From: Actinophytocola sp.
GTDB lineage: Bacteria > Actinomycetota > Actinomycetes > Mycobacteriales > Pseudonocardiaceae
DNA: 64,000 bases
Direction: 5' to 3'
Assembly (NCBI GenBank): GCA_009377395.1
Contig: WHUB01000015.1
Location: 1-64,000, forward strand
Part shown: in pieces, positions 1 through 64,000 of the stretch
Layout: each line of letters starts with the position of its first letter
Position numbering within the stretch: the first letter of the stretch is position 1
Notes under the pieces: generated by a model
Database searches by the model: none
What the model was told of the DNA's origin: nothing
What the model saw: only the letters and a program-made list of their open reading frames with translations
Program-made: the position numbers and the translations under genes

Positions 1-798
1 CCCGCCCTGGGCGAGCGCGGCCAGCCAGACCAGCACGTAGCGACGCGTGAACCGGGCAGCCGCCGGTCCTCGCCACAGCGTGACGCCGAGCAACACCAGC
101 ACACCGAGGAACGCGACCAGCAGCGCGCCGTGCAGCTTCGCCAGCACCTCGATCGGCGCGCCGAGCCGGGGTGTCTCGGGGTCACCGCCGTGCGGTCCCG
201 CGGCGGTGACCAGCGTGCCCGCGACCAGCACCGCGGCCAGCGTCGCGACAAGCAGCATGAGCAGCCTGCGCTGCGGCCACGACAGCAGCCACCGGGGCCG
301 CTCGTCACCCTCGCCGAACGCGTGCAGCAGCACCACGGCCAGCCACACCAGCAGCGTCGACACCAGGAAGTGCACCGCGACGGTCCACCACAACAGCTCG
401 GTGAGCACCGTGATGCCACCGATCCCGGCCTGCAACACGACCCCGGCAGGCATGGCGGCGGCGAGCAGCACCAGCCGTCCGCGCTCGGGGTGGGCGGCCT
501 TGACCCGCAGCGCGGCGAGCAGGCACAGCCCGGCGACGAACACGACGACGCCGGTGAACATCCGATTGGTGAACTCGATCCACTGGTGCAGCGTCTCGTA
601 TTCCGGATGCTGCACCGGGAACATCGTCCCCAGATGACACTGCGGCCAGGTCGGGCAGCCGAGGCCGGACCCGGTCACCCGGACAATGGACCCGCTCACG
701 CCGATACCGGCCTGGGTGATGACGGCCGCGATCGCGATCAGCCGCTGCGTCGCCACCGACGGGTAGGGCAGCCGCGCTACCAGGGACCTCCACTGCAC
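1..798 (-). CDS. ctaA: Heme A synthase (CtaA/COX15 family), C-terminus truncated by window edge
   Basis: Reading the minus strand from about GTG 798 gives WVQWRSLVARLPYPSVATQRLIAIAAVITQAGIGVSGSIVRVTGSGLGCPTWPQCHLGTMFPVQHPEYETLHQWIEFTNR, a CtaA-like multi-TM signature. Start is approximate. Confidence 0.85.
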   Translation of the reverse strand, partial: MQWRSLVARLPYPSVATQRLIAIAAVITQAGIGVSGSIVRVTGSGLGCPTWPQCHLGTMFPVQHPEYETLHQWIEFTNRMFTGVVVFVAGLCLLAALRVKAAHPERGRLVLLAAAMPAGVVLQAGIGGITVLTELLWWTVAVHFLVSTLLVWLAVVLLHAFGEGDERPRWLLSWPQRRLLMLLVATLAAVLVAGTLVTAAGPHGGDPETPRLGAPIEVLAKLHGALLVAFLGVLVLLGVTLWRGPAAARFTRRYVLVWLAALAQGG

Positions 799-869
799 CC
801 ATCGATGGTATGAGGCGCCGTCACCGCGCGGCGGTGCGGGGTCACCCGGGGTGGCCGGGGCCACGCGGG

Positions 870-1682
870 TCAGGACAGCTTCGTCGTCCTGGTGGCCAGC
901 GCCGCCGCACCGACACCCCACACGGCGAGCACACCGAGCTGCGACCACGCCGTCGTCCCGTCGACGAACACCGCGCGCAGCCCCTCGGCGAGCGCACCGG
1001 ACGGCAGCAGCCGCACCACGACGGCGAGACCGTCCGGCAGCGCTGTCGGAGCGAGCAGGATGCCGCCCGCGCCCAGCAGCACGAACCACACGATGTTGGC
1101 CAGCGCCAGCACGATCTCCGCCCGCAGCGCGCCGCCGAGCAGCACGCCGAGCGCGCCGAACGAGATGGTGCCGACCACCAGCAACAGCACCGCCATCGGC
1201 AGCGCGGCCAGCCGGGGCTGCCAGCCGAGCAGCGCCGCGATCCCGCCGAGCGCCAGCACCTGCACCACGACCACTACCAGTGCCGACATGATCCGGCCGG
1301 TCACCAGCGTCCACCGGGGCAGCGCGGTCGCGGAGAGCCGTTTGAGCGCGCCGTACCGGCGGTCGAAGCCCAGCGAGATCGCCTGCCCGGTGAAGGCGGA
1401 CGACATCACAGCGAGCGCGAGGATGCGCGGCGTCACCCAGTCCACTTTGGACACCGGATCGCCGGGCCCGGTGGTGAGCTCGCCCATGGGGATGACGTCG
1501 AGCACCGTCAGACCGACCAGCAGCGCGAGCGGAATCAGCAGCGTCAGCAGGATCTGCTCGCCGTGCCGCAGCGTCAGCAGCGTCTCGATGCGCGCGTAGG
1601 TCACCAGCATCCGGCCGGTGTTGCCGCGCCCGGGCGCCGGGGTGAACGTGCCCGGCGCGAAGCGCGGTGCGGTATCGGTCAT
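870..1682 (-). CDS. ABC-2 type transporter permease
   Basis: MTDTAPRFAPGTFTPAPGRGNTGRMLVTYARIETLLTLRHGEQ... with several hydrophobic segments; overlaps the downstream end of an ATPase gene. Start set at ATG 1682 inside the longer listed ORF. Confidence 0.85.
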   Translation of the reverse strand: MTDTAPRFAPGTFTPAPGRGNTGRMLVTYARIETLLTLRHGEQILLTLLIPLALLVGLTVLDVIPMGELTTGPGDPVSKVDWVTPRILALAVMSSAFTGQAISLGFDRRYGALKRLSATALPRWTLVTGRIMSALVVVVVQVLALGGIAALLGWQPRLAALPMAVLLLVVGTISFGALGVLLGGALRAEIVLALANIVWFVLLGAGGILLAPTALPDGLAVVVRLLPSGALAEGLRAVFVDGTTAWSQLGVLAVWGVGAAALATRTTKLS

Positions 1683-2647
1683 GTCCGCAGCTCCCGTCCG
1701 GTCAGCTCGAGGAAGACGTCCTCCAGATCGCGCTTGCCGACGTGCAACTGCTCTGCCAGCACGCCCTGCTGCGCGCACCACGCCGTGACGGCCGAGATCA
1801 CTTGCGGGTCGGCGGTGCCGTCGACGTGGTAGCTGCCCGGCGACGTCTCGTGCACCGCGTAGCCCTCCGGCAGGGCCGCCGTGAGCAGCCCGGTGTCCAG
1901 TCCGGCCCGCGCGCGGAAGCGCACCTGGGTGTTCTCCGCGCCGCCGTCGGTCAGCGCGGCAGGCGAGCCGGAGGCGACGATCCTGCCGTGGTCGATGATC
2001 ACCACGTGGTCGGCGAGGGTCTCGGCCTCCTCCATGAGGTGCGTGGTCAGCAGCACGCTCACACCGTCGGCGCGCAGCGCGCCGAGCAGCTCCCACACCA
2101 GACGCCGCGCCTGCGGGTCCATGCCCGCCGTCGGCTCGTCGAGGAACACAAGCTCGGGCCGAGTGATGATGGCGCAGGCGAGCGACAGCCGCTGCTGCTG
2201 GCCGCCGGAGAGCCGCTTGAACGGCGTCCGCCCGCAGGAGCTGAGCCCCAGGACGTCGAGCAGCCAGTCGGCGTCGAGCGGGTTCGCCGCGCAGCTCGCG
2301 ACCAGCCGCAGCATCTCGGCACAGCCGATGCCCGGATAGGCGCCGCCGCCCTGCGGCATCACGCCGATCAGCGGACGCAGCGCCGAGCCGGCGGCGATCG
2401 GGTCGAGCCCGAGCACCCGGACGCTGCCCGCGTCCGGCCGCAGAAAGCCCTCGCACAGCTCCACGGTGGTGGTCTTGCCCGCCCCGTTCGGCCCGAGCAG
2501 CGCGAGCAGCTGGCCGCGCGGCATGTGCAGGTCGATGCCGTCGACGGCGGTGGTGGCACCGAAACGTTTGGTCAGTCCCGTGATGTCGAGCGCGGGCGCC
2601 GTGGCCTCGCTGTCGGTGCGCTGGGGGGACTCACTCACGACTGTCAA
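1679..2647 (-). CDS. ABC transporter ATP-binding protein
   Basis: Walker A GPNGAGKTTT, signature LSGGQQQR, Walker B LVFLDEP. Confidence 0.95.
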   Translation of the reverse strand: MTVVSESPQRTDSEATAPALDITGLTKRFGATTAVDGIDLHMPRGQLLALLGPNGAGKTTTVELCEGFLRPDAGSVRVLGLDPIAAGSALRPLIGVMPQGGGAYPGIGCAEMLRLVASCAANPLDADWLLDVLGLSSCGRTPFKRLSGGQQQRLSLACAIITRPELVFLDEPTAGMDPQARRLVWELLGALRADGVSVLLTTHLMEEAETLADHVVIIDHGRIVASGSPAALTDGGAENTQVRFRARAGLDTGLLTAALPEGYAVHETSPGSYHVDGTADPQVISAVTAWCAQQGVLAEQLHVGKRDLEDVFLELTGRELRT

Positions 2648-4262
2648 GGGTAAGACTCCCTGGGATCGCGGCCGTCGCCGGTTCCCGCTGCGGCACCGTG
2701 CGCCACACGACCAGCAGCGCCACGACGGTGACGACGAGGGCGGCGAGATACGCCTGCGGCAGCACGAAGCTCCGGCCGTCGAACGGGCTGCCGGTGGGCG
2801 GGACGACGACGGCGAGCAGCGCGCTACCGATGGTGGCCGCCACCCGGAACCGGGACGTGCCCGCCGCGGCGGCCAGCGGGATGACGGCCCACAGCATCCA
2901 CCACGGGTGCAGCGCCACGTGCAGGCCCATGACCGCCGCCATCGCCACGCCGAGCCCGATGATCGGCCGCAGCCGCCAGCGGAAGCTGCGCCACAGCAGG
3001 TGCAGCGTGATCACGGCGGCGATCAGCAGCCCGAGCAGGCTGAGGATGTCCATGATGGCGTGGGTGTGCACGCCGAGTCCGAACAGGATGCCGAGCCCGC
3101 CGGTGAAGTAGCCGAGCAGCGTGGCGGGCGAGATCAGGGTGTGGGACATGCCCGGTGTGTCGAGCGTGCCGATCCAGCCGAACCCGAGCCCGGTGCCGAG
3201 GCACACCGCGGTCATCACCGTGACGAAGACGGCGGTCAGCCCGAGCGCGGCGAGCAGCAGGTCGGAGAACCTGCCGCGCCAGCGGCGCGCGATCATCACG
3301 CCGAAGAAGCCGAGCGCGAGCATGGCGTTGATCTTGACGGCGGCCCCGAGTGTCATCACCGTCGCGCCGAGCACGATGTAGCGCAGCTCGCCCGGCGCCA
3401 GCGGCGGCGTCGAGTCGCCGTTGACCCGGATCGGCAGCCTGCGCAACCCGAGCTCGAGTCCCGCCATCATCAGCCCGATGCCGAGCGCCTCGTTGTGCGC
3501 GCCCGCGACCAGGTGGAAGATCAGCAGCGGGTTGAGCCCGCCGAGCCACAGCGCCGTCGTCGGCTCCACGCCGAACCGCCGTGCCAGCCGGGGCAGCGAC
3601 CACATGATCAGCGTGACGCCGATGAGCGCGATGGCCCGTTGCAGCATCACGCCGAGCACGATGTGGTTGCCCGCGATGCCCGAGATCCAGCTGCCCAGCT
3701 CGAGGAACAATGGCCCGTAGGGGGCGGGCGTCTCGCGCCAGACGTTCGACACGCCCATGGTCAGCGGGTCGCCGACGCCGAGCGCCTGGGCGGGGCCGAG
3801 CGAGTACGGGTCGAGGCCGCGGTGCACGATCTCGCTCTGCGCGAGATAGCTGTAGACGTCGCGGGAGAACAGCGGCGGGATGATCACCAGCGGCGCCAGC
3901 CACATCACCGCGGTGCGGATCGTCTGCGCCCGCGTCGCCATCCGCGCCCGGCCCGGGCGCGCGTAGCGGCCGTAGAGCAGCCACGCGAGGACCATCAGCA
4001 GCATGCCCGCCACCGCGATCGCCAGCGACACCGTCGTCAGCCGGGTGAACAGCCCGAGCACCGGGATGTTGTAGGCCGGGTTGACGACCGGCACCGCGCC
4101 CGCGCCGAGCGAGCCGATCGCGAGGAACAGCGCCCCGAGGACGCCGAGCCTGCGGACGGTGGTGACGGCGCGTAGTTCGGCGGCGTCCAACGGGCCGGGA
4201 GCCGGATCCGCGAGCCAGGGCAAGGACATCCCTGCCTGGGGTTCTCGCTCGCCGACCGCCAC
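2631..4262 (-). CDS. mptB: Polyprenol-phosphomannose-dependent alpha-1,6-mannosyltransferase-like membrane protein (MptB family)
   Basis: Multi-TM GT-C-like protein, next to a sufR-sufB operon as in mycobacteria (Rv1459c/Rv1460 arrangement). Symbol by similarity and synteny. Confidence 0.75.
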   Translation of the reverse strand: MAVGEREPQAGMSLPWLADPAPGPLDAAELRAVTTVRRLGVLGALFLAIGSLGAGAVPVVNPAYNIPVLGLFTRLTTVSLAIAVAGMLLMVLAWLLYGRYARPGRARMATRAQTIRTAVMWLAPLVIIPPLFSRDVYSYLAQSEIVHRGLDPYSLGPAQALGVGDPLTMGVSNVWRETPAPYGPLFLELGSWISGIAGNHIVLGVMLQRAIALIGVTLIMWSLPRLARRFGVEPTTALWLGGLNPLLIFHLVAGAHNEALGIGLMMAGLELGLRRLPIRVNGDSTPPLAPGELRYIVLGATVMTLGAAVKINAMLALGFFGVMIARRWRGRFSDLLLAALGLTAVFVTVMTAVCLGTGLGFGWIGTLDTPGMSHTLISPATLLGYFTGGLGILFGLGVHTHAIMDILSLLGLLIAAVITLHLLWRSFRWRLRPIIGLGVAMAAVMGLHVALHPWWMLWAVIPLAAAAGTSRFRVAATIGSALLAVVVPPTGSPFDGRSFVLPQAYLAALVVTVVALLVVWRTVPQREPATAAIPGSLTLDSRE

Positions 4263-4384
4263 AACGCAGAGAGTATCGAGGCGCTGGCGCGGTGTTGCCG
4301 TCGCATCGCCGGACGTGCCGGGGCGCGCGGTGAGCTATGTCACCCCGCCTACCGGGGTCTTTGCGACCAGCCGCTAAATACGAC

Positions 4385-4399
4385 ACACTTGTGTTGTGA
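4385..4399. promoter_or_regulatory. Candidate SufR operator ACACT-N5-TGTGA overlapping the sufR start codon
   Basis: Sequence ACACT TGTGT TGTGA directly seen; matches the motif I recall for M. tuberculosis SufR. Confidence 0.55.
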
Positions 4400-5205
4400 A
4401 AAAGACCGGGAGCACCGACGTGGTGATGACAGGTGGCGGCCAGCACGGCCGCGACCTGGGCATGCCCAGTGTCCCGGGACAGGCCGGACAGGAGGGCCGG
4501 ACGCGGCACGAGGTCGCCCGGCTGCTGCTGGAGCGAGGCCCGATCACGGCCGCCGCGGTCGCCGCGCAGCTCGGCATCAGCCCCACCGCGGTGCGCAGGC
4601 ATCTCGATGCGCTGCACGCCGACGGGGAGGCCGAGACACGGGACGCGTCGAGCCGGGGTCGCCGAGGCCGGGGACGGCCGGCGAAGTCGTTCCTGCTCAC
4701 CGACTCGGGCAGGGCACGCTTCGGCCACGCCTACGACGATCTCGCCGTCTCCGCCATCCGTTTCCTCGCCGAGCACGGCGGCAAAGACGCCATCCGCGCG
4801 TTCGCCGAGCACCGGGTCGCGGCCCTCGTCGGCCCGCACCGCGAGGCGATCCTGGGCGTCTCGGACCCGGAGGAGCGGGCCCTCGCCCTCGCCGCGGCGC
4901 TGACGCGGGAGGGTTACGCTGCGTCGACCCAGCGGATCGCCGGGAGCGGCCAGCGCGAGCCGATGGCTGGCGCCAGCGCGCAGCTGTGCCAGCATCACTG
5001 TCCGGTCGCTCACGTTGCCGCTGAGTTTCCGCAGCTGTGCGAGGCGGAGACGGCGGCGTTCGCCGAGCTGCTCGGCACGCATGTGCAGCGGCTGGCGACC
5101 ATCGCACGTGGCGACGCCGCGTGCACCACACACGTGCCCACGGATGTGCAGAATCCTCCGAGGGACGACACAGCAGGATCCACGAAGAAAGGGATGCCCG
5201 CATGA
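4396..5205 (+). CDS. sufR: Fe-S-binding winged-helix transcriptional regulator SufR
   Basis: N-terminal wHTH ([19 protein letters not shown]) plus C-terminal Cys cluster ([18 protein letters not shown]); immediately upstream of sufB. Confidence 0.9.
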
Positions 5206-6668
5206 CTGCCGCTGCAGAGCAGCGCACCCCCACCACGGTGCCGACGAAGCCTGGGGAGCAGCTCTCCCAGGAAGAGACCATTGCCTCGCTCGGGAATTAT
5301 GAGTACGGCTGGGCCGACAGCGACGTCGCGGGCGCCAGCGCGAAGCGTGGCCTCAACGAGGAGATCGTCCGCGACATCTCGGCCAAGAAGGACGAGCCGG
5401 AGTGGATGCTCGAGCAGCGCCTGAAGGGCCTGAAGCTGTTCGAGCGCAAGCCGATGCCGAACTGGGGCGCCGACCTGTCCGGCATCGACTTCGACAACAT
5501 CAAGTACTTCGTGCGGTCCACCGAGAAGCAGGCCCAGAGCTGGGAAGACCTGCCCGAGGACATCAAGGCCACCTACGACAAGCTCGGTATCCCAGAGGCG
5601 GAGAAGCAGCGCCTCGTCGCCGGTGTCGCCGCGCAGTACGAGTCCGAGGTCGTCTACCACAAGATCCGTGAAGACCTGGAAGAGCAGGGCGTGCTCTTCC
5701 TCGACACCGACACCGCGCTGCGCGAGCACCCCGAGATCTTCGAGGAGTACTTCGGCTCGGTCATCCCCGCAGGGGACAACAAATTCTCCGCGCTGAACAC
5801 CGCGGTGTGGTCCGGTGGCTCGTTCATCTACGTGCCGAAGGGCGTGCACGTCGACATCCCGCTGCAGGCCTACTTCAGGATCAACACCGAGAACATGGGT
5901 CAGTTCGAGCGGACGCTGATCATCGTCGACGAGGACGCCTACGTGCACTACGTCGAGGGCTGCACCGCGCCGATCTACCAGTCGGACTCGCTGCACTCCG
6001 CCGTTGTCGAGATCATCGTGAAGAAGGGCGCCCGGTGCCGCTACACGACGATCCAGAACTGGTCGAACAACGTCTACAACCTGGTCACCAAGCGGGCGCG
6101 CGCCGAAGAGGGCGCGACCATGGAGTGGATCGACGGCAACATCGGCTCCAAGGTCACCATGAAGTACCCGTCGGTGTTCCTGACCGGCGAGCACGCCAAG
6201 GGCGAGGTGCTCTCGGTCGCGTTCGCCGGCGAGGGCCAGCACACCGACGCCGGTGCCAAGATGGAGCACCTCGCGCCGTACACATCGTCGACGATCATGT
6301 CGAAGTCGGTGGCGCGCGGCGGTGGCCGCACCTCGTACCGGGGCCTGGTCAAGGTCGCCAAGCGGGCGCATCACTCGAAGTCCAATGTGGTGTGTGACGC
6401 GCTGCTGGTCGACACGATCTCGCGGTCGGACACGTACCCGTACGTCGACATCCGCAACGACGACGTGTCGATGGGTCACGAGGCCACCGTGTCCAAGGTC
6501 AGCGAGGACCAGCTGTTCTACCTGATGTCGCGTGGCCTGGCCGAGGAAGAGGCCATGGCGATGATCGTGCGTGGCTTCGTCGAGCCGATCGCCCGCGAGC
6601 TGCCGATGGAGTACGCGCTCGAGCTCAACCGCCTGATCGAACTGCAGATGGAAGGAGCCGTTGGGTGA
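5202..6668 (+). CDS. sufB: Fe-S cluster assembly protein SufB (no intein)
   Basis: [12 protein letters not shown]...[18 protein letters not shown]...; ATG 5202 overlaps the sufR stop (ATGA). Listed ORF start at 5037 is too long. Confidence 0.95.
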
Positions 6669-7846
6669 CGGTGGCTGAGAACAACGTCGCTACCGCTGCG
6701 GAGGCCGTCATTCCGGCGGCCTCCCGTGCCGAGCGGTTCACCGGCTACGACGTCGAGGCATTCGAGGTGCCGGGTGGCCGGGAGGAGAACTGGCGCTTCA
6801 CGCCGATGAAGCGGCTGCGCGGCCTGCACAACGGCACCGCCGTCGCCGACGGCGCCGTGACGGTGGACGTCGACGCCACCACCGACGTCAAGGTCGAGGT
6901 GGTCGGCCGCGAGGACGAGCGTCTCGGCATCGCGGGCGCGCCGAGCGATCGGGTGTCCGCGCAGGCGTACTCGTCGTTCACCGAGGCCACCGTGGTCACC
7001 GTGCCCGCCGACACCAAGCCGGAGAAGTCCACGCTGGTACGGGTCACCGGCCCCGGCGAGGGCAAGACCGCCTACGGCCACCTGCAGCTGCGGGTCGAGG
7101 CGTTCGGCAACGCCTCGATCGTGCTCGACCACGTCGGGTCGGGCACCTATGCCGACAACGTGGAGTTCGTCGTCGGCGAGGGCGCGAAGCTGACCGTGGT
7201 ATCGGTGCAGGACTGGGCCGACGACGCGGTGCACGTCTCCGAGCAGCACCTCTGGCTCGGCAAGGACGCCACACTCAAGCACACCGTCGTCACGCTCGGC
7301 GGCGACCTGGTGCGGGTCTCACCGACCGCGCGCTTCGCCGAGGCCGGTGGTGACGTCGAGATGCTCGGGCTGTACTTCGCCGACGCGGGCCAGCACCAGG
7401 AGCACCGGCTGTTCGTCGACCACGCGGTGCCGCACTGCCGCTCCAACGTGATGTACAAGGGCGCGCTGCAGGGCGACGGCGCCCGTTCGGTGTGGATCGG
7501 CGACGTGCTGATCCGAGCCGCCGCCGAGGCGACCGAGACATACGAGCTGAACCGCAACCTGGTGCTGACCGAGGGTGCCCGCGCCGACTCGGTGCCGAAC
7601 CTGGAGATCGAGACCGGTGAGATCGAGGGCGCCGGGCACGCCAGCGCGACCGGCCGGTTCGACGACGAGCAGCTGTTCTACCTCCAGTCGCGCGGCATCG
7701 CGGAGGACCAGGCGCGGCGGCTCGTCGTGCGCGGGTTCTTCCACGAGATCCTGATGAAGATCGACGTCCCCGAGGTGCGCGAGCGGCTCGAGGCGGCCAT
7801 CGAGGCCGAGCTCGAAGCCATCGAAACCGAGACTGCCACGGCCTGA
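6665..7846 (+). CDS. sufD: Fe-S cluster assembly protein SufD
   Basis: SufBD C-terminal motif [31 protein letters not shown]; follows sufB with 4-nt overlap. Confidence 0.95.
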
Positions 7847-7880
7847 GGCCACCACCACGAAGTAAGGACCACAGACGAAC

Positions 7881-8651
7881 ATGGCCACACTGGAAATCAA
7901 GGACCTGCACGCCAGCGTCACCACCGACGAGGGCGCCAAGGAGATCCTCAAGGGCGTCAACCTGACCGTGAACTCGGGCGAGATCCACGCGATCATGGGC
8001 CCGAACGGCTCCGGCAAGTCGACGCTGTCCTACGCCATCGCCGGTCACCCCAAGTACCACGTGACCTCGGGCGAGGTGCTGCTCGACGGCGAGAACGTGC
8101 TCGAAATGAGCGTGGACGAGCGCGCCCGCGCCGGGCTGTTCCTCGCCATGCAGTACCCGGTCGAGGTGCCCGGCGTGTCGATGTCGAACTTCCTGCGCAC
8201 CGCCGCGACCGCGGTGCGCGGCGACGCGCCGAAGTTGCGCCACTGGGTCAAGGAAGTCAAGGACGAGATGACGAAGCTGGAGATCTCCGGCGAGTTCGCC
8301 GACCGCAGCGTGAACGAGGGCTTCTCCGGCGGTGAGAAGAAGCGGCACGAGATCCTTCAGATGGCGCTGCTCAAACCGAAGTTCGCCGTGCTCGACGAGA
8401 CCGACTCCGGCCTCGACGTCGACGCGCTGCGGGTGGTCTCGCAGTCGGTCAACGAGGTCGCCGAGGCCACCGACATCGGCGTCATGCTGATCACGCACTA
8501 CACCCGGATCCTCAAGCACATCCAGCCGGACGTGGTGCACGTCTTCGCCGGCGGCAAGATCGTCGAGTCCGGGGGCAAGGACCTCGCCGACGATCTCGAG
8601 GAGAACGGCTACGTCAAGTACATCGGCAAGCCAGAGCCCGCGAAGCTCTGA
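7881..8651 (+). CDS. sufC: Fe-S cluster assembly ATPase SufC
   Basis: MGPNGSGKSTLSYAIAGH, FSGGEKKRHEILQ, LDETDSGLDVDALR. Confidence 0.97.
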   Translation: MATLEIKDLHASVTTDEGAKEILKGVNLTVNSGEIHAIMGPNGSGKSTLSYAIAGHPKYHVTSGEVLLDGENVLEMSVDERARAGLFLAMQYPVEVPGVSMSNFLRTAATAVRGDAPKLRHWVKEVKDEMTKLEISGEFADRSVNEGFSGGEKKRHEILQMALLKPKFAVLDETDSGLDVDALRVVSQSVNEVAEATDIGVMLITHYTRILKHIQPDVVHVFAGGKIVESGGKDLADDLEENGYVKYIGKPEPAKL

Positions 8652-9980
<1,329 letters not shown>

Positions 9981-9982
9981 GC

Positions 9983-10447
9983 ATGCAGCTGGAAAGCATG
10001 TACCAGGACATCATCCTGGACCACTACAAGCGCCCGCACGGCCGCGGCCTGCGGGAGCCGTTCGAGGGTGAGTCGTTCCAGGTCAACCCGACCTGCGGCG
10101 ACGAGGTCACGCTGCGGGTGCACGTCGACGGCGACACGATCAAGGACGTCTCCTACGACGGGCAGGGCTGTTCGATCAGCCAGGCCGCGGTGTCGGTGCT
10201 CAACGACCTCGTCGTCGGCAACACGGTGGACGAGGCGATGACCACGATGAACGCGTTCGTCGAACTGATGCAGGGACGCGGCACGGTCGAGCCGGACGAG
10301 GATGTGCTCGACGACGGCATCGCGTTCGCCGGGGTGGCCAAGTACCCTGCCAGGGTGAAATGCGCGCTGCTCGGGTGGATGGCCTTGAAGGCCGCGCTCG
10401 CCGATGCCGGGGTGGCAGGAGCCGCACAGGGAGTTGAGGTTCAGTGA
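9983..10447 (+). CDS. sufU: SufU-type Fe-S scaffold/zinc-dependent sulfurtransferase
   Basis: MYQDIILDHYKRPHGRG, NPTCGDEV, GQGCSISQAA. Confidence 0.95.
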   Translation: MQLESMYQDIILDHYKRPHGRGLREPFEGESFQVNPTCGDEVTLRVHVDGDTIKDVSYDGQGCSISQAAVSVLNDLVVGNTVDEAMTTMNAFVELMQGRGTVEPDEDVLDDGIAFAGVAKYPARVKCALLGWMALKAALADAGVAGAAQGVEVQ

Positions 10448-10860
10448 CAGAGGAACAGACCGAGACACCGCGACAGGACACCGACCCGCGCGCCGGGCGC
10501 ACTGCCGCCGACCTGCCGGAGCAGGCCGAGGCCTCGGGCGGCACCGCGGCGGTCGAGGACGTCGAGGAGGCCATGCGTGATGTGGTCGACCCCGAGCTCG
10601 GCATCAACGTGGTCGACCTCGGCTTGGTGTACGGCATCAGGGTCGCCGAGGACAACACCGCCACCATCGACATGACGCTGACTTCGGCGGCCTGTCCGCT
10701 GACCGACGTCATCGAGGACCAGACCCGCTCGGTGCTGCTCGGCGGCGACCGGGTAGTCGACGACTACACCATCAACTGGGTCTGGATGCCGCCGTGGGGC
10801 CCGGAGAAGATCACCGAGGACGGCCGCGAACAACTCCGCGCCCTCGGCTTCACGGTGTAG
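10444..10860 (+). CDS. Metal-sulfur cluster assembly factor (MIP18/DUF59, SufT-like)
   Basis: VEEAMRDVVDPELGINVVDLGLVYGI...LTSAACPLTDVIEDQ. Confidence 0.93.
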   Translation: MTEEQTETPRQDTDPRAGRTAADLPEQAEASGGTAAVEDVEEAMRDVVDPELGINVVDLGLVYGIRVAEDNTATIDMTLTSAACPLTDVIEDQTRSVLLGGDRVVDDYTINWVWMPPWGPEKITEDGREQLRALGFTV

Positions 10861-10873
10861 AACACGACGTCCT

Positions 10874-10914
10874 GAGTGTGGGACACGACGCCAACGGGGT
10901 CGTGTCCCACACTC
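10874..10914. repeat. Perfect 16-bp inverted repeat with 9-nt loop in the sufT/gvpK convergent gap
   Basis: GAGTGTGGGACACGAC (10874-10889) / GTCGTGTCCCACACTC (10899-10914). Confidence 0.9.
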
Positions 10915-10974
10915 GTGCCGCTGTGTCCCACGTTGACGCCGCCGTGTCCTGCGTTCGTGCCTGCGTGTTCTACA
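10902..10974 (+). repeat. Tandem 21-nt-unit repeat, locus 1
   Basis: GTGTCCCAC/GTGTCCCACG/GTGTCCTGCG/GTGTTCTACA unit starts at 10902, 10923, 10944 and 10965, exactly 21 nt apart. Confidence 0.8.
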
Positions 10975-11245
10975 GCAGGCGGCCGAGGGGTCCGAGGTCG
11001 ATGTTGAGGTCCTCCCGCTCGAGTGCGAAGTGGTCACACAGCTCGGTCATGCGCTCGTCGAGACGCAGCAGCGTCAGCCCGATCCGCTCGATCCGTTCCT
11101 CGCTGAGTTCCTCGTCCCCGTCGACCCGGCGGATCGCCTGCCGCTCCATCAGCTGACGCAACAGCTCGACGATCGTCAGCACGAGCGCGACCAGATCGCG
11201 TTCCAGGTTCTCCGGGTCGGTGTCCAGCCTTTCGGAAAGCGTCAT
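10970..11245 (-). CDS. gvpK: Gas vesicle protein GvpK
   Basis: DPENLERDLVALVLTIVELLRQLMERQAIRRVD... typical GvpK. Confidence 0.92.
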   Translation of the reverse strand: MTLSERLDTDPENLERDLVALVLTIVELLRQLMERQAIRRVDGDEELSEERIERIGLTLLRLDERMTELCDHFALEREDLNIDLGPLGRLL

Positions 11246-11433
11246 GGCGGGTCTCCCAGCATCGAGGTCACCAGCGCTCGCAGTGAGATATGCACGAGGT
11301 CGACGCCTTCGATCGACAGCGTGATGTCGCCGCTGATGACGACGCCGCCCGCCAGCACGCGGTCGAGCAGGTCGATCAACGCCACCGTCCTGGGCTCCGG
11401 GGCGTAGTCCGGTACGGACGCGACCTCGGTCAT
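11242..11433 (-). CDS. gvpS: Gas vesicle small structural protein (GvpA/J/S family)
   Basis: ALIDLLDRVLAGGVVISGDITLSIEGVDLVHISLRALV; lies between GvpK and GvpL. Confidence 0.8.
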   Translation of the reverse strand: MTEVASVPDYAPEPRTVALIDLLDRVLAGGVVISGDITLSIEGVDLVHISLRALVTSMLGDPP

Positions 11434-12206
11434 GCGCTCACCTCCGCGATCCGCGAGAACGAGTACGGCGGCCAGGGGCCGGTGAGGTGCAGGTCCAGCA
11501 GGGCGCGTTGCTCGTCCAGCTCCTTCACCGTCGCGGCGAAGTCGTCGGCGCTGGTGTCGTCGACGAGGTAGGCCGCATTGAGCACCATGCTGGCGCGCGT
11601 GCCGGTGAGGCGGGAGTGCTGCGGCGGGTGCCGTCGCGCCGCGACCGCCAGCGTGCCCAGCTCGGCATGGACCCGATCGGCGTGCCCGGCCGCGAGGTGC
11701 TCGGCGGCCTCCCTGGCACGCAGCTGCGCGCGGCGCCGGAGCAGGTATGCCCGTCCCGCCGATTCGCCGCTCACGGCCTCGCCGCTGGATGTGTCAGACC
11801 CGTTCGACGCGGCGAAAGCCTTGACACCCCATTCGGTCCGGCCCGTCAGCAGGTCCACTGTGGCCGAGAACGCGGCCTGGTGCTCGGTGAGCATCTCGCG
11901 GATCCGGTCGTCATCGTGATAGATCGTCGCGATGCGCACCGGCACCGTCGTCGCCGAGCGCGTCACCGCGCCGACGACCGCGTCGTGCGCCCTCGCCGTG
12001 GCGGCCAGCCAGTCCAGATCCTCCAGGTTCTGCCGGAGCTGCTGCTCGTCGGCCTCGGCACTGCTGACCGAGCTCACCACGGCGACCAGTCCGGCGGCGG
12101 CGACGGCCCGCACCGGCGCACCAGCCACCCCGGACAGCGCGGCGAGCCCACCGGGTTCCGGTCCGCGGGTGACCGCGTACAGCCACACCGCCGCGTCGTC
12201 AGTCAT
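11430..12206 (-). CDS. gvpL: Gas vesicle protein GvpL/GvpF
   Basis: Starts WLYAVTRG, contains ATTVPVRIATIYHDDDRIREML, ends LTGPWPPYSF. Confidence 0.9.
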   Translation of the reverse strand: MTDDAAVWLYAVTRGPEPGGLAALSGVAGAPVRAVAAAGLVAVVSSVSSAEADEQQLRQNLEDLDWLAATARAHDAVVGAVTRSATTVPVRIATIYHDDDRIREMLTEHQAAFSATVDLLTGRTEWGVKAFAASNGSDTSSGEAVSGESAGRAYLLRRRAQLRAREAAEHLAAGHADRVHAELGTLAVAARRHPPQHSRLTGTRASMVLNAAYLVDDTSADDFAATVKELDEQRALLDLHLTGPWPPYSFSRIAEVSA

Positions 12207-12567
12207 GGCGCGCGCCTTCCCGGACGTCGTCCGACTCCAACGAACGCCGGTCGCCGTCGCCCTCGATCTCGGCCAGCCGGTCGCGCAACCGCCGGTTCTC
12301 CCGTTCCAGCCGGTGGTCGCCCCGCAGCCACGGATCCCGCTCCCACCAGTCGATTCCGACCTCTCGTGCGGTTTCGAGCGAGGCGATCACCAGCCGCAGC
12401 TTGATCGTCAGCAGCTCGATGTCGAGCAGGTTCACCTGGATGTCGCCCGCGACGACCAGCCCCTTGTCGAGCACCCGCTCCAGCACGTCGGCGAGGTTGG
12501 CCGGTTCGTGGTTGCGCGATCCGGTCAGCTCGGGAGTCGCGGAACTACCGGGCGTCGGCGTCGTCAT
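12199..12567 (-). CDS. gvpJ: Gas vesicle protein, GvpJ/A family with charged C-terminus
   Basis: NLADVLERVLDKGLVVAGDIQVNLLDIELLTIKLRLVIASLETAREVGIDWW. Confidence 0.85.
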   Translation of the reverse strand: MTTPTPGSSATPELTGSRNHEPANLADVLERVLDKGLVVAGDIQVNLLDIELLTIKLRLVIASLETAREVGIDWWERDPWLRGDHRLERENRRLRDRLAEIEGDGDRRSLESDDVREGARHD

Positions 12568-12568
12568 G

Positions 12569-12856
12569 TCAGCCCCCGTTCCCGGGATTGCCCGCGCCGC
12601 GCGGGTACCGCTTCGTCCTGCGGTAGGAGAGCAGCTCGCCGCTGAGGTCGGTCTCGATCTCGTAGATGGCGAGCATGTCGGACGACGACGGGATCCGGTT
12701 CTGCTCGACCACCTCGACGCCGATCAGCCAGCCGTCGTCGGTCGGCGCCACCTCGGTGACCGCCGACGCCTCCTTGCCGGTCAGCTCGGCGACGCGCTCC
12801 AGTCCGGCCTGCGCCGCCTCCGTCGCCGACAGTTCGTTGCCGCCAGCCACCGTCAC
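12569..12856 (-). CDS. gvpO: Gas vesicle protein GvpO
   Basis: DGWLIGVEVVEQNRIPSSSDMLAIYEIETDLSGELLSYRRTKRYPRG. Confidence 0.9.
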   Translation of the reverse strand: MTVAGGNELSATEAAQAGLERVAELTGKEASAVTEVAPTDDGWLIGVEVVEQNRIPSSSDMLAIYEIETDLSGELLSYRRTKRYPRGAGNPGNGG

Positions 12857-13095
12857 TCACCCCCACCGGGCGCCGGCTCGGTCATCCGGTCGACCACGTC
12901 GTGCTGGACGTCGGCCTCATCCTCGGCGGAGATCTCGCCGGCCTCGCGCGCTTCCTCGGCGGCCTCCAGCTCGTGGCGGGCGGACGAGACGTCGGTGAGC
13001 TCGGCGTTGACGCGGTCCTGGATCACCTCACCGAGCTTGATCACGCCCCGGAACGGGGCCAGCGGCAGGCCGAGCAGCAGTGTCAGCAGTCCCAT
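12853..13095 (-). CDS. gvpG: Gas vesicle protein GvpG
   Basis: MGLLTLLLGLPLAPFRGVIKLGEVIQDRVNAEL. Confidence 0.9.
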   Translation of the reverse strand: MGLLTLLLGLPLAPFRGVIKLGEVIQDRVNAELTDVSSARHELEAAEEAREAGEISAEDEADVQHDVVDRMTEPAPGGGE

Positions 13096-13098
13096 GGC

Positions 13099-13863
13099 TC
13101 ACTCCTGCCGCTCGGTGACGACGAACTCGTACGGCGCCAGCGGGCCGAGCAGCTTCATGTTGACCCGGCCCTCCCACTCGTCGGCGAACCGTCCCACGAG
13201 GGATTCCACATCGGACTGTGCCGAGAGATTCGCGAGGCAGGCGACGTGGACGGCGTCCTCGTCGTGGGTCGGGTCGAGCGGAGCGATCTCGACGCCGAGG
13301 GATTCGAGCTCGGCGATGACGCGGCGGGTGTCGGCGTCGCGCTTGGCGGCCAGCCCGTTGTAGATCAACTCGCCGAGCGCGATCCGGTCGTTGCGCGCGC
13401 CGTCCTCGGGCTTGGTCGCGACCGCCTCCCGCAGTTGCGCGGCGTCCTCGGACTCGGCCAGCACCTCCTCGAGGATCGCGTCCTGCTGGTAGCGGCCCTT
13501 GACGACGTACTCGGCCTTGCCTTCCAGCTCATGCAGCGCGTTGACGAACTCGTCGTGGTGCTCGCGCAGCAGCTCCTCGGCGACCGCGTCCCGGGACGCG
13601 AGGACGGCGCCGAAGCGCATCGGCAGCACCGGCATCTCGGCGGCGGTGGTGTCGAGGATGTTCGCGTGCGCGGTGAGATCCTCCGGTTTGCCGAGCGGCC
13701 GGTCGGTCACGACCTCGCTCACCAGCGCCGCGACGTCGCCGACCCGGACGATGCTGACCTGGCCGGGCGGATCGCCCACGCCGCGCGTCTCGCGGTTGGT
13801 CATCACGTCGGCGGGGACGATGCCGTAGACGTACGTGGCCGGTTGCTGTTCGGTGGAGGTCAT
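13099..13863 (-). CDS. gvpF: Gas vesicle protein GvpF/GvpL
   Basis: [11 protein letters not shown]...[16 protein letters not shown]...[10 protein letters not shown]. Confidence 0.92.
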
Positions 13864-14258
13864 CGCCGGTCGTCCTTCCTCCGGTCAGCGGTCTGCCGTT
13901 CCTGTCCGTCGCCGAGGACGTCGCGCACCTTGTCCCCAGCGGCCTCGAGCGCGCCCTTGGTCTTCGACTTGGCGCCACCGCTCTGCATGTTCTCCATGAG
14001 GTCGGGCAGGCCCTGCTTCTCGGTGTCGGAGAGTTCGAGCCGGTTCACCGCCTCGGCGAACCGCAGGTAGGTGTCGACGCTGGCGACCACGATCCGCGCG
14101 TCGATGGTGAGCAGTTCGATGCCGACCAGCGACACCTGGACGTAGGCGTCGATCACCAGGCCCTTGTCGAGGATGGTGTCGATGACATCGGCGAGGCCGG
14201 AGGAGGACGGGTGGCCGGTGGCGCCGCCGCCTCCGGCGGGCTGTACCGCGGTCGTCAT
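13860..14258 (-). CDS. gvpA: Gas vesicle major structural protein GvpA with extended C-terminus
   Basis: [54 protein letters not shown] at 14258 inside the longer ORF 13860-14522. Confidence 0.92.
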
Positions 14259-14944
14259 GCGGTGGCCCCCTTCTTGCCGCGCTTGCTCCGGGCCGGGCGT
14301 TGTCGCTCGTTCTCGCCGTGCAGCACGGTTTCGGCCATCACCCGCCGCTGGAAATCGCGCAGCTCCCGGCGGGCTCGCCTGGCACGGCCGCGGGCGCGGC
14401 CGGTGACCCGGCCGGACAGCCCGTGCGGGTGGTGTTCGACGACCAGCATCACGCGGGTCAGCGTCGGCGCCAGCTCGTGGAACGTGGTCGCGCCTTCGAT
14501 GGCGTGCCGGTCGTCTCGCCACAGGATGCGCTCACCCGGGGTCTCGTCCATGATCTCGACCTCGGCACCGTTCGCCCAGGCACGGCAGGCCGCGTCCGGC
14601 GACACTCCGACGTCGACGGAGGCGACGACGTCGCTGGGGTTGCTGCGGTTCTCGCGAGGTTCCTTCTCGGGACCGGACTCGGAGCCGCGCTGGCGTGGGA
14701 TGGCCGCCTTGACCCGCTGGCCCGCGCCCGACAACTTCGTCGTCATCTTCGTCTTCATGGTCGCTATCTCCTTGCGCTGTGCTGTCGCGTCGCTCGACGC
14801 GAACTCGTTCAGCCGCCGAGTCGTGGCACTGACCCGGTCCGTCACCGAGGACGTCGCCCGCTGAGCGACGGTGCCCGCGAGAGCCCGCATCGCCTGGCTG
14901 AGCTGGTCCGCCGGTGCGGTGCGCTCGATGGGTCTGGTCGTCAT
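14255..14944 (-). CDS. SRPBCC-domain gas vesicle-associated protein (GvpZ-like)
   Basis: [35 protein letters not shown]...[23 protein letters not shown]-like segment embedded in the gvp operon. Confidence 0.7.
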
Positions 14945-14947
14945 GGG

Positions 14948-15439
14948 TCACCTCCGGGTCCGCCGCACCGGGGCGCGCTCCGTGGTGCCGCTCCGGGTCC
15001 GCCGGGTGGTGGCGGTGGAGCGTGACCGGCTCGCTGCCGTGCCGCTGCCACTGCGCCGTCGCGTGGGCTCGGGTTCCTCGGCGGCTTCCGGCTCGGCCGG
15101 TTCCGGTTCGGACGGTTCGCTCTCCGCCGCCTGGGGCTCGGGGAGATTGCCGGTGTCGCGCAGCCGTTGGTTGAGGGCCTCGATCCGGCTGGTGGCCGCC
15201 GAGAAGGCCGCCGACTTGGCCGCTCCCGCCAGGTCACCGCGGACCGACTCGCTGATCTCGTTGATCTCGGGGGAGGAGAGCGCGCGCCGCATCAGGCGCT
15301 CGAACACCTCCCGTGGCGGGTTGGCGAGGATCCCGGTCGCGCTCGCCGCCGCCGCCATCATCGCCAACCGCATTTTGCGGGTGCGCCCGAAGACGTAACC
15401 CGCTCCGATAGCCACAGCTACCCGTGCCCCGGTCTTCAT
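14948..15439 (-). CDS. Gas vesicle cluster-associated protein (GvpY-like), Ala-rich N-terminus and basic C-terminus
   Basis: MKTGARVAVAIGAGYVFGRTRKMRLAMMAAAASATGI...; first gene of the gvp operon. Confidence 0.6.
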   Translation of the reverse strand: MKTGARVAVAIGAGYVFGRTRKMRLAMMAAAASATGILANPPREVFERLMRRALSSPEINEISESVRGDLAGAAKSAAFSAATSRIEALNQRLRDTGNLPEPQAAESEPSEPEPAEPEAAEEPEPTRRRSGSGTAASRSRSTATTRRTRSGTTERAPVRRTRR

Positions 15440-15671
15440 GATGCTTCTCCTTCGCGCCCACCGGCCGGCTCCCGCCGACGCCGACTACCCCCGGGCCTCG
15501 GGGCCAAACCGCGCCGAGCGCGGTCCCGGCGGAAGTTGCTCCGTACGGCAGAGCGGAGCGTGTCCAGACGGGCGAACAAGGGACTGTGACCAAGAACATA
15601 AACCGCGCAAGACAGCGGAATCGGTCATCTATCTACAATCGAAGTGATAGGGGAAATGGAGTGGTCAAACC

Positions 15672-15839
15672 ATGGGTACCGACGGGCAGTGGGTCCGCAC
15701 CTACAACGACGCGAGCGTGAAGATCTTCCTGGCCGAGCGGGAGCGGGAGCTGGCCGAGCTGGCGGCGCGTCGTCAGCGCGTGCACGAGTTCGGCCGTCGC
15801 GCGTGGCGCAGTCTGCGGACGCGTAAGCAGCCGGTGTAG
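15672..15839 (+). CDS. Small hypothetical protein (55 aa), divergent from gvp operon
   Basis: MGTDGQWVRTYNDASVKIFLAERERELAELAARRQRVHEFGRRAWRSLRTRKQPV; ORF with plausible upstream AT-rich region. Confidence 0.45.
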   Translation: MGTDGQWVRTYNDASVKIFLAERERELAELAARRQRVHEFGRRAWRSLRTRKQPV

Positions 15840-15929
15840 CGGCGCGGCGTTCGGCGGTTCAGCCGGTTACCGTCACGCTGAGTATGCTGGCTGGCAGGGA
15901 AAACCATCCCGTGTTGAGGAGGGACGCTC

Positions 15930-16532
15930 GTGGGTGTAGCCGGATGGATCATTCTCGGCGTGATCGTCCTGGTGGTCGTGATCCTCGTGCTCGTCGTGAT
16001 CTCGATGTACAACGGGCTCGTCAAACGCCGCAACGCCTACCAGAACGCCTTCGCGCAGATCGACGTGCAGCTCACCCGGCGGCACGACCTGATCCCGAAC
16101 CTGGTCGAGACCGCGAAGGGGTACATGAAGCACGAGCGGGAGACGCTGGAGGCGGTCGTCGCGGCGCGCACCGGCGCGGTCGACGCGCAGCAGGGGGCGC
16201 GGCAGAACCCGGGTGACCCGAGCGCGATGGGCAAGCTCTCGCAGCAGGAGAACGCGTTGACGCAGACCCTCGGCAGGCTGTTCGCGTTGCAGGAGAGCTA
16301 CCCGGATCTCAAGGCGAACCAGAACATGATGCAGCTCTCCGAGGAGCTGAGCTCGACCGAGAACCGGGTCGCGTTCGCGCGGCAGGCGTACAACGACTCG
16401 GTGATGGCCTACAACAACAAGCGCGAGGTCTTCCCGTCGAACATCTTCGCCGGGATGTTCGGGTTCAAGGAGGCGGCGCTGCTCGAGGTGGACCGGCCGG
16501 AGATGCGGCAGGCGCCCGAGGTGTCGTTCTGA
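15930..16532 (+). CDS. LemA family protein
   Basis: N-terminal TM, YNGLVKRRNAYQNAFAQIDVQLTRRHDLIPNLVETAKGYMKHE. Confidence 0.95.
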   Translation: MGVAGWIILGVIVLVVVILVLVVISMYNGLVKRRNAYQNAFAQIDVQLTRRHDLIPNLVETAKGYMKHERETLEAVVAARTGAVDAQQGARQNPGDPSAMGKLSQQENALTQTLGRLFALQESYPDLKANQNMMQLSEELSSTENRVAFARQAYNDSVMAYNNKREVFPSNIFAGMFGFKEAALLEVDRPEMRQAPEVSF

Positions 16533-16554
16533 CCCGCCTCGCCGGCCGAAGGCC

Positions 16555-18459
16555 ATGAACTTCTTCGAGCGCCAGACCCAGGTGCGCAAGGTGTCCGCGC
16601 GCCTGGTGTTGCTGTTCGTCGTCGCGGTCGTCGGCATCATCGCCGTGATCGACGCCGCCGCATTCCTGCTGCTCGCGCGGGAACGGCAGGACACCGCCGA
16701 CATGATCACGGTGCTGTCGTGGCTGACCCTGCTGTTGCTGCTGCTCATCGTGGCGACGTCCTTCTTCCGGATGCTGAGCCTGCGCAACGGCGGTGGCGGC
16801 AAGGTCGCCCGCGCCGTCGGCGGCGTGTACGTGCCTGAGGACACCACCGACCCGCAGCTGCGCAGGCTGCGCAACGTCGTCGAGGAGATCGCGATCGCGT
16901 CCGGCACGCCGGTGCCCGAGCTGTACCTGCTGCCGCGCGAACAGGGCATCAACGCGTTCGCGGCGGGCTGGTCGCCGTCGGACGCCGCCGTCGCCGTCAC
17001 CCGGGGCACGCTGGAACGGCTCAACCGTGACGAGTTACAGGGCGTCATCGCGCACGAGTTCAGCCACGTCGTCAACGGCGACATGCGGCTCAACATCCGC
17101 CTGATGGGAGTGCTGTTCGGCATCCTGGCGCTCGCCGTCATCGGGCGGATGGCGCTCTACGCCGGCCGGGGACGCAACGGGATGCCGATCGCCGTCGTCG
17201 GGCTGATCGCGATCGTGGCGGGCTACATCGGACTGTTCTGCGGCCGGTTGATCAAGGCGGCGGTGTCGCGGCAACGGGAGTACCTGGCCGACGCGTCGGC
17301 GGTGCAGTTCACCCGGCAGACCGAGGGCATCGCGGGCGCGCTGAAGAAGATCGGCGGGCTCGACGCGGGCTCGCGGTTGCGCACCGGCAAGGCCGACGAC
17401 GTCAGCCACATGCTCTTCGGCGAGGGCAGGCGGTTCTCGTCGATGTTCGCCACCCATCCGCCGCTCGAGCAGCGGATCAAGCAGCTCGACCCGAGCTTCG
17501 ACCCGGCCGAGCTGTCGGCGCTGCAGCAGCGGTGGTCCTCGGCGCCACCGTCGGGCCTGGCGGAGGACGCCGCGCTCGGCCTCGCCCCGGCGCCGCCGGC
17601 AGCAGCGCGGGCACCGGAGCGGCTTCCGGTCAGTCCCGACAGCGTCGTCGCCGGCATCGGCGACCCGTCGGCGTCGTCGTACCAGCAGGGGCACGACCTG
17701 TTGCGGCGCATCCCGGCGGAGTTCGCCGGCAAGGCCCGCCGCGCCGAGACCGTCGTGCCGCTGATCTTCGGCTTGCTCATGGCGACCGCCGAGACGCCGC
17801 GACGAAACCAGCACGCCGCGCTCGCCGCGCGGTACGGCCAGGGCTTCGCGGACACCGTGCGGCAGGAAGGCGACGCGTTGCGCGGGCTCGCGCCCGAGCT
17901 GCGGCTGCCGCTGGCGGAGCTGGCGTTCTCCGCGCTGCGCCGCCGCGAGGAGCAGGAGCTGGAGCAGGTCATGGCCACCGTCGGCGACCTGATCAGCGCT
18001 GACGGCGTGGTCGACGTGTTCGAGTACTGCCTGTCGACTTTGCTGCACACCGAGCTGCACGAGGTGTTGCACCACCGGCCGCCGTGGCGGGAGCGCAGGC
18101 AGCGGCTCGCCGGGAACGAACGGGCGGTGGCCACGCTGTTCGCGGTGCTCGCCCGCATCGGCAGTGACGACCCGCGCGCGGGCATCGCCGCCTACGAGGC
18201 GGGACAGGCCAGGGTGCTGCCGGGGACGTCGATCCCGTTCGCCGCGCCGGACGACGGGCTGATCGCGCTGGACGCGGTGTGGCCGGTGCTCGACGGGCTG
18301 CCCGGGCCGGAGAAGGCGCGCCTCGTCGAGGGGCTGGTGCTGGTGGTCGGCAACGACGGTGTGATGACGCTGGCCGAGATCGAGCTGCTGCGCACCGTGT
18401 GCGCGCTGCTGCACGCGCCGATGCCGCCGATGCCGGCCCCCGACGCTGAGTACCACTGA
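16555..18459 (+). CDS. M48 family metallopeptidase (HtpX-like) with large C-terminal extension (TerB-like region)
   Basis: HEFSHVVNGD (HExxH), two N-terminal TM helices; C-terminal helical region after about aa 330. Confidence 0.92.
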   Translation: MNFFERQTQVRKVSARLVLLFVVAVVGIIAVIDAAAFLLLARERQDTADMITVLSWLTLLLLLLIVATSFFRMLSLRNGGGGKVARAVGGVYVPEDTTDPQLRRLRNVVEEIAIASGTPVPELYLLPREQGINAFAAGWSPSDAAVAVTRGTLERLNRDELQGVIAHEFSHVVNGDMRLNIRLMGVLFGILALAVIGRMALYAGRGRNGMPIAVVGLIAIVAGYIGLFCGRLIKAAVSRQREYLADASAVQFTRQTEGIAGALKKIGGLDAGSRLRTGKADDVSHMLFGEGRRFSSMFATHPPLEQRIKQLDPSFDPAELSALQQRWSSAPPSGLAEDAALGLAPAPPAAARAPERLPVSPDSVVAGIGDPSASSYQQGHDLLRRIPAEFAGKARRAETVVPLIFGLLMATAETPRRNQHAALAARYGQGFADTVRQEGDALRGLAPELRLPLAELAFSALRRREEQELEQVMATVGDLISADGVVDVFEYCLSTLLHTELHEVLHHRPPWRERRQRLAGNERAVATLFAVLARIGSDDPRAGIAAYEAGQARVLPGTSIPFAAPDDGLIALDAVWPVLDGLPGPEKARLVEGLVLVVGNDGVMTLAEIELLRTVCALLHAPMPPMPAPDAEYH

Positions 18460-18591
18460 GCCTGGTACGTCCGGATGGACCGAATGTAACAATTCGTCTT
18501 TTTCTCGGTCGGGTGACAACCCATACCCATCCAGGGGACGACTACCTGTCGAAGGCGCGGCGTGGGCCCGCCCATGAGCAGGGAGGCATGG

Positions 18592-20376
18592 ATGTCTCGT
18601 CCAACCCGATCTTTACGATCACGCCGCGTACGGACGGCGCTCGTGGTCTTGTCGGCCAGCACGCTCGCCGCGGCGGTGATCCCCGTCGCGGCCACGGGAT
18701 CGGCCGCGGAGCCGGTCGCCACGGCAGAGTGCCCGGATCCGTTCCCGATCGAGAGCCTTGAAGAGGGCCAGCCCGTCAGCGGCCTCACCGTCAGTCGCGG
18801 CACCGAGCCCGACGAGATCACCGGCGAGATCGTCGGCACGCTCGACGACGGCATCGCTCCCGGCATGGACATGATCATCGCCAGGCTGTCCGGCTCCGAG
18901 ATCACCAACCCGGACGGCACCGTGAAGCGCGGCATCTGGGCAGGCATGTCCGGTTCTCCGGTGTACGCCGAGGACGGCAGGCTGATCGGCGCGGTGTCGT
19001 ACGGCCTGTCCTGGAGTCCCAGCGACTACGCCGGCATCACCCCGGCCGCGGAGATGTACCGCGTGCGCGACTACGGCGGCGCCACGCTGAGCCGCACGGT
19101 GGAGGTCCCCGACTCGATGGCTCGGACCATGCGAGCCGACGGTGCCTCGATGGCGCAGACCGACCAGGGTTTCCGCCGGTTGCGGCTGCCGATCGCGGTC
19201 TCCGGTGGGCTGTCCGACAAGCGGATCGACCGGACCGCCGAGCGGTTCGACCGCCCGGCGCAGCGGTTGATCTCGGGCCCGGGGGCGGGACTGGCCGAGG
19301 AGCCGACGGACATCGTTCCCGGCGGAAACCTCGCGGGTTCGCTGTCCTACGGCGACATGTCGCTGACCGGGACGGGCACCGCGACCGCCTTGTGCGATGA
19401 CGGCATTCTGGCCTTCGGACACCCTTTCCTGTGGTCGGGCAAGAGCACGCTGAGCATGCACGGTGCCAAGGCACTCTACGTCGAGACCGACCAGTTCTTC
19501 GGATCCTACAAGATCTCCAACCCGACCGGCCCGGTCGGCCAGATCACCCAGGACCGGCTGGCCGCGATTCTCGGCATACCGGGCTTGACGCCGCCGACCA
19601 CGACGGTCACGTCGCACGTCACGGCGACGAACGGCAACGAGCGTGACGGCACCACGAAGATCACCCAGCAGGACTGGACGGACTACATCTCCGCCCTGCA
19701 CCTGCTGGTGAACCAGGACCGGGTGTTCGACCAGATCGGCAAGGGCTCCGCGGCAGCCGGTCTGACCGTCGACCTGAAAACGGCCACGGGTGACAGCCTG
19801 CGGTTCTCCAGGTCCGACGTCTACGCCAGCTCGTGGGACATCTCCATCGCCACCGTGGACGACATCTGGTGGCAGCTCTACCGGATCCTGAACAACAAGT
19901 TCGAGAAGGTCGAGATCACCGACGTCACCCTGACCAGCGACCTCGAGGACGCCTTCCGCGCGCTGCGTGTCGGCACGGTGCAGCGCCGGGTCGCCGGTAC
20001 ATGGGTCACCCTCGACCGCGACAACACCGTGCGGGTGCCGGCCGGTTCGACCTTGGTGCTTCGTACGCGGCTGCTGCCACGGGGCGACAGCGTGGCGTCG
20101 GCGCGATGGGTGCGGACGGATGTCAAGGTGCCCAACCAGCCGCGCCGCGGCGGCACGCTGCGGGTCGCGGGCGGCGGATCGATCTTCACCGGAACCGGTG
20201 GCGCGGACTCGCTGGAGGAGATGCTCAGGCTGATGAGGCGAGCGCCGCACAACAACGATGTGGTGGCGAGCCTGCGAGTTCGCACCGGCGACGGCCCGGT
20301 CCTGCGGAAAGCCACGGGCACGACCGATTCGCACACGAGCGGATGGCGGTGGTTCGACATCCGCGTCATCCGCTGA
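18592..20376 (+). CDS. SpoIVB peptidase S55-domain protein, secreted
   Basis: Signal peptide (MSRPTRSLRSRRVRTALVVLSASTLAAAVIPVAATGSAAEP), KRGIWAGMSGSPVYAEDGRLIGAVSYGL catalytic-Ser motif, ILAFGHPFLWSG. Confidence 0.88.
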   Translation: MSRPTRSLRSRRVRTALVVLSASTLAAAVIPVAATGSAAEPVATAECPDPFPIESLEEGQPVSGLTVSRGTEPDEITGEIVGTLDDGIAPGMDMIIARLSGSEITNPDGTVKRGIWAGMSGSPVYAEDGRLIGAVSYGLSWSPSDYAGITPAAEMYRVRDYGGATLSRTVEVPDSMARTMRADGASMAQTDQGFRRLRLPIAVSGGLSDKRIDRTAERFDRPAQRLISGPGAGLAEEPTDIVPGGNLAGSLSYGDMSLTGTGTATALCDDGILAFGHPFLWSGKSTLSMHGAKALYVETDQFFGSYKISNPTGPVGQITQDRLAAILGIPGLTPPTTTVTSHVTATNGNERDGTTKITQQDWTDYISALHLLVNQDRVFDQIGKGSAAAGLTVDLKTATGDSLRFSRSDVYASSWDISIATVDDIWWQLYRILNNKFEKVEITDVTLTSDLEDAFRALRVGTVQRRVAGTWVTLDRDNTVRVPAGSTLVLRTRLLPRGDSVASARWVRTDVKVPNQPRRGGTLRVAGGGSIFTGTGGADSLEEMLRLMRRAPHNNDVVASLRVRTGDGPVLRKATGTTDSHTSGWRWFDIRVIR

Positions 20377-20383
20377 TCACCCG

Positions 20384-20420
20384 GTGGCCCCTTCCTGGCT
20401 CTCAGCCAGGAGGGGGCCAC
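20384..20420. terminator. Long near-perfect hairpin between S55 gene and integrase gene
   Basis: GTGGCCCCTTCCTGGCT-CTC-AGCCAGGAGGGGGCCAC, 17-bp stem with one G-U; overlaps the integrase 3' end. Confidence 0.8.
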
Positions 20421-21583
20421 TCTCCGTCGGTGCCCTGCCGGTGTCGCGCGTCGGCGAGCAGCTGTGCCAGCGCGTGCACCGGCGAGGTCTCCAGCTTGTG
20501 CCGGTGCGCGTCGTAGTGGTCGCGGGTGGTGCGGATGTCGGCGTGCCCGAGCAGGTCCTGCACCTTCTGCACCGGGACGTCGTTGGCCAGCAGCAGCGTG
20601 CCGGTGGTGCGCCGCGCGGTGTGTGGGCTGATCGACTCCGCACCTGAGATGCTGGCCGCCCGCGCCTGGCTGCGCAGCAGATGCCAGACGTGGCGCTGCG
20701 TCAGCGGTTTTCCGCCCGGCTTCGCCGGGTCGTACGGGTGCGGCGTGGTCGCGAGCAACGGGCCGGTCAGCCCGTCGGCGTCGACGCCAAGGCGGTCGGC
20801 CCTGCGCGCCAGGTACCGGCTCAGCGGGTGCAGCGCGGCGGGTGCGAGCGGCACCAGGTCGCGGTGCCCGCCCTTGGCGGCGTAGCGCAGGATCGTGTGG
20901 CCCGCGTCGGTGTCGAGGTCTTCGATCCGGGCGGCGGTGATCGCCGAGACCCGCACGCCGGTGTAGAAGAGCAGCGCCACCACGGCCGCGTCGCGCCAGG
21001 ACGCCTCGGTGTCGTTGCGGGTGGCGCGGTGTTCGACGTGGTTGAGCAGCCGCGCGGCCGCGGCGCCGTCCAGCGCGGGCAGGGGAGAGGTTCTGCCGCG
21101 CTTGGGTCGCGACACGGCGGCGACCGGGTTGCGCTCGGTGACGTCGTTGGACTGGAGGTAGCGGTACCAGCTCGACACCCCGGCGAGCGTGCGCGTGATC
21201 GTCGATGCCGACGCGGGCCGGGGCACGCCGTCCTTGCCGGTGACGGTGAGCGTGTTCTTCCAGGCGTCGACGTCGGCCCGGCGGGCCCGCAGCGGGTCGA
21301 GCCCGGTGCGCTCGCACCACGACAGCCACGCCGCCAGGTCCGCGTAGTACGCCCGGCGGGTGTGCTCGGTCTTGTCCGTCTCGAGCCACAGCACGGTGAT
21401 CTGCCGGACGCCGTAGCGGTCGAGCGGGTCGGCGGGCGGTAGCGCGGGCAACAGCTCGACCGCCGCGGTGATCGCCTCACGGAGACCGGCCTGGGTGCCG
21501 GCAGTCAGCTCGGGCACGCGGCTCTGATCGCGGGTCGTACTGAGGGCGTCTCCGGAATGCTCGGTCATAACTGGCATTATCAC
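20402..21583 (-). CDS. Tyrosine-type recombinase/integrase
   Basis: Catalytic R (TGVRVSAI), K (AAKGGHRDL), HTARR, LGHADIRTTRDHY; SAM-like N-terminal domain. Confidence 0.95.
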   Translation of the reverse strand: MIMPVMTEHSGDALSTTRDQSRVPELTAGTQAGLREAITAAVELLPALPPADPLDRYGVRQITVLWLETDKTEHTRRAYYADLAAWLSWCERTGLDPLRARRADVDAWKNTLTVTGKDGVPRPASASTITRTLAGVSSWYRYLQSNDVTERNPVAAVSRPKRGRTSPLPALDGAAAARLLNHVEHRATRNDTEASWRDAAVVALLFYTGVRVSAITAARIEDLDTDAGHTILRYAAKGGHRDLVPLAPAALHPLSRYLARRADRLGVDADGLTGPLLATTPHPYDPAKPGGKPLTQRHVWHLLRSQARAASISGAESISPHTARRTTGTLLLANDVPVQKVQDLLGHADIRTTRDHYDAHRHKLETSPVHALAQLLADARHRQGTDGEWPPPG

Positions 21584-21620
21584 CGAGCAAGATCACTACA
21601 AGATTGAGCAGTATCGCGTG

Positions 21621-21639
21621 TCGTGTAATAGAAACACGA
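21621..21639. promoter_or_regulatory. Inverted repeat TCGTGT-N7-ACACGA in divergent intergenic region
   Basis: TCGTGT aatagaa ACACGA. Confidence 0.5.
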
Positions 21640-21662
21640 TCGCGTACGCGAAACTAACCGGC

Positions 21663-22694
21663 ATGACAGAGACGGAGTTGGCCGAGGACAACGCGCTGTG
21701 TGCACTGGACGGCTGTGACAACCCGCTGCCGCCGCGTCCGGTGGACGAGCAGGGACGACGCAAGGGCGGGCGGCCGTCGTCCTACTGCTGCAAGGGACAC
21801 GCGGACGCCGCCTCGCGGGCCCGGCGAGTGGCGCAGGCGGCCGCTGTCATCGACCCGCTGGCGGAGCTGCGGCAGGCGAGCGAGTCGCTGGGCTCGGTGA
21901 CCGCGCCGGTCGTCGACGCGATCACCGCGCTGCGGGAACGGCTGAGTGTCGCCGAGGAGGGGGCCGTCGCGCAGGTTCAGCGGGCGGAGGAGGAGGCGGC
22001 AGCGGCACGCAAGGATGCCGAGGACGCCACCGCGCGGGCCGACCGGAGTGATCGCGAGCGGGACGCGGCGCTGGTGCGGGCGCGCGAGGACAAGCAGGCG
22101 CGGGAGCACGCCGAGGAGACGGCGGCCACCGCGACGGCCGAGGCCGAGGCTTCGACGAAGCAGGCGTGGCAGAAGGTGGCCGAGCACGAGCGCGCGGCCG
22201 GTGCGGCCGACGCCGCCAGGGCCACGGCGGAGAACGCGCGCGACGAACTCGCCGCGACGCTGCGAGCGGCGCGAGCGGAGCTGGACGAGCTACGCGAGCA
22301 ACGGGATGCGCTGCGACGGGAACGCGACGACGCCCGCACCGAACTGGCGGAACGGACGTCCGAGGTGGCGTTGCTGTCGGAACGGGTGTCGTCCGCCCGG
22401 GCGCAACAGGCGGCCGCGGAGAATGCTGCCGAGCACGCCAGGGGAGAGGCCACCCGGGCGCGAGAACAGGCGGCCGAGGCTACCGCCGAGGCGCAGCGGC
22501 AGCGGGCCGAGCGTGACGACGCGCTGCACCGGCTCGCCGAGGAACACGCCGCCCGCCGCGTCGCCGAGCAGACGACGGAAAGGGCGCAGACCGACCTGGA
22601 GTCGCTGCGAGCGGCGCTGACCGAGGCCAACGCCAGGATCGACACCCTGCTCGCCGCGCGGCAAGCGCCGGAGGTGCCGGAGGAGGCGAGCTGA
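21663..22694 (+). CDS. N-terminal Cys/His (zinc-finger-like) protein with long coiled coil
   Basis: CALDGCDNPLPPRP...GRPSSYCCKGHADAASRARR followed by ~280 aa of Ala/Glu/Arg heptad-like sequence. Confidence 0.8.
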   Translation: MTETELAEDNALCALDGCDNPLPPRPVDEQGRRKGGRPSSYCCKGHADAASRARRVAQAAAVIDPLAELRQASESLGSVTAPVVDAITALRERLSVAEEGAVAQVQRAEEEAAAARKDAEDATARADRSDRERDAALVRAREDKQAREHAEETAATATAEAEASTKQAWQKVAEHERAAGAADAARATAENARDELAATLRAARAELDELREQRDALRRERDDARTELAERTSEVALLSERVSSARAQQAAAENAAEHARGEATRAREQAAEATAEAQRQRAERDDALHRLAEEHAARRVAEQTTERAQTDLESLRAALTEANARIDTLLAARQAPEVPEEAS

Positions 22695-22696
22695 GG

Positions 22697-22745
22697 CGGC
22701 CACGAACGTCCAACTCGGCGTCCTGGGCGCAGGACACGACGTCCA
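22697..22745 (-). repeat. 21-nt-unit repeat, locus 2
   Basis: Reverse strand GTGTCCTGCGCCCAGGACGCC|GAGTTGGACGTTCGTGGCCGC. Confidence 0.6.
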
Positions 22746-22750
22746 GCGGC

Positions 22751-24433
22751 TCAGGCGGCGCCTTGGCCCGCTCCCTGTTCGAGCCTGCCGCGCAGCACGT
22801 CGATGCGTTCGACGCCCGGCCTGCCGAGGATCCAGCTTGATCCGGCGATCGACTTGGCGCGCTGCTTGAGCCGCGCCAGCTCGCGCGAGACCTGGTGGTA
22901 GGAGCTGACGGTGCCGGGGGCGCAGGTCAGCCCGGCCAGGGTGAGGCTGACGGTCATGCCCTCGACCGTCCACGGGCTGTCCAGCAGCGCCGGGGCGAGG
23001 GTGCCGATCTCGTCCATGTCCGCCGCGATGAGGAAGTCGTCGCCGCCGACATGGCTGACGGTCATCTTGGGCAGCTGCCCTGCCAGCTCGGTGAGCGTCT
23101 GGCCGAGCGAGCGGATCAGCTCGTCACCGGCGTCGAATCCGATCTCGTTGTTGACCTGCTTGAACTCGTCGATGTCGAGGCAGGCCGCGATGAACGGCTG
23201 TCCGACGAGGATGCGCCGCTCGACGTCCTTGACGATGGTGGCGCTGCTCGGCAGGCCGGTGATCGGGTGCAGCGACGCCGCTTCCTCCACTTTGGCCTCG
23301 GCGACGCCCCGCACCACCTCGGCGACCCGGACCACGCCGAGGCAGACACCGTCCTGGCCGATGACGACGATGTCGTCGTGCATCCGGTTCGCCTCGGCGG
23401 AGGCGACCACGTCGAGCAGGTCGAGCGCCCCGGCGCCGGCGGGCACGGTGTGCGGCTGGTCGGCGAACGTCGCGGCGGGCTTGCCCGCGTGCAGCGCGTG
23501 CCCGTACCGGCCCGACAGCGCCAGCAGGAACCGGCTCTTGTCGACCGTCCACTGCGGACGCCCGGCCGGGTCGAGCCCGACGAGCGCGTGCGGCTGGTCG
23601 TCAGCGGCCAGCGCGTTGCGGGCGTCGTCGCAGGTCGCGTCGGCGCGCAGGGTGACGGCGGGCCGGATGAAGTCGGCGACGGTCGGAATCCCGAACGACG
23701 ACAGCGCCGCGTTCTCCTGCCGGGGCGCGGACAACGTCGCGCGCAGCGCGAGCGACCCGGCGTCGGCGTCAAGCAGCGGGCCTTGTAGCAGGCGAATCCC
23801 GGCCTCACGGGCGGCGGAGAACTCTTCCTCGGTGCTGACACCCGTCGCGACCAGCCGCGCGCCGGTGTGCGAGCAGACATGCAGCAGCGAGCGCACCATC
23901 GCGGCCGACGTCACCCCGCTCGGCAGCGCGCCGATGACGGAACGGTCCAGCTTGAGGACGTCGATCGGTGTCGCGGTGAGCAGCCCGAGCGGCAGGTCGC
24001 CCGAGCCGAGCCCGTCGAAGGCGACCTGGAAGCCGAGTTCGCGCAGCCACGCGACCCCGGCGATCAGCCGGTTCGGCTCTGCCTGCGTGTACGGCGGCCC
24101 GATCTCGATGACGACCTGGCTGGTGCGGCGGCCGGCCCACTCCATGGTCTCCAGCAGCGGCCGCATCGCGGAACGGTCGGCGGCGATGGTGATGGCGAGC
24201 AGGTTGACGTGCAGTGGCAGCAGGGTCGGCGCCCGCGCCTCCTGCTCGACCGCGGCCGCCGCGAGCGCCACGTCGGCCTCGATGAGACGGCCCTGCTCGC
24301 GAGCGTGTCCCAGCACCTCCTGCGGCGACCGCCCCGACGTCCCCGCGAGTGCTTCCACGGCGACGGCTTCGCCGGTGTGCAGGCTGTACAGCGACTGATA
24401 TGCGAAGCGCACAGAGTCCCGGAAGTCAGCCAC
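22751..24433 (-). CDS. EAL - CBS-like - GGDEF domain protein (c-di-GMP-related, degenerate motifs)
   Basis: EAL-like VEALAG, FDGLGSG in place of DDFGTG; C-terminal SHVGGDDFLIAAD in place of GGDEF; CBS-like segment between. Confidence 0.85.
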   Translation of the reverse strand: MADFRDSVRFAYQSLYSLHTGEAVAVEALAGTSGRSPQEVLGHAREQGRLIEADVALAAAAVEQEARAPTLLPLHVNLLAITIAADRSAMRPLLETMEWAGRRTSQVVIEIGPPYTQAEPNRLIAGVAWLRELGFQVAFDGLGSGDLPLGLLTATPIDVLKLDRSVIGALPSGVTSAAMVRSLLHVCSHTGARLVATGVSTEEEFSAAREAGIRLLQGPLLDADAGSLALRATLSAPRQENAALSSFGIPTVADFIRPAVTLRADATCDDARNALAADDQPHALVGLDPAGRPQWTVDKSRFLLALSGRYGHALHAGKPAATFADQPHTVPAGAGALDLLDVVASAEANRMHDDIVVIGQDGVCLGVVRVAEVVRGVAEAKVEEAASLHPITGLPSSATIVKDVERRILVGQPFIAACLDIDEFKQVNNEIGFDAGDELIRSLGQTLTELAGQLPKMTVSHVGGDDFLIAADMDEIGTLAPALLDSPWTVEGMTVSLTLAGLTCAPGTVSSYHQVSRELARLKQRAKSIAGSSWILGRPGVERIDVLRGRLEQGAGQGAA

Positions 24434-24609
24434 GCCGCCGATGGTGCCGTATCACGGCGTCGTCCGACAGGGAAGTTGACCAAGATTCATGCAGCGCACC
24501 TGGTGTTTACCTGCTCAGAGCACGTTTGCTAACGCTATGAATCTCGTCACGGCTACAGCAGGTTTGCGGCACGTCACGCGCCGTTCGGCCCGACGGCTAC
24601 GGTGGAGGC

Positions 24610-26160
24610 GTGAGTGAGCTTCATGATCATGGCAGGGCGAGCCGACGCGACGGTACCGCGACGCCGCCGGTCGGCGTCGCCGGCGCGTTCCGCAGCGACC
24701 GGGACCGGATCGCGGTGTCGCCGTTCTTCGCCCGGCTCGGCGGGGTCACCCAGGTGGTCAGCGGCACCGACGCCGGGGTGCTGCACAACCGGCTGACCCA
24801 CAGCCTCAAGGTCGCCCAGGTCGCCCGTGCCGTCGCGGAGCGCATCACCGCGTCGGCCGAGTACGGCACGCTCGCCGAGAAGCTCGGCGGCTGCGACCCC
24901 GAGGTCGCCGAGGCCGCCGCGCTCGGGCACGACCTGGGGCACCCGCCGTTCGGCCACCTCGGCGAGCAGGTGCTCGACCACATCGCCCGCGACCGGTTCG
25001 GCCTCGCCGACGGCTTCGAGGGCAACGCGCAGAGCTTCCGCATCCTGACCACCACCGACGTGCGCGGCCCTTCTGGCGTCGGGCTCGACCTCACCGCCGC
25101 GGTCCGCGCCGCCGTGCTCAAGTACCCGTGGTCGCGCTCGCGGTATCCGCAGCCGCACCCGTCGTCGATGCCGGTGCCGCCGCGCGGCGCCGCCGAGTCG
25201 GCCGAGGCGCCCGGCTCCGGGTCGAGCAAGTTCTCGGCGTACGTGACCGAGCTGGACGACCTCGAGCAGGCGCGGGCGCCGTTCGGCGACGTGATCGACT
25301 CCTGGCAGCAGACGGTCGAGGCGTCCGTTATGGACACCGCCGACGACATCGCCTACGCCATCCACGACCTGCAGGACTTCCACCGCATCGGCGTGCTGCA
25401 GCACGCGTCGGTGTCGCCGGAGCTCGGGGTGTGGCTGACCGCATCGCGCGAGCTGGCCCACCTCGACGACGCGACGCTGGTCGCGCACTCGCGGCGTCCC
25501 GGCTACTCGCTGGAGCAGCTGCGGCGGCGGATGCACGCCAAGGACGCCGCGATGGTCGACGACGAGGCGTTCCGGGCGGCGGTCAGCACGGTGCGCGCCG
25601 AGCTGGTCGACGGGCTGCTCGCGCAGGTCTTCGACGGCTCGGTCGAGTCGGAGCAGTTGCTCGCGGACTTCTCGGCGCGCTGGACGTCCCGGCTGGTGGA
25701 CGGCATCGTCGTGACGGACTCGCCGTCGACGCGCTCCGGCCACGTGACGCTGCGGCCGCAGCAGTGGCACGAGGTGCAGGTGCTCAAGTTAGTGCACCGC
25801 CGGTTCGTGCTGCTGCGGCCCGACCTCGCGCTGCACCAGCGCGGCCAGGCGTCGCTGATCACGAACCTGGTGGGCGAGCTCGACGCCTGGCTCAGCGACG
25901 CGCAGGAGTCGTCGCGGATCCCGCGCCGGCTGCACGACCTGGTCGAGCTGGCGCACACCGAGTACTCGGAGCTCGCCAAGGACCGGCCGGAGCTGCTGCT
26001 CGGCCCCGGCGGCACCCCGGCGCCGGACGTGGCCGACCTGGCGAAGGGACGCGCGATCGTCGACTTCATCGCCTCGCTGACCGACAAGCAGGGCGCGACG
26101 TTGCTCGACGCTCTGGCGGGCAGGGTCAGCGCGCCGTGGTCGGATTCGTTCGTACTGTGA
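24610..26160 (+). CDS. dgt: dGTP triphosphohydrolase-like HD-domain protein
   Basis: VLHNRLTHSLKVAQVAR, GHDLGHPPFGHLGE. Confidence 0.93.
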   Translation: MSELHDHGRASRRDGTATPPVGVAGAFRSDRDRIAVSPFFARLGGVTQVVSGTDAGVLHNRLTHSLKVAQVARAVAERITASAEYGTLAEKLGGCDPEVAEAAALGHDLGHPPFGHLGEQVLDHIARDRFGLADGFEGNAQSFRILTTTDVRGPSGVGLDLTAAVRAAVLKYPWSRSRYPQPHPSSMPVPPRGAAESAEAPGSGSSKFSAYVTELDDLEQARAPFGDVIDSWQQTVEASVMDTADDIAYAIHDLQDFHRIGVLQHASVSPELGVWLTASRELAHLDDATLVAHSRRPGYSLEQLRRRMHAKDAAMVDDEAFRAAVSTVRAELVDGLLAQVFDGSVESEQLLADFSARWTSRLVDGIVVTDSPSTRSGHVTLRPQQWHEVQVLKLVHRRFVLLRPDLALHQRGQASLITNLVGELDAWLSDAQESSRIPRRLHDLVELAHTEYSELAKDRPELLLGPGGTPAPDVADLAKGRAIVDFIASLTDKQGATLLDALAGRVSAPWSDSFVL

Positions 26161-26855
26161 AGGTCCGCCAGGTCGCGGGCGGCGGTCGGGCCGTCGAGGT
26201 GCCACCGGAACGGCTCGAGCGCTGGTTCGCCGGGTTCGAGCGGCGCAACGGCCCGGCCGAGCGCACCGTGCTCACCGCCGAGCAGGTCGTCGTCACCGCC
26301 ACCGGCGGCGGCACCGCGACGGTGACGGTGCCGTACCCGCCGCTGGGCGCCGAGGGCGAGCAGCCCGGCCTGGTGATCGAGCCGCTGCTGCGGCACGCGC
26401 TCACCGAGCGCCGCATCGGACTGGTGCTGCTGCGGCTCGGCGCGCACAGCGTCGGCGTCGCGGTCGGGGAGCGGGTGGTCACCTCCCGGACCGACCGGCA
26501 CCTGATGCAGGGAAGGACCGCCGCCGGCGGCTGGTCGCAGCAGCGGTTCGCCCGCCGTCGCGGCAACCAGGCGCGACAGGCCGTTGCGCGAGCGGCCCGC
26601 GACGTCGCCGACGTGCTCGGCCCGGAGACGGCCTCGCTGGACGCGGTGGTGCTCGGCGGCGACAAGGCCGCGCTCGACGAGCTGCTCGCCGACGCCCAGT
26701 TCCCGAAGGCGCTGGCCGAGCTGGTGATGCCGTGGGTGCTCGACGTCGCCGAGCCGCGCAGGGCGGTGCTGGACGAGGGCGCTCGCCGGGCCCGGGCGGT
26801 CGAGATCGTGGTGCGGGACGGGCGAACGTCGGCGGGATGTTCTACACATGTGTAG
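26157..26855 (+). CDS. acVLRF1-family peptidyl-tRNA hydrolase/release factor-like protein
   Basis: GGWSQQRFARRRGNQARQAVARAARDV motif; GTG at 26157 overlaps dgt stop. The ORF listed from 25128 is too long. Confidence 0.82.
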   Translation: MKVRQVAGGGRAVEVPPERLERWFAGFERRNGPAERTVLTAEQVVVTATGGGTATVTVPYPPLGAEGEQPGLVIEPLLRHALTERRIGLVLLRLGAHSVGVAVGERVVTSRTDRHLMQGRTAAGGWSQQRFARRRGNQARQAVARAARDVADVLGPETASLDAVVLGGDKAALDELLADAQFPKALAELVMPWVLDVAEPRRAVLDEGARRARAVEIVVRDGRTSAGCSTHV

Positions 26856-26860
26856 TACAC
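26842..26860. promoter_or_regulatory. Overlapping palindromes CTACACATGTGTAG and GTGTAGTACAC upstream of the TA module
   Basis: CTACACATGTGTAG (26842-26855, perfect) overlapping GTGTA-G-TACAC (26850-26860). Confidence 0.6.
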
Positions 26861-26867
26861 TCGAGCC

Positions 26868-27140
26868 ATGAGTGAGGTCGGCATCAGGGAGCTGAACCAG
26901 GACACGTCCGGCGTGCTGGCCAGGGTCAAGCATGGCGACACGATCGACGTGACGGAACGGGGCACGGTCATCGCGCGGTTAGTGCCCGCGCAGCCTGGAC
27001 CGATGTCGGATCTTATCGCCTCCGGGGCGCTGCAGCCTGCGACGGCTCAAGGGCCGATCCCGCGTCCGACAGGCCCGGTCCGTACCGCGAATGAGGCAGG
27101 CGAACTGCTCCGCGAGATGCGTGACGACGAACGGTTCTGA
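26868..27140 (+). CDS. Phd/YefM-type antitoxin
   Basis: MSEVGIRELNQDTSGVLARVKHGDTIDVTERGTVIARLVP. Confidence 0.9.
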   Translation: MSEVGIRELNQDTSGVLARVKHGDTIDVTERGTVIARLVPAQPGPMSDLIASGALQPATAQGPIPRPTGPVRTANEAGELLREMRDDERF

Positions 27141-27547
27141 TGATCTACCTCGACACAGCGGCACTGGTGAAGCTGGTTCGCCGTGAGCCGGAAAGCGACA
27201 CCCTTGCCGATTGGCTCGACCGTGCTACGGACACCGACCTGGTGTCGTCTGCGTTGTGTGAAGTCGAGCTGCCGAGGGCGCTACGGCGAACCGAGCCGGA
27301 GTTGCTCGCCGGTGTGCCGCCGTTGCTTGCCCATATCGCTCGCTACGCCATAGACGATCTGGTCCGTTCGACGGCCGCGAGCTACACGGACCAGCACTTG
27401 CGCACGCTCGACGCGATCCACCTGGCCACCGCGCACGGTATGTTCGGGCCCGCGCGCATCACCGCGTTCGTCACGTACGACCGCCAGCTGCTCGCCTGCG
27501 CCGCTCGCTGGGGACTGACAACGGCGAGCCCAGGGTCCGACACCTGA
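27140..27547 (+). CDS. vapC: PIN-domain VapC toxin
   Basis: MIYLDTAALVKLVRREPES...LDAIHLATAHG...FVTYDRQL; overlaps antitoxin stop. Confidence 0.93.
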   Translation: MIYLDTAALVKLVRREPESDTLADWLDRATDTDLVSSALCEVELPRALRRTEPELLAGVPPLLAHIARYAIDDLVRSTAASYTDQHLRTLDAIHLATAHGMFGPARITAFVTYDRQLLACAARWGLTTASPGSDT

Positions 27548-27579
27548 GCACCGGCACAAAACCACTCGGCGCCTGCCCG

Positions 27580-27612
27580 TACACTGGACTCGTGGTCGTC
27601 CGGTTGGAATAG
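27580..27612 (+). promoter_or_regulatory. Candidate leaderless uORF in the ABC-F leader (-10 TACACT, GTG GTC GTC CGG TTG GAA TAG)
   Basis: TACACT 27580-27585; uORF 27592-27612; hairpin GCGCCC-CGC...GCG-C-GGGCGC at 27622-27644 follows. Confidence 0.45.
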
Positions 27613-27687
27613 CTGACATCAGCGCCCCGCGGTAGCGCGGGCGCGCAGACGTGCTGCCTTTCCCACGACCGCGTTCGGAGTTCCCTG

Positions 27688-29316
27688 TTGATTACCGCCA
27701 CCGGCCTTGAGCTGCGCGCCGGGTCCCGCATCCTGCTCTCGGACGCCGCGCTGCGCGTCCAGCCCGGCGACCGGATCGGGCTCGTCGGACGCAACGGCGC
27801 CGGCAAGACCACGACGCTGAAGGTGCTCGCCGGCGCGGGCGAGCCGTACGCGGGCGAGCTGCGCCGGGGCAGCGCGCTCGGCTACCTGCCGCAGGACCCG
27901 CGCGAGGGCGACCTCTCGGTGACCGCCAAGGACCGGGTGCTGTCCGCGCGTGGCCTGGACCAGATCGCCCGCGACATGGAGAAGGTGCAGCTCGCCATGT
28001 CCGAGCTGGCCGACGAGGCCGAGCGGGACAAGGCGGTGCGCCGCTACGGCAAGCTGGAGGAGCGGTTCGCCTCGCTCGGCGGGTACGCCGCCGAGAGCGA
28101 GGCCGCCCGGATCTGCACCAACCTCGGCCTGGAGGACCGGGTGCTCGGCCAGCCGCTGCGGACGCTCTCCGGCGGCCAGCGCAGGCGGGTCGAGCTGGCG
28201 CGGATCCTGTTCGCCGCGTCCGAGACCGGCGCGAGCGGCAAGTCCAACCGGATCCTGCTGCTTGACGAGCCGACCAACCACCTCGACGCCGACTCGATCA
28301 GCTGGCTGCGCGGCTTCCTCAAGCAGCACGCCGGTGGCCTTGTGGTGATCAGCCACGACGTCGATCTGCTCGACGAGGTCGTCAACAAGGTCTGGTTCCT
28401 CGACGCCACCCGCGGCGAGGTCGACCACTACAACATGACCTGGCAGCGCTATCTCGACGCCCGGGCCACCGACGAGCGACGGCGCAGGCGGGAGCGCGCC
28501 AACGCCGAGAAGAAGGCCTCGGCGTTGCAGCAGCAGGCGGCCAAGCTGGGCGCGAAGGCGACCAAGGCGGTCGCGGCGAAGAACATGGCTCGCCGAGCTG
28601 AGCAGATGCTCTCCGAGCTGGACGAGACCCGGCAGGCCGACAAGGTCGCCAAGATCAGCTTCCCGGCGCCCGCGTCGTGCGGCAAGACACCGCTGACGGC
28701 CTCCGGGCTGTCGAAGTCCTACGGCTCGCTGGAGATCTTCACCGGCGTCGACCTCGCCATCGACCGGGGCTCGAAGGTGGTCGTGCTCGGGCTCAACGGT
28801 GCGGGCAAGACGACGTTGCTGCGGTTGCTCTGCGGGCTCGAGCGGCCCGACGCCGGGGAGCGCGTGCCCGGCCACGGACTGCGGCTCGGCTACTACGCCC
28901 AGGAACACGAGACGCTGGACCACGACCGCTCGGTGTGGGAGAACATCCGCGGCCTCGCCCCGGACACCGGCGAGCAGGAGCTGCGCACGCTGCTGGGCAC
29001 GTTCCTGTTCACGGGCGAACAGCTCGACCAGCCCGCCGGGACGCTTTCCGGCGGGGAGAAGACCCGGCTGGCGCTCGCCGGGCTGGTGTCGAGCGCGGCC
29101 AACGTGCTGCTGCTCGACGAGCCGACCAACAACCTCGACCCGGCGAGTCGCGAGCAGGTGCTGGACGCGCTGCACAGCTACACCGGGGCGGTCGTGCTGG
29201 TCACCCACGATCCCGGCGCGGTGGAGGCGCTCGAGCCGGAGCGGGTGATCCTGCTGCCCGACGGCACCGAGGATCACTGGTCCGACGACTACCTCGAGCT
29301 GGTCCAGCTGGCATGA
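27688..29316 (+). CDS. ABC-F family ATP-binding protein (two ABC domains, no TM)
   Basis: Two Walker A motifs (GRNGAGKTTT, GLNGAGKTTL), two signatures (LSGGQRRR, LSGGEKTR), linker between them. Confidence 0.96.
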   Translation: MITATGLELRAGSRILLSDAALRVQPGDRIGLVGRNGAGKTTTLKVLAGAGEPYAGELRRGSALGYLPQDPREGDLSVTAKDRVLSARGLDQIARDMEKVQLAMSELADEAERDKAVRRYGKLEERFASLGGYAAESEAARICTNLGLEDRVLGQPLRTLSGGQRRRVELARILFAASETGASGKSNRILLLDEPTNHLDADSISWLRGFLKQHAGGLVVISHDVDLLDEVVNKVWFLDATRGEVDHYNMTWQRYLDARATDERRRRRERANAEKKASALQQQAAKLGAKATKAVAAKNMARRAEQMLSELDETRQADKVAKISFPAPASCGKTPLTASGLSKSYGSLEIFTGVDLAIDRGSKVVVLGLNGAGKTTLLRLLCGLERPDAGERVPGHGLRLGYYAQEHETLDHDRSVWENIRGLAPDTGEQELRTLLGTFLFTGEQLDQPAGTLSGGEKTRLALAGLVSSAANVLLLDEPTNNLDPASREQVLDALHSYTGAVVLVTHDPGAVEALEPERVILLPDGTEDHWSDDYLELVQLA

Positions 29317-29540
29317 TCACTCAGCGCGTGCGGTTGATCACAGCAGCGCGAAAAGGAGCAACAACCAACCGAGGTTTTCGGTACGGTACCGGCAGGTAGC
29401 CGCCACGGAGCCCAACGGGATTAGGCCGTACGTGGTGCGTTCACCTCTATTTGCACTTCCGTCTGGCGTTAAGCCGCGCTGTGTTCGATCATTGCGGCTA
29501 GAAGGGGCCCGTTCTGGCCCAGGACTCTCCGGCGGGAGGC

Positions 29541-29759
29541 GTGACAACCGTGGCTGATCTGAAGAAGGGCGCGCGCATCACCGGTAACACGCGCGAGAAG
29601 TTAGCGTCTGATCTGAAGAAGAAGTACGAGAAGGGCGCGAGCATCCGTGCCCTCGCCGAGTCGACAGGGCGTTCCTACGGCTTCGTGCACCGCGTCCTGT
29701 GCGAGTCGGGCGTTCAGCTGCGAGGCCGTGGCGGGGCGACCACCAGGAAGAAGAGGTAA
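29541..29759 (+). CDS. Small helix-turn-helix protein (72 aa), Rv1473A-like
   Basis: LKKKYEKGASIRALAESTGRSYGFVHRVLCESGVQLRGRGG; follows an ABC-F gene as in mycobacteria. Confidence 0.85.
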   Translation: MTTVADLKKGARITGNTREKLASDLKKKYEKGASIRALAESTGRSYGFVHRVLCESGVQLRGRGGATTRKKR

Positions 29760-29764
29760 CACAC

Positions 29765-31045
29765 TCACCCGGTGCGCGGCGCGGTGTCGGCCGCTGAGGG
29801 CTCAGGTTGCCTCGCGAAGCACAGCCGCGCGCCGAGCAGCACCAGCGGATAGACGAGGTAACCCCATCTCGTCGCGGGTGTCAGCAGCGTCGCCGCACCG
29901 AGGCCGACGGCGATGCGCAGGGCGGCGTCGGCCGCCGTCTCCGGTGGCCGTAGCACGACCCAGGCCGTGATCGCCACGGCGGCGATGCCGAGCAACGCGA
30001 GCGCGAGCGCGTGCCCCACCGGACCGGTGCTCGCGAGCAGGTACCCCGGCAGTGGGCTGGCCGCGGGGGAGGCGACCTCGGCGGCGCCGAGCGGGAACGC
30101 GATGACGTTGTCGACGAACGCCCGTGACTCCACGGCGAGGACCGGCACCGTCACGACGGCGCTCGCGCCGATCAGCGTGCCCGCGAACACCGCTGCCGCC
30201 TTCACGCCGCGCCGCACGAACACCAGCACCAGCAGCACCAGCACGGCGGGCGCCGCCGTGAGCTTCGCGCTCACCACCAGCGCGAGCATGACCCCGGACG
30301 CGGCGGCGTCGCCGCGTGCCGCGAGCGCGATCGCCACGAGCAACAGGCCGAGCACGGCCAGGTCCGGCCCCGACACGGCGAAGTTCAGCGCGGTCGCGGG
30401 CGAGACGACCGCGAGCTGCGCCGCCCCGACCGGCACCGGGGGCCAGCCGAGCAGCCGCAGCGCCAGCAGCGCGCCCGCCACCGCGACGCAGCCGAACACG
30501 ATGCGCGCGTCGGTCAGCGCCAGCGTCACCGGGTTGTCGGCGCCGAGCTCGACCACCAGCGCCCGGGGCAGTCCGAACAGCGCCATGACCGGCCCGTACG
30601 GCGTGTAGTCGTTGACCACCGGTGGCCGGCCGAGCGTGGCGACGTCGAGGTACGGGCTGCCGTGGCGCAGCAGCAACGAGGCTGACCGCTCGATCACCCA
30701 CACCTCGGGCTGCGCGCCCCACGCTGCCGGGTCGGCGCGCCAGTCGCCGCCGCCGAGGCGGCGCAGCACCAGGTGCAGCAGCGGCGCGATCAGCCCGAAC
30801 GCGCTCGCCACCCCGACCGCGACCCACCGCGACCAGAACCACCGATGGGGCGGCGCGACCTGGCGGGTTCGCAGCAGTACGACCAGCGCGTGCGCCGCCG
30901 CGAGTCCGTAGCCTGCCGCCGCCCAGCCGCCCCAGATCGAGTGGGTGGCGAAGCCCGACGCGAGCGCGGTGATCACGGCGAAGAGCGTGAATCCCAGATA
31001 CACCGCGCCGTCGAGCGCGTGCGGGCGCCGCCCCGTCTCGCTCAC
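29765..31045 (-). CDS. Multi-TM membrane protein, glycosyltransferase 87-like
   Basis: About 10 hydrophobic segments, N-terminal DGAVYLGFTLFAVITALASG, YTPYGPVMALFGL. Confidence 0.7.
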   Translation of the reverse strand: MSETGRRPHALDGAVYLGFTLFAVITALASGFATHSIWGGWAAAGYGLAAAHALVVLLRTRQVAPPHRWFWSRWVAVGVASAFGLIAPLLHLVLRRLGGGDWRADPAAWGAQPEVWVIERSASLLLRHGSPYLDVATLGRPPVVNDYTPYGPVMALFGLPRALVVELGADNPVTLALTDARIVFGCVAVAGALLALRLLGWPPVPVGAAQLAVVSPATALNFAVSGPDLAVLGLLLVAIALAARGDAAASGVMLALVVSAKLTAAPAVLVLLVLVFVRRGVKAAAVFAGTLIGASAVVTVPVLAVESRAFVDNVIAFPLGAAEVASPAASPLPGYLLASTGPVGHALALALLGIAAVAITAWVVLRPPETAADAALRIAVGLGAATLLTPATRWGYLVYPLVLLGARLCFARQPEPSAADTAPRTG

Positions 31046-31264
31046 CTCGTAACCTCTCGTGCGCCGAATCCGAACTCGCCTGCGGCAGCCTACTGCCGCC
31101 GTGACTGTCGGTCCCTCGGGGCATGATGACGGTATCCAGGCGGCGAAACCGGGAATGAAGATCTACTACCCGGCGTTACGCTGCACGGACGGGCCGGAAT
31201 CTTGGAGTAATGTCGAGGTTTCCGGCCATGGGGGCACGGTGAGGGCGAGGAGTTGGTCGGCGTC

Positions 31265-33154
31265 ATGGACAACACCTGGATGTTGCTGCGGAGCAGCATG
31301 CACAGCGCGGACGCGCCGCAGAAGCTGCGACCGGGCACGGTGCCCAGGATCGTCAGGTTCGCGCGGCCGCACTGGCGGCGGCTGATCGTGTTCCTCCTGC
31401 TCACCGTGGTCTCGGCCGTGCTCGCGGTGAGCACGCCGCTGCTCGCTGGCCGGGTCGTCGACGTCATCGTCAGCGGCGAGGACAGCCGCATCGTGGTGCT
31501 ACTCGCGCTCGCCATCGCCGGGATCGCGATCGCGGACGCGATCATCGGGCTCGCCGAACGCTGGCAGTCGGCCCACATCGGCGAGGGGCTGATCTACGAC
31601 CTGCGCCGGGCCGTGTACGAGCACGTGCAGCGGATGCCGATCGCCTTCTTCACCCGCACCCGCACCGGCGCGCTGGTGAGCAGGCTGAACAACGACGTCA
31701 TCGGCGCTCAGCGCACGTTCACCGCGACGCTGTCCGGGTTCGTCACCAACATCATCCAGCTCGCACTGTCCCTTGTGGTCATGCTGACGCTGTCCTGGCA
31801 GGTCACGGTGTGCGCGCTCGTGCTGCTGCCGATCTTCGTGCTGCCCGCCCGGCGGATCGGGCGGAAGATGGCCACTCTCCAGCGGCAGGCGGCGGAGCAG
31901 AACGCCACCATGACCACGCAGATGACCGAGCGGTTCTCCGCCCCCGGCGCGATCCTGGTGAAGCTCTTCGGGCGCCCGGACGCGGAGGCCGACGAGTTCG
32001 GCGAGCGCGCGGCCAGGGTCCGCGACATCGGCGTGCGCACCGCGATGCTCACCCGCTGGTTCCTGACCAGCCTGACGCTGGTGTCCGCGCTCGCGCTCGC
32101 GCTGGTGTACGGGCTCGGCGGCTGGCTCGCCATCGCGGGCACGCTCGACGCGGGCACCGTCGTCGCGCTCGCGCTGCTGCTGACCCGGCTCTACACGCCG
32201 CTGACGGCGCTGGCCAACGTCCGCGTGGACATCATGACGGCGCTGGTGTCGTTCGAGCGGATCTTCGAAGTCCTCGACATCACGCCCGGGATCACCGAGC
32301 GGCCGGACGCCCGGCGGGTGCCGGTCGGCCCGGTGGCGGTCGAGTTCGACGACGTCCGGTTCTCCTACCCGTCGGCCGACAAGGTCTCGCTCGCCTCGCT
32401 GGAGGCGGTCGCCACGCTCGACACCAGGGGCGGCGAGGAGGTGCTGCACGGCATGAGCCTGCACGCGAGGGCGGGCGAGATGGTCGCGCTGGTCGGCCCG
32501 TCGGGGGCGGGCAAGTCGACGCTCGCCTCGCTGGTGCCGAGGCTCTACGACGCCGACAGCGGGGCGGTGCGGCTCGGCGGCGTCGACGTGCGGGAGCTGA
32601 GCTTCGCCGCGCTGCGCGAGACGGTCGGCGTCGTCACCCAGGACGGGCACCTGTTCCACGACACCATCCGCGCCAACCTCGCCTACGCGCGGCCGGAGGC
32701 GAGCGACGACGAGATCTGGGACGCGCTGTGGCGGGCACGGCTGGCCGACCTGGTGCGCTCGCTGCCGGACGGGCTCGACACCGTAGTCGGCGAACGCGGC
32801 TACCGGCTCTCCGGCGGGGAACGGCAGCGGCTCACCATCGCGCGGCTGCTGCTGGCCCGGCCCCGGGTGGTGGTGCTCGACGAGGCCACGGCCCACCTCG
32901 ACTCGGAGTCGGAGACCGCCGTCGGCGCCGCGCTGGCCGACGCGCTGGCGGGCAGGACCGCGATCGTGATCGCGCACCGGCTGTCCACGGTGCGGGCGGC
33001 GGACCAGATCCTGGTCGTCGAAGACGGCAGCATCGTCGAGCGCGGCACCCACGACGAGCTGCTCGCGGCGGACGGGCGCTACGCCGAGCTGTACCGCACC
33101 CAGTTCGCCACCGAAGGCCCGAAAGACGACGTGCTCGACCCGGCCGTGGCGTGA
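31265..33154 (+). CDS. ABC transporter, fused TM and ATPase domains (multidrug exporter type)
   Basis: MDNTWMLLRSS...; GPSGAGKSTL, LSGGERQR, VVVLDEATAHLD. Confidence 0.95.
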   Translation: MDNTWMLLRSSMHSADAPQKLRPGTVPRIVRFARPHWRRLIVFLLLTVVSAVLAVSTPLLAGRVVDVIVSGEDSRIVVLLALAIAGIAIADAIIGLAERWQSAHIGEGLIYDLRRAVYEHVQRMPIAFFTRTRTGALVSRLNNDVIGAQRTFTATLSGFVTNIIQLALSLVVMLTLSWQVTVCALVLLPIFVLPARRIGRKMATLQRQAAEQNATMTTQMTERFSAPGAILVKLFGRPDAEADEFGERAARVRDIGVRTAMLTRWFLTSLTLVSALALALVYGLGGWLAIAGTLDAGTVVALALLLTRLYTPLTALANVRVDIMTALVSFERIFEVLDITPGITERPDARRVPVGPVAVEFDDVRFSYPSADKVSLASLEAVATLDTRGGEEVLHGMSLHARAGEMVALVGPSGAGKSTLASLVPRLYDADSGAVRLGGVDVRELSFAALRETVGVVTQDGHLFHDTIRANLAYARPEASDDEIWDALWRARLADLVRSLPDGLDTVVGERGYRLSGGERQRLTIARLLLARPRVVVLDEATAHLDSESETAVGAALADALAGRTAIVIAHRLSTVRAADQILVVEDGSIVERGTHDELLAADGRYAELYRTQFATEGPKDDVLDPAVA

Positions 33155-33903
33155 CCCGGCGAGTGGGCGAGGATGCCTGGGTGGACGAGAACCGAGTCGA
33201 GATCGGGCACACCTCGGCGCTGACAGTGCTGCGGGCACGCACGACGGTGCGCGCGGTGACGCTGGTGCTGCACGGCGGGGCCGAGTACGGGCAGGAGCGG
33301 ATCCGGCCCTGGTCGCACGCCTTCCTGCGGATGGTGCCGTTCGCGCGGGCGTTGCATCGGGCGGGCCGGGCGGACGGCCTCGAGGTGCGGCTGCTGCGCA
33401 ACCGGGTGCGCGGCTGGAACAAGCCGGAGCTGTCGCCGGTGGCCGACGCGCGCGAGGCGCTCGCCGCGATCCGCCGCGACCACCCCGAGGTGCCGGTCGT
33501 GCTCGTCGGGCATTCGATGGGCGGCCGGGTGGCGCTGCGGGTGGCCGACGATCCCGGCGTCGTCGCGGTGTGCGCGCTCGCGCCGTGGACCACCGAGAAG
33601 GACTGGGTCGAGCCGGTGTCCGGGGTGCGGGTGCTCATCGCGCACGGCACCCAGGACGTCATCACCTCGCCGGAAGCGTCCTACGAGTACGCGCTGCGCG
33701 CCGACCGGGTGACCGAGGTGGCCCGGATCGAGGTGGAACGGGAGGGACACGCACTGCTGCGCAGGTCCGCGATGTGGACGCGGCTGGTGCGTGGGTTCAC
33801 ACTCAACGAAACCGGAATCGGAGTGGAAAGTGCACACCAGAAACCATTTCCGGTGTCGGTGTGGCAGCTTTCCAGCCCCGATAGGCTCCGCGTCCGGGTG
33901 TAA
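33151..33903 (+). CDS. Alpha/beta hydrolase
   Basis: VTLVLHGGAEYG, VLVGHSMGGRVAL, VLIAHGTQDVITS, GH-A catalytic His region. Confidence 0.88.
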   Translation: MTRRVGEDAWVDENRVEIGHTSALTVLRARTTVRAVTLVLHGGAEYGQERIRPWSHAFLRMVPFARALHRAGRADGLEVRLLRNRVRGWNKPELSPVADAREALAAIRRDHPEVPVVLVGHSMGGRVALRVADDPGVVAVCALAPWTTEKDWVEPVSGVRVLIAHGTQDVITSPEASYEYALRADRVTEVARIEVEREGHALLRRSAMWTRLVRGFTLNETGIGVESAHQKPFPVSVWQLSSPDRLRVRV

Positions 33904-34009
33904 TTCACCGACCTGCCGGGGGAGGTGAAAAACCGCCACGCCGAGGGTGGAATGATGCGCTCATCCGAACGTGGCTCCGCGCCCGCCCATAAGGCGGCGA
34001 ACGGGAGGG

Positions 34010-35179
34010 ATGAAGCGAATGGCGAACATGCGTGGACCGTACGGCGGCGCACCTGGGGGAGACAGACGTGGCCGCCACCAGGACGCGCAGATGATGCCGT
34101 TGCCTGGCCAGCAGCAGCCACCGCCACGGACCCGCGCGATGCCGCCGCAGCGACCGCCGCAACAACCACCCCCACCGCCGCCACCCCCGCCGCAGGGGCA
34201 ACGACCGATGCCCGCACCCCGGCGCAGACGCTGGGGGTTCCGCCGGATCGCCAGCGTGATCGCGCTGGTGCTGGTCGCGACGCTGGCCGGTCTCTGGATC
34301 TACCTCGACTCGTCGATCCAGCGGACCAACGCGCTGCCGGACTACCAGGGCAAACCGGCCGCCGCCGAGGGAACCAACTGGCTGATCGTCGGCTCCGACA
34401 GCAGGCAGGGGCTGACCGATGCGCAGGCGAAGCGGCTGCGCAGTGGCTCGCCGGAGGCCACGAGCGGGCAGCGCACCGACACCATCCTGGTGGCCCATCT
34501 CCCGGACAACGGCACCAAGCCGACGCTGGTCAGCTTCCCGCGTGACTCCGAGGTCAACGTTCCCGGCTACGGCGTGACCCAGATCAACGCGGCCTTCTCG
34601 TACGGCGGGCCGAAGCTGCTCGTCCGCACCATCGAGCAGGCGACCGGGCTGCGCATGGACCACTACGCCGAGGTCGGCTTCGGTGGCTTCGCCGACATCG
34701 TCGACGCGATCGGCGGGGTCCCGATGAACATCCCGGAGAAGATGAGCGACCCCATGACCCACATGACGATTCCGAAGGGCAAGCAGAAGCTCAACGGTGT
34801 CGAGGCGCTCGCCTACGTCCGGATGCGGTACAGCTCGGCGACCCCGCGCTCCGACCTGGACCGGGTGGTCAACCAGCGCAAGTTCATCGGCGCGCTCGCC
34901 GGGGAGCTCGCCAGCCCGGCGACGTTCCTGAACCCGTTCGACGTCGTGCCGCTGCTCGGCGCCGCGCCCAAGGCGCTCAAGGTCGACGAGGGCGACCACC
35001 TGCACCACCTGCTGGCCCTGGGCTGGGCCATGCGCGGGATCTCGTCCAACGGCACGGTCACCACCACCGTCCCCGTCACCTCGGGGGCGGCGACGGACTG
35101 GTCCCCGGTGGAGTCGAAGAAGCTCTTCGACGCGCTGCGCAACGACACACCGGTGCCCAAGAGCTCGATCTACAACTGA
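34010..35179 (+). CDS. LytR-CpsA-Psr (LCP) family cell-wall ligase
   Basis: Pro-rich cytoplasmic N-terminus, single TM, NWLIVGSDSR, RTDTILVAHL, SFPRDSEVNVPGYG, YVRMRY. ATG 34010 after GGGAGG. Confidence 0.93.
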   Translation: MKRMANMRGPYGGAPGGDRRGRHQDAQMMPLPGQQQPPPRTRAMPPQRPPQQPPPPPPPPPQGQRPMPAPRRRRWGFRRIASVIALVLVATLAGLWIYLDSSIQRTNALPDYQGKPAAAEGTNWLIVGSDSRQGLTDAQAKRLRSGSPEATSGQRTDTILVAHLPDNGTKPTLVSFPRDSEVNVPGYGVTQINAAFSYGGPKLLVRTIEQATGLRMDHYAEVGFGGFADIVDAIGGVPMNIPEKMSDPMTHMTIPKGKQKLNGVEALAYVRMRYSSATPRSDLDRVVNQRKFIGALAGELASPATFLNPFDVVPLLGAAPKALKVDEGDHLHHLLALGWAMRGISSNGTVTTTVPVTSGAATDWSPVESKKLFDALRNDTPVPKSSIYN

Positions 35180-35187
35180 CACCGACA

Positions 35188-35224
35188 CGCGGGCCCGGCA
35201 CACGATGACGGTGCCGGGCCCGCG
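35188..35224. terminator. Hairpin terminator-like repeat between LCP and peroxiredoxin genes
   Basis: CGCGGGCCCGGCAC / GTGCCGGGCCCGCG perfect stem, 9-nt loop. Confidence 0.75.
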
Positions 35225-35235
35225 CGCTGTCGTGG

Positions 35236-35694
35236 TCAGCTCGACCGCAGCGCGCTGAGTGCCTTGTCGGCGTGCAGGCCCATCCGCAGCTCGCTCGTGA
35301 TCACGTCGATGACGCGGCTGTCGGTGCCGATGACGAACGTCTTGCGCTTCGTCGGCAGCGGCCCCCAGCTGCGGCTGGCGCCGAACTGCTTGGTGATCGC
35401 GCCGTCCGGGTCGGAGAGCAGCGGATAGTCGAACTCGTGACGGTCGGCGAACTCGGCCTGCTTGCTCACCGGGTCACGGCTGATGCCGATACGCTGCGCG
35501 CCGATGTCGGCGAACTCGGCCGACAGGTCGCGGAAGTGGCAGCTTTCCGCGGTGCAGCCCGGCGTCATCGCCGCTGGGTAGAAGAACAGCACGACCGGCC
35601 CGTTCGCCAGGAACTCCGACAGGCTGCGGGATGTGCCGTGCTGGTCCTGCGCCGTGAAGTCGGCGACGTGATCACCTTTTCGCATGCGCCCCAT
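35236..35694 (-). CDS. Peroxiredoxin (AhpC/TSA, Bcp type)
   Basis: DFTAQDQHGTSRSLSEF, FYPAAMTPGCTAESCHFRD. Confidence 0.93.
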   Translation of the reverse strand: MGRMRKGDHVADFTAQDQHGTSRSLSEFLANGPVVLFFYPAAMTPGCTAESCHFRDLSAEFADIGAQRIGISRDPVSKQAEFADRHEFDYPLLSDPDGAITKQFGASRSWGPLPTKRKTFVIGTDSRVIDVITSELRMGLHADKALSALRSS

Positions 35695-35724
35695 CGTGCC
35701 GCACCGCGGCGGGTCGGGCGACGG

Positions 35725-37428
35725 CTACCCGGCGCCGACGGTGATGAGCTCGGTCATCTCGTCGGCCGTGATGGGGTCGCGGAAGAACGTGCCTCGCGCC
35801 GCGATCACGCCGAGCTCGGCGAGGGCGCGGGCCTGTTCGTCGGTGCGCACCCCTTCCGCGCCGATGCGCACGTCGAGCTGCTTGGCGCTGCGGACGAGGT
35901 GTTCCAGGTGCTCGAACCCGGTGGTGTTGGTCTGCGGGCAGTCGAGCAGCTCGTCGATGATCCGCCCGTTCAGCGCCACGAAGCCGACCGGCAGCTGGTG
36001 CCGGTCGATGAGGTCGAGGTCGGCGGCCGCGGAGACCGCGAGCACCAGCTTGACGCCGAGGTCGCCGAGCACGGCCAGTGAGTCGTGCACCTCGCCGCGC
36101 GGGTCGACCAGCGTCGCGCTGTCCGCGCACAGCCGCAGCGCCGAGGACGGCACGTCATGCTTGGCGAGCTGGTCGCGCACGATCTTGACCAGGTCGTCGT
36201 CGACAGCGAGCCGTCGCGGCAGCCGCACGCACAGGTCGGGAAGCTGTTCGCCCGCCTCGGCGCGCCAGCGGGCGTAGCTGCCGAGCGCCTCGCCGAGCAG
36301 CCAGACGCCGAGCCGCACGGTCATGCCGGTCACGTCGGCGAGCGGGATGAAGTCCTCGTACTCGAGCCGCCCCTCGGTGGGGTGGTTCCAGTACAGCCGA
36401 GCGTTGACGACGGGGACCGTCTGCGAGCCGTCGAGCTTCACGGTCGGCTGGTAGCGCAGCTCGAACTCGCCGCGTTCCAGTCCGCCCGCGATGCCCGCCG
36501 CGAGCCGGTAGCGCCGCCGGTCCTCGGCGTCGAGCTCCGGCTCGAACAGCATCCACTTGGCCCTGCCCGCTTCCTTCGCGCGGTGCAGCGTCACCTCGGC
36601 CTTGCGGAGCATATCGACGTCGGAGGTGCTGCCGGGCGGGCACAGCACGATGCCGGCGCTGGAGCTGATGCCGACGCCGATGTCGTCGAGGTAGACCGGC
36701 TCGGCGAGCCGGTCGAGCGCGTGCTCCACCCGGTCGATCACGTACTGGGCGCCGAAGTCGCCCCGCAGCAGCACGCCGAACCCGTCGCCGGTGAGCCGGG
36801 CGACGGTCTCGTCCCGGCCGCTGAAGGCGTCGCGAATCGAGGTCGCCACGGCATGCAGGATCTTGTCGCCCGCCTCGGAGCCGAGCCCGTCGTTGATGAC
36901 CCGGAAGCCGTCGATGTCGAACAGCACCAGCGCGACGGTGGTGCAGGACTTGTCCACCATCGCCGACTCGAGCTTGCCGTGGAAGTTGGCGGCGTTGGGC
37001 AGCCCGGTCAGCGAGTCGTGCACGTTCTGGTGCCGCAGCCGTTCGTGCAGCAGGTGCAGGTCGTTGACGTCTTCGACCATGACGACCGGGTACGACACGC
37101 CCGGCTCGTCGGCGGGCAGCGTGCTGAGGGTGAGCCGGGTGCGGACGGGTCCGTCCGCGGCGTTCTCCAGGCTGGTGTCGAGCCGGGCCGGGCCTGGTGG
37201 TTCGCCGTCGGTCTGGCTGCTGAGCAGCGCCTCGAACGCGGCCAGGTCGGCTTTGCTGCTGACGTAGCCGGCGAAGGTCGTGTCGGTCATGGCATCGGGG
37301 TCGACGCCGAGCATCGTGCCGAGCGCGGGGTTGGCGCTCACGATGCCCCCTGTGGAGTCGAGCAGTGCGATGCCGACGGGGGCGTCGGCGAAGAGGGCGA
37401 CGAACCGATCGCCACTCGGGTCGGTCAC
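35725..37428 (-). CDS. PAS-GGDEF-EAL protein with degenerate GGDEF (TGDGF) and EAL (NAR) motifs
   Basis: PAS (FADAPVGIALLDSTGGIVSANPALGTMLG), LTGLPNAANF..., RLTGDGFGVLL, VVNARLYWNHP. Confidence 0.9.
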   Translation of the reverse strand: MTDPSGDRFVALFADAPVGIALLDSTGGIVSANPALGTMLGVDPDAMTDTTFAGYVSSKADLAAFEALLSSQTDGEPPGPARLDTSLENAADGPVRTRLTLSTLPADEPGVSYPVVMVEDVNDLHLLHERLRHQNVHDSLTGLPNAANFHGKLESAMVDKSCTTVALVLFDIDGFRVINDGLGSEAGDKILHAVATSIRDAFSGRDETVARLTGDGFGVLLRGDFGAQYVIDRVEHALDRLAEPVYLDDIGVGISSSAGIVLCPPGSTSDVDMLRKAEVTLHRAKEAGRAKWMLFEPELDAEDRRRYRLAAGIAGGLERGEFELRYQPTVKLDGSQTVPVVNARLYWNHPTEGRLEYEDFIPLADVTGMTVRLGVWLLGEALGSYARWRAEAGEQLPDLCVRLPRRLAVDDDLVKIVRDQLAKHDVPSSALRLCADSATLVDPRGEVHDSLAVLGDLGVKLVLAVSAAADLDLIDRHQLPVGFVALNGRIIDELLDCPQTNTTGFEHLEHLVRSAKQLDVRIGAEGVRTDEQARALAELGVIAARGTFFRDPITADEMTELITVGAG

Positions 37429-37617
37429 GGGGCACCTCGTTGACGTTTTCCACCGGGGACACCGGAACGGCGGGGCCGGTGGAGGGGCGGGCCGGACGAA
37501 TCAACACTGAGTATGGCTGAGAGCGAACCCTTGCTAAATCATCACGAACCCGTTGCGGTGTCTACCGGCCGATAGAGTGACCTTACGCAATTATCGATGA
37601 CAGTCCGTGAATTCGGG

Positions 37618-39060
37618 CTAATGCCTGTGCAACTGCACGGGAAGGCCGTCAACGGGCACCGGCAAAGCGACATAATCCCACCGGGCTTGGTACTTCTCGG
37701 GCAGCCGCCAGCGGTAGGTTCGCAGCATTTCGTGTAGCAATGCCTTCACTTCGATCATGCCGAAGTGCATCCCGATGCATTTGTGCGCGCCGCCGCCGAA
37801 TGGCACCCAGGCGAACCGGTGCGACTTGTCCTCCCGGCGGTCCTCGGCGAAGCGCTCCGGGTCGAACCGCATCGGGTCGCTCCAGTACTCCGGCAGGAAG
37901 TGCGTGACCATCGGCGAGAGGCCGACGAACGACCCGGCGGGCACGTAGTGGCCGAGGATGTCGACGTCCTTGGTCGTCTTGCGGGGCAGGCTCGGCACCG
38001 GCGCCACCAGCCGCAGCGCCTCCTTGATCACCAGGTCGAGGGAGTGCAGCGAGTCCAGCGCGGCGAGATCGGGCAGGTCGTCGCCGAGCGCGAGCGACTC
38101 CTCGCGGACGCGGTCCTGCCATTCGGGGTGCTTGCCGAGGTAGTACATCACGGCCGTGCTGGTGATGGTCGAGGTGTCGTGGGCGGCCATCATCAGGAAG
38201 ATCATGTGGTTGACGATGTCGTCGTCGGAGAACCGCTCGCCGTCCTCGGTGGTGGCGTGACACAGCGCGGTGAACAGGTCGGAGCCGTCGCTGGCGCGCT
38301 TCGCGGGCAGGTTGTCGGCGAAGTAGCGTTCGAGCCGCCGCCTGCCGCGCAGCCCGGCCGACCACCGCCCGAAGGGGACGGGGTACCTGACCACGGCGGT
38401 GCTCGCGCGCACGGTGTCGACGAAGGCGCGGTTGATGCGCTCGGTGTCGCTGCCGGGTCGGGCGTCCATGAACACCCGCGACGCGATGTCGAGGGTGAGT
38501 CGCTTGAGCTGCCAGTACATCCGTAGCCGCTGGCCGGTCGGCCAGTCCCGCATGCCCGCCCGCACCGCGGCGGTGACGTGGTCGGCGTAGCCCGCCATCC
38601 GGGGGCGGGTGAAGGCCTGCTGCATGATCCTGCGGTGGAACTTGTGCTCGTCGAAGTCGAGCAGCATCAGGCCGCGGTGGAAGAACTTGTCGATGAAGAA
38701 GTGCCAGCCTTCTTGGGCGAACGCCTTGTCGCCGTTGGCGAGCACCTGCTGGGCGGCGTCGGGGCCGACGAGGTTGATCATCCGCTCGCCGAGCATTCCC
38801 GACCAGGACACTGGGCCGTAGCGCTCGTAGCGGCGCAGCGCGAAGTCGAGGCCGTAGCGAATGTACTCGACGCTGTGGCCGACGAACGCCGGGCCGAAGT
38901 CGCCGGGCACTGGCTTCAGCCCACTGCCCGGTGGCGGTTCGGCGAACGGCTCGGACGGCCGGGTCTTGTCCAGCACCTTCCTGTCGACGGCACGGGGGAG
39001 TGGGATCGCGGTCAGCGACGGCACGCGTTCGCGGAGGCCGGTCACGAGGGTGCTGGGCAT
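37618..39060 (-). CDS. Cytochrome P450
   Basis: I-helix AAHDTSTIT, ExxR (KEALRL), heme motif [10 protein letters not shown]. Confidence 0.96.
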
Positions 39061-39160
39061 CGAGTCCTCCCCATTGAGTGCTCATATACGGATGTACACC
39101 TCACCGTTCCCCCTTGTTGGCCGATGGTCAAGAGACGACGACCGCGCGGGGGACGACGTC

Positions 39161-39202
39161 GTGTCCCACGTTCAAGCCGCCGTGTTCGGCGTTCAGGACA
39201 CA
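39161..39202 (+). repeat. 21-nt-unit repeat, locus 3
   Basis: GTGTCCCACGTTCAAGCCGCC|GTGTTCGGCGTTCAGGACACA, unit starts 39161 and 39182. Confidence 0.7.
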
Positions 39203-39286
39203 AAACAAGCACGCGTGCTTGCTTTTTTCTGGCCGGGGTGCCAGGCTCAGCACGAGGCGTGCCACGCAACGGAGCAGGAGGAGCGC

Positions 39287-40084
39287 ATGGTGGAACTGTC
39301 GGTCGTGCTCGCCGATCTGGCCGCCGAGAGCGAGGAGCTGGACCGCGCGGTCGCCGATCTTGCCGAGGAGCGGTGGACGCTGGACACCCCGGCGGCAGGC
39401 TGGACCATCGCGCACCAAATCGCCCACCTCACCTGGACCGACGAGCAGGCCATCCTCGCCGCCAGTCAACCTGACGTCTTCATCACCGAGCTGGAACGCG
39501 TCGCCGCCGAGGCCGATCCGCAGGCGCTCGTCGACGACGCCGCGGCGACCGGCGCCCGGCGCGCACCTGCCGAACTCCTCGCCGCGTGGCGGCAGGGGCG
39601 GGGCCAACTGAGCGACGCGCTGGCCAGCGTGCCCGACGGCACCAAGGTGCCCTGGTTCGGCCCGCCGATGAGCCCCGCGTCCATGGCCACCGCGCGCATC
39701 ATGGAGACCTGGGCGCACGGCCAGGACGTCCACGACGCGCGCGGCCTGACCCGCGCGCCGACCGCCCGGCTGCGGCACGTCGCGCACCTCGGCGTGCGCA
39801 CCCGCGACTTCGCCTACGCCGTCAATGGCCTGCGCGCCCCGGCCGACCCGTTCCGCATCGAGCTGACCGCACCCGACGGCGACACCTGGACCTGGGGCCC
39901 ACCCGACGCCACGCAACGGGTCACCGGCGACGCGCTCGACTTCTCCCTGCTCGTCACTCAACGCAGGCACCGCGACGACACCGCGCTGGCCGCCGTCGGC
40001 GCCGACGCCGACACCTGGCTCGGCATCGCGCAGGCCTTCGCCGGCCCGCCCGGCGGCGGCAGGAAGGCAGGTACATCCCAGTGA
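39287..40084 (+). CDS. TIGR03084/DinB-like maleylpyruvate isomerase-type protein
   Basis: [50 protein letters not shown]. Confidence 0.85.
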
Positions 40085-41769
40085 TCAGGATCGGCAACGC
40101 CTCCGGCTTCTACGGCGACCGGTTCTCCGCCGTGCACGAGATGCTTACCGGCGGCGAGCTGGACTACCTCACCGGCGACTACCTCGCCGAGCTGACCATG
40201 CTCATCCTCGGCCGCGACCTGATGAAGGACCCGAACCGGGGCTACGCCAAGACCTTCCTGCGGCAGATGCGGGACAACCTGGCGCTCGCCGTCGATCGCG
40301 GCGTCACGATCGTCGTCAACGCGGGCGGGCTGAACCCGGCCGGGCTGGCGAACGCGCTTCGCGAGCTGGCGTCCGAACTGGACGTCGACGCCAAGATCGC
40401 GCACGTCGAGGGCGACGACCTGCGCTCGCGTGCCGAGGAGCTGGACCTCGGCCAGCCGCTCACCGCCAACGCGTACCTGGGCGCCTGGGGCATCGCCGAG
40501 TGCCTGCGCGGCGGCGTGGACGTCGTCGTCACCGGCCGGGTCACCGACGCCTCGCTGATCGTCGGCCCGGCTGCCGCCCACTACGGCTGGGGCGCCGACG
40601 ACTGCGACGCGCTCGCGGGCGCGGTCGTCGCCGGGCACGTCATCGAATGCGGCGCGCAGGCCACCGGTGGCAACTACGCGTTCTTCACCGAACTGTCCGC
40701 TATGGACCGGCCCGGCTTCCCGATCGCCGAGATCGACGCCGACGGCAGCAGCGTCATCACCAAGCACGACAGCACCGGCGGCGCGGTCACCGTCGGCACC
40801 GTCACCGCACAGCTGCTGTACGAGATCACCGGGGCCCGCTACGCCGGACCGGACGTCACCACCCGGTTCGATACCATCCAGCTCACCGAGGACGGCCCCG
40901 ACCGGGTGCGGATCAGCGGGGTGCGCGGCGAGCCGCCACCGCCGGACCTCAAGGTCTGCCTCAACACCCTCGGCGGCTACCGCAACGCCGTGACGTTCGT
41001 CCTCACCGGACTGGACATCGAGGCCAAGGCCGAGCTGGTCAAGCGGCAGGTCACCACGGCGCTGGCCGATGACCCGCCCGCCGAGATCGACTGGACGCTG
41101 GCCCGCACCGACGCCGACGACGCGCCGAGCGAGCAGCAGGCGAGCGCGCTGTTGCAGTGCGCGGTCAAGGACGCCGACGCGAGCAAGGTCGGCAGGCCGT
41201 TCAGCGGCGCGGCGATCGAGCTGGCGCTGGCCAGCTACCCGGGCTTCCACGTCACCGCGCCGCCCTCGGACGCCTCGCCGTACGGCGTGTACCGGGCCGC
41301 CTACGTCGACGCCAAGGCCGTGCCGCACGTCGCGGTGCTGCCGGACGGCAGTCGCGCCGACATCGCCCCGGCCGCGAGTACCCAGCCGCTCACCGAGGTT
41401 GCCGAGCCGGACCTGCCCGCCCCGCTCGAGCGGGGGCCGACCCGCCCCGCTCCGCTGGGCGCGATCGCCGGCGCCCGCAGCGGCGACAAGGGCGGGAACG
41501 CGAACCTCGGCGTGTGGGTGCGCTCGGAGCGGGCCTGGCGCTGGCTGGTGCACACCCTCACCGTCGAGGAGCTACGGCGGCTGCTACCCGAGACCGCGAA
41601 CCTGCCGGTGACCCGGCACGTGCTGGGCAACCTCTGGGCGGTGAACTTCGTCATCGACGACATCCTCGGTCAGGGTGTCGCCTCCCAGGCCCGCTTCGAC
41701 CCGCAGGCCAAGGGCCTCGGCGAATGGCTGCGGGCGCGGTACGTCGACATCCCGGAGGAACTACTGTGA
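40081..41769 (+). CDS. AtuA-like (DUF1446) protein
   Basis: [43 protein letters not shown]... followed by the small C-terminal [20 protein letters not shown] domain. Confidence 0.93.
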
Positions 41770-42953
41770 CGGATCCCTTCGAGACCACGGAGCGCCAGGC
41801 GCTGCGCGAGACGGTGCGCCGGTTCACCCGCGAGGAGATCCTGGGCCACCAGGACGAGTGGGAACGCATCGGCGAGCTGCCCCGCGAGCTGCACCGGAAG
41901 GCGGGCGAGATCGGGCTACTCGGGGTGTCGTTTCCCGAGGAGCACGGCGGGGGCGGCGGCGATGTCATCGACTCGCTCATCGTGGCCGAGGAGATGATCT
42001 ACGCGGGTGCGGCGGGCGGCGTGATCGCCTCGCTGTTCACCCACGGCATCGCGCTGCCGCACATCGCGACTGCGAACGACCCCGTGCAGATCGACCGCTG
42101 GGTGCGGCCGACGCTGGCGGGGGAGAAGATCGGCTCGCTGGCGATCACCGAGCCTGACGGCGGCTCTGACGTCGCGGGTGTCCGCACCACCGCCAAACGG
42201 GACGGCAGTGGGGGTACCCCCGCCAATGAGGGCGTAGCCGGCGGGGGAGATTACGTCGTCAACGGTGCCAAGACCTACATCACCTCCGGTTGCCGCGCGG
42301 ATTTCGTCACCACCGCGGTGCGCACCGGGGAGCCGGGCGCGCACGGAATCTCGCTGCTGGTGATCGAGAAGGACACGCCGGGCTTCACCGTGTCGCGCAA
42401 GCTGGACAAGATGGGCTGGCGCTCCTCGGACACCGCGGAGCTGTCCTTCGCCGACTGCCGGGTACCGGTGTCCAATCTGGTCGGTCAGGAGAACAGCGGG
42501 TTCGCCCAGATCGCGCAGAACTTCGTCACCGAACGGCTCAGCCTCGCGGTGCAGGCCTACGCGGCGGCACAGCGGTGTCTCGACCTGACCGTGGCGTGGT
42601 GCCGGGACCGGGAGACGTTCGGGCGGCCGTTGATCTCGCGGCAGCTCGTGCAGCACAAGCTCGCCGAGATGGCGCGGCGCACCGACGTCGCCCGCGTCTA
42701 CACCCGCGACCTGGCGCGGCGCTACCTGGCGGGAGAGAACGTGCTGACGCAGGTGGCGTTCGCGAAGAACACCGCCGTCGAGGCGGGGGAGTGGGTCGCC
42801 AACGAGGCGGTTCAGCTGCACGGTGGGCTCGGCTACATGGCCGAGTCCGAAGTGGAACGTCAGTACCGGGACATGCGGATCCTGGGCATCGGTGGTGGCA
42901 CCAACGAGATCATGACCGGACTCGCCGCGAAACTGTTGGGGTACAACACATGA
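41766..42953 (+). CDS. Acyl-CoA dehydrogenase (with in-frame REP-like insertion)
   Basis: AITEPDGGSDVAGVRTTAKRDG...VNGAKTYITSG...LHGGLGYMAES. Confidence 0.93.
   Translation: MTDPFETTERQALRETVRRFTREEILGHQDEWERIGELPRELHRKAGEIGLLGVSFPEEHGGGGGDVIDSLIVAEEMIYAGAAGGVIASLFTHGIALPHIATANDPVQIDRWVRPTLAGEKIGSLAITEPDGGSDVAGVRTTAKRDGSGGTPANEGVAGGGDYVVNGAKTYITSGCRADFVTTAVRTGEPGAHGISLLVIEKDTPGFTVSRKLDKMGWRSSDTAELSFADCRVPVSNLVGQENSGFAQIAQNFVTERLSLAVQAYAAAQRCLDLTVAWCRDRETFGRPLISRQLVQHKLAEMARRTDVARVYTRDLARRYLAGENVLTQVAFAKNTAVEAGEWVANEAVQLHGGLGYMAESEVERQYRDMRILGIGGGTNEIMTGLAAKLLGYNT
42210..42247. repeat. REP-like palindromic element within the acyl-CoA dehydrogenase ORF
   Basis: GGGGGTACCCCC palindrome then CCCCCGCC-N15-GGCGGGGG. 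Confidence 0.7.
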
Positions 42954-44548
42954 CGGTAGTGCGCACGAGCGTCGATACGACGTCGGAGGACTTCGCGACG
43001 TACCGCGACGCGATGGAGACCAAGCTCGACGAGCTGGAGACCGAACACGCCAAGGCCATCGAGGGCGGCGGCGAGCGTTACGTGGAGCGGCACCACAAGC
43101 GCGGCAAGCTGCTCGCGCGGGAACGCATCGAGCTGCTCATCGACGAGGACTCGCCGTTCCTCGAACTCTCACCACTCGCGGCGTGGGGCTCCGACTACAA
43201 GGTCGGGGCGAGCATCGTGACCGGCATCGGCGTCGTCGAGGGCGTCGAATGCATGATCATCGCCAGCGACCCGACGGTCAAGGGCGGCTCCATGAACCCG
43301 TGGAGCGTCAAGAAGGGCTTCCGCGCCGCCGACATCGCCGCGCAGAACCGGCTGCCGACGATCAACCTGGTCGAGTCGGGCGGTGCTGATCTGCCGACAC
43401 AGAAGGAGATCTTCATCCCCGGTGGCCGCACCTTCCGCGACCTGACCCGGGCCTCCAAGCAGCGGGTGCCGACGGTGGCGCTGGTGTTCGGCAACTCCAC
43501 CGCGGGCGGCGCGTACCTGCCCGGCATGTCGGACTACGTCGTCATGGTCAAGGAACAGGCCAAGGTGTTCCTCGGCGGGCCACCGCTGGTGAAGATGGCC
43601 ACCGGCGAGGAGTCCGACGACGAGTCGCTCGGCGGCGCCGAAATGCACGCCCGCACCTCTGGCCTCGCCGACTACCTCGCCATCGACGAGGAGGACGCCA
43701 TTCGGCTCGGCCGCAGCATCATCCGGCGGGCCAACTGGAACAAGAAGGGCCCGAGTCCGAAGCCGGACTACACCGAGCCGGTGCTCGACGCCGAGGACCT
43801 GCTCGGCATCGTGCCCACCGACCTGAAGGTGCCGTTCGACCCGCGCGAGGTGATCGCTCGCGTCGTGGACGGCTCCGAGTTCGACGAGTTCAAGCCGCTG
43901 TACGGGTCGAGTCTGGTCACCGGCTGGGCCGACATCCACGGCTACCCGGTCGGCATCCTCGCCAACGCGCGCGGCGTGCTGTTCAGCGAGGAGTCGCAGA
44001 AGGCGACGCAGTTCATCCAGCTCGCAAACCAGTCGGACACGCCGCTGCTGTTCCTGCACAACACCACCGGCTACATGGTCGGCAAGAACTACGAGCAGAA
44101 CGGCATCATCAAGCACGGCGCGATGATGATCAACGCGGTGTCGAACTCCACCGTGCCGCACATCTCGGTCCTGATGGGCGCCTCGTACGGCGCCGGGCAC
44201 TACGGCATGTGCGGGCGAGCGTACGACCCCCGGTTCCTGTTCGCGTGGCCGAGCGCGAAGTCCGCCGTGATGGGCGGGCAACAGCTCGCCGGGGTGCTCT
44301 CGATCGTCGCGCGGGCCGCGGCCGAGGGCAGGGGACAGGACTACGACGAGGACCAGGACGCCGCGATGCGCGCCATGGTCGAGGGCCAGATCGAAGCCGA
44401 GTCCATGCCGATGTTCCTGTCCGGCATGCTCTACGACGACGGCATCATCGACCCCCGCGACACCCGCACCGTGCTCGGCATGAGCCTGTCCGCGATCCAC
44501 AACGGACCAGTCGAAGGAGCGAGGGGCTATGGCGTCTTCCGGATGTGA
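42950..44548 (+). CDS. Acyl-CoA carboxylase carboxyltransferase (beta) subunit
   Basis: RHHKRGKLLARERIELLIDEDSPFLEL, SGGADLPTQKEIFIPGGRTF, GASYGAGHYGMCGRAYDPRF. Confidence 0.95.
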   Translation: MTVVRTSVDTTSEDFATYRDAMETKLDELETEHAKAIEGGGERYVERHHKRGKLLARERIELLIDEDSPFLELSPLAAWGSDYKVGASIVTGIGVVEGVECMIIASDPTVKGGSMNPWSVKKGFRAADIAAQNRLPTINLVESGGADLPTQKEIFIPGGRTFRDLTRASKQRVPTVALVFGNSTAGGAYLPGMSDYVVMVKEQAKVFLGGPPLVKMATGEESDDESLGGAEMHARTSGLADYLAIDEEDAIRLGRSIIRRANWNKKGPSPKPDYTEPVLDAEDLLGIVPTDLKVPFDPREVIARVVDGSEFDEFKPLYGSSLVTGWADIHGYPVGILANARGVLFSEESQKATQFIQLANQSDTPLLFLHNTTGYMVGKNYEQNGIIKHGAMMINAVSNSTVPHISVLMGASYGAGHYGMCGRAYDPRFLFAWPSAKSAVMGGQQLAGVLSIVARAAAEGRGQDYDEDQDAAMRAMVEGQIEAESMPMFLSGMLYDDGIIDPRDTRTVLGMSLSAIHNGPVEGARGYGVFRM

Positions 44549-46505
44549 GCGCATGATCGGCTCGGTGCTGGTCGCCAACCGGGGCGAGATCGCGCGCCGG
44601 GTGTTCCGCAGCTGCGCCGACGCCGGGATCTCTACGGTCGCGGTGTACTCCGACGCGGACGCCGACCTGCCGCACACCCGCGAGGCCGATGCCGCCGTGC
44701 GGCTCCCGGGCAACACCCCGGCCGAGACCTACCTGCGGTCCGACCTGATCGTCGAGGCGGCGCGGCAGGCGGGCGCGGACGCGATCCACCCCGGCTACGG
44801 GTTCCTGTCGGAGAACGCCGGCTTCGCCCGTGCCGTGCTGGACGCCGGGCTGACCTGGATCGGACCACCACCCGATGCGATCGCCTCGATGGGCTCCAAA
44901 GTGGAGGCCAAGCGGATCATGGCGGACGCCGGGGTGCCCGTGCTGTCCGAACTGGACCCAGCCGAGATCACCGAGGACCAGTTGCCGGTGCTGGTCAAGG
45001 CGTCCGCCGGTGGCGGCGGCAGGGGCATGCGCGTAGTGCACGAGCTGTCCGCATTGGACGACGCCGTCAAGGCCGCGTCGGCCGAGGCGGGCTCGGCGTT
45101 CGGCGACGCGACCGTGTTCTGCGAGCGGTACCTGCCCACCGGCCGTCACATCGAAGTGCAGGTGCTCGCCGACGAGCACGGCACCATCTGGGCCGTTGGC
45201 GAGCGCGAATGCTCCATCCAGCGACGGCACCAGAAGGTCGTCGAGGAGGCGCCGTCGCCGCTGGTGGACGACGCGATGCGGCAGCAGCTGTTCGACGCCG
45301 CCCGCGCGGCGGCCAAGGCCATCGGCTACGTCGGCGCGGGCACGGTCGAGTTCCTCGCCACCGACGACGGCGAGTTCTTCTTCCTGGAGATGAACACCCG
45401 GCTCCAGGTGGAACACCCGGTCACCGAGTGCGTCACCGGCCTCGACCTGGTGACGCTGCAACTGCGGATCGCCGAGTCCGACCGGCTGCCGCCGGAGCCG
45501 CCGCCACAGCGGGGACACGCCATCGAGGTCCGGCTCTACGCCGAGGACCCGGCGAAGGACTGGCAGCCGCAGAGCGGCACCGTCCACGCGCTCGACGTTC
45601 CGCGCGTCGCGGCCGAGTTCACCGTGCCGCCGCGCGGCGGCATCCGGCTCGACTCCGGCTTCGAGAGCGGCTCGGTCGTCAGGGTGCACTACGACCCGAT
45701 GCTGGCGAAGGTCATCGCGATGGCGCCGGCCCGAGCCGAGGCGGCGCGCACGCTCGCGGCCGCGCTGGCGGGTAGCAAGATCCACGGCCTTGTCACCAAC
45801 CGGGACCTGCTGGTGAACGTGCTGCGGCACCCGGCGTTCCTGGCGGGCGAGACCGACACCGCCTTCTTCGACCGCCACGGCCTCGACACGCTGTCGGCGC
45901 CGCTGGCCGACGACCGGGCGCGCGAGCTGAGCGCGCTGGCGGCGGCGCTCGCCGAGGCCGCCACCAACCGCGCGCGGGCGAAGGTCCTGTCCGGACTGCC
46001 GAGCGGCTGGCGCAACGTCGCCTCGCAGCGGCAGCGCAAGAGCTACCGCGTCGGCGAGGACACCGTCGACGTCGACTACCGCATCACCCGCGCCGGGCTG
46101 GACGTCGACGGCGTGGAACTGGTGTCGGCCGCACCGGGCCGGGTGGTGCTCGACGTCGCTGGGGTGCGGCGCACCTTCGACGTGGCCCGATACGGCGACC
46201 TCATCTGCGTCGACTCCCCGCTCGGGCCGGTCAGCCTGCGGCGGCTGCCGCGCTACACCGACCCGGATGCCGCCGTGCCCGCCGGGTCGCTGCTGGCGCC
46301 GATGCCCGGCTCGGTGCTGCGGGTCGCCGTCGAGCAGGGCGCCACCGTCCAGTCCGGACAGCCGCTGCTGTGGCTGGAGGCGATGAAGATGGAACACCAG
46401 ATCAGCGCACCGGCCGACGGCGTCGTCGCCGAACTGCCGGTCACGCAGGGACAACAGGTCGACGTCGGAACCGTGCTCGCCGTTGTGCAAGCCGAGAAGG
46501 AGTGA
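44529..46505 (+). CDS. Acyl-CoA carboxylase biotin carboxylase/BCCP (alpha) subunit
   Basis: SVLVANRGEIARRVFRSC, KASAGGGGRGMRVV, EMNTRLQVEHPVTE, biotinyl EAMKMEH. Confidence 0.97.
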   Translation: MASSGCERMIGSVLVANRGEIARRVFRSCADAGISTVAVYSDADADLPHTREADAAVRLPGNTPAETYLRSDLIVEAARQAGADAIHPGYGFLSENAGFARAVLDAGLTWIGPPPDAIASMGSKVEAKRIMADAGVPVLSELDPAEITEDQLPVLVKASAGGGGRGMRVVHELSALDDAVKAASAEAGSAFGDATVFCERYLPTGRHIEVQVLADEHGTIWAVGERECSIQRRHQKVVEEAPSPLVDDAMRQQLFDAARAAAKAIGYVGAGTVEFLATDDGEFFFLEMNTRLQVEHPVTECVTGLDLVTLQLRIAESDRLPPEPPPQRGHAIEVRLYAEDPAKDWQPQSGTVHALDVPRVAAEFTVPPRGGIRLDSGFESGSVVRVHYDPMLAKVIAMAPARAEAARTLAAALAGSKIHGLVTNRDLLVNVLRHPAFLAGETDTAFFDRHGLDTLSAPLADDRARELSALAAALAEAATNRARAKVLSGLPSGWRNVASQRQRKSYRVGEDTVDVDYRITRAGLDVDGVELVSAAPGRVVLDVAGVRRTFDVARYGDLICVDSPLGPVSLRRLPRYTDPDAAVPAGSLLAPMPGSVLRVAVEQGATVQSGQPLLWLEAMKMEHQISAPADGVVAELPVTQGQQVDVGTVLAVVQAEKE

Positions 46506-46507
46506 CG

Positions 46508-47671
46508 ATGAACAACTTCACCGAGACCGAGGAACGGCAGGCACTGCGCAAGGCGGTGTACGACTTCGGCAGCAAGTACGGCCACGAGTACTACCTCAAG
46601 CTCGCCCGCGAGGGCGGCCACACCACCGAGATCTGGGACGAGGCGGGCAAGCTCGGCTACCTCGGCGTCGCGGTGCCGGAGGAGTACGACGGCGGTGGCG
46701 GCGGTATCGGCGACCTCGCCGCGGTGTGCGAGGAGCTGTGCGCGGCAGGCACACCGCTGCTGCTGATGGTCGTCTCGCCCGCGATCTGCGGCACGGTCAT
46801 CGCCCGCTACGGCACCGACGAGCAGAAGCGGCACTGGCTGCCCCGGTTCGCCACCGGCGAGCTGCGGATGGCCTTCGCCATCACCGAGCCGGACGCGGGT
46901 TCCAACTCGCACAAGATCACCACCACCGCCCGGAAGGACGGCGACGACTGGGTCCTCAACGGACAGAAGGTGTTCATCTCCGGGGTGGACGAGGCCGACG
47001 CAGTTCTGGTGGTCGGCCGCACCGAGGACGCCCGCACCGGCAAGCTCAAGCCCGCGCTGTTCATCGTGCCCACCGACGCGCCCGGCTTCGAGTCGCAGCA
47101 CATCCCGATGGACATCGTCTCTGCCGACAAACAGTTCACGCTGTTCTTCGACAGCCTGCGGCTGCCGGCGAACGCGCTGGTGGGGGAGAGCACCGACACC
47201 GCGCTGCTGCAGCTGTTCGCCGGGCTCAACCCGGAACGCATCATGGGCGCCGCGTTCTCGCTCGGCCTGGCGCGGCTGGCGCTGAACAAGGCCACCGAGT
47301 ACGCCAAGACCCGCAACGTGTGGGGCGCACCGATCGGCTCGCACCAGGGCATCGCGCACCCGCTGGCGCAGATCAAGGTCGAGATCGAGCTGGCGAAGCT
47401 GATGACGCAGAAGGCGGCGGCGCTCTACGAGGCGGGCGATGACATGGGCGCCGGCGAGGCGGCCAACATGGCCAAGTACGCCGCCGCCGAGGCCGCCGTG
47501 CACGCCGTCGACCAGGCGGTACACACCCACGGCGGCAACGGGCTGGCCACCGAGTACGGCCTCGGTGCGATGATCGCTGCGGTCCGGGTTGGCCGCATCG
47601 CGCCGGTGAGCCGGGAGATGATCCTGAACTTCGTGGCGCAACACAGCCTTGACCTGCCCAAGTCGTACTAG
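46508..47671 (+). CDS. Acyl-CoA dehydrogenase
   Basis: AITEPDAGSNSHKITTTARKDGDDWVLNGQKVFISG. Confidence 0.95.
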   Translation: MNNFTETEERQALRKAVYDFGSKYGHEYYLKLAREGGHTTEIWDEAGKLGYLGVAVPEEYDGGGGGIGDLAAVCEELCAAGTPLLLMVVSPAICGTVIARYGTDEQKRHWLPRFATGELRMAFAITEPDAGSNSHKITTTARKDGDDWVLNGQKVFISGVDEADAVLVVGRTEDARTGKLKPALFIVPTDAPGFESQHIPMDIVSADKQFTLFFDSLRLPANALVGESTDTALLQLFAGLNPERIMGAAFSLGLARLALNKATEYAKTRNVWGAPIGSHQGIAHPLAQIKVEIELAKLMTQKAAALYEAGDDMGAGEAANMAKYAAAEAAVHAVDQAVHTHGGNGLATEYGLGAMIAAVRVGRIAPVSREMILNFVAQHSLDLPKSY

Positions 47672-47685
47672 GAGAGGAACAGCTG

Positions 47686-48522
47686 ATGGCATCGCTCGCT
47701 GGCAAGACGATCATCATGTCCGGCGGCAGCAGGGGCATCGGTGAGGCGATCGCGCTGCGCGCCGCCGCCGACGGCGCCAACGTCGCCATGATCGCCAAGA
47801 CGGCCGAGCCGCACCCGAAGCTGCCGGGCACCATCTACACCGCCGCGAAGGCGGTCGAGGAGGCAGGCGGGCAGGCGCTGCCGATCGTCGGCGACGTCCG
47901 TGACGACGACTCCGTCGCCAAGGCGGTCGAGGACACGGTGGCCCAGTTCGGCGGCATCGACGTTGTGATCAACAACGCCAGCGCCATCGACCTCACGCCG
48001 ACCGAGCACATCAAGATGAAGAGCTACGACCTGATGCAGGACATCAACACCCGTGGCTCGTTCCTGCTGGCGAAGCTGTCGATCCCGCACCTGCGGGGCG
48101 CGGACAACCCGCACATCCTGACGCTGTCGCCGCCGATCAGCCTCGACCCGAAGTGGTTCGGCCGCATCGGCGTCGGCTACACCATCGCGAAGTACGGCAT
48201 GAGCCTGGTGACGCTCGGTCTTGCCGAGGAGCTGCGCGGCGACGGCATCGCGGCGAACTCGCTGTGGCCGCGCACCACCATCGACACCGCCGCGATCCGC
48301 AACGTCGTCGGCGCCGAGCTGGCGAACACCTCGCGCACGCCGCAGATCATGGCCGACGCGGCGCACGCGATCGTCACCAGGCCGAGCAAGGAGACGACGG
48401 GCCGGTTCTTCATCGACGACGAGGTGCTGGCCGCTGAGGGCGTCACCGACTTCGCGCAGTATCGGCTGTGCGAGCGCGAGGAAGACCTCTCGCCGGACCT
48501 GTGGGTCGAGGGGAGCGGCTGA
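47686..48522 (+). CDS. SDR family oxidoreductase (HSDL2-like)
   Basis: GKTIIMSGGSRGIGEAIALRAAADGANVAMIAKT...NNASAIDLTP. Confidence 0.92.
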   Translation: MASLAGKTIIMSGGSRGIGEAIALRAAADGANVAMIAKTAEPHPKLPGTIYTAAKAVEEAGGQALPIVGDVRDDDSVAKAVEDTVAQFGGIDVVINNASAIDLTPTEHIKMKSYDLMQDINTRGSFLLAKLSIPHLRGADNPHILTLSPPISLDPKWFGRIGVGYTIAKYGMSLVTLGLAEELRGDGIAANSLWPRTTIDTAAIRNVVGAELANTSRTPQIMADAAHAIVTRPSKETTGRFFIDDEVLAAEGVTDFAQYRLCEREEDLSPDLWVEGSG

Positions 48523-48524
48523 GC

Positions 48525-49139
48525 ATGACGGCGGTGCGGCAGCCGCAGCAGGATCGGAGCAGGCAGACGCGGCGACGGCTGCTCGACGCCGCCGTCGCGT
48601 GCTTGACCGAGCTGGGCTGGACGCGCACGACGGTGGTGGTCGTCGCCGAGCGGGCCGGGGTCTCGCGCGGGGCGGCGCAGCACCACTTCCCGACCCGGGA
48701 GGACCTGATCAACGCCGCGGTCAACCACGTCTCCGAGGTGCAGTTGGAGGAGCTGGCCGAGCGGGTGGCCGCGCTGCCGACGGACGAGACGCGGCGGCGC
48801 GCGGTGGTCGAGATGCTGCTCAACCTCTACACCGGGCCGTCGTTCCGGGCGGCGCTGCACCTGTGGGTCGCCGCGGCGACCGATGAGCCGCTCGGCGCGG
48901 TGATCAAGCCGCTGGAGCGGCAGGTCGGCCGGGAGGCGCACCGGATGGCGGTGAAGCTGCTCGACGTGGACGAGTCGGCGCCGGGCGTGCGGGAGACGGT
49001 GCAGGCCACGCTAGACCTGGCGCGCGGGCTGGGGCTGGCGAACCTGCTCAGCGACGACACCGCCCGTCGCGCCCGCATCGTCGCGCAGTGGACGACGATG
49101 CTGGAAGCGGAATTGTCGGTCGCGACGGGGTCGCGGTAG
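48525..49139 (+). CDS. TetR family regulator; 3' end altered by adjacent insertion
   Basis: RRLLDAAVACLTELGWTRTTVVVVAERAGVSRGAAQHHFPTREDLI. Confidence 0.93.
   Translation: MTAVRQPQQDRSRQTRRRLLDAAVACLTELGWTRTTVVVVAERAGVSRGAAQHHFPTREDLINAAVNHVSEVQLEELAERVAALPTDETRRRAVVEMLLNLYTGPSFRAALHLWVAAATDEPLGAVIKPLERQVGREAHRMAVKLLDVDESAPGVRETVQATLDLARGLGLANLLSDDTARRARIVAQWTTMLEAELSVATGSR
49107..49129. repeat. 23-bp direct repeat, left copy (within tetR 3' end)
   Basis: GCGGAATTGTCGGTCGCGACGGG. Confidence 0.95.
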
Positions 49140-49190
49140 CGGGACCCAGATAGACATGCCAGGGGACCGCATGTAAAGTTGACGTATCCC

Positions 49191-49245
49191 CCCAGCCGCT
49201 TCGGTGGCTGGGTGCAAGGCCCCGCTACGGCGGGGCCTTTGCTTT
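49191..49245 (+). terminator. Two cUNCGg-tetraloop hairpins, the second followed by a T-rich tract
   Basis: CCCAGCCGC(UUCG)GUGGCUGGG at 49191-49212; GGCCCCGC(UACG)GCGGGGCC-TTTGCTTT at 49218-49245. Confidence 0.85.
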
Positions 49246-49885
49246 ACCAACCTGCTGGTTTGTGGATGACCCGATTCGCTTCGTCGTAGATCCTGTCCGG
49301 TAACTGGCTCGTCCGCAGCGCGCTCGCCCGAATCTGCTTGAAGAACGTCGGTGAGCATTCCAGCAGCGCACGGCTCCGCTTTCTCGGCGGATGCGGATTG
49401 AGGATTCCCACCACGTAACCGAGGTCGTGGCGGACCACGCGCATCGGCTCCTTGAGGTCGGAGTCATTGCTGATCACCACGAAGGCATCCGCGTCGCCCC
49501 TGAACGCGTCGACGAGAAGGTGCGTGGCGAGGTTGACGTCCGAGCCCTTCTCCTCGGTCTTGATCACCTCGACCGTCTTCGGCCCGCCGGGCGTTGGATT
49601 CGCGAGCGGCATGCGCGTGGTCGAGGCAAGGAAGTGGCCGAGATGGACAGTCACCTGCGGCAGCGTCCCCAACGCTCGTAGATAGGCGCTCTGCCGTACC
49701 GGCCCTTGCGGCCGCCCGGCTCGCGCACTCACCTTCGCCGTGAAGTACCGGACCCGCTGGAGCTGGTTCTTCTCCGGCGGAAGCAGGCGACGGCAGAAGC
49801 TGACAAGATCAAGCCACTTGAACGGTGACCCCTTGAGGCATCCGTAGTAGAGGTTGAAGCCTTCGACATAGACGTTCGTGCGCAC
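49244..49885 (-). CDS. NYN-domain (PIN-like) protein
   Basis: VYVEGFNLYYGCLKGSPFKWLDL...EKGSDVNLATHLLVDAFRGDADAFVVISNDSDLKEPMRVV; GTG start at 49885 chosen. Confidence 0.88.
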   Translation of the reverse strand: MRTNVYVEGFNLYYGCLKGSPFKWLDLVSFCRRLLPPEKNQLQRVRYFTAKVSARAGRPQGPVRQSAYLRALGTLPQVTVHLGHFLASTTRMPLANPTPGGPKTVEVIKTEEKGSDVNLATHLLVDAFRGDADAFVVISNDSDLKEPMRVVRHDLGYVVGILNPHPPRKRSRALLECSPTFFKQIRASALRTSQLPDRIYDEANRVIHKPAGW

Positions 49886-49917
49886 GCGCTCAACGTAGAT
49901 GACCGCCCCGACAGTTC

Positions 49918-49940
49918 GCGGAATTGTCGGTCGCGACGGG
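49918..49940. repeat. 23-bp direct repeat, right copy
   Basis: GCGGAATTGTCGGTCGCGACGGG, followed by A TAA. Confidence 0.95.
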
Positions 49941-49951
49941 ATAATCGTGGT

Positions 49952-50276
49952 ATGGCATACGACGAAGACCTCGCGGACCGGATCCGGGAGCTGATAGCGG
50001 CCGACACCGCGATGTCCGAGCAGCGGATGTTCGGCGGCCTGGCCTTCCTCATCGAGGGGAACATGTCGGTGGCCGCCAGCGGTCAGGGTGGGCTGCTCGT
50101 GCGCGTCGATCCGGCGACGGCGAGCGAGCTCGTCGATGGTGATGGGCGGACGGGAGATGCGGGGCTGGCTGAACGTCACCGCCGACGCCGTCCGGTCAGA
50201 TGATCGTCTCGAGGCGTGGGTGACGCGCGGGGCGAGCTACGCGCGGACGCTGCCGGCCAAGCCGAAGCGACGCTGA
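49952..50276 (+). pseudogene. TfoX N-terminal-domain protein, apparently frameshifted
   Basis: Frame 1: MAYDEDLADRIRELIAADTAMSEQRMFGGLAFLIEGNMSVAASGQGGLLVRVDPATASELVD; the continuation MVMGGREMRGWLNVTADAVRSDDRLEAWVTRGASYARTLPAKPKRR is in another frame. Confidence 0.7.
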
Positions 50277-50375
50277 CGGCGCCAACTCGATCGTGCCGCG
50301 CCTATCCCAATTGTCGGTAGAGCGGCGTAAGGTACGGCTTGGCCGATTGTGACGATGACAATGGAGGAGGATGTC

Positions 50376-50789
50376 ATGGCTTCCCGGCTCAACCCATACC
50401 TTGGCTTCAACGGTGACGCGCGTCAGGCGATGGAGTTCTACCGCGACGTGTTCGGCGGCAACCTGACGACGAACACCTTCGGTGAGTTCGGTGCCGCCGC
50501 CGACAGCGGCGAGGCTGACAAGATCATGCACAGCATGCTGGAAACCCCGAGCGGCTTCACCCTCATGGCCTCCGACACCCCGGCGGGCATGCCGTACAGC
50601 ACCGGCGGGAACATCACGGTCAGCGTGAGCGGCGATGACGCGGACGAGATTCGCGGCTACTGGGAGAAGCTGTCCAAGGGCGGCACGGTGACGATGCCGT
50701 TCGAGAAGCAGATGTGGGGCGACGAGTTCGGCATGTGCGTCGACCAGTTCGCCATCGCCTGGATGATCGACGCCGTCGCACAGCAGTAA
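50376..50789 (+). CDS. VOC family protein (PhnB/glyoxalase-like)
   Basis: NPYLGFNGDARQAMEFYRDVFGGNL...; GGAGGAGG upstream of ATG 50376. Confidence 0.9.
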   Translation: MASRLNPYLGFNGDARQAMEFYRDVFGGNLTTNTFGEFGAAADSGEADKIMHSMLETPSGFTLMASDTPAGMPYSTGGNITVSVSGDDADEIRGYWEKLSKGGTVTMPFEKQMWGDEFGMCVDQFAIAWMIDAVAQQ

Positions 50790-50791
50790 CC

Positions 50792-51781
50792 CTAGATCCA
50801 GCCGTTGCGGCAGGCGTAGACGGCGAGCTGGAACCGGTTCACCACTCCGGCGCGGGTGGTGAGGCTTTCCAGGTTCCGTGACAGCGTGCGGCGGCTGATG
50901 CCGAGCAGTTCCGCGATGGCGTGGTCGGTGATGCCGCTCGCCAGCAGCTCGATGATCTTGCGCTCGATCGGTCGCAGCGACGACGGCTCCTTGGTGCCGA
51001 GGTGCATCGGCAGCGCCGCCCGCCAGGAGCTCTCGAACAGCCCGATCAGCGCGTCGAGCAGACTCGACTGCCGGATCAGCAGGCTGGAACGGCTGATCTC
51101 CACCTCGGCGTCGGACAGCGCCACCATCGCCAGCCTGCCGTCGTAGATGCTGAGCTTGACCGGCACGTCCGGCAGCACCCGCGCCTGCTCACCCGCCGCG
51201 ATGCAAGGCTGGATGTTGTCCGCGTAGTAGTCCGGCTGCCGCACCGCGGCCCGCGCGTACACGCAGCGGTAGGCCACGCCGCGCTTGAGGTTCTCCACCT
51301 CGAGGTCGTTCGGGCCGCGCTGGCTGGTGTAGGGCGGCGAGTCGAACCGCAGCACCTCCTTGGTGGCCGCCGACTCCTCGAGCTGCACCCGCTCGGCGAT
51401 GTACGGCGCGGTGACCACCTCGACCAGGTCGTCCGGCGACTGCTGCCACACCGAGCGCCGGAACTGCCGGTAGGCGTTGGTCGCGGCCAGCTCGGCCGCC
51501 CGCAGCTCCGACTCCCGCGCCCGCGCCAGCCGCTGCAGCCCGGTGCTGGGCTCGACCGGGGCGACGGAGTCGACGTCGGTGGTGGCGACGAGTCCCGCCT
51601 TGGTGAGACTGTCGACCGTGCCCTTCGCGTCCGTTTCGGACACGTCGAGGGTTTCGGTGATCTCGCCGTGCGTGGCGGGGCCGGTGCCGAGCAGGAACCG
51701 ATACAACCGGACATCCACGTGGCCGAGCCCCAGCCTGCGCAGATGAACGTCCAGCTGGTCGTCTGACATAGAGATCCTCAC
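50792..51781 (-). CDS. Transcriptional regulator, TrmB-like N-terminus with C-terminal LuxR-type HTH
   Basis: RFLLGTGPATHGEITETLDVSETDAKGTVDSL...; C-terminal LRPIERKIIELLASGITDHAIAELLGISRRTLSRNLESL. Confidence 0.85.
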   Translation of the reverse strand: MRISMSDDQLDVHLRRLGLGHVDVRLYRFLLGTGPATHGEITETLDVSETDAKGTVDSLTKAGLVATTDVDSVAPVEPSTGLQRLARARESELRAAELAATNAYRQFRRSVWQQSPDDLVEVVTAPYIAERVQLEESAATKEVLRFDSPPYTSQRGPNDLEVENLKRGVAYRCVYARAAVRQPDYYADNIQPCIAAGEQARVLPDVPVKLSIYDGRLAMVALSDAEVEISRSSLLIRQSSLLDALIGLFESSWRAALPMHLGTKEPSSLRPIERKIIELLASGITDHAIAELLGISRRTLSRNLESLTTRAGVVNRFQLAVYACRNGWI

Positions 51782-51848
51782 CCACGAATCGCCTGCAGGC
51801 TGATGGTACGGCCCGACGGCGCACCGCGCCGCCCCCGGTCGGGACGCG

Positions 51849-51884
51849 AAAAGGGCCCCGGCAGCTTCTGACTGTCGGAGCCCT
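51849..51884 (-). terminator. Intrinsic-terminator-like hairpin upstream of the regulator gene (minus-strand orientation)
   Basis: Minus strand AGGGCTCCGACAG-tcagaag-CTGCCGGGGCCCT-TTT. Confidence 0.65.
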
Positions 51885-52042
51885 CTCGCTGATCCCGAGC
51901 GAGGTGAACCACGGCACCCCGGAGAGGATCACCCTCGGATCCGAGAGATTTTCTACATCGTGATGATCAGCCGTGGTGTCGCAGTGCTGCCAGTGACCTC
52001 ATCTCGCCAGATGAATCTCCCACGGCTAGGTGTAACCGGGTT

Positions 52043-52073
52043 GGTGAGCCTATGCTTCGTTAGCGAAGCCTAA
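52043..52073. promoter_or_regulatory. Candidate DtxR/IdeR iron-box-like sites upstream of the A-PCP-AT3 gene
   Basis: Minus strand TTAGGCTTCGCTAACGAAGCATAGGCTCACC; contains TAGGCTCACC and a TTAGG-N4-GCTAAC arrangement. Confidence 0.4.
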
Positions 52074-52103
52074 GTCGCTCGACGTTCAGGAAGAAGTCGC
52101 AGG

Positions 52104-54653
52104 ATGTCGGTGGACACCGCGCTGCACGGGACGCACCCAGCCGAGGGCGTCGGCACGGTGGCGTTCGCCGCGGACCTCGCCCGGCACGGCGAACGCACGG
52201 CGCTGATCGACGCGCACGGGCAGCGGCTGACGTATCGCGAGCTGGCCGAGAAGGTGGACGTCATGCGGGCGCGGCTCGGCACCGAGCGCAGGCTGGTGCT
52301 GGTCGCCGCGTCCAACGACGTCGAGCCGATCGTGGCCTACCTCGCGGCGCTGTCCGGCGGGCATCCGGTGCTGCTGGCGAACGCCGGCGACGCAGCGCAC
52401 CTGGACGACCTGATCGCGGGCTACGACCCCGACGTTGTCATCGACGGCGACATCACCGAGCGACGGCCGGGCACGGCCCACACGCTGCACCCCGAGCTGG
52501 CGCTACTGCTGTCGACGTCCGGCTCGACGGGCTCGCCGAAGCTGGTGCGGCTGTCGGCGCGCAACGTGCAGTCCAACGCCGAGGCGATCGCGCGGTACCT
52601 GGCGATCACCGACACCGACCGCGCCATCACGTCACTGCCGATGCAGTACTGCTACGGGCTCTCGGTGATCAACAGCAACCTGCTGCGCGGCGCCGGGCTC
52701 GTGCTGACGGACGCCTCCATGATCGAGCCCGAGTTCTGGACGCTGTTCCGCGAGCACCACTGCACCAGCCTGCACGGCGTGCCCTACACCTTCGACCTGC
52801 TCGACCGGGCGGGGTTCGCGCGGATGGAGCTGCCGAGCCTGCGCTACGTCACGCAGGCGGGCGGCAAGCTCTCGGCCGAGCGGGTGGCCGAGCTCGCCGC
52901 CCGCGGCGAGCGCGAGGGCTGGCAGCTGTTCGTGATGTACGGCCAGACGGAGGCCACCGCCAGGATGGCGTACCTGCCGCCCGAGCTGGCCAGGACCCGC
53001 CCCGACTCCATTGGCGTCGCGATTCCCGGCGGCGACCTCGCGCTGGCGTCGGAGTCGGCGTCCGGCGAGGGGGAGCTGATCTACCGGGGGCCGAACGTCA
53101 TGCTCGGCTACGCCGAGAGCCCGGCCGACCTCGCCGAGGGCAGGACGGTGACCGAGCTGGCGACCGGCGACCTCGCCCGCCGGACGGGGGACGGGCTGTT
53201 CGAGATCACCGGCCGCAGCAGCCGCTTCATCAAGATCAGCGGCCTGCGCATCGACCTCGACCGGGTCGAGGCGCTGTGCGCCGAACGGGGTCACGCCGTG
53301 CGCTGCACCGGGGACGACGAGGGGCTGGTCGTCGCGGTTTCCTCGGCCGAGGACGTGGCGCCGGTGACGGAGCTGGTCACGTCCCGGCTCTGCCTGCCGG
53401 CGGGCGCGATCCGGGTCGGCGTGGTGGCCGAGACTGCCCGGCTGCCGTCCGGCAAGGTCGACTACGCCGCGCTGGCCGCCGCCGTCGGCACGCCGGAGAC
53501 CGGCGACCCGGCGGTCGACGTCAGGGAGATCTTCGCGCGGGTGCTGCCGAGGTACGCGCCGTCCGACATCGGCGACGCTGACACCTTCGTCACGCTCGGC
53601 GGCGACTCGCTGTCCTACGTGCGAGCCTCGATCGAGCTGGAGAAGGTGCTCGGCGAGGTGCCGCCGAACTGGCCGTCCGTTCCGGTCGGTGAGCTGGAGC
53701 GGCAGCGGCCGAGGCACCGGTGGTTCCCGCTCGTCGAGACCAACATCGTGCTGCGGGCGATCGCCGTCGTGCTGGTCGTCGGCACCCACGTCGAGCTGTT
53801 CCGCGTCCTCGGCGGCGCGCACCTGCTGCTCATCCTCGCCGGCTGGAGTTTCGCCCGGTTCTGCCTGCCGTCCGGGTCGGAGCGGGGGACCACGACGACC
53901 TCCCGCGCCATTCTCCGCAGCGCGGTGCGCATCGCGATCCCGAGCATGCTGTGGCTGGCGTGGCGGATGCTGGCCGCCCCGGACGTCAGCCTGGCCAACG
54001 TGCTGCTGGTGCACAACTACGTCGGCACGACGACGGCGGTCGGCTACTGGTTCGTCGAGGTGATGGTCCAGACCTTGCTGCTGCTGGCGGTGCTGTTCGC
54101 GATTCCGGCGGTGCGGCGCGCCGAACGGCGCTATCCGTTCCTCACGCCGCTGGTCGTGTTCGCGGGGTCACTGACCGGCAGGCTGTTCATCGGCGACATC
54201 GCGCACTGGTTCGAGTGGGCCATGACGACCCACGCGATGGCGTGGTTCTTCGCGCTCGGCTGGCTGGCGTTCCGGGCGCGCAGCCGGACGCAGCAGCTCA
54301 TCGTCGTGGCTGCCGCGCTGCTGACGGTCCCCGGGTTCTTCGAGAACTCGGTGCGTGAGGGCATCCCGCTGGCCGGTCTGCTGCTGGTGCTGTTCCTGCC
54401 GAGGCTGCGGCTACCCCGCGTGCTGGTGCCGCTGATCGGCCTGGTCGCCAGCGCGTCGCTCTACATCTATCTCACGCACTTCGCGGCGATCGACGCCCTT
54501 GCCGGCCGCGTCCCGGGCCTCGTCGTGACGCTGGCGGGCATCGGCCTCGGCATCGCGGTGTGGTTCGCCGCCGAGCGTGCGATGGCGCTGACCGGCCGGG
54601 CTTGGCGGGGGAGGGCGGCCCGCCACCACGGGCGACGGGCCGCCACCTGCTAG
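52104..54653 (+). CDS. Fusion protein: AMP-ligase (adenylation) - carrier protein - acyltransferase_3 integral membrane domain
   Basis: A-domain motifs LLLSTSGSTGSPKLVRLS, YGQTEATARM, TGDLARRTGDG, LPSGKVDY; carrier LGGDSLSYV; then ~10 TM segments (LLILAGWSFARFC, FVEVMVQTLLL, SLYIYLTHFAAID). Confidence 0.9.
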   Translation: MSVDTALHGTHPAEGVGTVAFAADLARHGERTALIDAHGQRLTYRELAEKVDVMRARLGTERRLVLVAASNDVEPIVAYLAALSGGHPVLLANAGDAAHLDDLIAGYDPDVVIDGDITERRPGTAHTLHPELALLLSTSGSTGSPKLVRLSARNVQSNAEAIARYLAITDTDRAITSLPMQYCYGLSVINSNLLRGAGLVLTDASMIEPEFWTLFREHHCTSLHGVPYTFDLLDRAGFARMELPSLRYVTQAGGKLSAERVAELAARGEREGWQLFVMYGQTEATARMAYLPPELARTRPDSIGVAIPGGDLALASESASGEGELIYRGPNVMLGYAESPADLAEGRTVTELATGDLARRTGDGLFEITGRSSRFIKISGLRIDLDRVEALCAERGHAVRCTGDDEGLVVAVSSAEDVAPVTELVTSRLCLPAGAIRVGVVAETARLPSGKVDYAALAAAVGTPETGDPAVDVREIFARVLPRYAPSDIGDADTFVTLGGDSLSYVRASIELEKVLGEVPPNWPSVPVGELERQRPRHRWFPLVETNIVLRAIAVVLVVGTHVELFRVLGGAHLLLILAGWSFARFCLPSGSERGTTTTSRAILRSAVRIAIPSMLWLAWRMLAAPDVSLANVLLVHNYVGTTTAVGYWFVEVMVQTLLLLAVLFAIPAVRRAERRYPFLTPLVVFAGSLTGRLFIGDIAHWFEWAMTTHAMAWFFALGWLAFRARSRTQQLIVVAAALLTVPGFFENSVREGIPLAGLLLVLFLPRLRLPRVLVPLIGLVASASLYIYLTHFAAIDALAGRVPGLVVTLAGIGLGIAVWFAAERAMALTGRAWRGRAARHHGRRAATC

Positions 54654-55276
54654 CTGTGGCTCGGGATGGTCAGGCACGCGATCCGGTCGCCGGCCTCACC
54701 GGCCATGTCGCCTTCGGTGCCGGTCTTCTTCGCGGCGTGGATGACGACGGACTTCGGCCGCTTCGAGTCGGTGACGAGGTAGTCGACCGTGGCCGTCGAG
54801 GTGCCGTTGCCCTTGGCGTCAGTTTGCAGATCGAGCCAGATCTCGTTCTGCGGGTTGTTGTACTTGGGGTTCGGCTTGTCCGGCGTCGGGGACATGTGGT
54901 GCTGGAAGTGGCCCCCGGCGAGGTCGCCGTTCGAGCCGCACTCCGCGACGTGCGCGTGAGCGCCGTAGCCCCGGTTCGGCTGCAGCCCGGTGGCGGTGAG
55001 CACGAAGGTGCTGGACTCGCCCGCCGACTTGACCTCGACGGCGAGCTCGGCCCCTGCCGGGGCGAGCTTCGTGTCGTAGGTGTAGGCGTCGGTGGCCTTG
55101 CTCGGCGCGGCCAGCTTGCCGGAGGTGCTGAGCTGGAAGCTCGACTCGGTGTCCGCCATGTCCTTCTTGTGCGCGGCCGGTTCGGCGCTCTCGCCGGAGC
55201 CGCACGCGGCGGTCAGCAGGCCCGCGGTGGCCACCGCCAGGCACAGGAGATTCCTACGGATTTGTTTGTTACCCAT
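54650..55276 (-). CDS. sodC: Cu/Zn superoxide dismutase-like lipoprotein
   Basis: Lipobox LLTAACG, GYGAHAHVAECGSNGDLAGGHFQHHMSP. Confidence 0.85.
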   Translation of the reverse strand: MGNKQIRRNLLCLAVATAGLLTAACGSGESAEPAAHKKDMADTESSFQLSTSGKLAAPSKATDAYTYDTKLAPAGAELAVEVKSAGESSTFVLTATGLQPNRGYGAHAHVAECGSNGDLAGGHFQHHMSPTPDKPNPKYNNPQNEIWLDLQTDAKGNGTSTATVDYLVTDSKRPKSVVIHAAKKTGTEGDMAGEAGDRIACLTIPSHS

Positions 55277-55404
55277 GTGGGTGAGTATTGCGCAACCGCC
55301 ATTTTTCGATGACAGCGGGTACCATCTTTTGGCCTCATAATCCAGCGACAAGAAAACGTCGTGAGTGAGCGCGAAAAAATTATCGCGAACCTACAAAAAA
55401 TCCG

Positions 55405-56703
55405 TCAGGGACGGATGTCCGGGCTGTCCGATCCCGGTACCTCGACGGCTCGCAGCGCCATGTCGAGCAGGAACCGCTCACCAGGGTCGTCGAGCTTGCC
55501 GCCGAGTAGGTTGGCGATCTGGTTCATCCGGTACCGGACGGTCTGCGGATGCACCTCGAGCCGGGCCGCGACGTCGTTGACGCCCCCGCACGCGTCCAGC
55601 CACGCCCGCAGCGTCCCGGACAGCCGGTCGCGTTGCCGGGTGGTGAGGTCGGAGAACGGCCGGAACGCACGCTCGGTCAGCTTGGTCAGCACGAACTCGT
55701 CGGCGTACATCGCCAGCGTCGGCAGGTGCTCGGAACAGTCGATGACGTCGCCGGACGGCAGCACACCACGGTGTGCCAGCTCGAGTGCCCGGCGGGCGCA
55801 CTGGAACGACTTGACCGCCTGCTCCATCGGCACCTGCGGACCGACGGCCGCCGCCCGGCCGCGCAGCTCCCGGCGCAGGCCACGGAGGCTGCGGGCGGGA
55901 TCGGAGATCACCAGGCACGGCTCGGCGTGGTCGGGGTCGGCGAGCACGTCGGGGCCGAACGCGCTCGCGTGAAACGGCAGCTGGCCCGGCCGTTGCTCGA
56001 CCGCGACGAGCGCGATGCTGTCCGGCACCTGCCACTCGGCGTCCGCGGCGAGCTGCTCGATCGTCTGCGGCGAGATGGGCGGATCCGCGATGATCATCCG
56101 CACCAGCCGCTGCCTGACCCGCTCCACCGCGCTGTCCGCCTTGTTCTGCGCCTCGGTGTGCCCTGCTATGGCCGCCGATGCCAGTTCGTCGCCGTAATGA
56201 AAGAGCGCGTCCGCCAATACGTTGAATGTGGTGCTCGGCACTCCTTTGCCCATTCCGGCGCGCCAGAGATGGCGCCACGCAACCCTGGTGCCGATGCGCA
56301 CCGCGCTTTGTACGGAATCCATGCTGCGGCCGGCGTAGAACTCTTTCCGGCCGATCCGGCGAAACCAGTCGTCATCGGTCCGGCCGTCGGTGCGTGGGGT
56401 GTCCTTGCCGTCGATGAAACGCCGCACCGCCCGCTCGACCGAGGAGATCAGGGTCTGGGTCACCTCGTCGTCGGGTGGCAGGTTGTAAGCGGACACCCCC
56501 TCGCGGATCTCCTTGACGATGTCGGTGATCATCCGCCCCGCGGCCGGCCGGATGATCGCCGCGATCTGCGATGAGGGGATGCTGGACAGGATCTCCTGCG
56601 CGGTCGTGCCCCCCATGCGGCCCGGTGCAACGGAAACTGGCTGGCGATGAGCTTGGGTCAACGAGAGCCACCTTGGAGTTCGATTGTGTACCAGTTCTTG
56701 CAC
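55405..56703 (-). CDS. PucR/CdaR-type helix-turn-helix regulator
   Basis: C-terminal LRAWLDACGGVNDVAARLEVHPQTVRYRMNQIANLLG. Confidence 0.88.
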   Translation of the reverse strand: MQELVHNRTPRWLSLTQAHRQPVSVAPGRMGGTTAQEILSSIPSSQIAAIIRPAAGRMITDIVKEIREGVSAYNLPPDDEVTQTLISSVERAVRRFIDGKDTPRTDGRTDDDWFRRIGRKEFYAGRSMDSVQSAVRIGTRVAWRHLWRAGMGKGVPSTTFNVLADALFHYGDELASAAIAGHTEAQNKADSAVERVRQRLVRMIIADPPISPQTIEQLAADAEWQVPDSIALVAVEQRPGQLPFHASAFGPDVLADPDHAEPCLVISDPARSLRGLRRELRGRAAAVGPQVPMEQAVKSFQCARRALELAHRGVLPSGDVIDCSEHLPTLAMYADEFVLTKLTERAFRPFSDLTTRQRDRLSGTLRAWLDACGGVNDVAARLEVHPQTVRYRMNQIANLLGGKLDDPGERFLLDMALRAVEVPGSDSPDIRP

Positions 56704-56789
56704 CTTGTGGGTGAAGGTTTTTCACGTGGCGCCGGATCGTAGGGATGATCACGCATCGCGTCAATGCATACGCAGACCGCTGTGACGGA

Positions 56790-57410
56790 TCACCTGTCCA
56801 CCACCGCCCGTCGTGCCCGCCCGTGCCCGGTGATCGACATGATGTGCTCCAGCAGCGCGGTGAGAACCTCCTTTGTGGACGCACGCTGACGGACGTCGCA
56901 CAGCAGCACCGGCACGAACGGGTCGACGTCGAGGGCCGCGCGAACCTCGTCCACGGTGTAGGCCTGCGAGCCGTCGAAGCAGTTCACGCCGACGACGAAC
57001 GGCACCTGTCGCTCCTCGAAGAAGTCGATCGCGGCGAAGCAGCTCGCGAGCCGCCGGGTGTCGGCGAGCACGATCGCGCCGAGGGCACCCTGCGCCAGCT
57101 CGTCCCACATGAACCAGAACCGGTCCTGGCCCGGCGTGCCGAACAGGTACAGGATCAGCTCGGTGTTGATGGTGATCCGGCCGAAGTCGAGCGCGACGGT
57201 CGTGGTCCGCTTCCGCTCGACCCCCGTGACGTCGTCGACGCCCGCACTGCGCTCGGTGAGCTGTTCCTCGGTCCGCAGCGGCTCGATCTCGCTGACCGAG
57301 CCGACCATCGTCGTCTTCCCGACGCCGAACCCGCCCGCGATGAGGATCTTGAGCGCGGTCGCGTTGATCGCGGGCCGAATCATCCGGTCAGAGCTCACGT
57401 ATTCCATCAA
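56790..57410 (-). CDS. Conservon small GTPase-like protein (CvnD type)
   Basis: LKILIAGGFGVGKTTMVGSVSEIEPLRTEEQLTE...LFGTPGQDRFWFMWDEL. Confidence 0.93.
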   Translation of the reverse strand: MMEYVSSDRMIRPAINATALKILIAGGFGVGKTTMVGSVSEIEPLRTEEQLTERSAGVDDVTGVERKRTTTVALDFGRITINTELILYLFGTPGQDRFWFMWDELAQGALGAIVLADTRRLASCFAAIDFFEERQVPFVVGVNCFDGSQAYTVDEVRAALDVDPFVPVLLCDVRQRASTKEVLTALLEHIMSITGHGRARRAVVDR

Positions 57411-57759
57411 GCACCTTCAGCAGCGTGTCCGGGCTCGCGGCAGCCGATGGGGATGCCAACCCGGTTCGGAAGAGCACGTAGTTCTGCTCGATCAGGTCGC
57501 TGAGCAGAACTTTCACCACGCCGAGCGGCAGGTCGGCGCCCGCCGCGACCTCGGCGATCGAGATCGGGTTTTGACAGCACGCGAGGATGCGTTCGTGCGC
57601 GTGGTCCAGCTCGCCGCCGTGATGGCTGCGCAACGCGACGACCAGCGTGATCATGTTCAGGTCGTTGCGGTCGACGTGCGTCCGGCCACGGGTGAACGTG
57701 TAGGGACGAGCGAGCGGACCAGCGTCTTCGTCGAACCAGGCGCTGTCGTCGCCGCTCAT
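57388..57759 (-). CDS. DUF742 protein (CvnC type)
   Basis: ARPYTFTRGRTHVDRNDLNMITLVVAL...ISIAEVAAGADLPLGVVKVLLSDLIEQ; ATG 57759 inside a longer ORF. Confidence 0.92.
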   Translation of the reverse strand: MSGDDSAWFDEDAGPLARPYTFTRGRTHVDRNDLNMITLVVALRSHHGGELDHAHERILACCQNPISIAEVAAGADLPLGVVKVLLSDLIEQNYVLFRTGLASPSAAASPDTLLKVLDGIREL

Positions 57760-57811
57760 GACGTCTCCAGCTCTGTGACCTTCGCCGGTAGGCCCAGCAG
57801 CTCCCAACCGC

Positions 57812-58243
57812 TCATGACGCTTCGGTATTTCGCGCATACCCGACGGTGGGGTTTCGCGGTCCCGTCGCCATGTGCTTGCCCACGCTGGCCACCATCCGGT
57901 TGACCTCGTAGGCGATGAGGCCGAGATCGGCGCCCGCGTGCGCGAGCACGGCCAGGCAGGCGCCGGTGCCCGCCTCGGTGACGACGAGAAAGGCGTGTTC
58001 CAGCTCGACGACCGTCTGGTGCACCGCGCCGCCCTCGAAGTACTTGCCGGTGCCTCGGGCCAGGCTCTGCAATGCGGACGCGACCGCGGCGAGATGCTCG
58101 GCGTCGGGCACGGACATGCCACTCGACTTGCCCATGAGCAAGCCGTCCGAGGACAGCAGCACGGCGCGATCGGCACCGGCCGCCCGGCGCAGCAGGTCAT
58201 CGAGCAGCCAGTTGGACTCCTTGTTCGACAGGTTCACCGTCAT
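57812..58243 (-). CDS. Roadblock/LC7 domain protein (CvnB type)
   Basis: NWLLDDLLRRAAGADRAVLLSSDGLLMGKSSGM. Confidence 0.93.
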   Translation of the reverse strand: MTVNLSNKESNWLLDDLLRRAAGADRAVLLSSDGLLMGKSSGMSVPDAEHLAAVASALQSLARGTGKYFEGGAVHQTVVELEHAFLVVTEAGTGACLAVLAHAGADLGLIAYEVNRMVASVGKHMATGPRNPTVGYARNTEAS

Positions 58244-60936
58244 GTCGTCTCTTCTTCTCCGGGCCAGCGTGGTGGGTGAGGGGTATCCGACGCGTCGGAG
58301 CGCGCCCGCCGTGTTCCGCGCTGAAAGGCCGACATCGAGGCCTGGAACCGCTCCGGACTGGGATCGAATCTCTCCGGGCCTGGCGGGTCGGCGTCCGGCG
58401 GCTGGTCAGGTTCCGGTTCGGCGGGCGTCTCCTGGTCGGCCTGGAGCTGCGGCGCGAGGTTCTCCCGCCGCCTGCGCTTCGGCAACGGTGGCTTGGTCTC
58501 CCCGTTTCCGGCAGGTTGCGATGCGAACGCCGGATCCTGCGGCGCGTGCTGCGACGCCGAGCCGTTGTCGGGCGTCGTCGTCGTGATCACCGAGAACTGC
58601 AGCGTGTCGCTGGGCGAGTGGCCGTTGCCCGGGTGGCCGTTGCCGTCGGGCTCCGGCTCCGCCGGTGGCGTGACGGCGGTCTCGTGGTCGGCAGCTTCGT
58701 CGTCCGGCTCCTGCCGGTGGGCCGCCCGCCGTCGCCGGTGTAGCGGCGTCGGCATCGGGACCAGACCCCGGTCGTAGCCGGGGTCGTAGCCGGACCCGGC
58801 GACGGTGGCCGGATTGGCGCTGGGACGGGCGTCCGTGCCGGTGTCGGGCGGGGCCGGCTCGCCGTCCGCGTCCGCGAGCGACCGGGACGGGATCAGCACG
58901 ACCGCGTTGATGCCGCCGTACATCGACTCGCGCAGGGTGACCTTGACGTCGTGCCGGGCGGCGAGCTGGGCGACGACGAACAGGCCGATCCTGGTTCCCT
59001 CCGACAGCGCCATCACGCTGAAGTCGGGCGGCGTGCGCAGCATGGCGTCGATCTGTTCGAGCTGCTCGGGTTCCATCCCGAGCCCCTGGTCCTCGATCTC
59101 GATCACGACGCCCCTGCCGACGATGGCCGACCGGATGTCGACGTCGGTCTGCGGCGGGGAGAACGACGTCGCGTTGTCCAGCAGCTCGGCGAGCAGGTGG
59201 ATCATGTCGGCGACGGCGTCGCCGCGCAACGCGACGTCGGCGACCGAGCTGATGTTGACCTTGGTGTACTGGGCGGTCTCGGCGACGGCGCCGTCGAGCA
59301 CGTCGCGCAGCTCGACCGGCTTGCGCCACTGCCTGCCCGGCTGCTTGCCGCCCAGGATGATCAGGCTCTCCGCGTTGCGTCTGCCCTGGGTCGCGAGGTG
59401 GTCGAGCTCGAACAGCAGTTGCAGCTGCTCGGGGTCCTCCTGCGACCGCTCGGCCTTGTCCAGCACCTGCAACTGCCGATGAGCGGTGACCTGGTTGCGG
59501 TGGGCGATGTTGAGGAACACCGCCCTGACACCCGCCCGGATCTCGTTCTCCCGCACGGTCGCCGCGACGGTATGGCGCTGTGCCTGGTTGAAGGCGTCGG
59601 CGACCTCGCCGATCTCGTCGCTGCCGTGGTCGATCCACGGCACGTCGACGTTGATGTCGATCCGCTCGCCGCGATTCAGCCGGTCGATGAGATCGGGCAT
59701 CTTGTGCCCGGCCAGCTCGAGCGTGTCGTTGCGCAGCCCGATCAGCCTGGCCGCCAGCTCGCGCGAGCGCCGCAGCGCGAACACCACCGCTGCCCCGGTG
59801 ACGAGCAGCAGGGTGCCACCCGCGATCAGCGAGGTGGTCAGCAGGCTGCTGCCACTGCTCGCGGCGAGGTTCGCCGCGTAGGCCGAGTGCGACGAGTACA
59901 TCTGGAGCAGCTGCCGCTGCACCTTGGCCACCCCGTTCTGCCATGCCTGCAGGTCGAAGGTGACCGGGTGAAGTCCGGGGCCGCGCGACATCATGGCGTC
60001 GTCGCCGCCGGTGGCGGTCTCCCACCAGCGGGACTCACCCATCACGTCGTACTTCTGTTGTTCGGTCGGCGTCATCCGGGAGTAGATGGTTTCCACGATC
60101 TCGTGGTAGGTGCCCATCTGGTGGGCCGCCTCGTGGAACTCCTCGAGGTTGAGCCCCTGCGCGATGTGCCGGAGGAGCAGCACGTGCGTCCGCGAATGCG
60201 CCGACACCGAGCGGAACAGGTCGTAGCTGATCATCTGCTCGAAGCCGACCTCGGCGTCGTTCGCCGACCGGGCGACACCCTGGATACCGGTGCCGACGAT
60301 CTCGACCATCTCGTTGTAGAAGTCGTAGACCTGCTCGGCGTCGGCGGTTCCCGCGTCGACCTGTCGCCGGAACTGGGGCAGCTGGGCGGTCACCGCCTCG
60401 AGCTGTCGCAGCGACCCCGCCAGCTCTTCCGGTGCGCTCTCGGCCAGCTCGGCGGTGACGGCCCGCATGTCCTGTACGGCGTCGTCGACCTTCTCGCGCT
60501 GGGCGACCAATGCGCCGTTGGCCGGCTCGAACTTGTCGAGGACCTTGAGCGTGCTGAGCCTGCGCTCCTGCTGGACCGTGGCGATGAACCGGGTCGACGG
60601 GGCGAGCGACTTGCGCACGTTCTCCGCGAACGTCAGGGTGTTGAGGCCTTGCAGCGCGAGGTATCCGGAGAGTCCGATGCCGACGACCATCAGCGCGATG
60701 CTGGGGATCAGCGCGATGCGCAGCACGCGAGCGTTGATGGTGCCGGGTCCGCGCAAACGCGTGAGTACTCCCATAGGGGCTACGTCAGAACCTTCCTCGT
60801 TACGTGGCGTGAGCATTCGGGCGGGCACCGCAGGTGGCCGGGCGTAGGGTAGCGACCCCCACTCAGCCGATCGAGTGTGCACCCCGTTGTTTTGGCTCAG
60901 TGACAAGAAATCTTCGGGTTCGCCGCGAGAGTTCAT
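58240..60936 (-). CDS. Sensor-like histidine kinase ATPase protein (CvnA type)
   Basis: TM-NIT-like sensor-TM-HAMP region, HATPase ELLDNATSFSPP, VEIEDQGLGM; disordered C-terminus. Start uncertain (MGVLTRLRGPG at about 60774 is likely). Confidence 0.88.
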   Translation of the reverse strand: MNSRGEPEDFLSLSQNNGVHTRSAEWGSLPYARPPAVPARMLTPRNEEGSDVAPMGVLTRLRGPGTINARVLRIALIPSIALMVVGIGLSGYLALQGLNTLTFAENVRKSLAPSTRFIATVQQERRLSTLKVLDKFEPANGALVAQREKVDDAVQDMRAVTAELAESAPEELAGSLRQLEAVTAQLPQFRRQVDAGTADAEQVYDFYNEMVEIVGTGIQGVARSANDAEVGFEQMISYDLFRSVSAHSRTHVLLLRHIAQGLNLEEFHEAAHQMGTYHEIVETIYSRMTPTEQQKYDVMGESRWWETATGGDDAMMSRGPGLHPVTFDLQAWQNGVAKVQRQLLQMYSSHSAYAANLAASSGSSLLTTSLIAGGTLLLVTGAAVVFALRRSRELAARLIGLRNDTLELAGHKMPDLIDRLNRGERIDINVDVPWIDHGSDEIGEVADAFNQAQRHTVAATVRENEIRAGVRAVFLNIAHRNQVTAHRQLQVLDKAERSQEDPEQLQLLFELDHLATQGRRNAESLIILGGKQPGRQWRKPVELRDVLDGAVAETAQYTKVNISSVADVALRGDAVADMIHLLAELLDNATSFSPPQTDVDIRSAIVGRGVVIEIEDQGLGMEPEQLEQIDAMLRTPPDFSVMALSEGTRIGLFVVAQLAARHDVKVTLRESMYGGINAVVLIPSRSLADADGEPAPPDTGTDARPSANPATVAGSGYDPGYDRGLVPMPTPLHRRRRAAHRQEPDDEAADHETAVTPPAEPEPDGNGHPGNGHSPSDTLQFSVITTTTPDNGSASQHAPQDPAFASQPAGNGETKPPLPKRRRRENLAPQLQADQETPAEPEPDQPPDADPPGPERFDPSPERFQASMSAFQRGTRRARSDASDTPHPPRWPGEEETT

Positions 60937-61064
60937 CGCCGTCCGACAACCGCCGGAGACATGCGCTTAGATGCGTGACGCACCCGGTCGGGTGACGACA
61001 TGCTTGCCCGCCACCGACGCTGAACGGCACGTCTTTCCGGTGGTTCTGAGAGGAGATTGATTGG

Positions 61065-63257
61065 ATGGCTCAACCGAAGCCAGCTGCCCATCGCACCGGT
61101 CGTGGGCTGGGGCGTCGGAGGTTTCTGACCTTCCTGGTCGCGGCCCCGACGCTCACCGTCGCGGCGCGATTCGGTTTCGACGCGTTGTCGGAGGCGACGG
61201 CGGCGCCGAGCCTGCCGGCACTGAGTGAGCTGAGCGACCTCGGTGACGTGATCGGCGTGGCCAGCATGCCGACGATGCAGCTGATGGTCCTCGAGGTCAC
61301 CGAGGACGGCCGGGTGCGCTTCGAACTGCCGCGAGTCGAGGTCGGTCAGGGCATCACGACGTCGATCGCGATGATCGTCGCCGAGGAGCTGGACGCCCGG
61401 CTCGACGACGTCGACGTCGTGCTGTCCGACTCCCGGCCGGAGCTCCAGTTCAACCAGTTCACCGCCGCGTCGACGACGGTCCGGCTGCTCTGGGACCCGC
61501 TGCGGCAGATGGCGGCCGACGCCCGTGCCCGGCTGGTGCAGGCCGCCGCGGACCGATGGGGCCTCGATCCCGAGCAGCTCACCACCCACGACACCGCGGT
61601 GTGGGCGCCGGACGGGCGCAGCCTCGGCTACGGCGTGCTGTCGGCCGACGCGCGCGAGACGGACGCGGAGCCGGCGGAGCCGAAGCCGGCGTCGGAGTAC
61701 ACGGTGGTCGGCGAGCCGCAAGGCCGGACGGACGCGTGGGCCATCGTGACCGGCACCGCGCAGTACGCCATGGACCTCCAGGTCGAGGGGGCGCTGCCGA
61801 CCGTGGTGGCGCGGCCGCCGACGATCAACGGCACGGTCGCCTCGGTCGACGAAACCGAGGCCCGATCGCTGCCGGGCGTCGTCGCCGTCACCCAGATCCC
61901 GTCCGGTGTCGCGGTGAGCGCGGAGACGTTCTACGACGCGCTTCGCGGCGTCGACGCGCTGGACATCAGCTGGAACGCCGGGCCGGTCGCGGGACTGTCC
62001 GATGCGGAGATTCGCAACAAGCTCCGCGGCGCCGTTCAGCCGCTCGCCGCGCCGAAGTTGCAGGGCAGCCACCTCGACGCCAGCTTCGACTTCGCCTTCC
62101 TCAACCACGCGCCGATGGAGGTCGAGAGCGCGGTCGCGGACGTGCGCTCCGACGGCACCGCCGACATCTGGATGCCCGCGCAGTCGCCGATCTACGCCCA
62201 GCGGGCCATCGCCGAGGTGCTCGGCATCAGCGAGGACGCGGTCGCGGTGCACGTCACCCGCGCCGGCGGGTCGTTCGGCCGCAGGCTGTTCTTCGACACC
62301 GGCCTCGAGGCGGCCCGGGTCTCGCAGGCGATCGGCAGGCCGGTCAAGCTGATGCGGACCCGCGAGGACGATATGAAGCACGGCCGGATGCGTCCCGCGT
62401 ACCACCACCGAATCCGCGCCAGCTACGCGGCGGGCGAGGTGCTGTCCTTCGAACACCGGCTCGCCGGTGTCGCCGTCGACCTGAGCCACGGTCTCGGCGA
62501 GGCGCTGACGGCGACCCTCGCGCAGACGGCGGAGCCGGTGAGCGGCGCGGGGCTGTACTACTTCAACTTCTCCCAGGCGGTGCCCTACAACGTCGGCGTC
62601 ACCAGCCAGACCATTCAGGAGGTTCCGCTCGACGTCCCGACCGGCAGCTTCCGGTCGGTGTACTCGGGCACCGTGCGCACCTCCGAGGAGATCGTCATGG
62701 ATCGCCTCGCCGACAAGATGGGCATGGACCCGCTCGACTTCCGGCGCTCGGTGGTCAAGGACAGCAGGGGCGCGGTCGTGCTGGACAAGGTCGCCGAGGC
62801 GGCGGAGTGGGGCAAGCAGCTTCCCGCGGGCTACGCGCAGGGCATCGCCTACCACACGGAGTACCGCTCGCACGTCGCCTGCGTCGTCCAGATCAACGCG
62901 ACCGAGCAGGAGAACCCCCGTGTCACCAAGGTGATTCTCGCGGTCGACGTCGGCCAGGTGGTCAACCCGCAGGGCCTGGAGGCGCAGCTGATGAGCGGCA
63001 CGATGGATGCGATCGCCACCGTGCTGCGGGCGGGCGTGCACATCGACGACGGCGCGGTGCGGGAGAGCAGCTTCGGCGACTACCACTGGACGAAGCACCG
63101 CGACGCCCCGCCCGAGTTCGAGGTGCACATCATCCCGTCCACGCAGGCGCCAGGCGGTGCGGGCGAGCTGGCCGTGCCCGCCGCCGCGGGCGCGGTGGCC
63201 AACGCCTACGCCAGGGCGACCGGCACCGAGCCCAGCAGCTTCCCGATCAGCTTCTAG
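61065..63257 (+). CDS. Xanthine dehydrogenase family/isoquinoline 1-oxidoreductase-like molybdopterin-binding subunit with Tat-like signal
   Basis: GRRRFLTFLVAAPTLTVAARFGFDAL; RVEVGQGITTSIAMIVAEEL; APGGAGELAVPAAAGAVANAYARATG. Confidence 0.9.
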   Translation: MAQPKPAAHRTGRGLGRRRFLTFLVAAPTLTVAARFGFDALSEATAAPSLPALSELSDLGDVIGVASMPTMQLMVLEVTEDGRVRFELPRVEVGQGITTSIAMIVAEELDARLDDVDVVLSDSRPELQFNQFTAASTTVRLLWDPLRQMAADARARLVQAAADRWGLDPEQLTTHDTAVWAPDGRSLGYGVLSADARETDAEPAEPKPASEYTVVGEPQGRTDAWAIVTGTAQYAMDLQVEGALPTVVARPPTINGTVASVDETEARSLPGVVAVTQIPSGVAVSAETFYDALRGVDALDISWNAGPVAGLSDAEIRNKLRGAVQPLAAPKLQGSHLDASFDFAFLNHAPMEVESAVADVRSDGTADIWMPAQSPIYAQRAIAEVLGISEDAVAVHVTRAGGSFGRRLFFDTGLEAARVSQAIGRPVKLMRTREDDMKHGRMRPAYHHRIRASYAAGEVLSFEHRLAGVAVDLSHGLGEALTATLAQTAEPVSGAGLYYFNFSQAVPYNVGVTSQTIQEVPLDVPTGSFRSVYSGTVRTSEEIVMDRLADKMGMDPLDFRRSVVKDSRGAVVLDKVAEAAEWGKQLPAGYAQGIAYHTEYRSHVACVVQINATEQENPRVTKVILAVDVGQVVNPQGLEAQLMSGTMDAIATVLRAGVHIDDGAVRESSFGDYHWTKHRDAPPEFEVHIIPSTQAPGGAGELAVPAAAGAVANAYARATGTEPSSFPISF

Positions 63258-63269
63258 AGGAGATCGTTC

Positions 63270-63905
63270 GTGCCGAAGAAGTTCACGTTTACCGTCAACG
63301 GCCAGCGCGTCGAGGTCGACGCCGAGGCCGATATGCCGCTGTTGTGGGTGCTGCGGGACAAGCTGGGCGTCACCGGCCCGAAGTACGGCTGCGGGGTCGG
63401 CGTCTGCCGGGCGTGCACGAGTCACCTGGACGGCGAGGAGATCCAGCCGTGCACGGTGCCGGTGTCCGAATGCGACAGCCGGAAGGTCACCACGATCGAA
63501 GGGCTGGCCGACGGCGGGGCGCTGCACCCGGTGCAGCAGGCCTGGGTCGACGCCGATGTCAGCCAGTGCGGGTTCTGCCAGCCGGGGCAGATCATGGCCG
63601 CCGTGGCGCTGCTGAAGCGGACGCCGGAGCCGACGGACGCCGACATCGAGGCGATCGAGAACATGTGCCGGTGCGGCACGTATCCCCGGATGCGGATCGC
63701 CATCCAGGCCGCCGCCGCCATGATGGACCGGCCGGGCCAGAAGAAGTCGAAGGAGCCGAAGCGGCAGGACGCGTCGCAGCAGAGCGGCGCGGAGGCGGAG
63801 GCCACGGAGCCGCCCGCGAGCCGGCCGACCACGCAGGCGCCGAAACCGACGGAGCAAAAGCAGCCCGAGGACGACGAGTCGCTGATCGGGTCGCTGTTCG
63901 ACTGA
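63270..63905 (+). CDS. [2Fe-2S]-[2Fe-2S] small subunit (IorA-like) with charged C-terminal tail
   Basis: KYGCGVGVCRACTSHLDG, CGFCQPGQIMAAVALL, NMCRCGTYPRMR. Confidence 0.93.
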   Translation: MPKKFTFTVNGQRVEVDAEADMPLLWVLRDKLGVTGPKYGCGVGVCRACTSHLDGEEIQPCTVPVSECDSRKVTTIEGLADGGALHPVQQAWVDADVSQCGFCQPGQIMAAVALLKRTPEPTDADIEAIENMCRCGTYPRMRIAIQAAAAMMDRPGQKKSKEPKRQDASQQSGAEAEATEPPASRPTTQAPKPTEQKQPEDDESLIGSLFD

Positions 63906-63952
63906 CCGGACGTGCCACGCCAGGCACGTACGGGTCAGGGTGAGGAAGCTGG

Positions 63953-63989
63953 TGACGCTGTCACCGCCCGGGGTGTGGTGACAGCGTCA
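63953..63989. terminator. Perfect 13-bp hairpin downstream of the IorA-like gene
   Basis: TGACGCTGTCACC-N11-GGTGACAGCGTCA. Confidence 0.7.
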
Positions 63990-64000
63990 TTCAGCGTCCT

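Follow-up and report, generated by a model that had tools for sequence, protein, structure and literature searches.

To our knowledge, only a handful of protein families include ribonucleases controlled by RNA. In a review of type III toxin–antitoxin systems, candidates are recognised by the order tandem repeat array, terminator, and toxin gene (PMC5086642), and in C. difficile the protein AbiF is accompanied by the RNA RCd22, which acts in cis and in trans (PMC12373285). The window analysed here, the first 64,000 nucleotides of contig WHUB01000015.1 of an Actinophytocola sp., contains an NYN-domain ribonuclease-like gene adjoining a small structured RNA (Table 1). Across about a dozen phyla, such NYN genes go together with a conserved small RNA, in one of two arrangements. 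We consider it probable (about 0.58) that the pair is a horizontally moving, type III-like two-part module composed of an NYN RNase (HEC-09) and an RNA of approximately 61 nt that restrains it in trans.

Table 1. Features of the NYN locus and its surroundings (coordinates of the window).
Feature	Coordinates	Strand	Remarks
tetR-family regulator	48525..49139	+	Pfam TetR_N, E 2.5e-11; host gene left of the insert; first 23-mer in its 3′ end
23-bp direct repeat, left copy	49107..49129	+	in frame in tetR
Small-RNA promoter-like sequence TAGACA-17 nt-TAAAGT	49151..49179	+	5 nt before the RNA start; 9/12 matches, shuffle p 0.005
Two-hairpin small RNA, ~61 nt	49185..49245	+	covariance model R1, 83.1 bits (window sequence itself in the model)
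Ribonuclease-like gene with NYN domain (213 aa, GTG start)	49244..49885	-	Pfam PF01936, E 2.4e-8
Putative damage-type promoter for NYN, CTGTCGGGG-8 nt-TACGTT	49892..49914	-	resembles the published consensus
23-bp direct repeat, right copy	49918..49940	+	includes tfoX promoter-like motif TTGTCGGTC at 49924-49932
tfoX-like gene, broken frame	49952..50276	+	ORFs 49952-50203 and 50088-50276 cover the start and the end of TfoX_N, respectively
VOC/PhnB-like gene	50349..50789	+	family name by inspection; TTGTCGGTA-8 nt-TAAGGT upstream at 50311

The RNA was recognised by comparing the DNA past the NYN stop codon in actinobacterial relatives, which share, on the strand opposite to the gene, a two-hairpin element and a promoter-like sequence aimed at the NYN gene. 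In the window, the second hairpin and the U-run that follows it form a terminator, and the 3′ end of the RNA touches the NYN stop codon, the two genes being convergent. An alignment of 17 copies, with 21 pairs and compensatory changes in 15 of them, was used to build the covariance model R1. When R1 was run on 49 NYN loci gathered by protein similarity alone, 42 had the RNA no more than 55 nt away from the gene, and these loci belong to about a dozen phyla (the labels are MAG-based and may include binning errors, e.g., in row L074, labelled Verrucomicrobiota but grouping with Kribbella). It lay upstream on the same strand in 26 loci, the layout of most other phyla, and downstream and convergent in 16, the layout of the Actinomycetota. 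Many R1-positive loci were outside the model, with E-values down to 1e-14, and matches distant from an NYN gene were few and weak. Most of the loci without an R1 RNA are cut off by a contig edge or by a gene resembling a transposase (L093 and L108), are a duplicate of another locus (L077), or carry a promoter and a two-hairpin RNA of different sequence (L095, L097, L102, and L105, as judged by eye). A second RNA type, composed of a first hairpin and then a G-rich hairpin, is seen in L097, L102, and L105 upstream of a divergent Alphaproteobacteria/Synergistota NYN clade. A separate observation concerns L045–L063, which encode longer NYN proteins in genomes of the same family (about 33% identical); downstream of these genes lie a promoter-like sequence and a short RNA with one hairpin (AUACC-CCCGG...CCGGGUUUUU).

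Covariation was evaluated on 66 copies, where 95% of the cells were paired, double changes affected 20 of the 21 pairs, double-change cells numbered 271 vs. 77 in shuffles, and the signal was lost when the partners were slid; this alignment was fitted to R1, so the figures lean towards the model, and the shuffle tests are inflated by related sequences. Hairpin 1, which lies outside the terminator, showed covariation in all nine of its pairs, while hairpin 2 is also the terminator, a role that by itself would give covariation. The best −35/−10 match ahead of 59 RNA copies scored a mean of 8.6/12 (6.05 in shuffles), and these promoter-like sequences mostly had a 17-nt spacing and ended 5–8 nt before the RNA. 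In Rfam 15, the best matches of the window RNA fell below the gathering score and ten RNA-bearing loci matched tRNAs only; an Rfam identity was rejected, as the matches to the RNA itself were sub-threshold. Among 397 Actinomycetota genomes, R1 (E up to 0.001) was detected in 17 and the NYN family in 20, with 13 genomes bearing both, four the RNA only, and seven the NYN gene only (Fisher p 2e-16); some of the NYN-only genomes had a weaker or AT-rich version of the RNA close by. In a search of 100 relatives, the genome of the window alone yielded a strong RNA. Additionally, R1 matches of 45–63 bits without a nearby NYN gene were observed in L166, L167, L173, and L177 (at about 1501–1560), and these solitary RNAs are perhaps orphan antitoxins.

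The window NYN protein matched HEC-09 (PDLC04163), the PADLOC model of a candidate phage-defence family, over its full length (E 4.8e-41, residues 12–223 on profile positions 3–202 of 203), and its relatives matched the same model with similar E-values. We take HEC to mean Hma-embedded candidate. This phrase appears in PMC12988326. A match to PHROG 7929, whose function is unassigned there, was also obtained (E 1.7e-62), and no NCBIfam model matched the protein. The AlphaFold2 model had a pLDDT of 95, and the best solved relatives of this predicted structure in Foldseek were VPA0982 and the NYN ribonuclease domain of MARF1. These NYN/PIN-like ribonucleases are alike in fold and in most acidic residues, but they are only 12–18% identical to the window protein, whose family bears a C-terminal extension past the Pfam domain that ends in a nearly invariant P..W. 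The nearly invariant residues of the family include several Asp, and most of the catalytic acidic residues are kept in the window copy. The first catalytic Asp (YVDGFN), present in 48 of 50 aligned proteins, is replaced by Glu (VYVEGFN) in the window copy only (1/50), and the window copy may therefore be impaired, i.e., weakened or inactive.

When compared to its relatives, the locus was variable in gene content. The tetR gene is 93–95% identical in three same-genus genomes and 84% identical in one same-family genome, and the same luxR-type regulator closes the interval in the window and in all compared relatives. The tetR–luxR interval itself (49139–50792 in the window) differs from genome to genome in the genus and family: it holds the NYN, tfoX, and VOC-like genes in the window, genes resembling a racemase and a permease in G001 and G003, and a DUF559-like gene in G002 (names given to the translations by inspection), and it measures only ~35 bp in the same-family genome G030. 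Since the cargo differs and the NYN gene is absent from all three same-genus genomes compared, the NYN segment is, by this comparison, an acquisition, and the interval a variable slot. The earlier claim that a segment entered beside tetR is thus borne out as an acquisition, the three same-genus genomes keeping tetR without NYN. The VOC/PhnB-like gene is part of the variable interval and lies outside the NYN–RNA module. The frame of the tfoX-like gene breaks near 50140, through either a pseudogene or a sequencing error. The NYN gene probably has a leaderless transcript. The sequences upstream of the NYN, tfoX, and VOC genes all resemble the RecA-independent (PafBC) damage promoter, whose consensus is tTGTCRgtg-8-TannnT (PMC5656591); by sequence comparison alone, the fit is good before the VOC gene and fair before NYN, and the spacing is imperfect before tfoX. 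The motif AATTGTCGGT, discussed below, recurs at 50309, upstream of the VOC gene.

The NYN segment is bounded by the exact 23-bp direct repeat GCGGAATTGTCGGTCGCGACGGG, as the first-pass annotation had reported. No third site was found in the window at up to 3 mismatches, two matches occurred in none of 100 shuffles, and at the same tolerance the two window copies are the only ones in the whole genome. The reading frames given for the repeat were also correct: the left copy reads AELSVATG-SR* in the tetR frame, the right copy reads AELSVATG and then TAA in the same frame, and tfoX begins 7 nt past this TAA. The NYN gene is indeed the sole protein gene inside, with no recombinase, but the claim that it is the only gene there overlooked the structured RNA with its own promoter at 49151–49245. 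No tRNA is located between the two copies.

In the model drawn from the first-pass annotation, tetR and tfoX had once been adjacent, and a site-specific, non-autonomous mobile cassette that enters gene 3′ ends had duplicated a 23-bp att-like core. This model would explain why the edges of the segment are an exact repeat, and it gains something from the other NYN loci, as repeats of at least 16 bp flank 3 of 39 of them vs. 4 of 477 control windows (p 0.011, the windows not being fully independent) and a 68-bp duplicate of the hmaB start lies on either side of the NYN–RNA pair in L088 (4733–4800 and 5655–5722), as if the module had entered by duplicating recombination. Nevertheless, we regard it as improbable: repeats are missing from most other loci and, where present, are of other lengths and in other positions, no common terminal sequence was found among the NYN loci, no empty site was found in the genomes compared, and the right copy coincides with the promoter region of tfoX. 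The supposed tetR–tfoX junction was not found in the genus, and tfoX sits elsewhere in the relatives. An att core or integrative element was rejected for lack of a recombinase, tRNA, empty site, or shared ends, and a transposase target-site duplication for lack of a transposase and of terminal inverted repeats at the segment ends.

Both copies of the repeat lie where similar native sequence occurs, since the tetR end of G003 and the tfoX promoter of G001 resemble them. The tetR gene of G003 ends in GCGGAGCTGTCGGCCGCTACGGC, identical to the repeat at 18 of 23 positions, and the bases past it (TCGTAG) resemble the window continuation GTCGCGGTAG after the left copy, with GTCG..TAG akin to the native tetR end; judged by this likeness, the left copy is largely the native tetR 3′ end. 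In G001, where tfoX is located elsewhere in the genome, AATTGTCGGT starts 30 nt before the ATG, the same as in the right copy of the window, which by this match coincides with the tfoX promoter motif. The first-pass annotation had named two findings that would count against an insertion, namely a second 23-mer forming a conserved part of the tfoX promoter and the presence of NYN at this place in all relatives; because of the equal distance to the ATG in G001, the former was found, whereas the relatives lack NYN here. The 23-bp identity points to a recombination event that joined or converted the two sites, and the repeat is best read not as an integrase core but as what is left of an illegitimate junction, around the acquired genes, between the end of tetR and the promoter of tfoX. 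It is also possible, at somewhat less than even odds, that conversion or junction of pre-existing similar sequences (the native tetR end and the tfoX damage-type promoter) produced the identity, which would then be uninformative on how NYN arrived. The G003 and G001 sequences described above favour this explanation; however, it requires short-tract conversion to reach 23/23 identity, and the exact bounding of the NYN–RNA segment by the repeat speaks against it.

Apart from the repeat, several settings point to mobility of the pair. The NYN tree contains sister pairs from different phyla, the RNA position switches about twice on it, and NYN copies are found in prophages and plasmids. The mobile nuclease cassette proposed in the first-pass annotation is supported insofar as the NYN gene was acquired, in line with the cross-phylum pairs and the prophage and plasmid copies, and it missed the RNA, the second half of the pair. 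For example, the NYN–RNA pair is situated near an integrase and a repressor in an M. abscessus prophage, and in L088 it lies between HmaA plus an ATPase on one side and HmaB on the other, in keeping with the HEC name. Relatives of the L083 NYN protein are encoded in 449 plasmid records, the prophage NYN region of L122 had no match in E. coli genomes, and divergent NYN genes with hairpin arrays are carried on small plasmids of 10 of 5,426 E. coli genomes.

The number of RNA units also varies between loci. In Pseudoduganella (L075), two units follow one promoter, and only the second has a strong terminator. On 4.6-kb mobilisable E. coli plasmids, a hairpin array (CCTGTGGCGTGCCGCAGG and variants) is followed by a terminator and then by the NYN gene, the units being 29–33 nt long and near-identical. 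Four units were counted in pRHB40-C03_3 and a Klebsiella plasmid and five in pTW10573_9.3k and P3 of isolate 602, and among L131, L179, L180, and L181 the difference between four and five arose through gain of different units. Distant NYN genes on plasmids of Thiothrix, Xanthomonas, P. aeruginosa, Klebsiella, and Agrobacterium have a hairpin and a terminator directly upstream, and several of these hairpins have CGATTnAGTT in common. The RNAs of the NYN clades that diverge most escaped R1 and were assessed by eye and by single-sequence folding.

By analogy with type III toxin–antitoxin and AbiF-type systems, the RNA would bind the NYN nuclease and restrain it, phage infection or loss of the RNA would release the nuclease, and the released enzyme would cut cellular or phage RNA. 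In this reading, the pair travels horizontally and, in the window, has settled in the variable tetR–luxR slot. We infer that the RNA exerts its effect on the nuclease in trans, restraint being its likeliest role. Against the module reading are the single-copy, convergent RNA of the window, a protein that does not have the ToxN fold, the Glu of the window copy, and the four genomes with the RNA only.

Two other roles for the RNA were weighed. It could be a working part of the nuclease, i.e., a guide, activator, or scaffold instead of an inhibitor, within a protein–RNA effector whose targets for cleavage would be specific phage or cellular RNAs. Most loci have a single RNA for each protein, its shape is conserved across phyla together with part of the sequence and persists in both arrangements, and HEC-09 is listed as a candidate defence family, all of which would suit such a role; we nonetheless consider it unlikely, as the RNA is nearly all paired and offers no variable guide-like stretch and the array units of the E. 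coli plasmids are near-identical, like those of antitoxin arrays. Alternatively, the RNA could do no more than adjust NYN expression in cis, as a leader, attenuator, or terminator, a role suggested by its position just 5′ of NYN, on the same strand and ending in a terminator, in most phyla. In Actinomycetota, however, it cannot be a leader because it is downstream and convergent with its own promoter-like sequence, a contradiction for which the leader or attenuator role was rejected, and the covariation of hairpin 1 reaches beyond the terminator. Overall, tuning in cis appears less likely still than a working part. The restraining RNA of a two-part module remains our preferred reading.

At even odds, in our estimate, the HEC-09/NYN proteins of about a dozen phyla constitute a superfamily, so far undescribed, of toxins or defence effectors under RNA control. 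Every clade would have a hairpin RNA of its own that co-evolves with it, in single, tandem, or arrayed form, and this RNA would be the missing half of what is listed as a single-gene defence candidate. If true, a large new group of RNA-controlled ribonucleases would be added, spanning a dozen-odd phyla, small E. coli/Klebsiella plasmids, prophages, and an Hma locus; the HEC-09 defence candidate would gain its missing partner, and there would be a reason why the protein could fail in tests when used alone. The HEC-09 entry of the PADLOC library is a protein model, and no description of an RNA part of HEC-09 was found in the literature searched. Likewise, no description of an NYN protein with an RNA antitoxin was found in the literature searched, whose coverage left out preprints and most subscription papers, and the RNA partner of this nuclease appears to be undescribed so far.

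Regarding the known RNA-paired systems, AbiF/RCd22 (PMC12373285) is similar in consisting of one phage-borne protein gene and an adjacent ncRNA with its own promoter and terminator, but its protein belongs to a different family (Abi_2), the RNAs having been compared through the Rfam scan alone. The type III toxin–antitoxin systems ToxIN, CptIN, and TenpIN (PMC5086642) share with the NYN loci a ribonuclease-type gene and a small structured RNA. In contrast to their ToxN/AbiQ toxin, the protein here has an NYN fold; their antitoxins are tandem repeats of about 34–50 nt, whereas one RNA unit is usual here and the window has a single one; and their RNA is a pseudoknot that neutralises the toxin. 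The RNA here was modelled as two nested hairpins with covariation, in which no pseudoknot was seen. The type III RNA is also located upstream, in contrast to the downstream, convergent RNA of the Actinomycetota. The order of array, terminator, and gene is present in the non-actinobacterial and plasmid loci and absent in the window, whose RNA converges with the NYN gene. Most NYN relatives follow the type III plan of a promoter, an RNA of one to five units, a terminator, and the gene, and they further resemble type III systems in their occurrence on plasmids and in prophages and in the differing number of units among E. coli plasmids.
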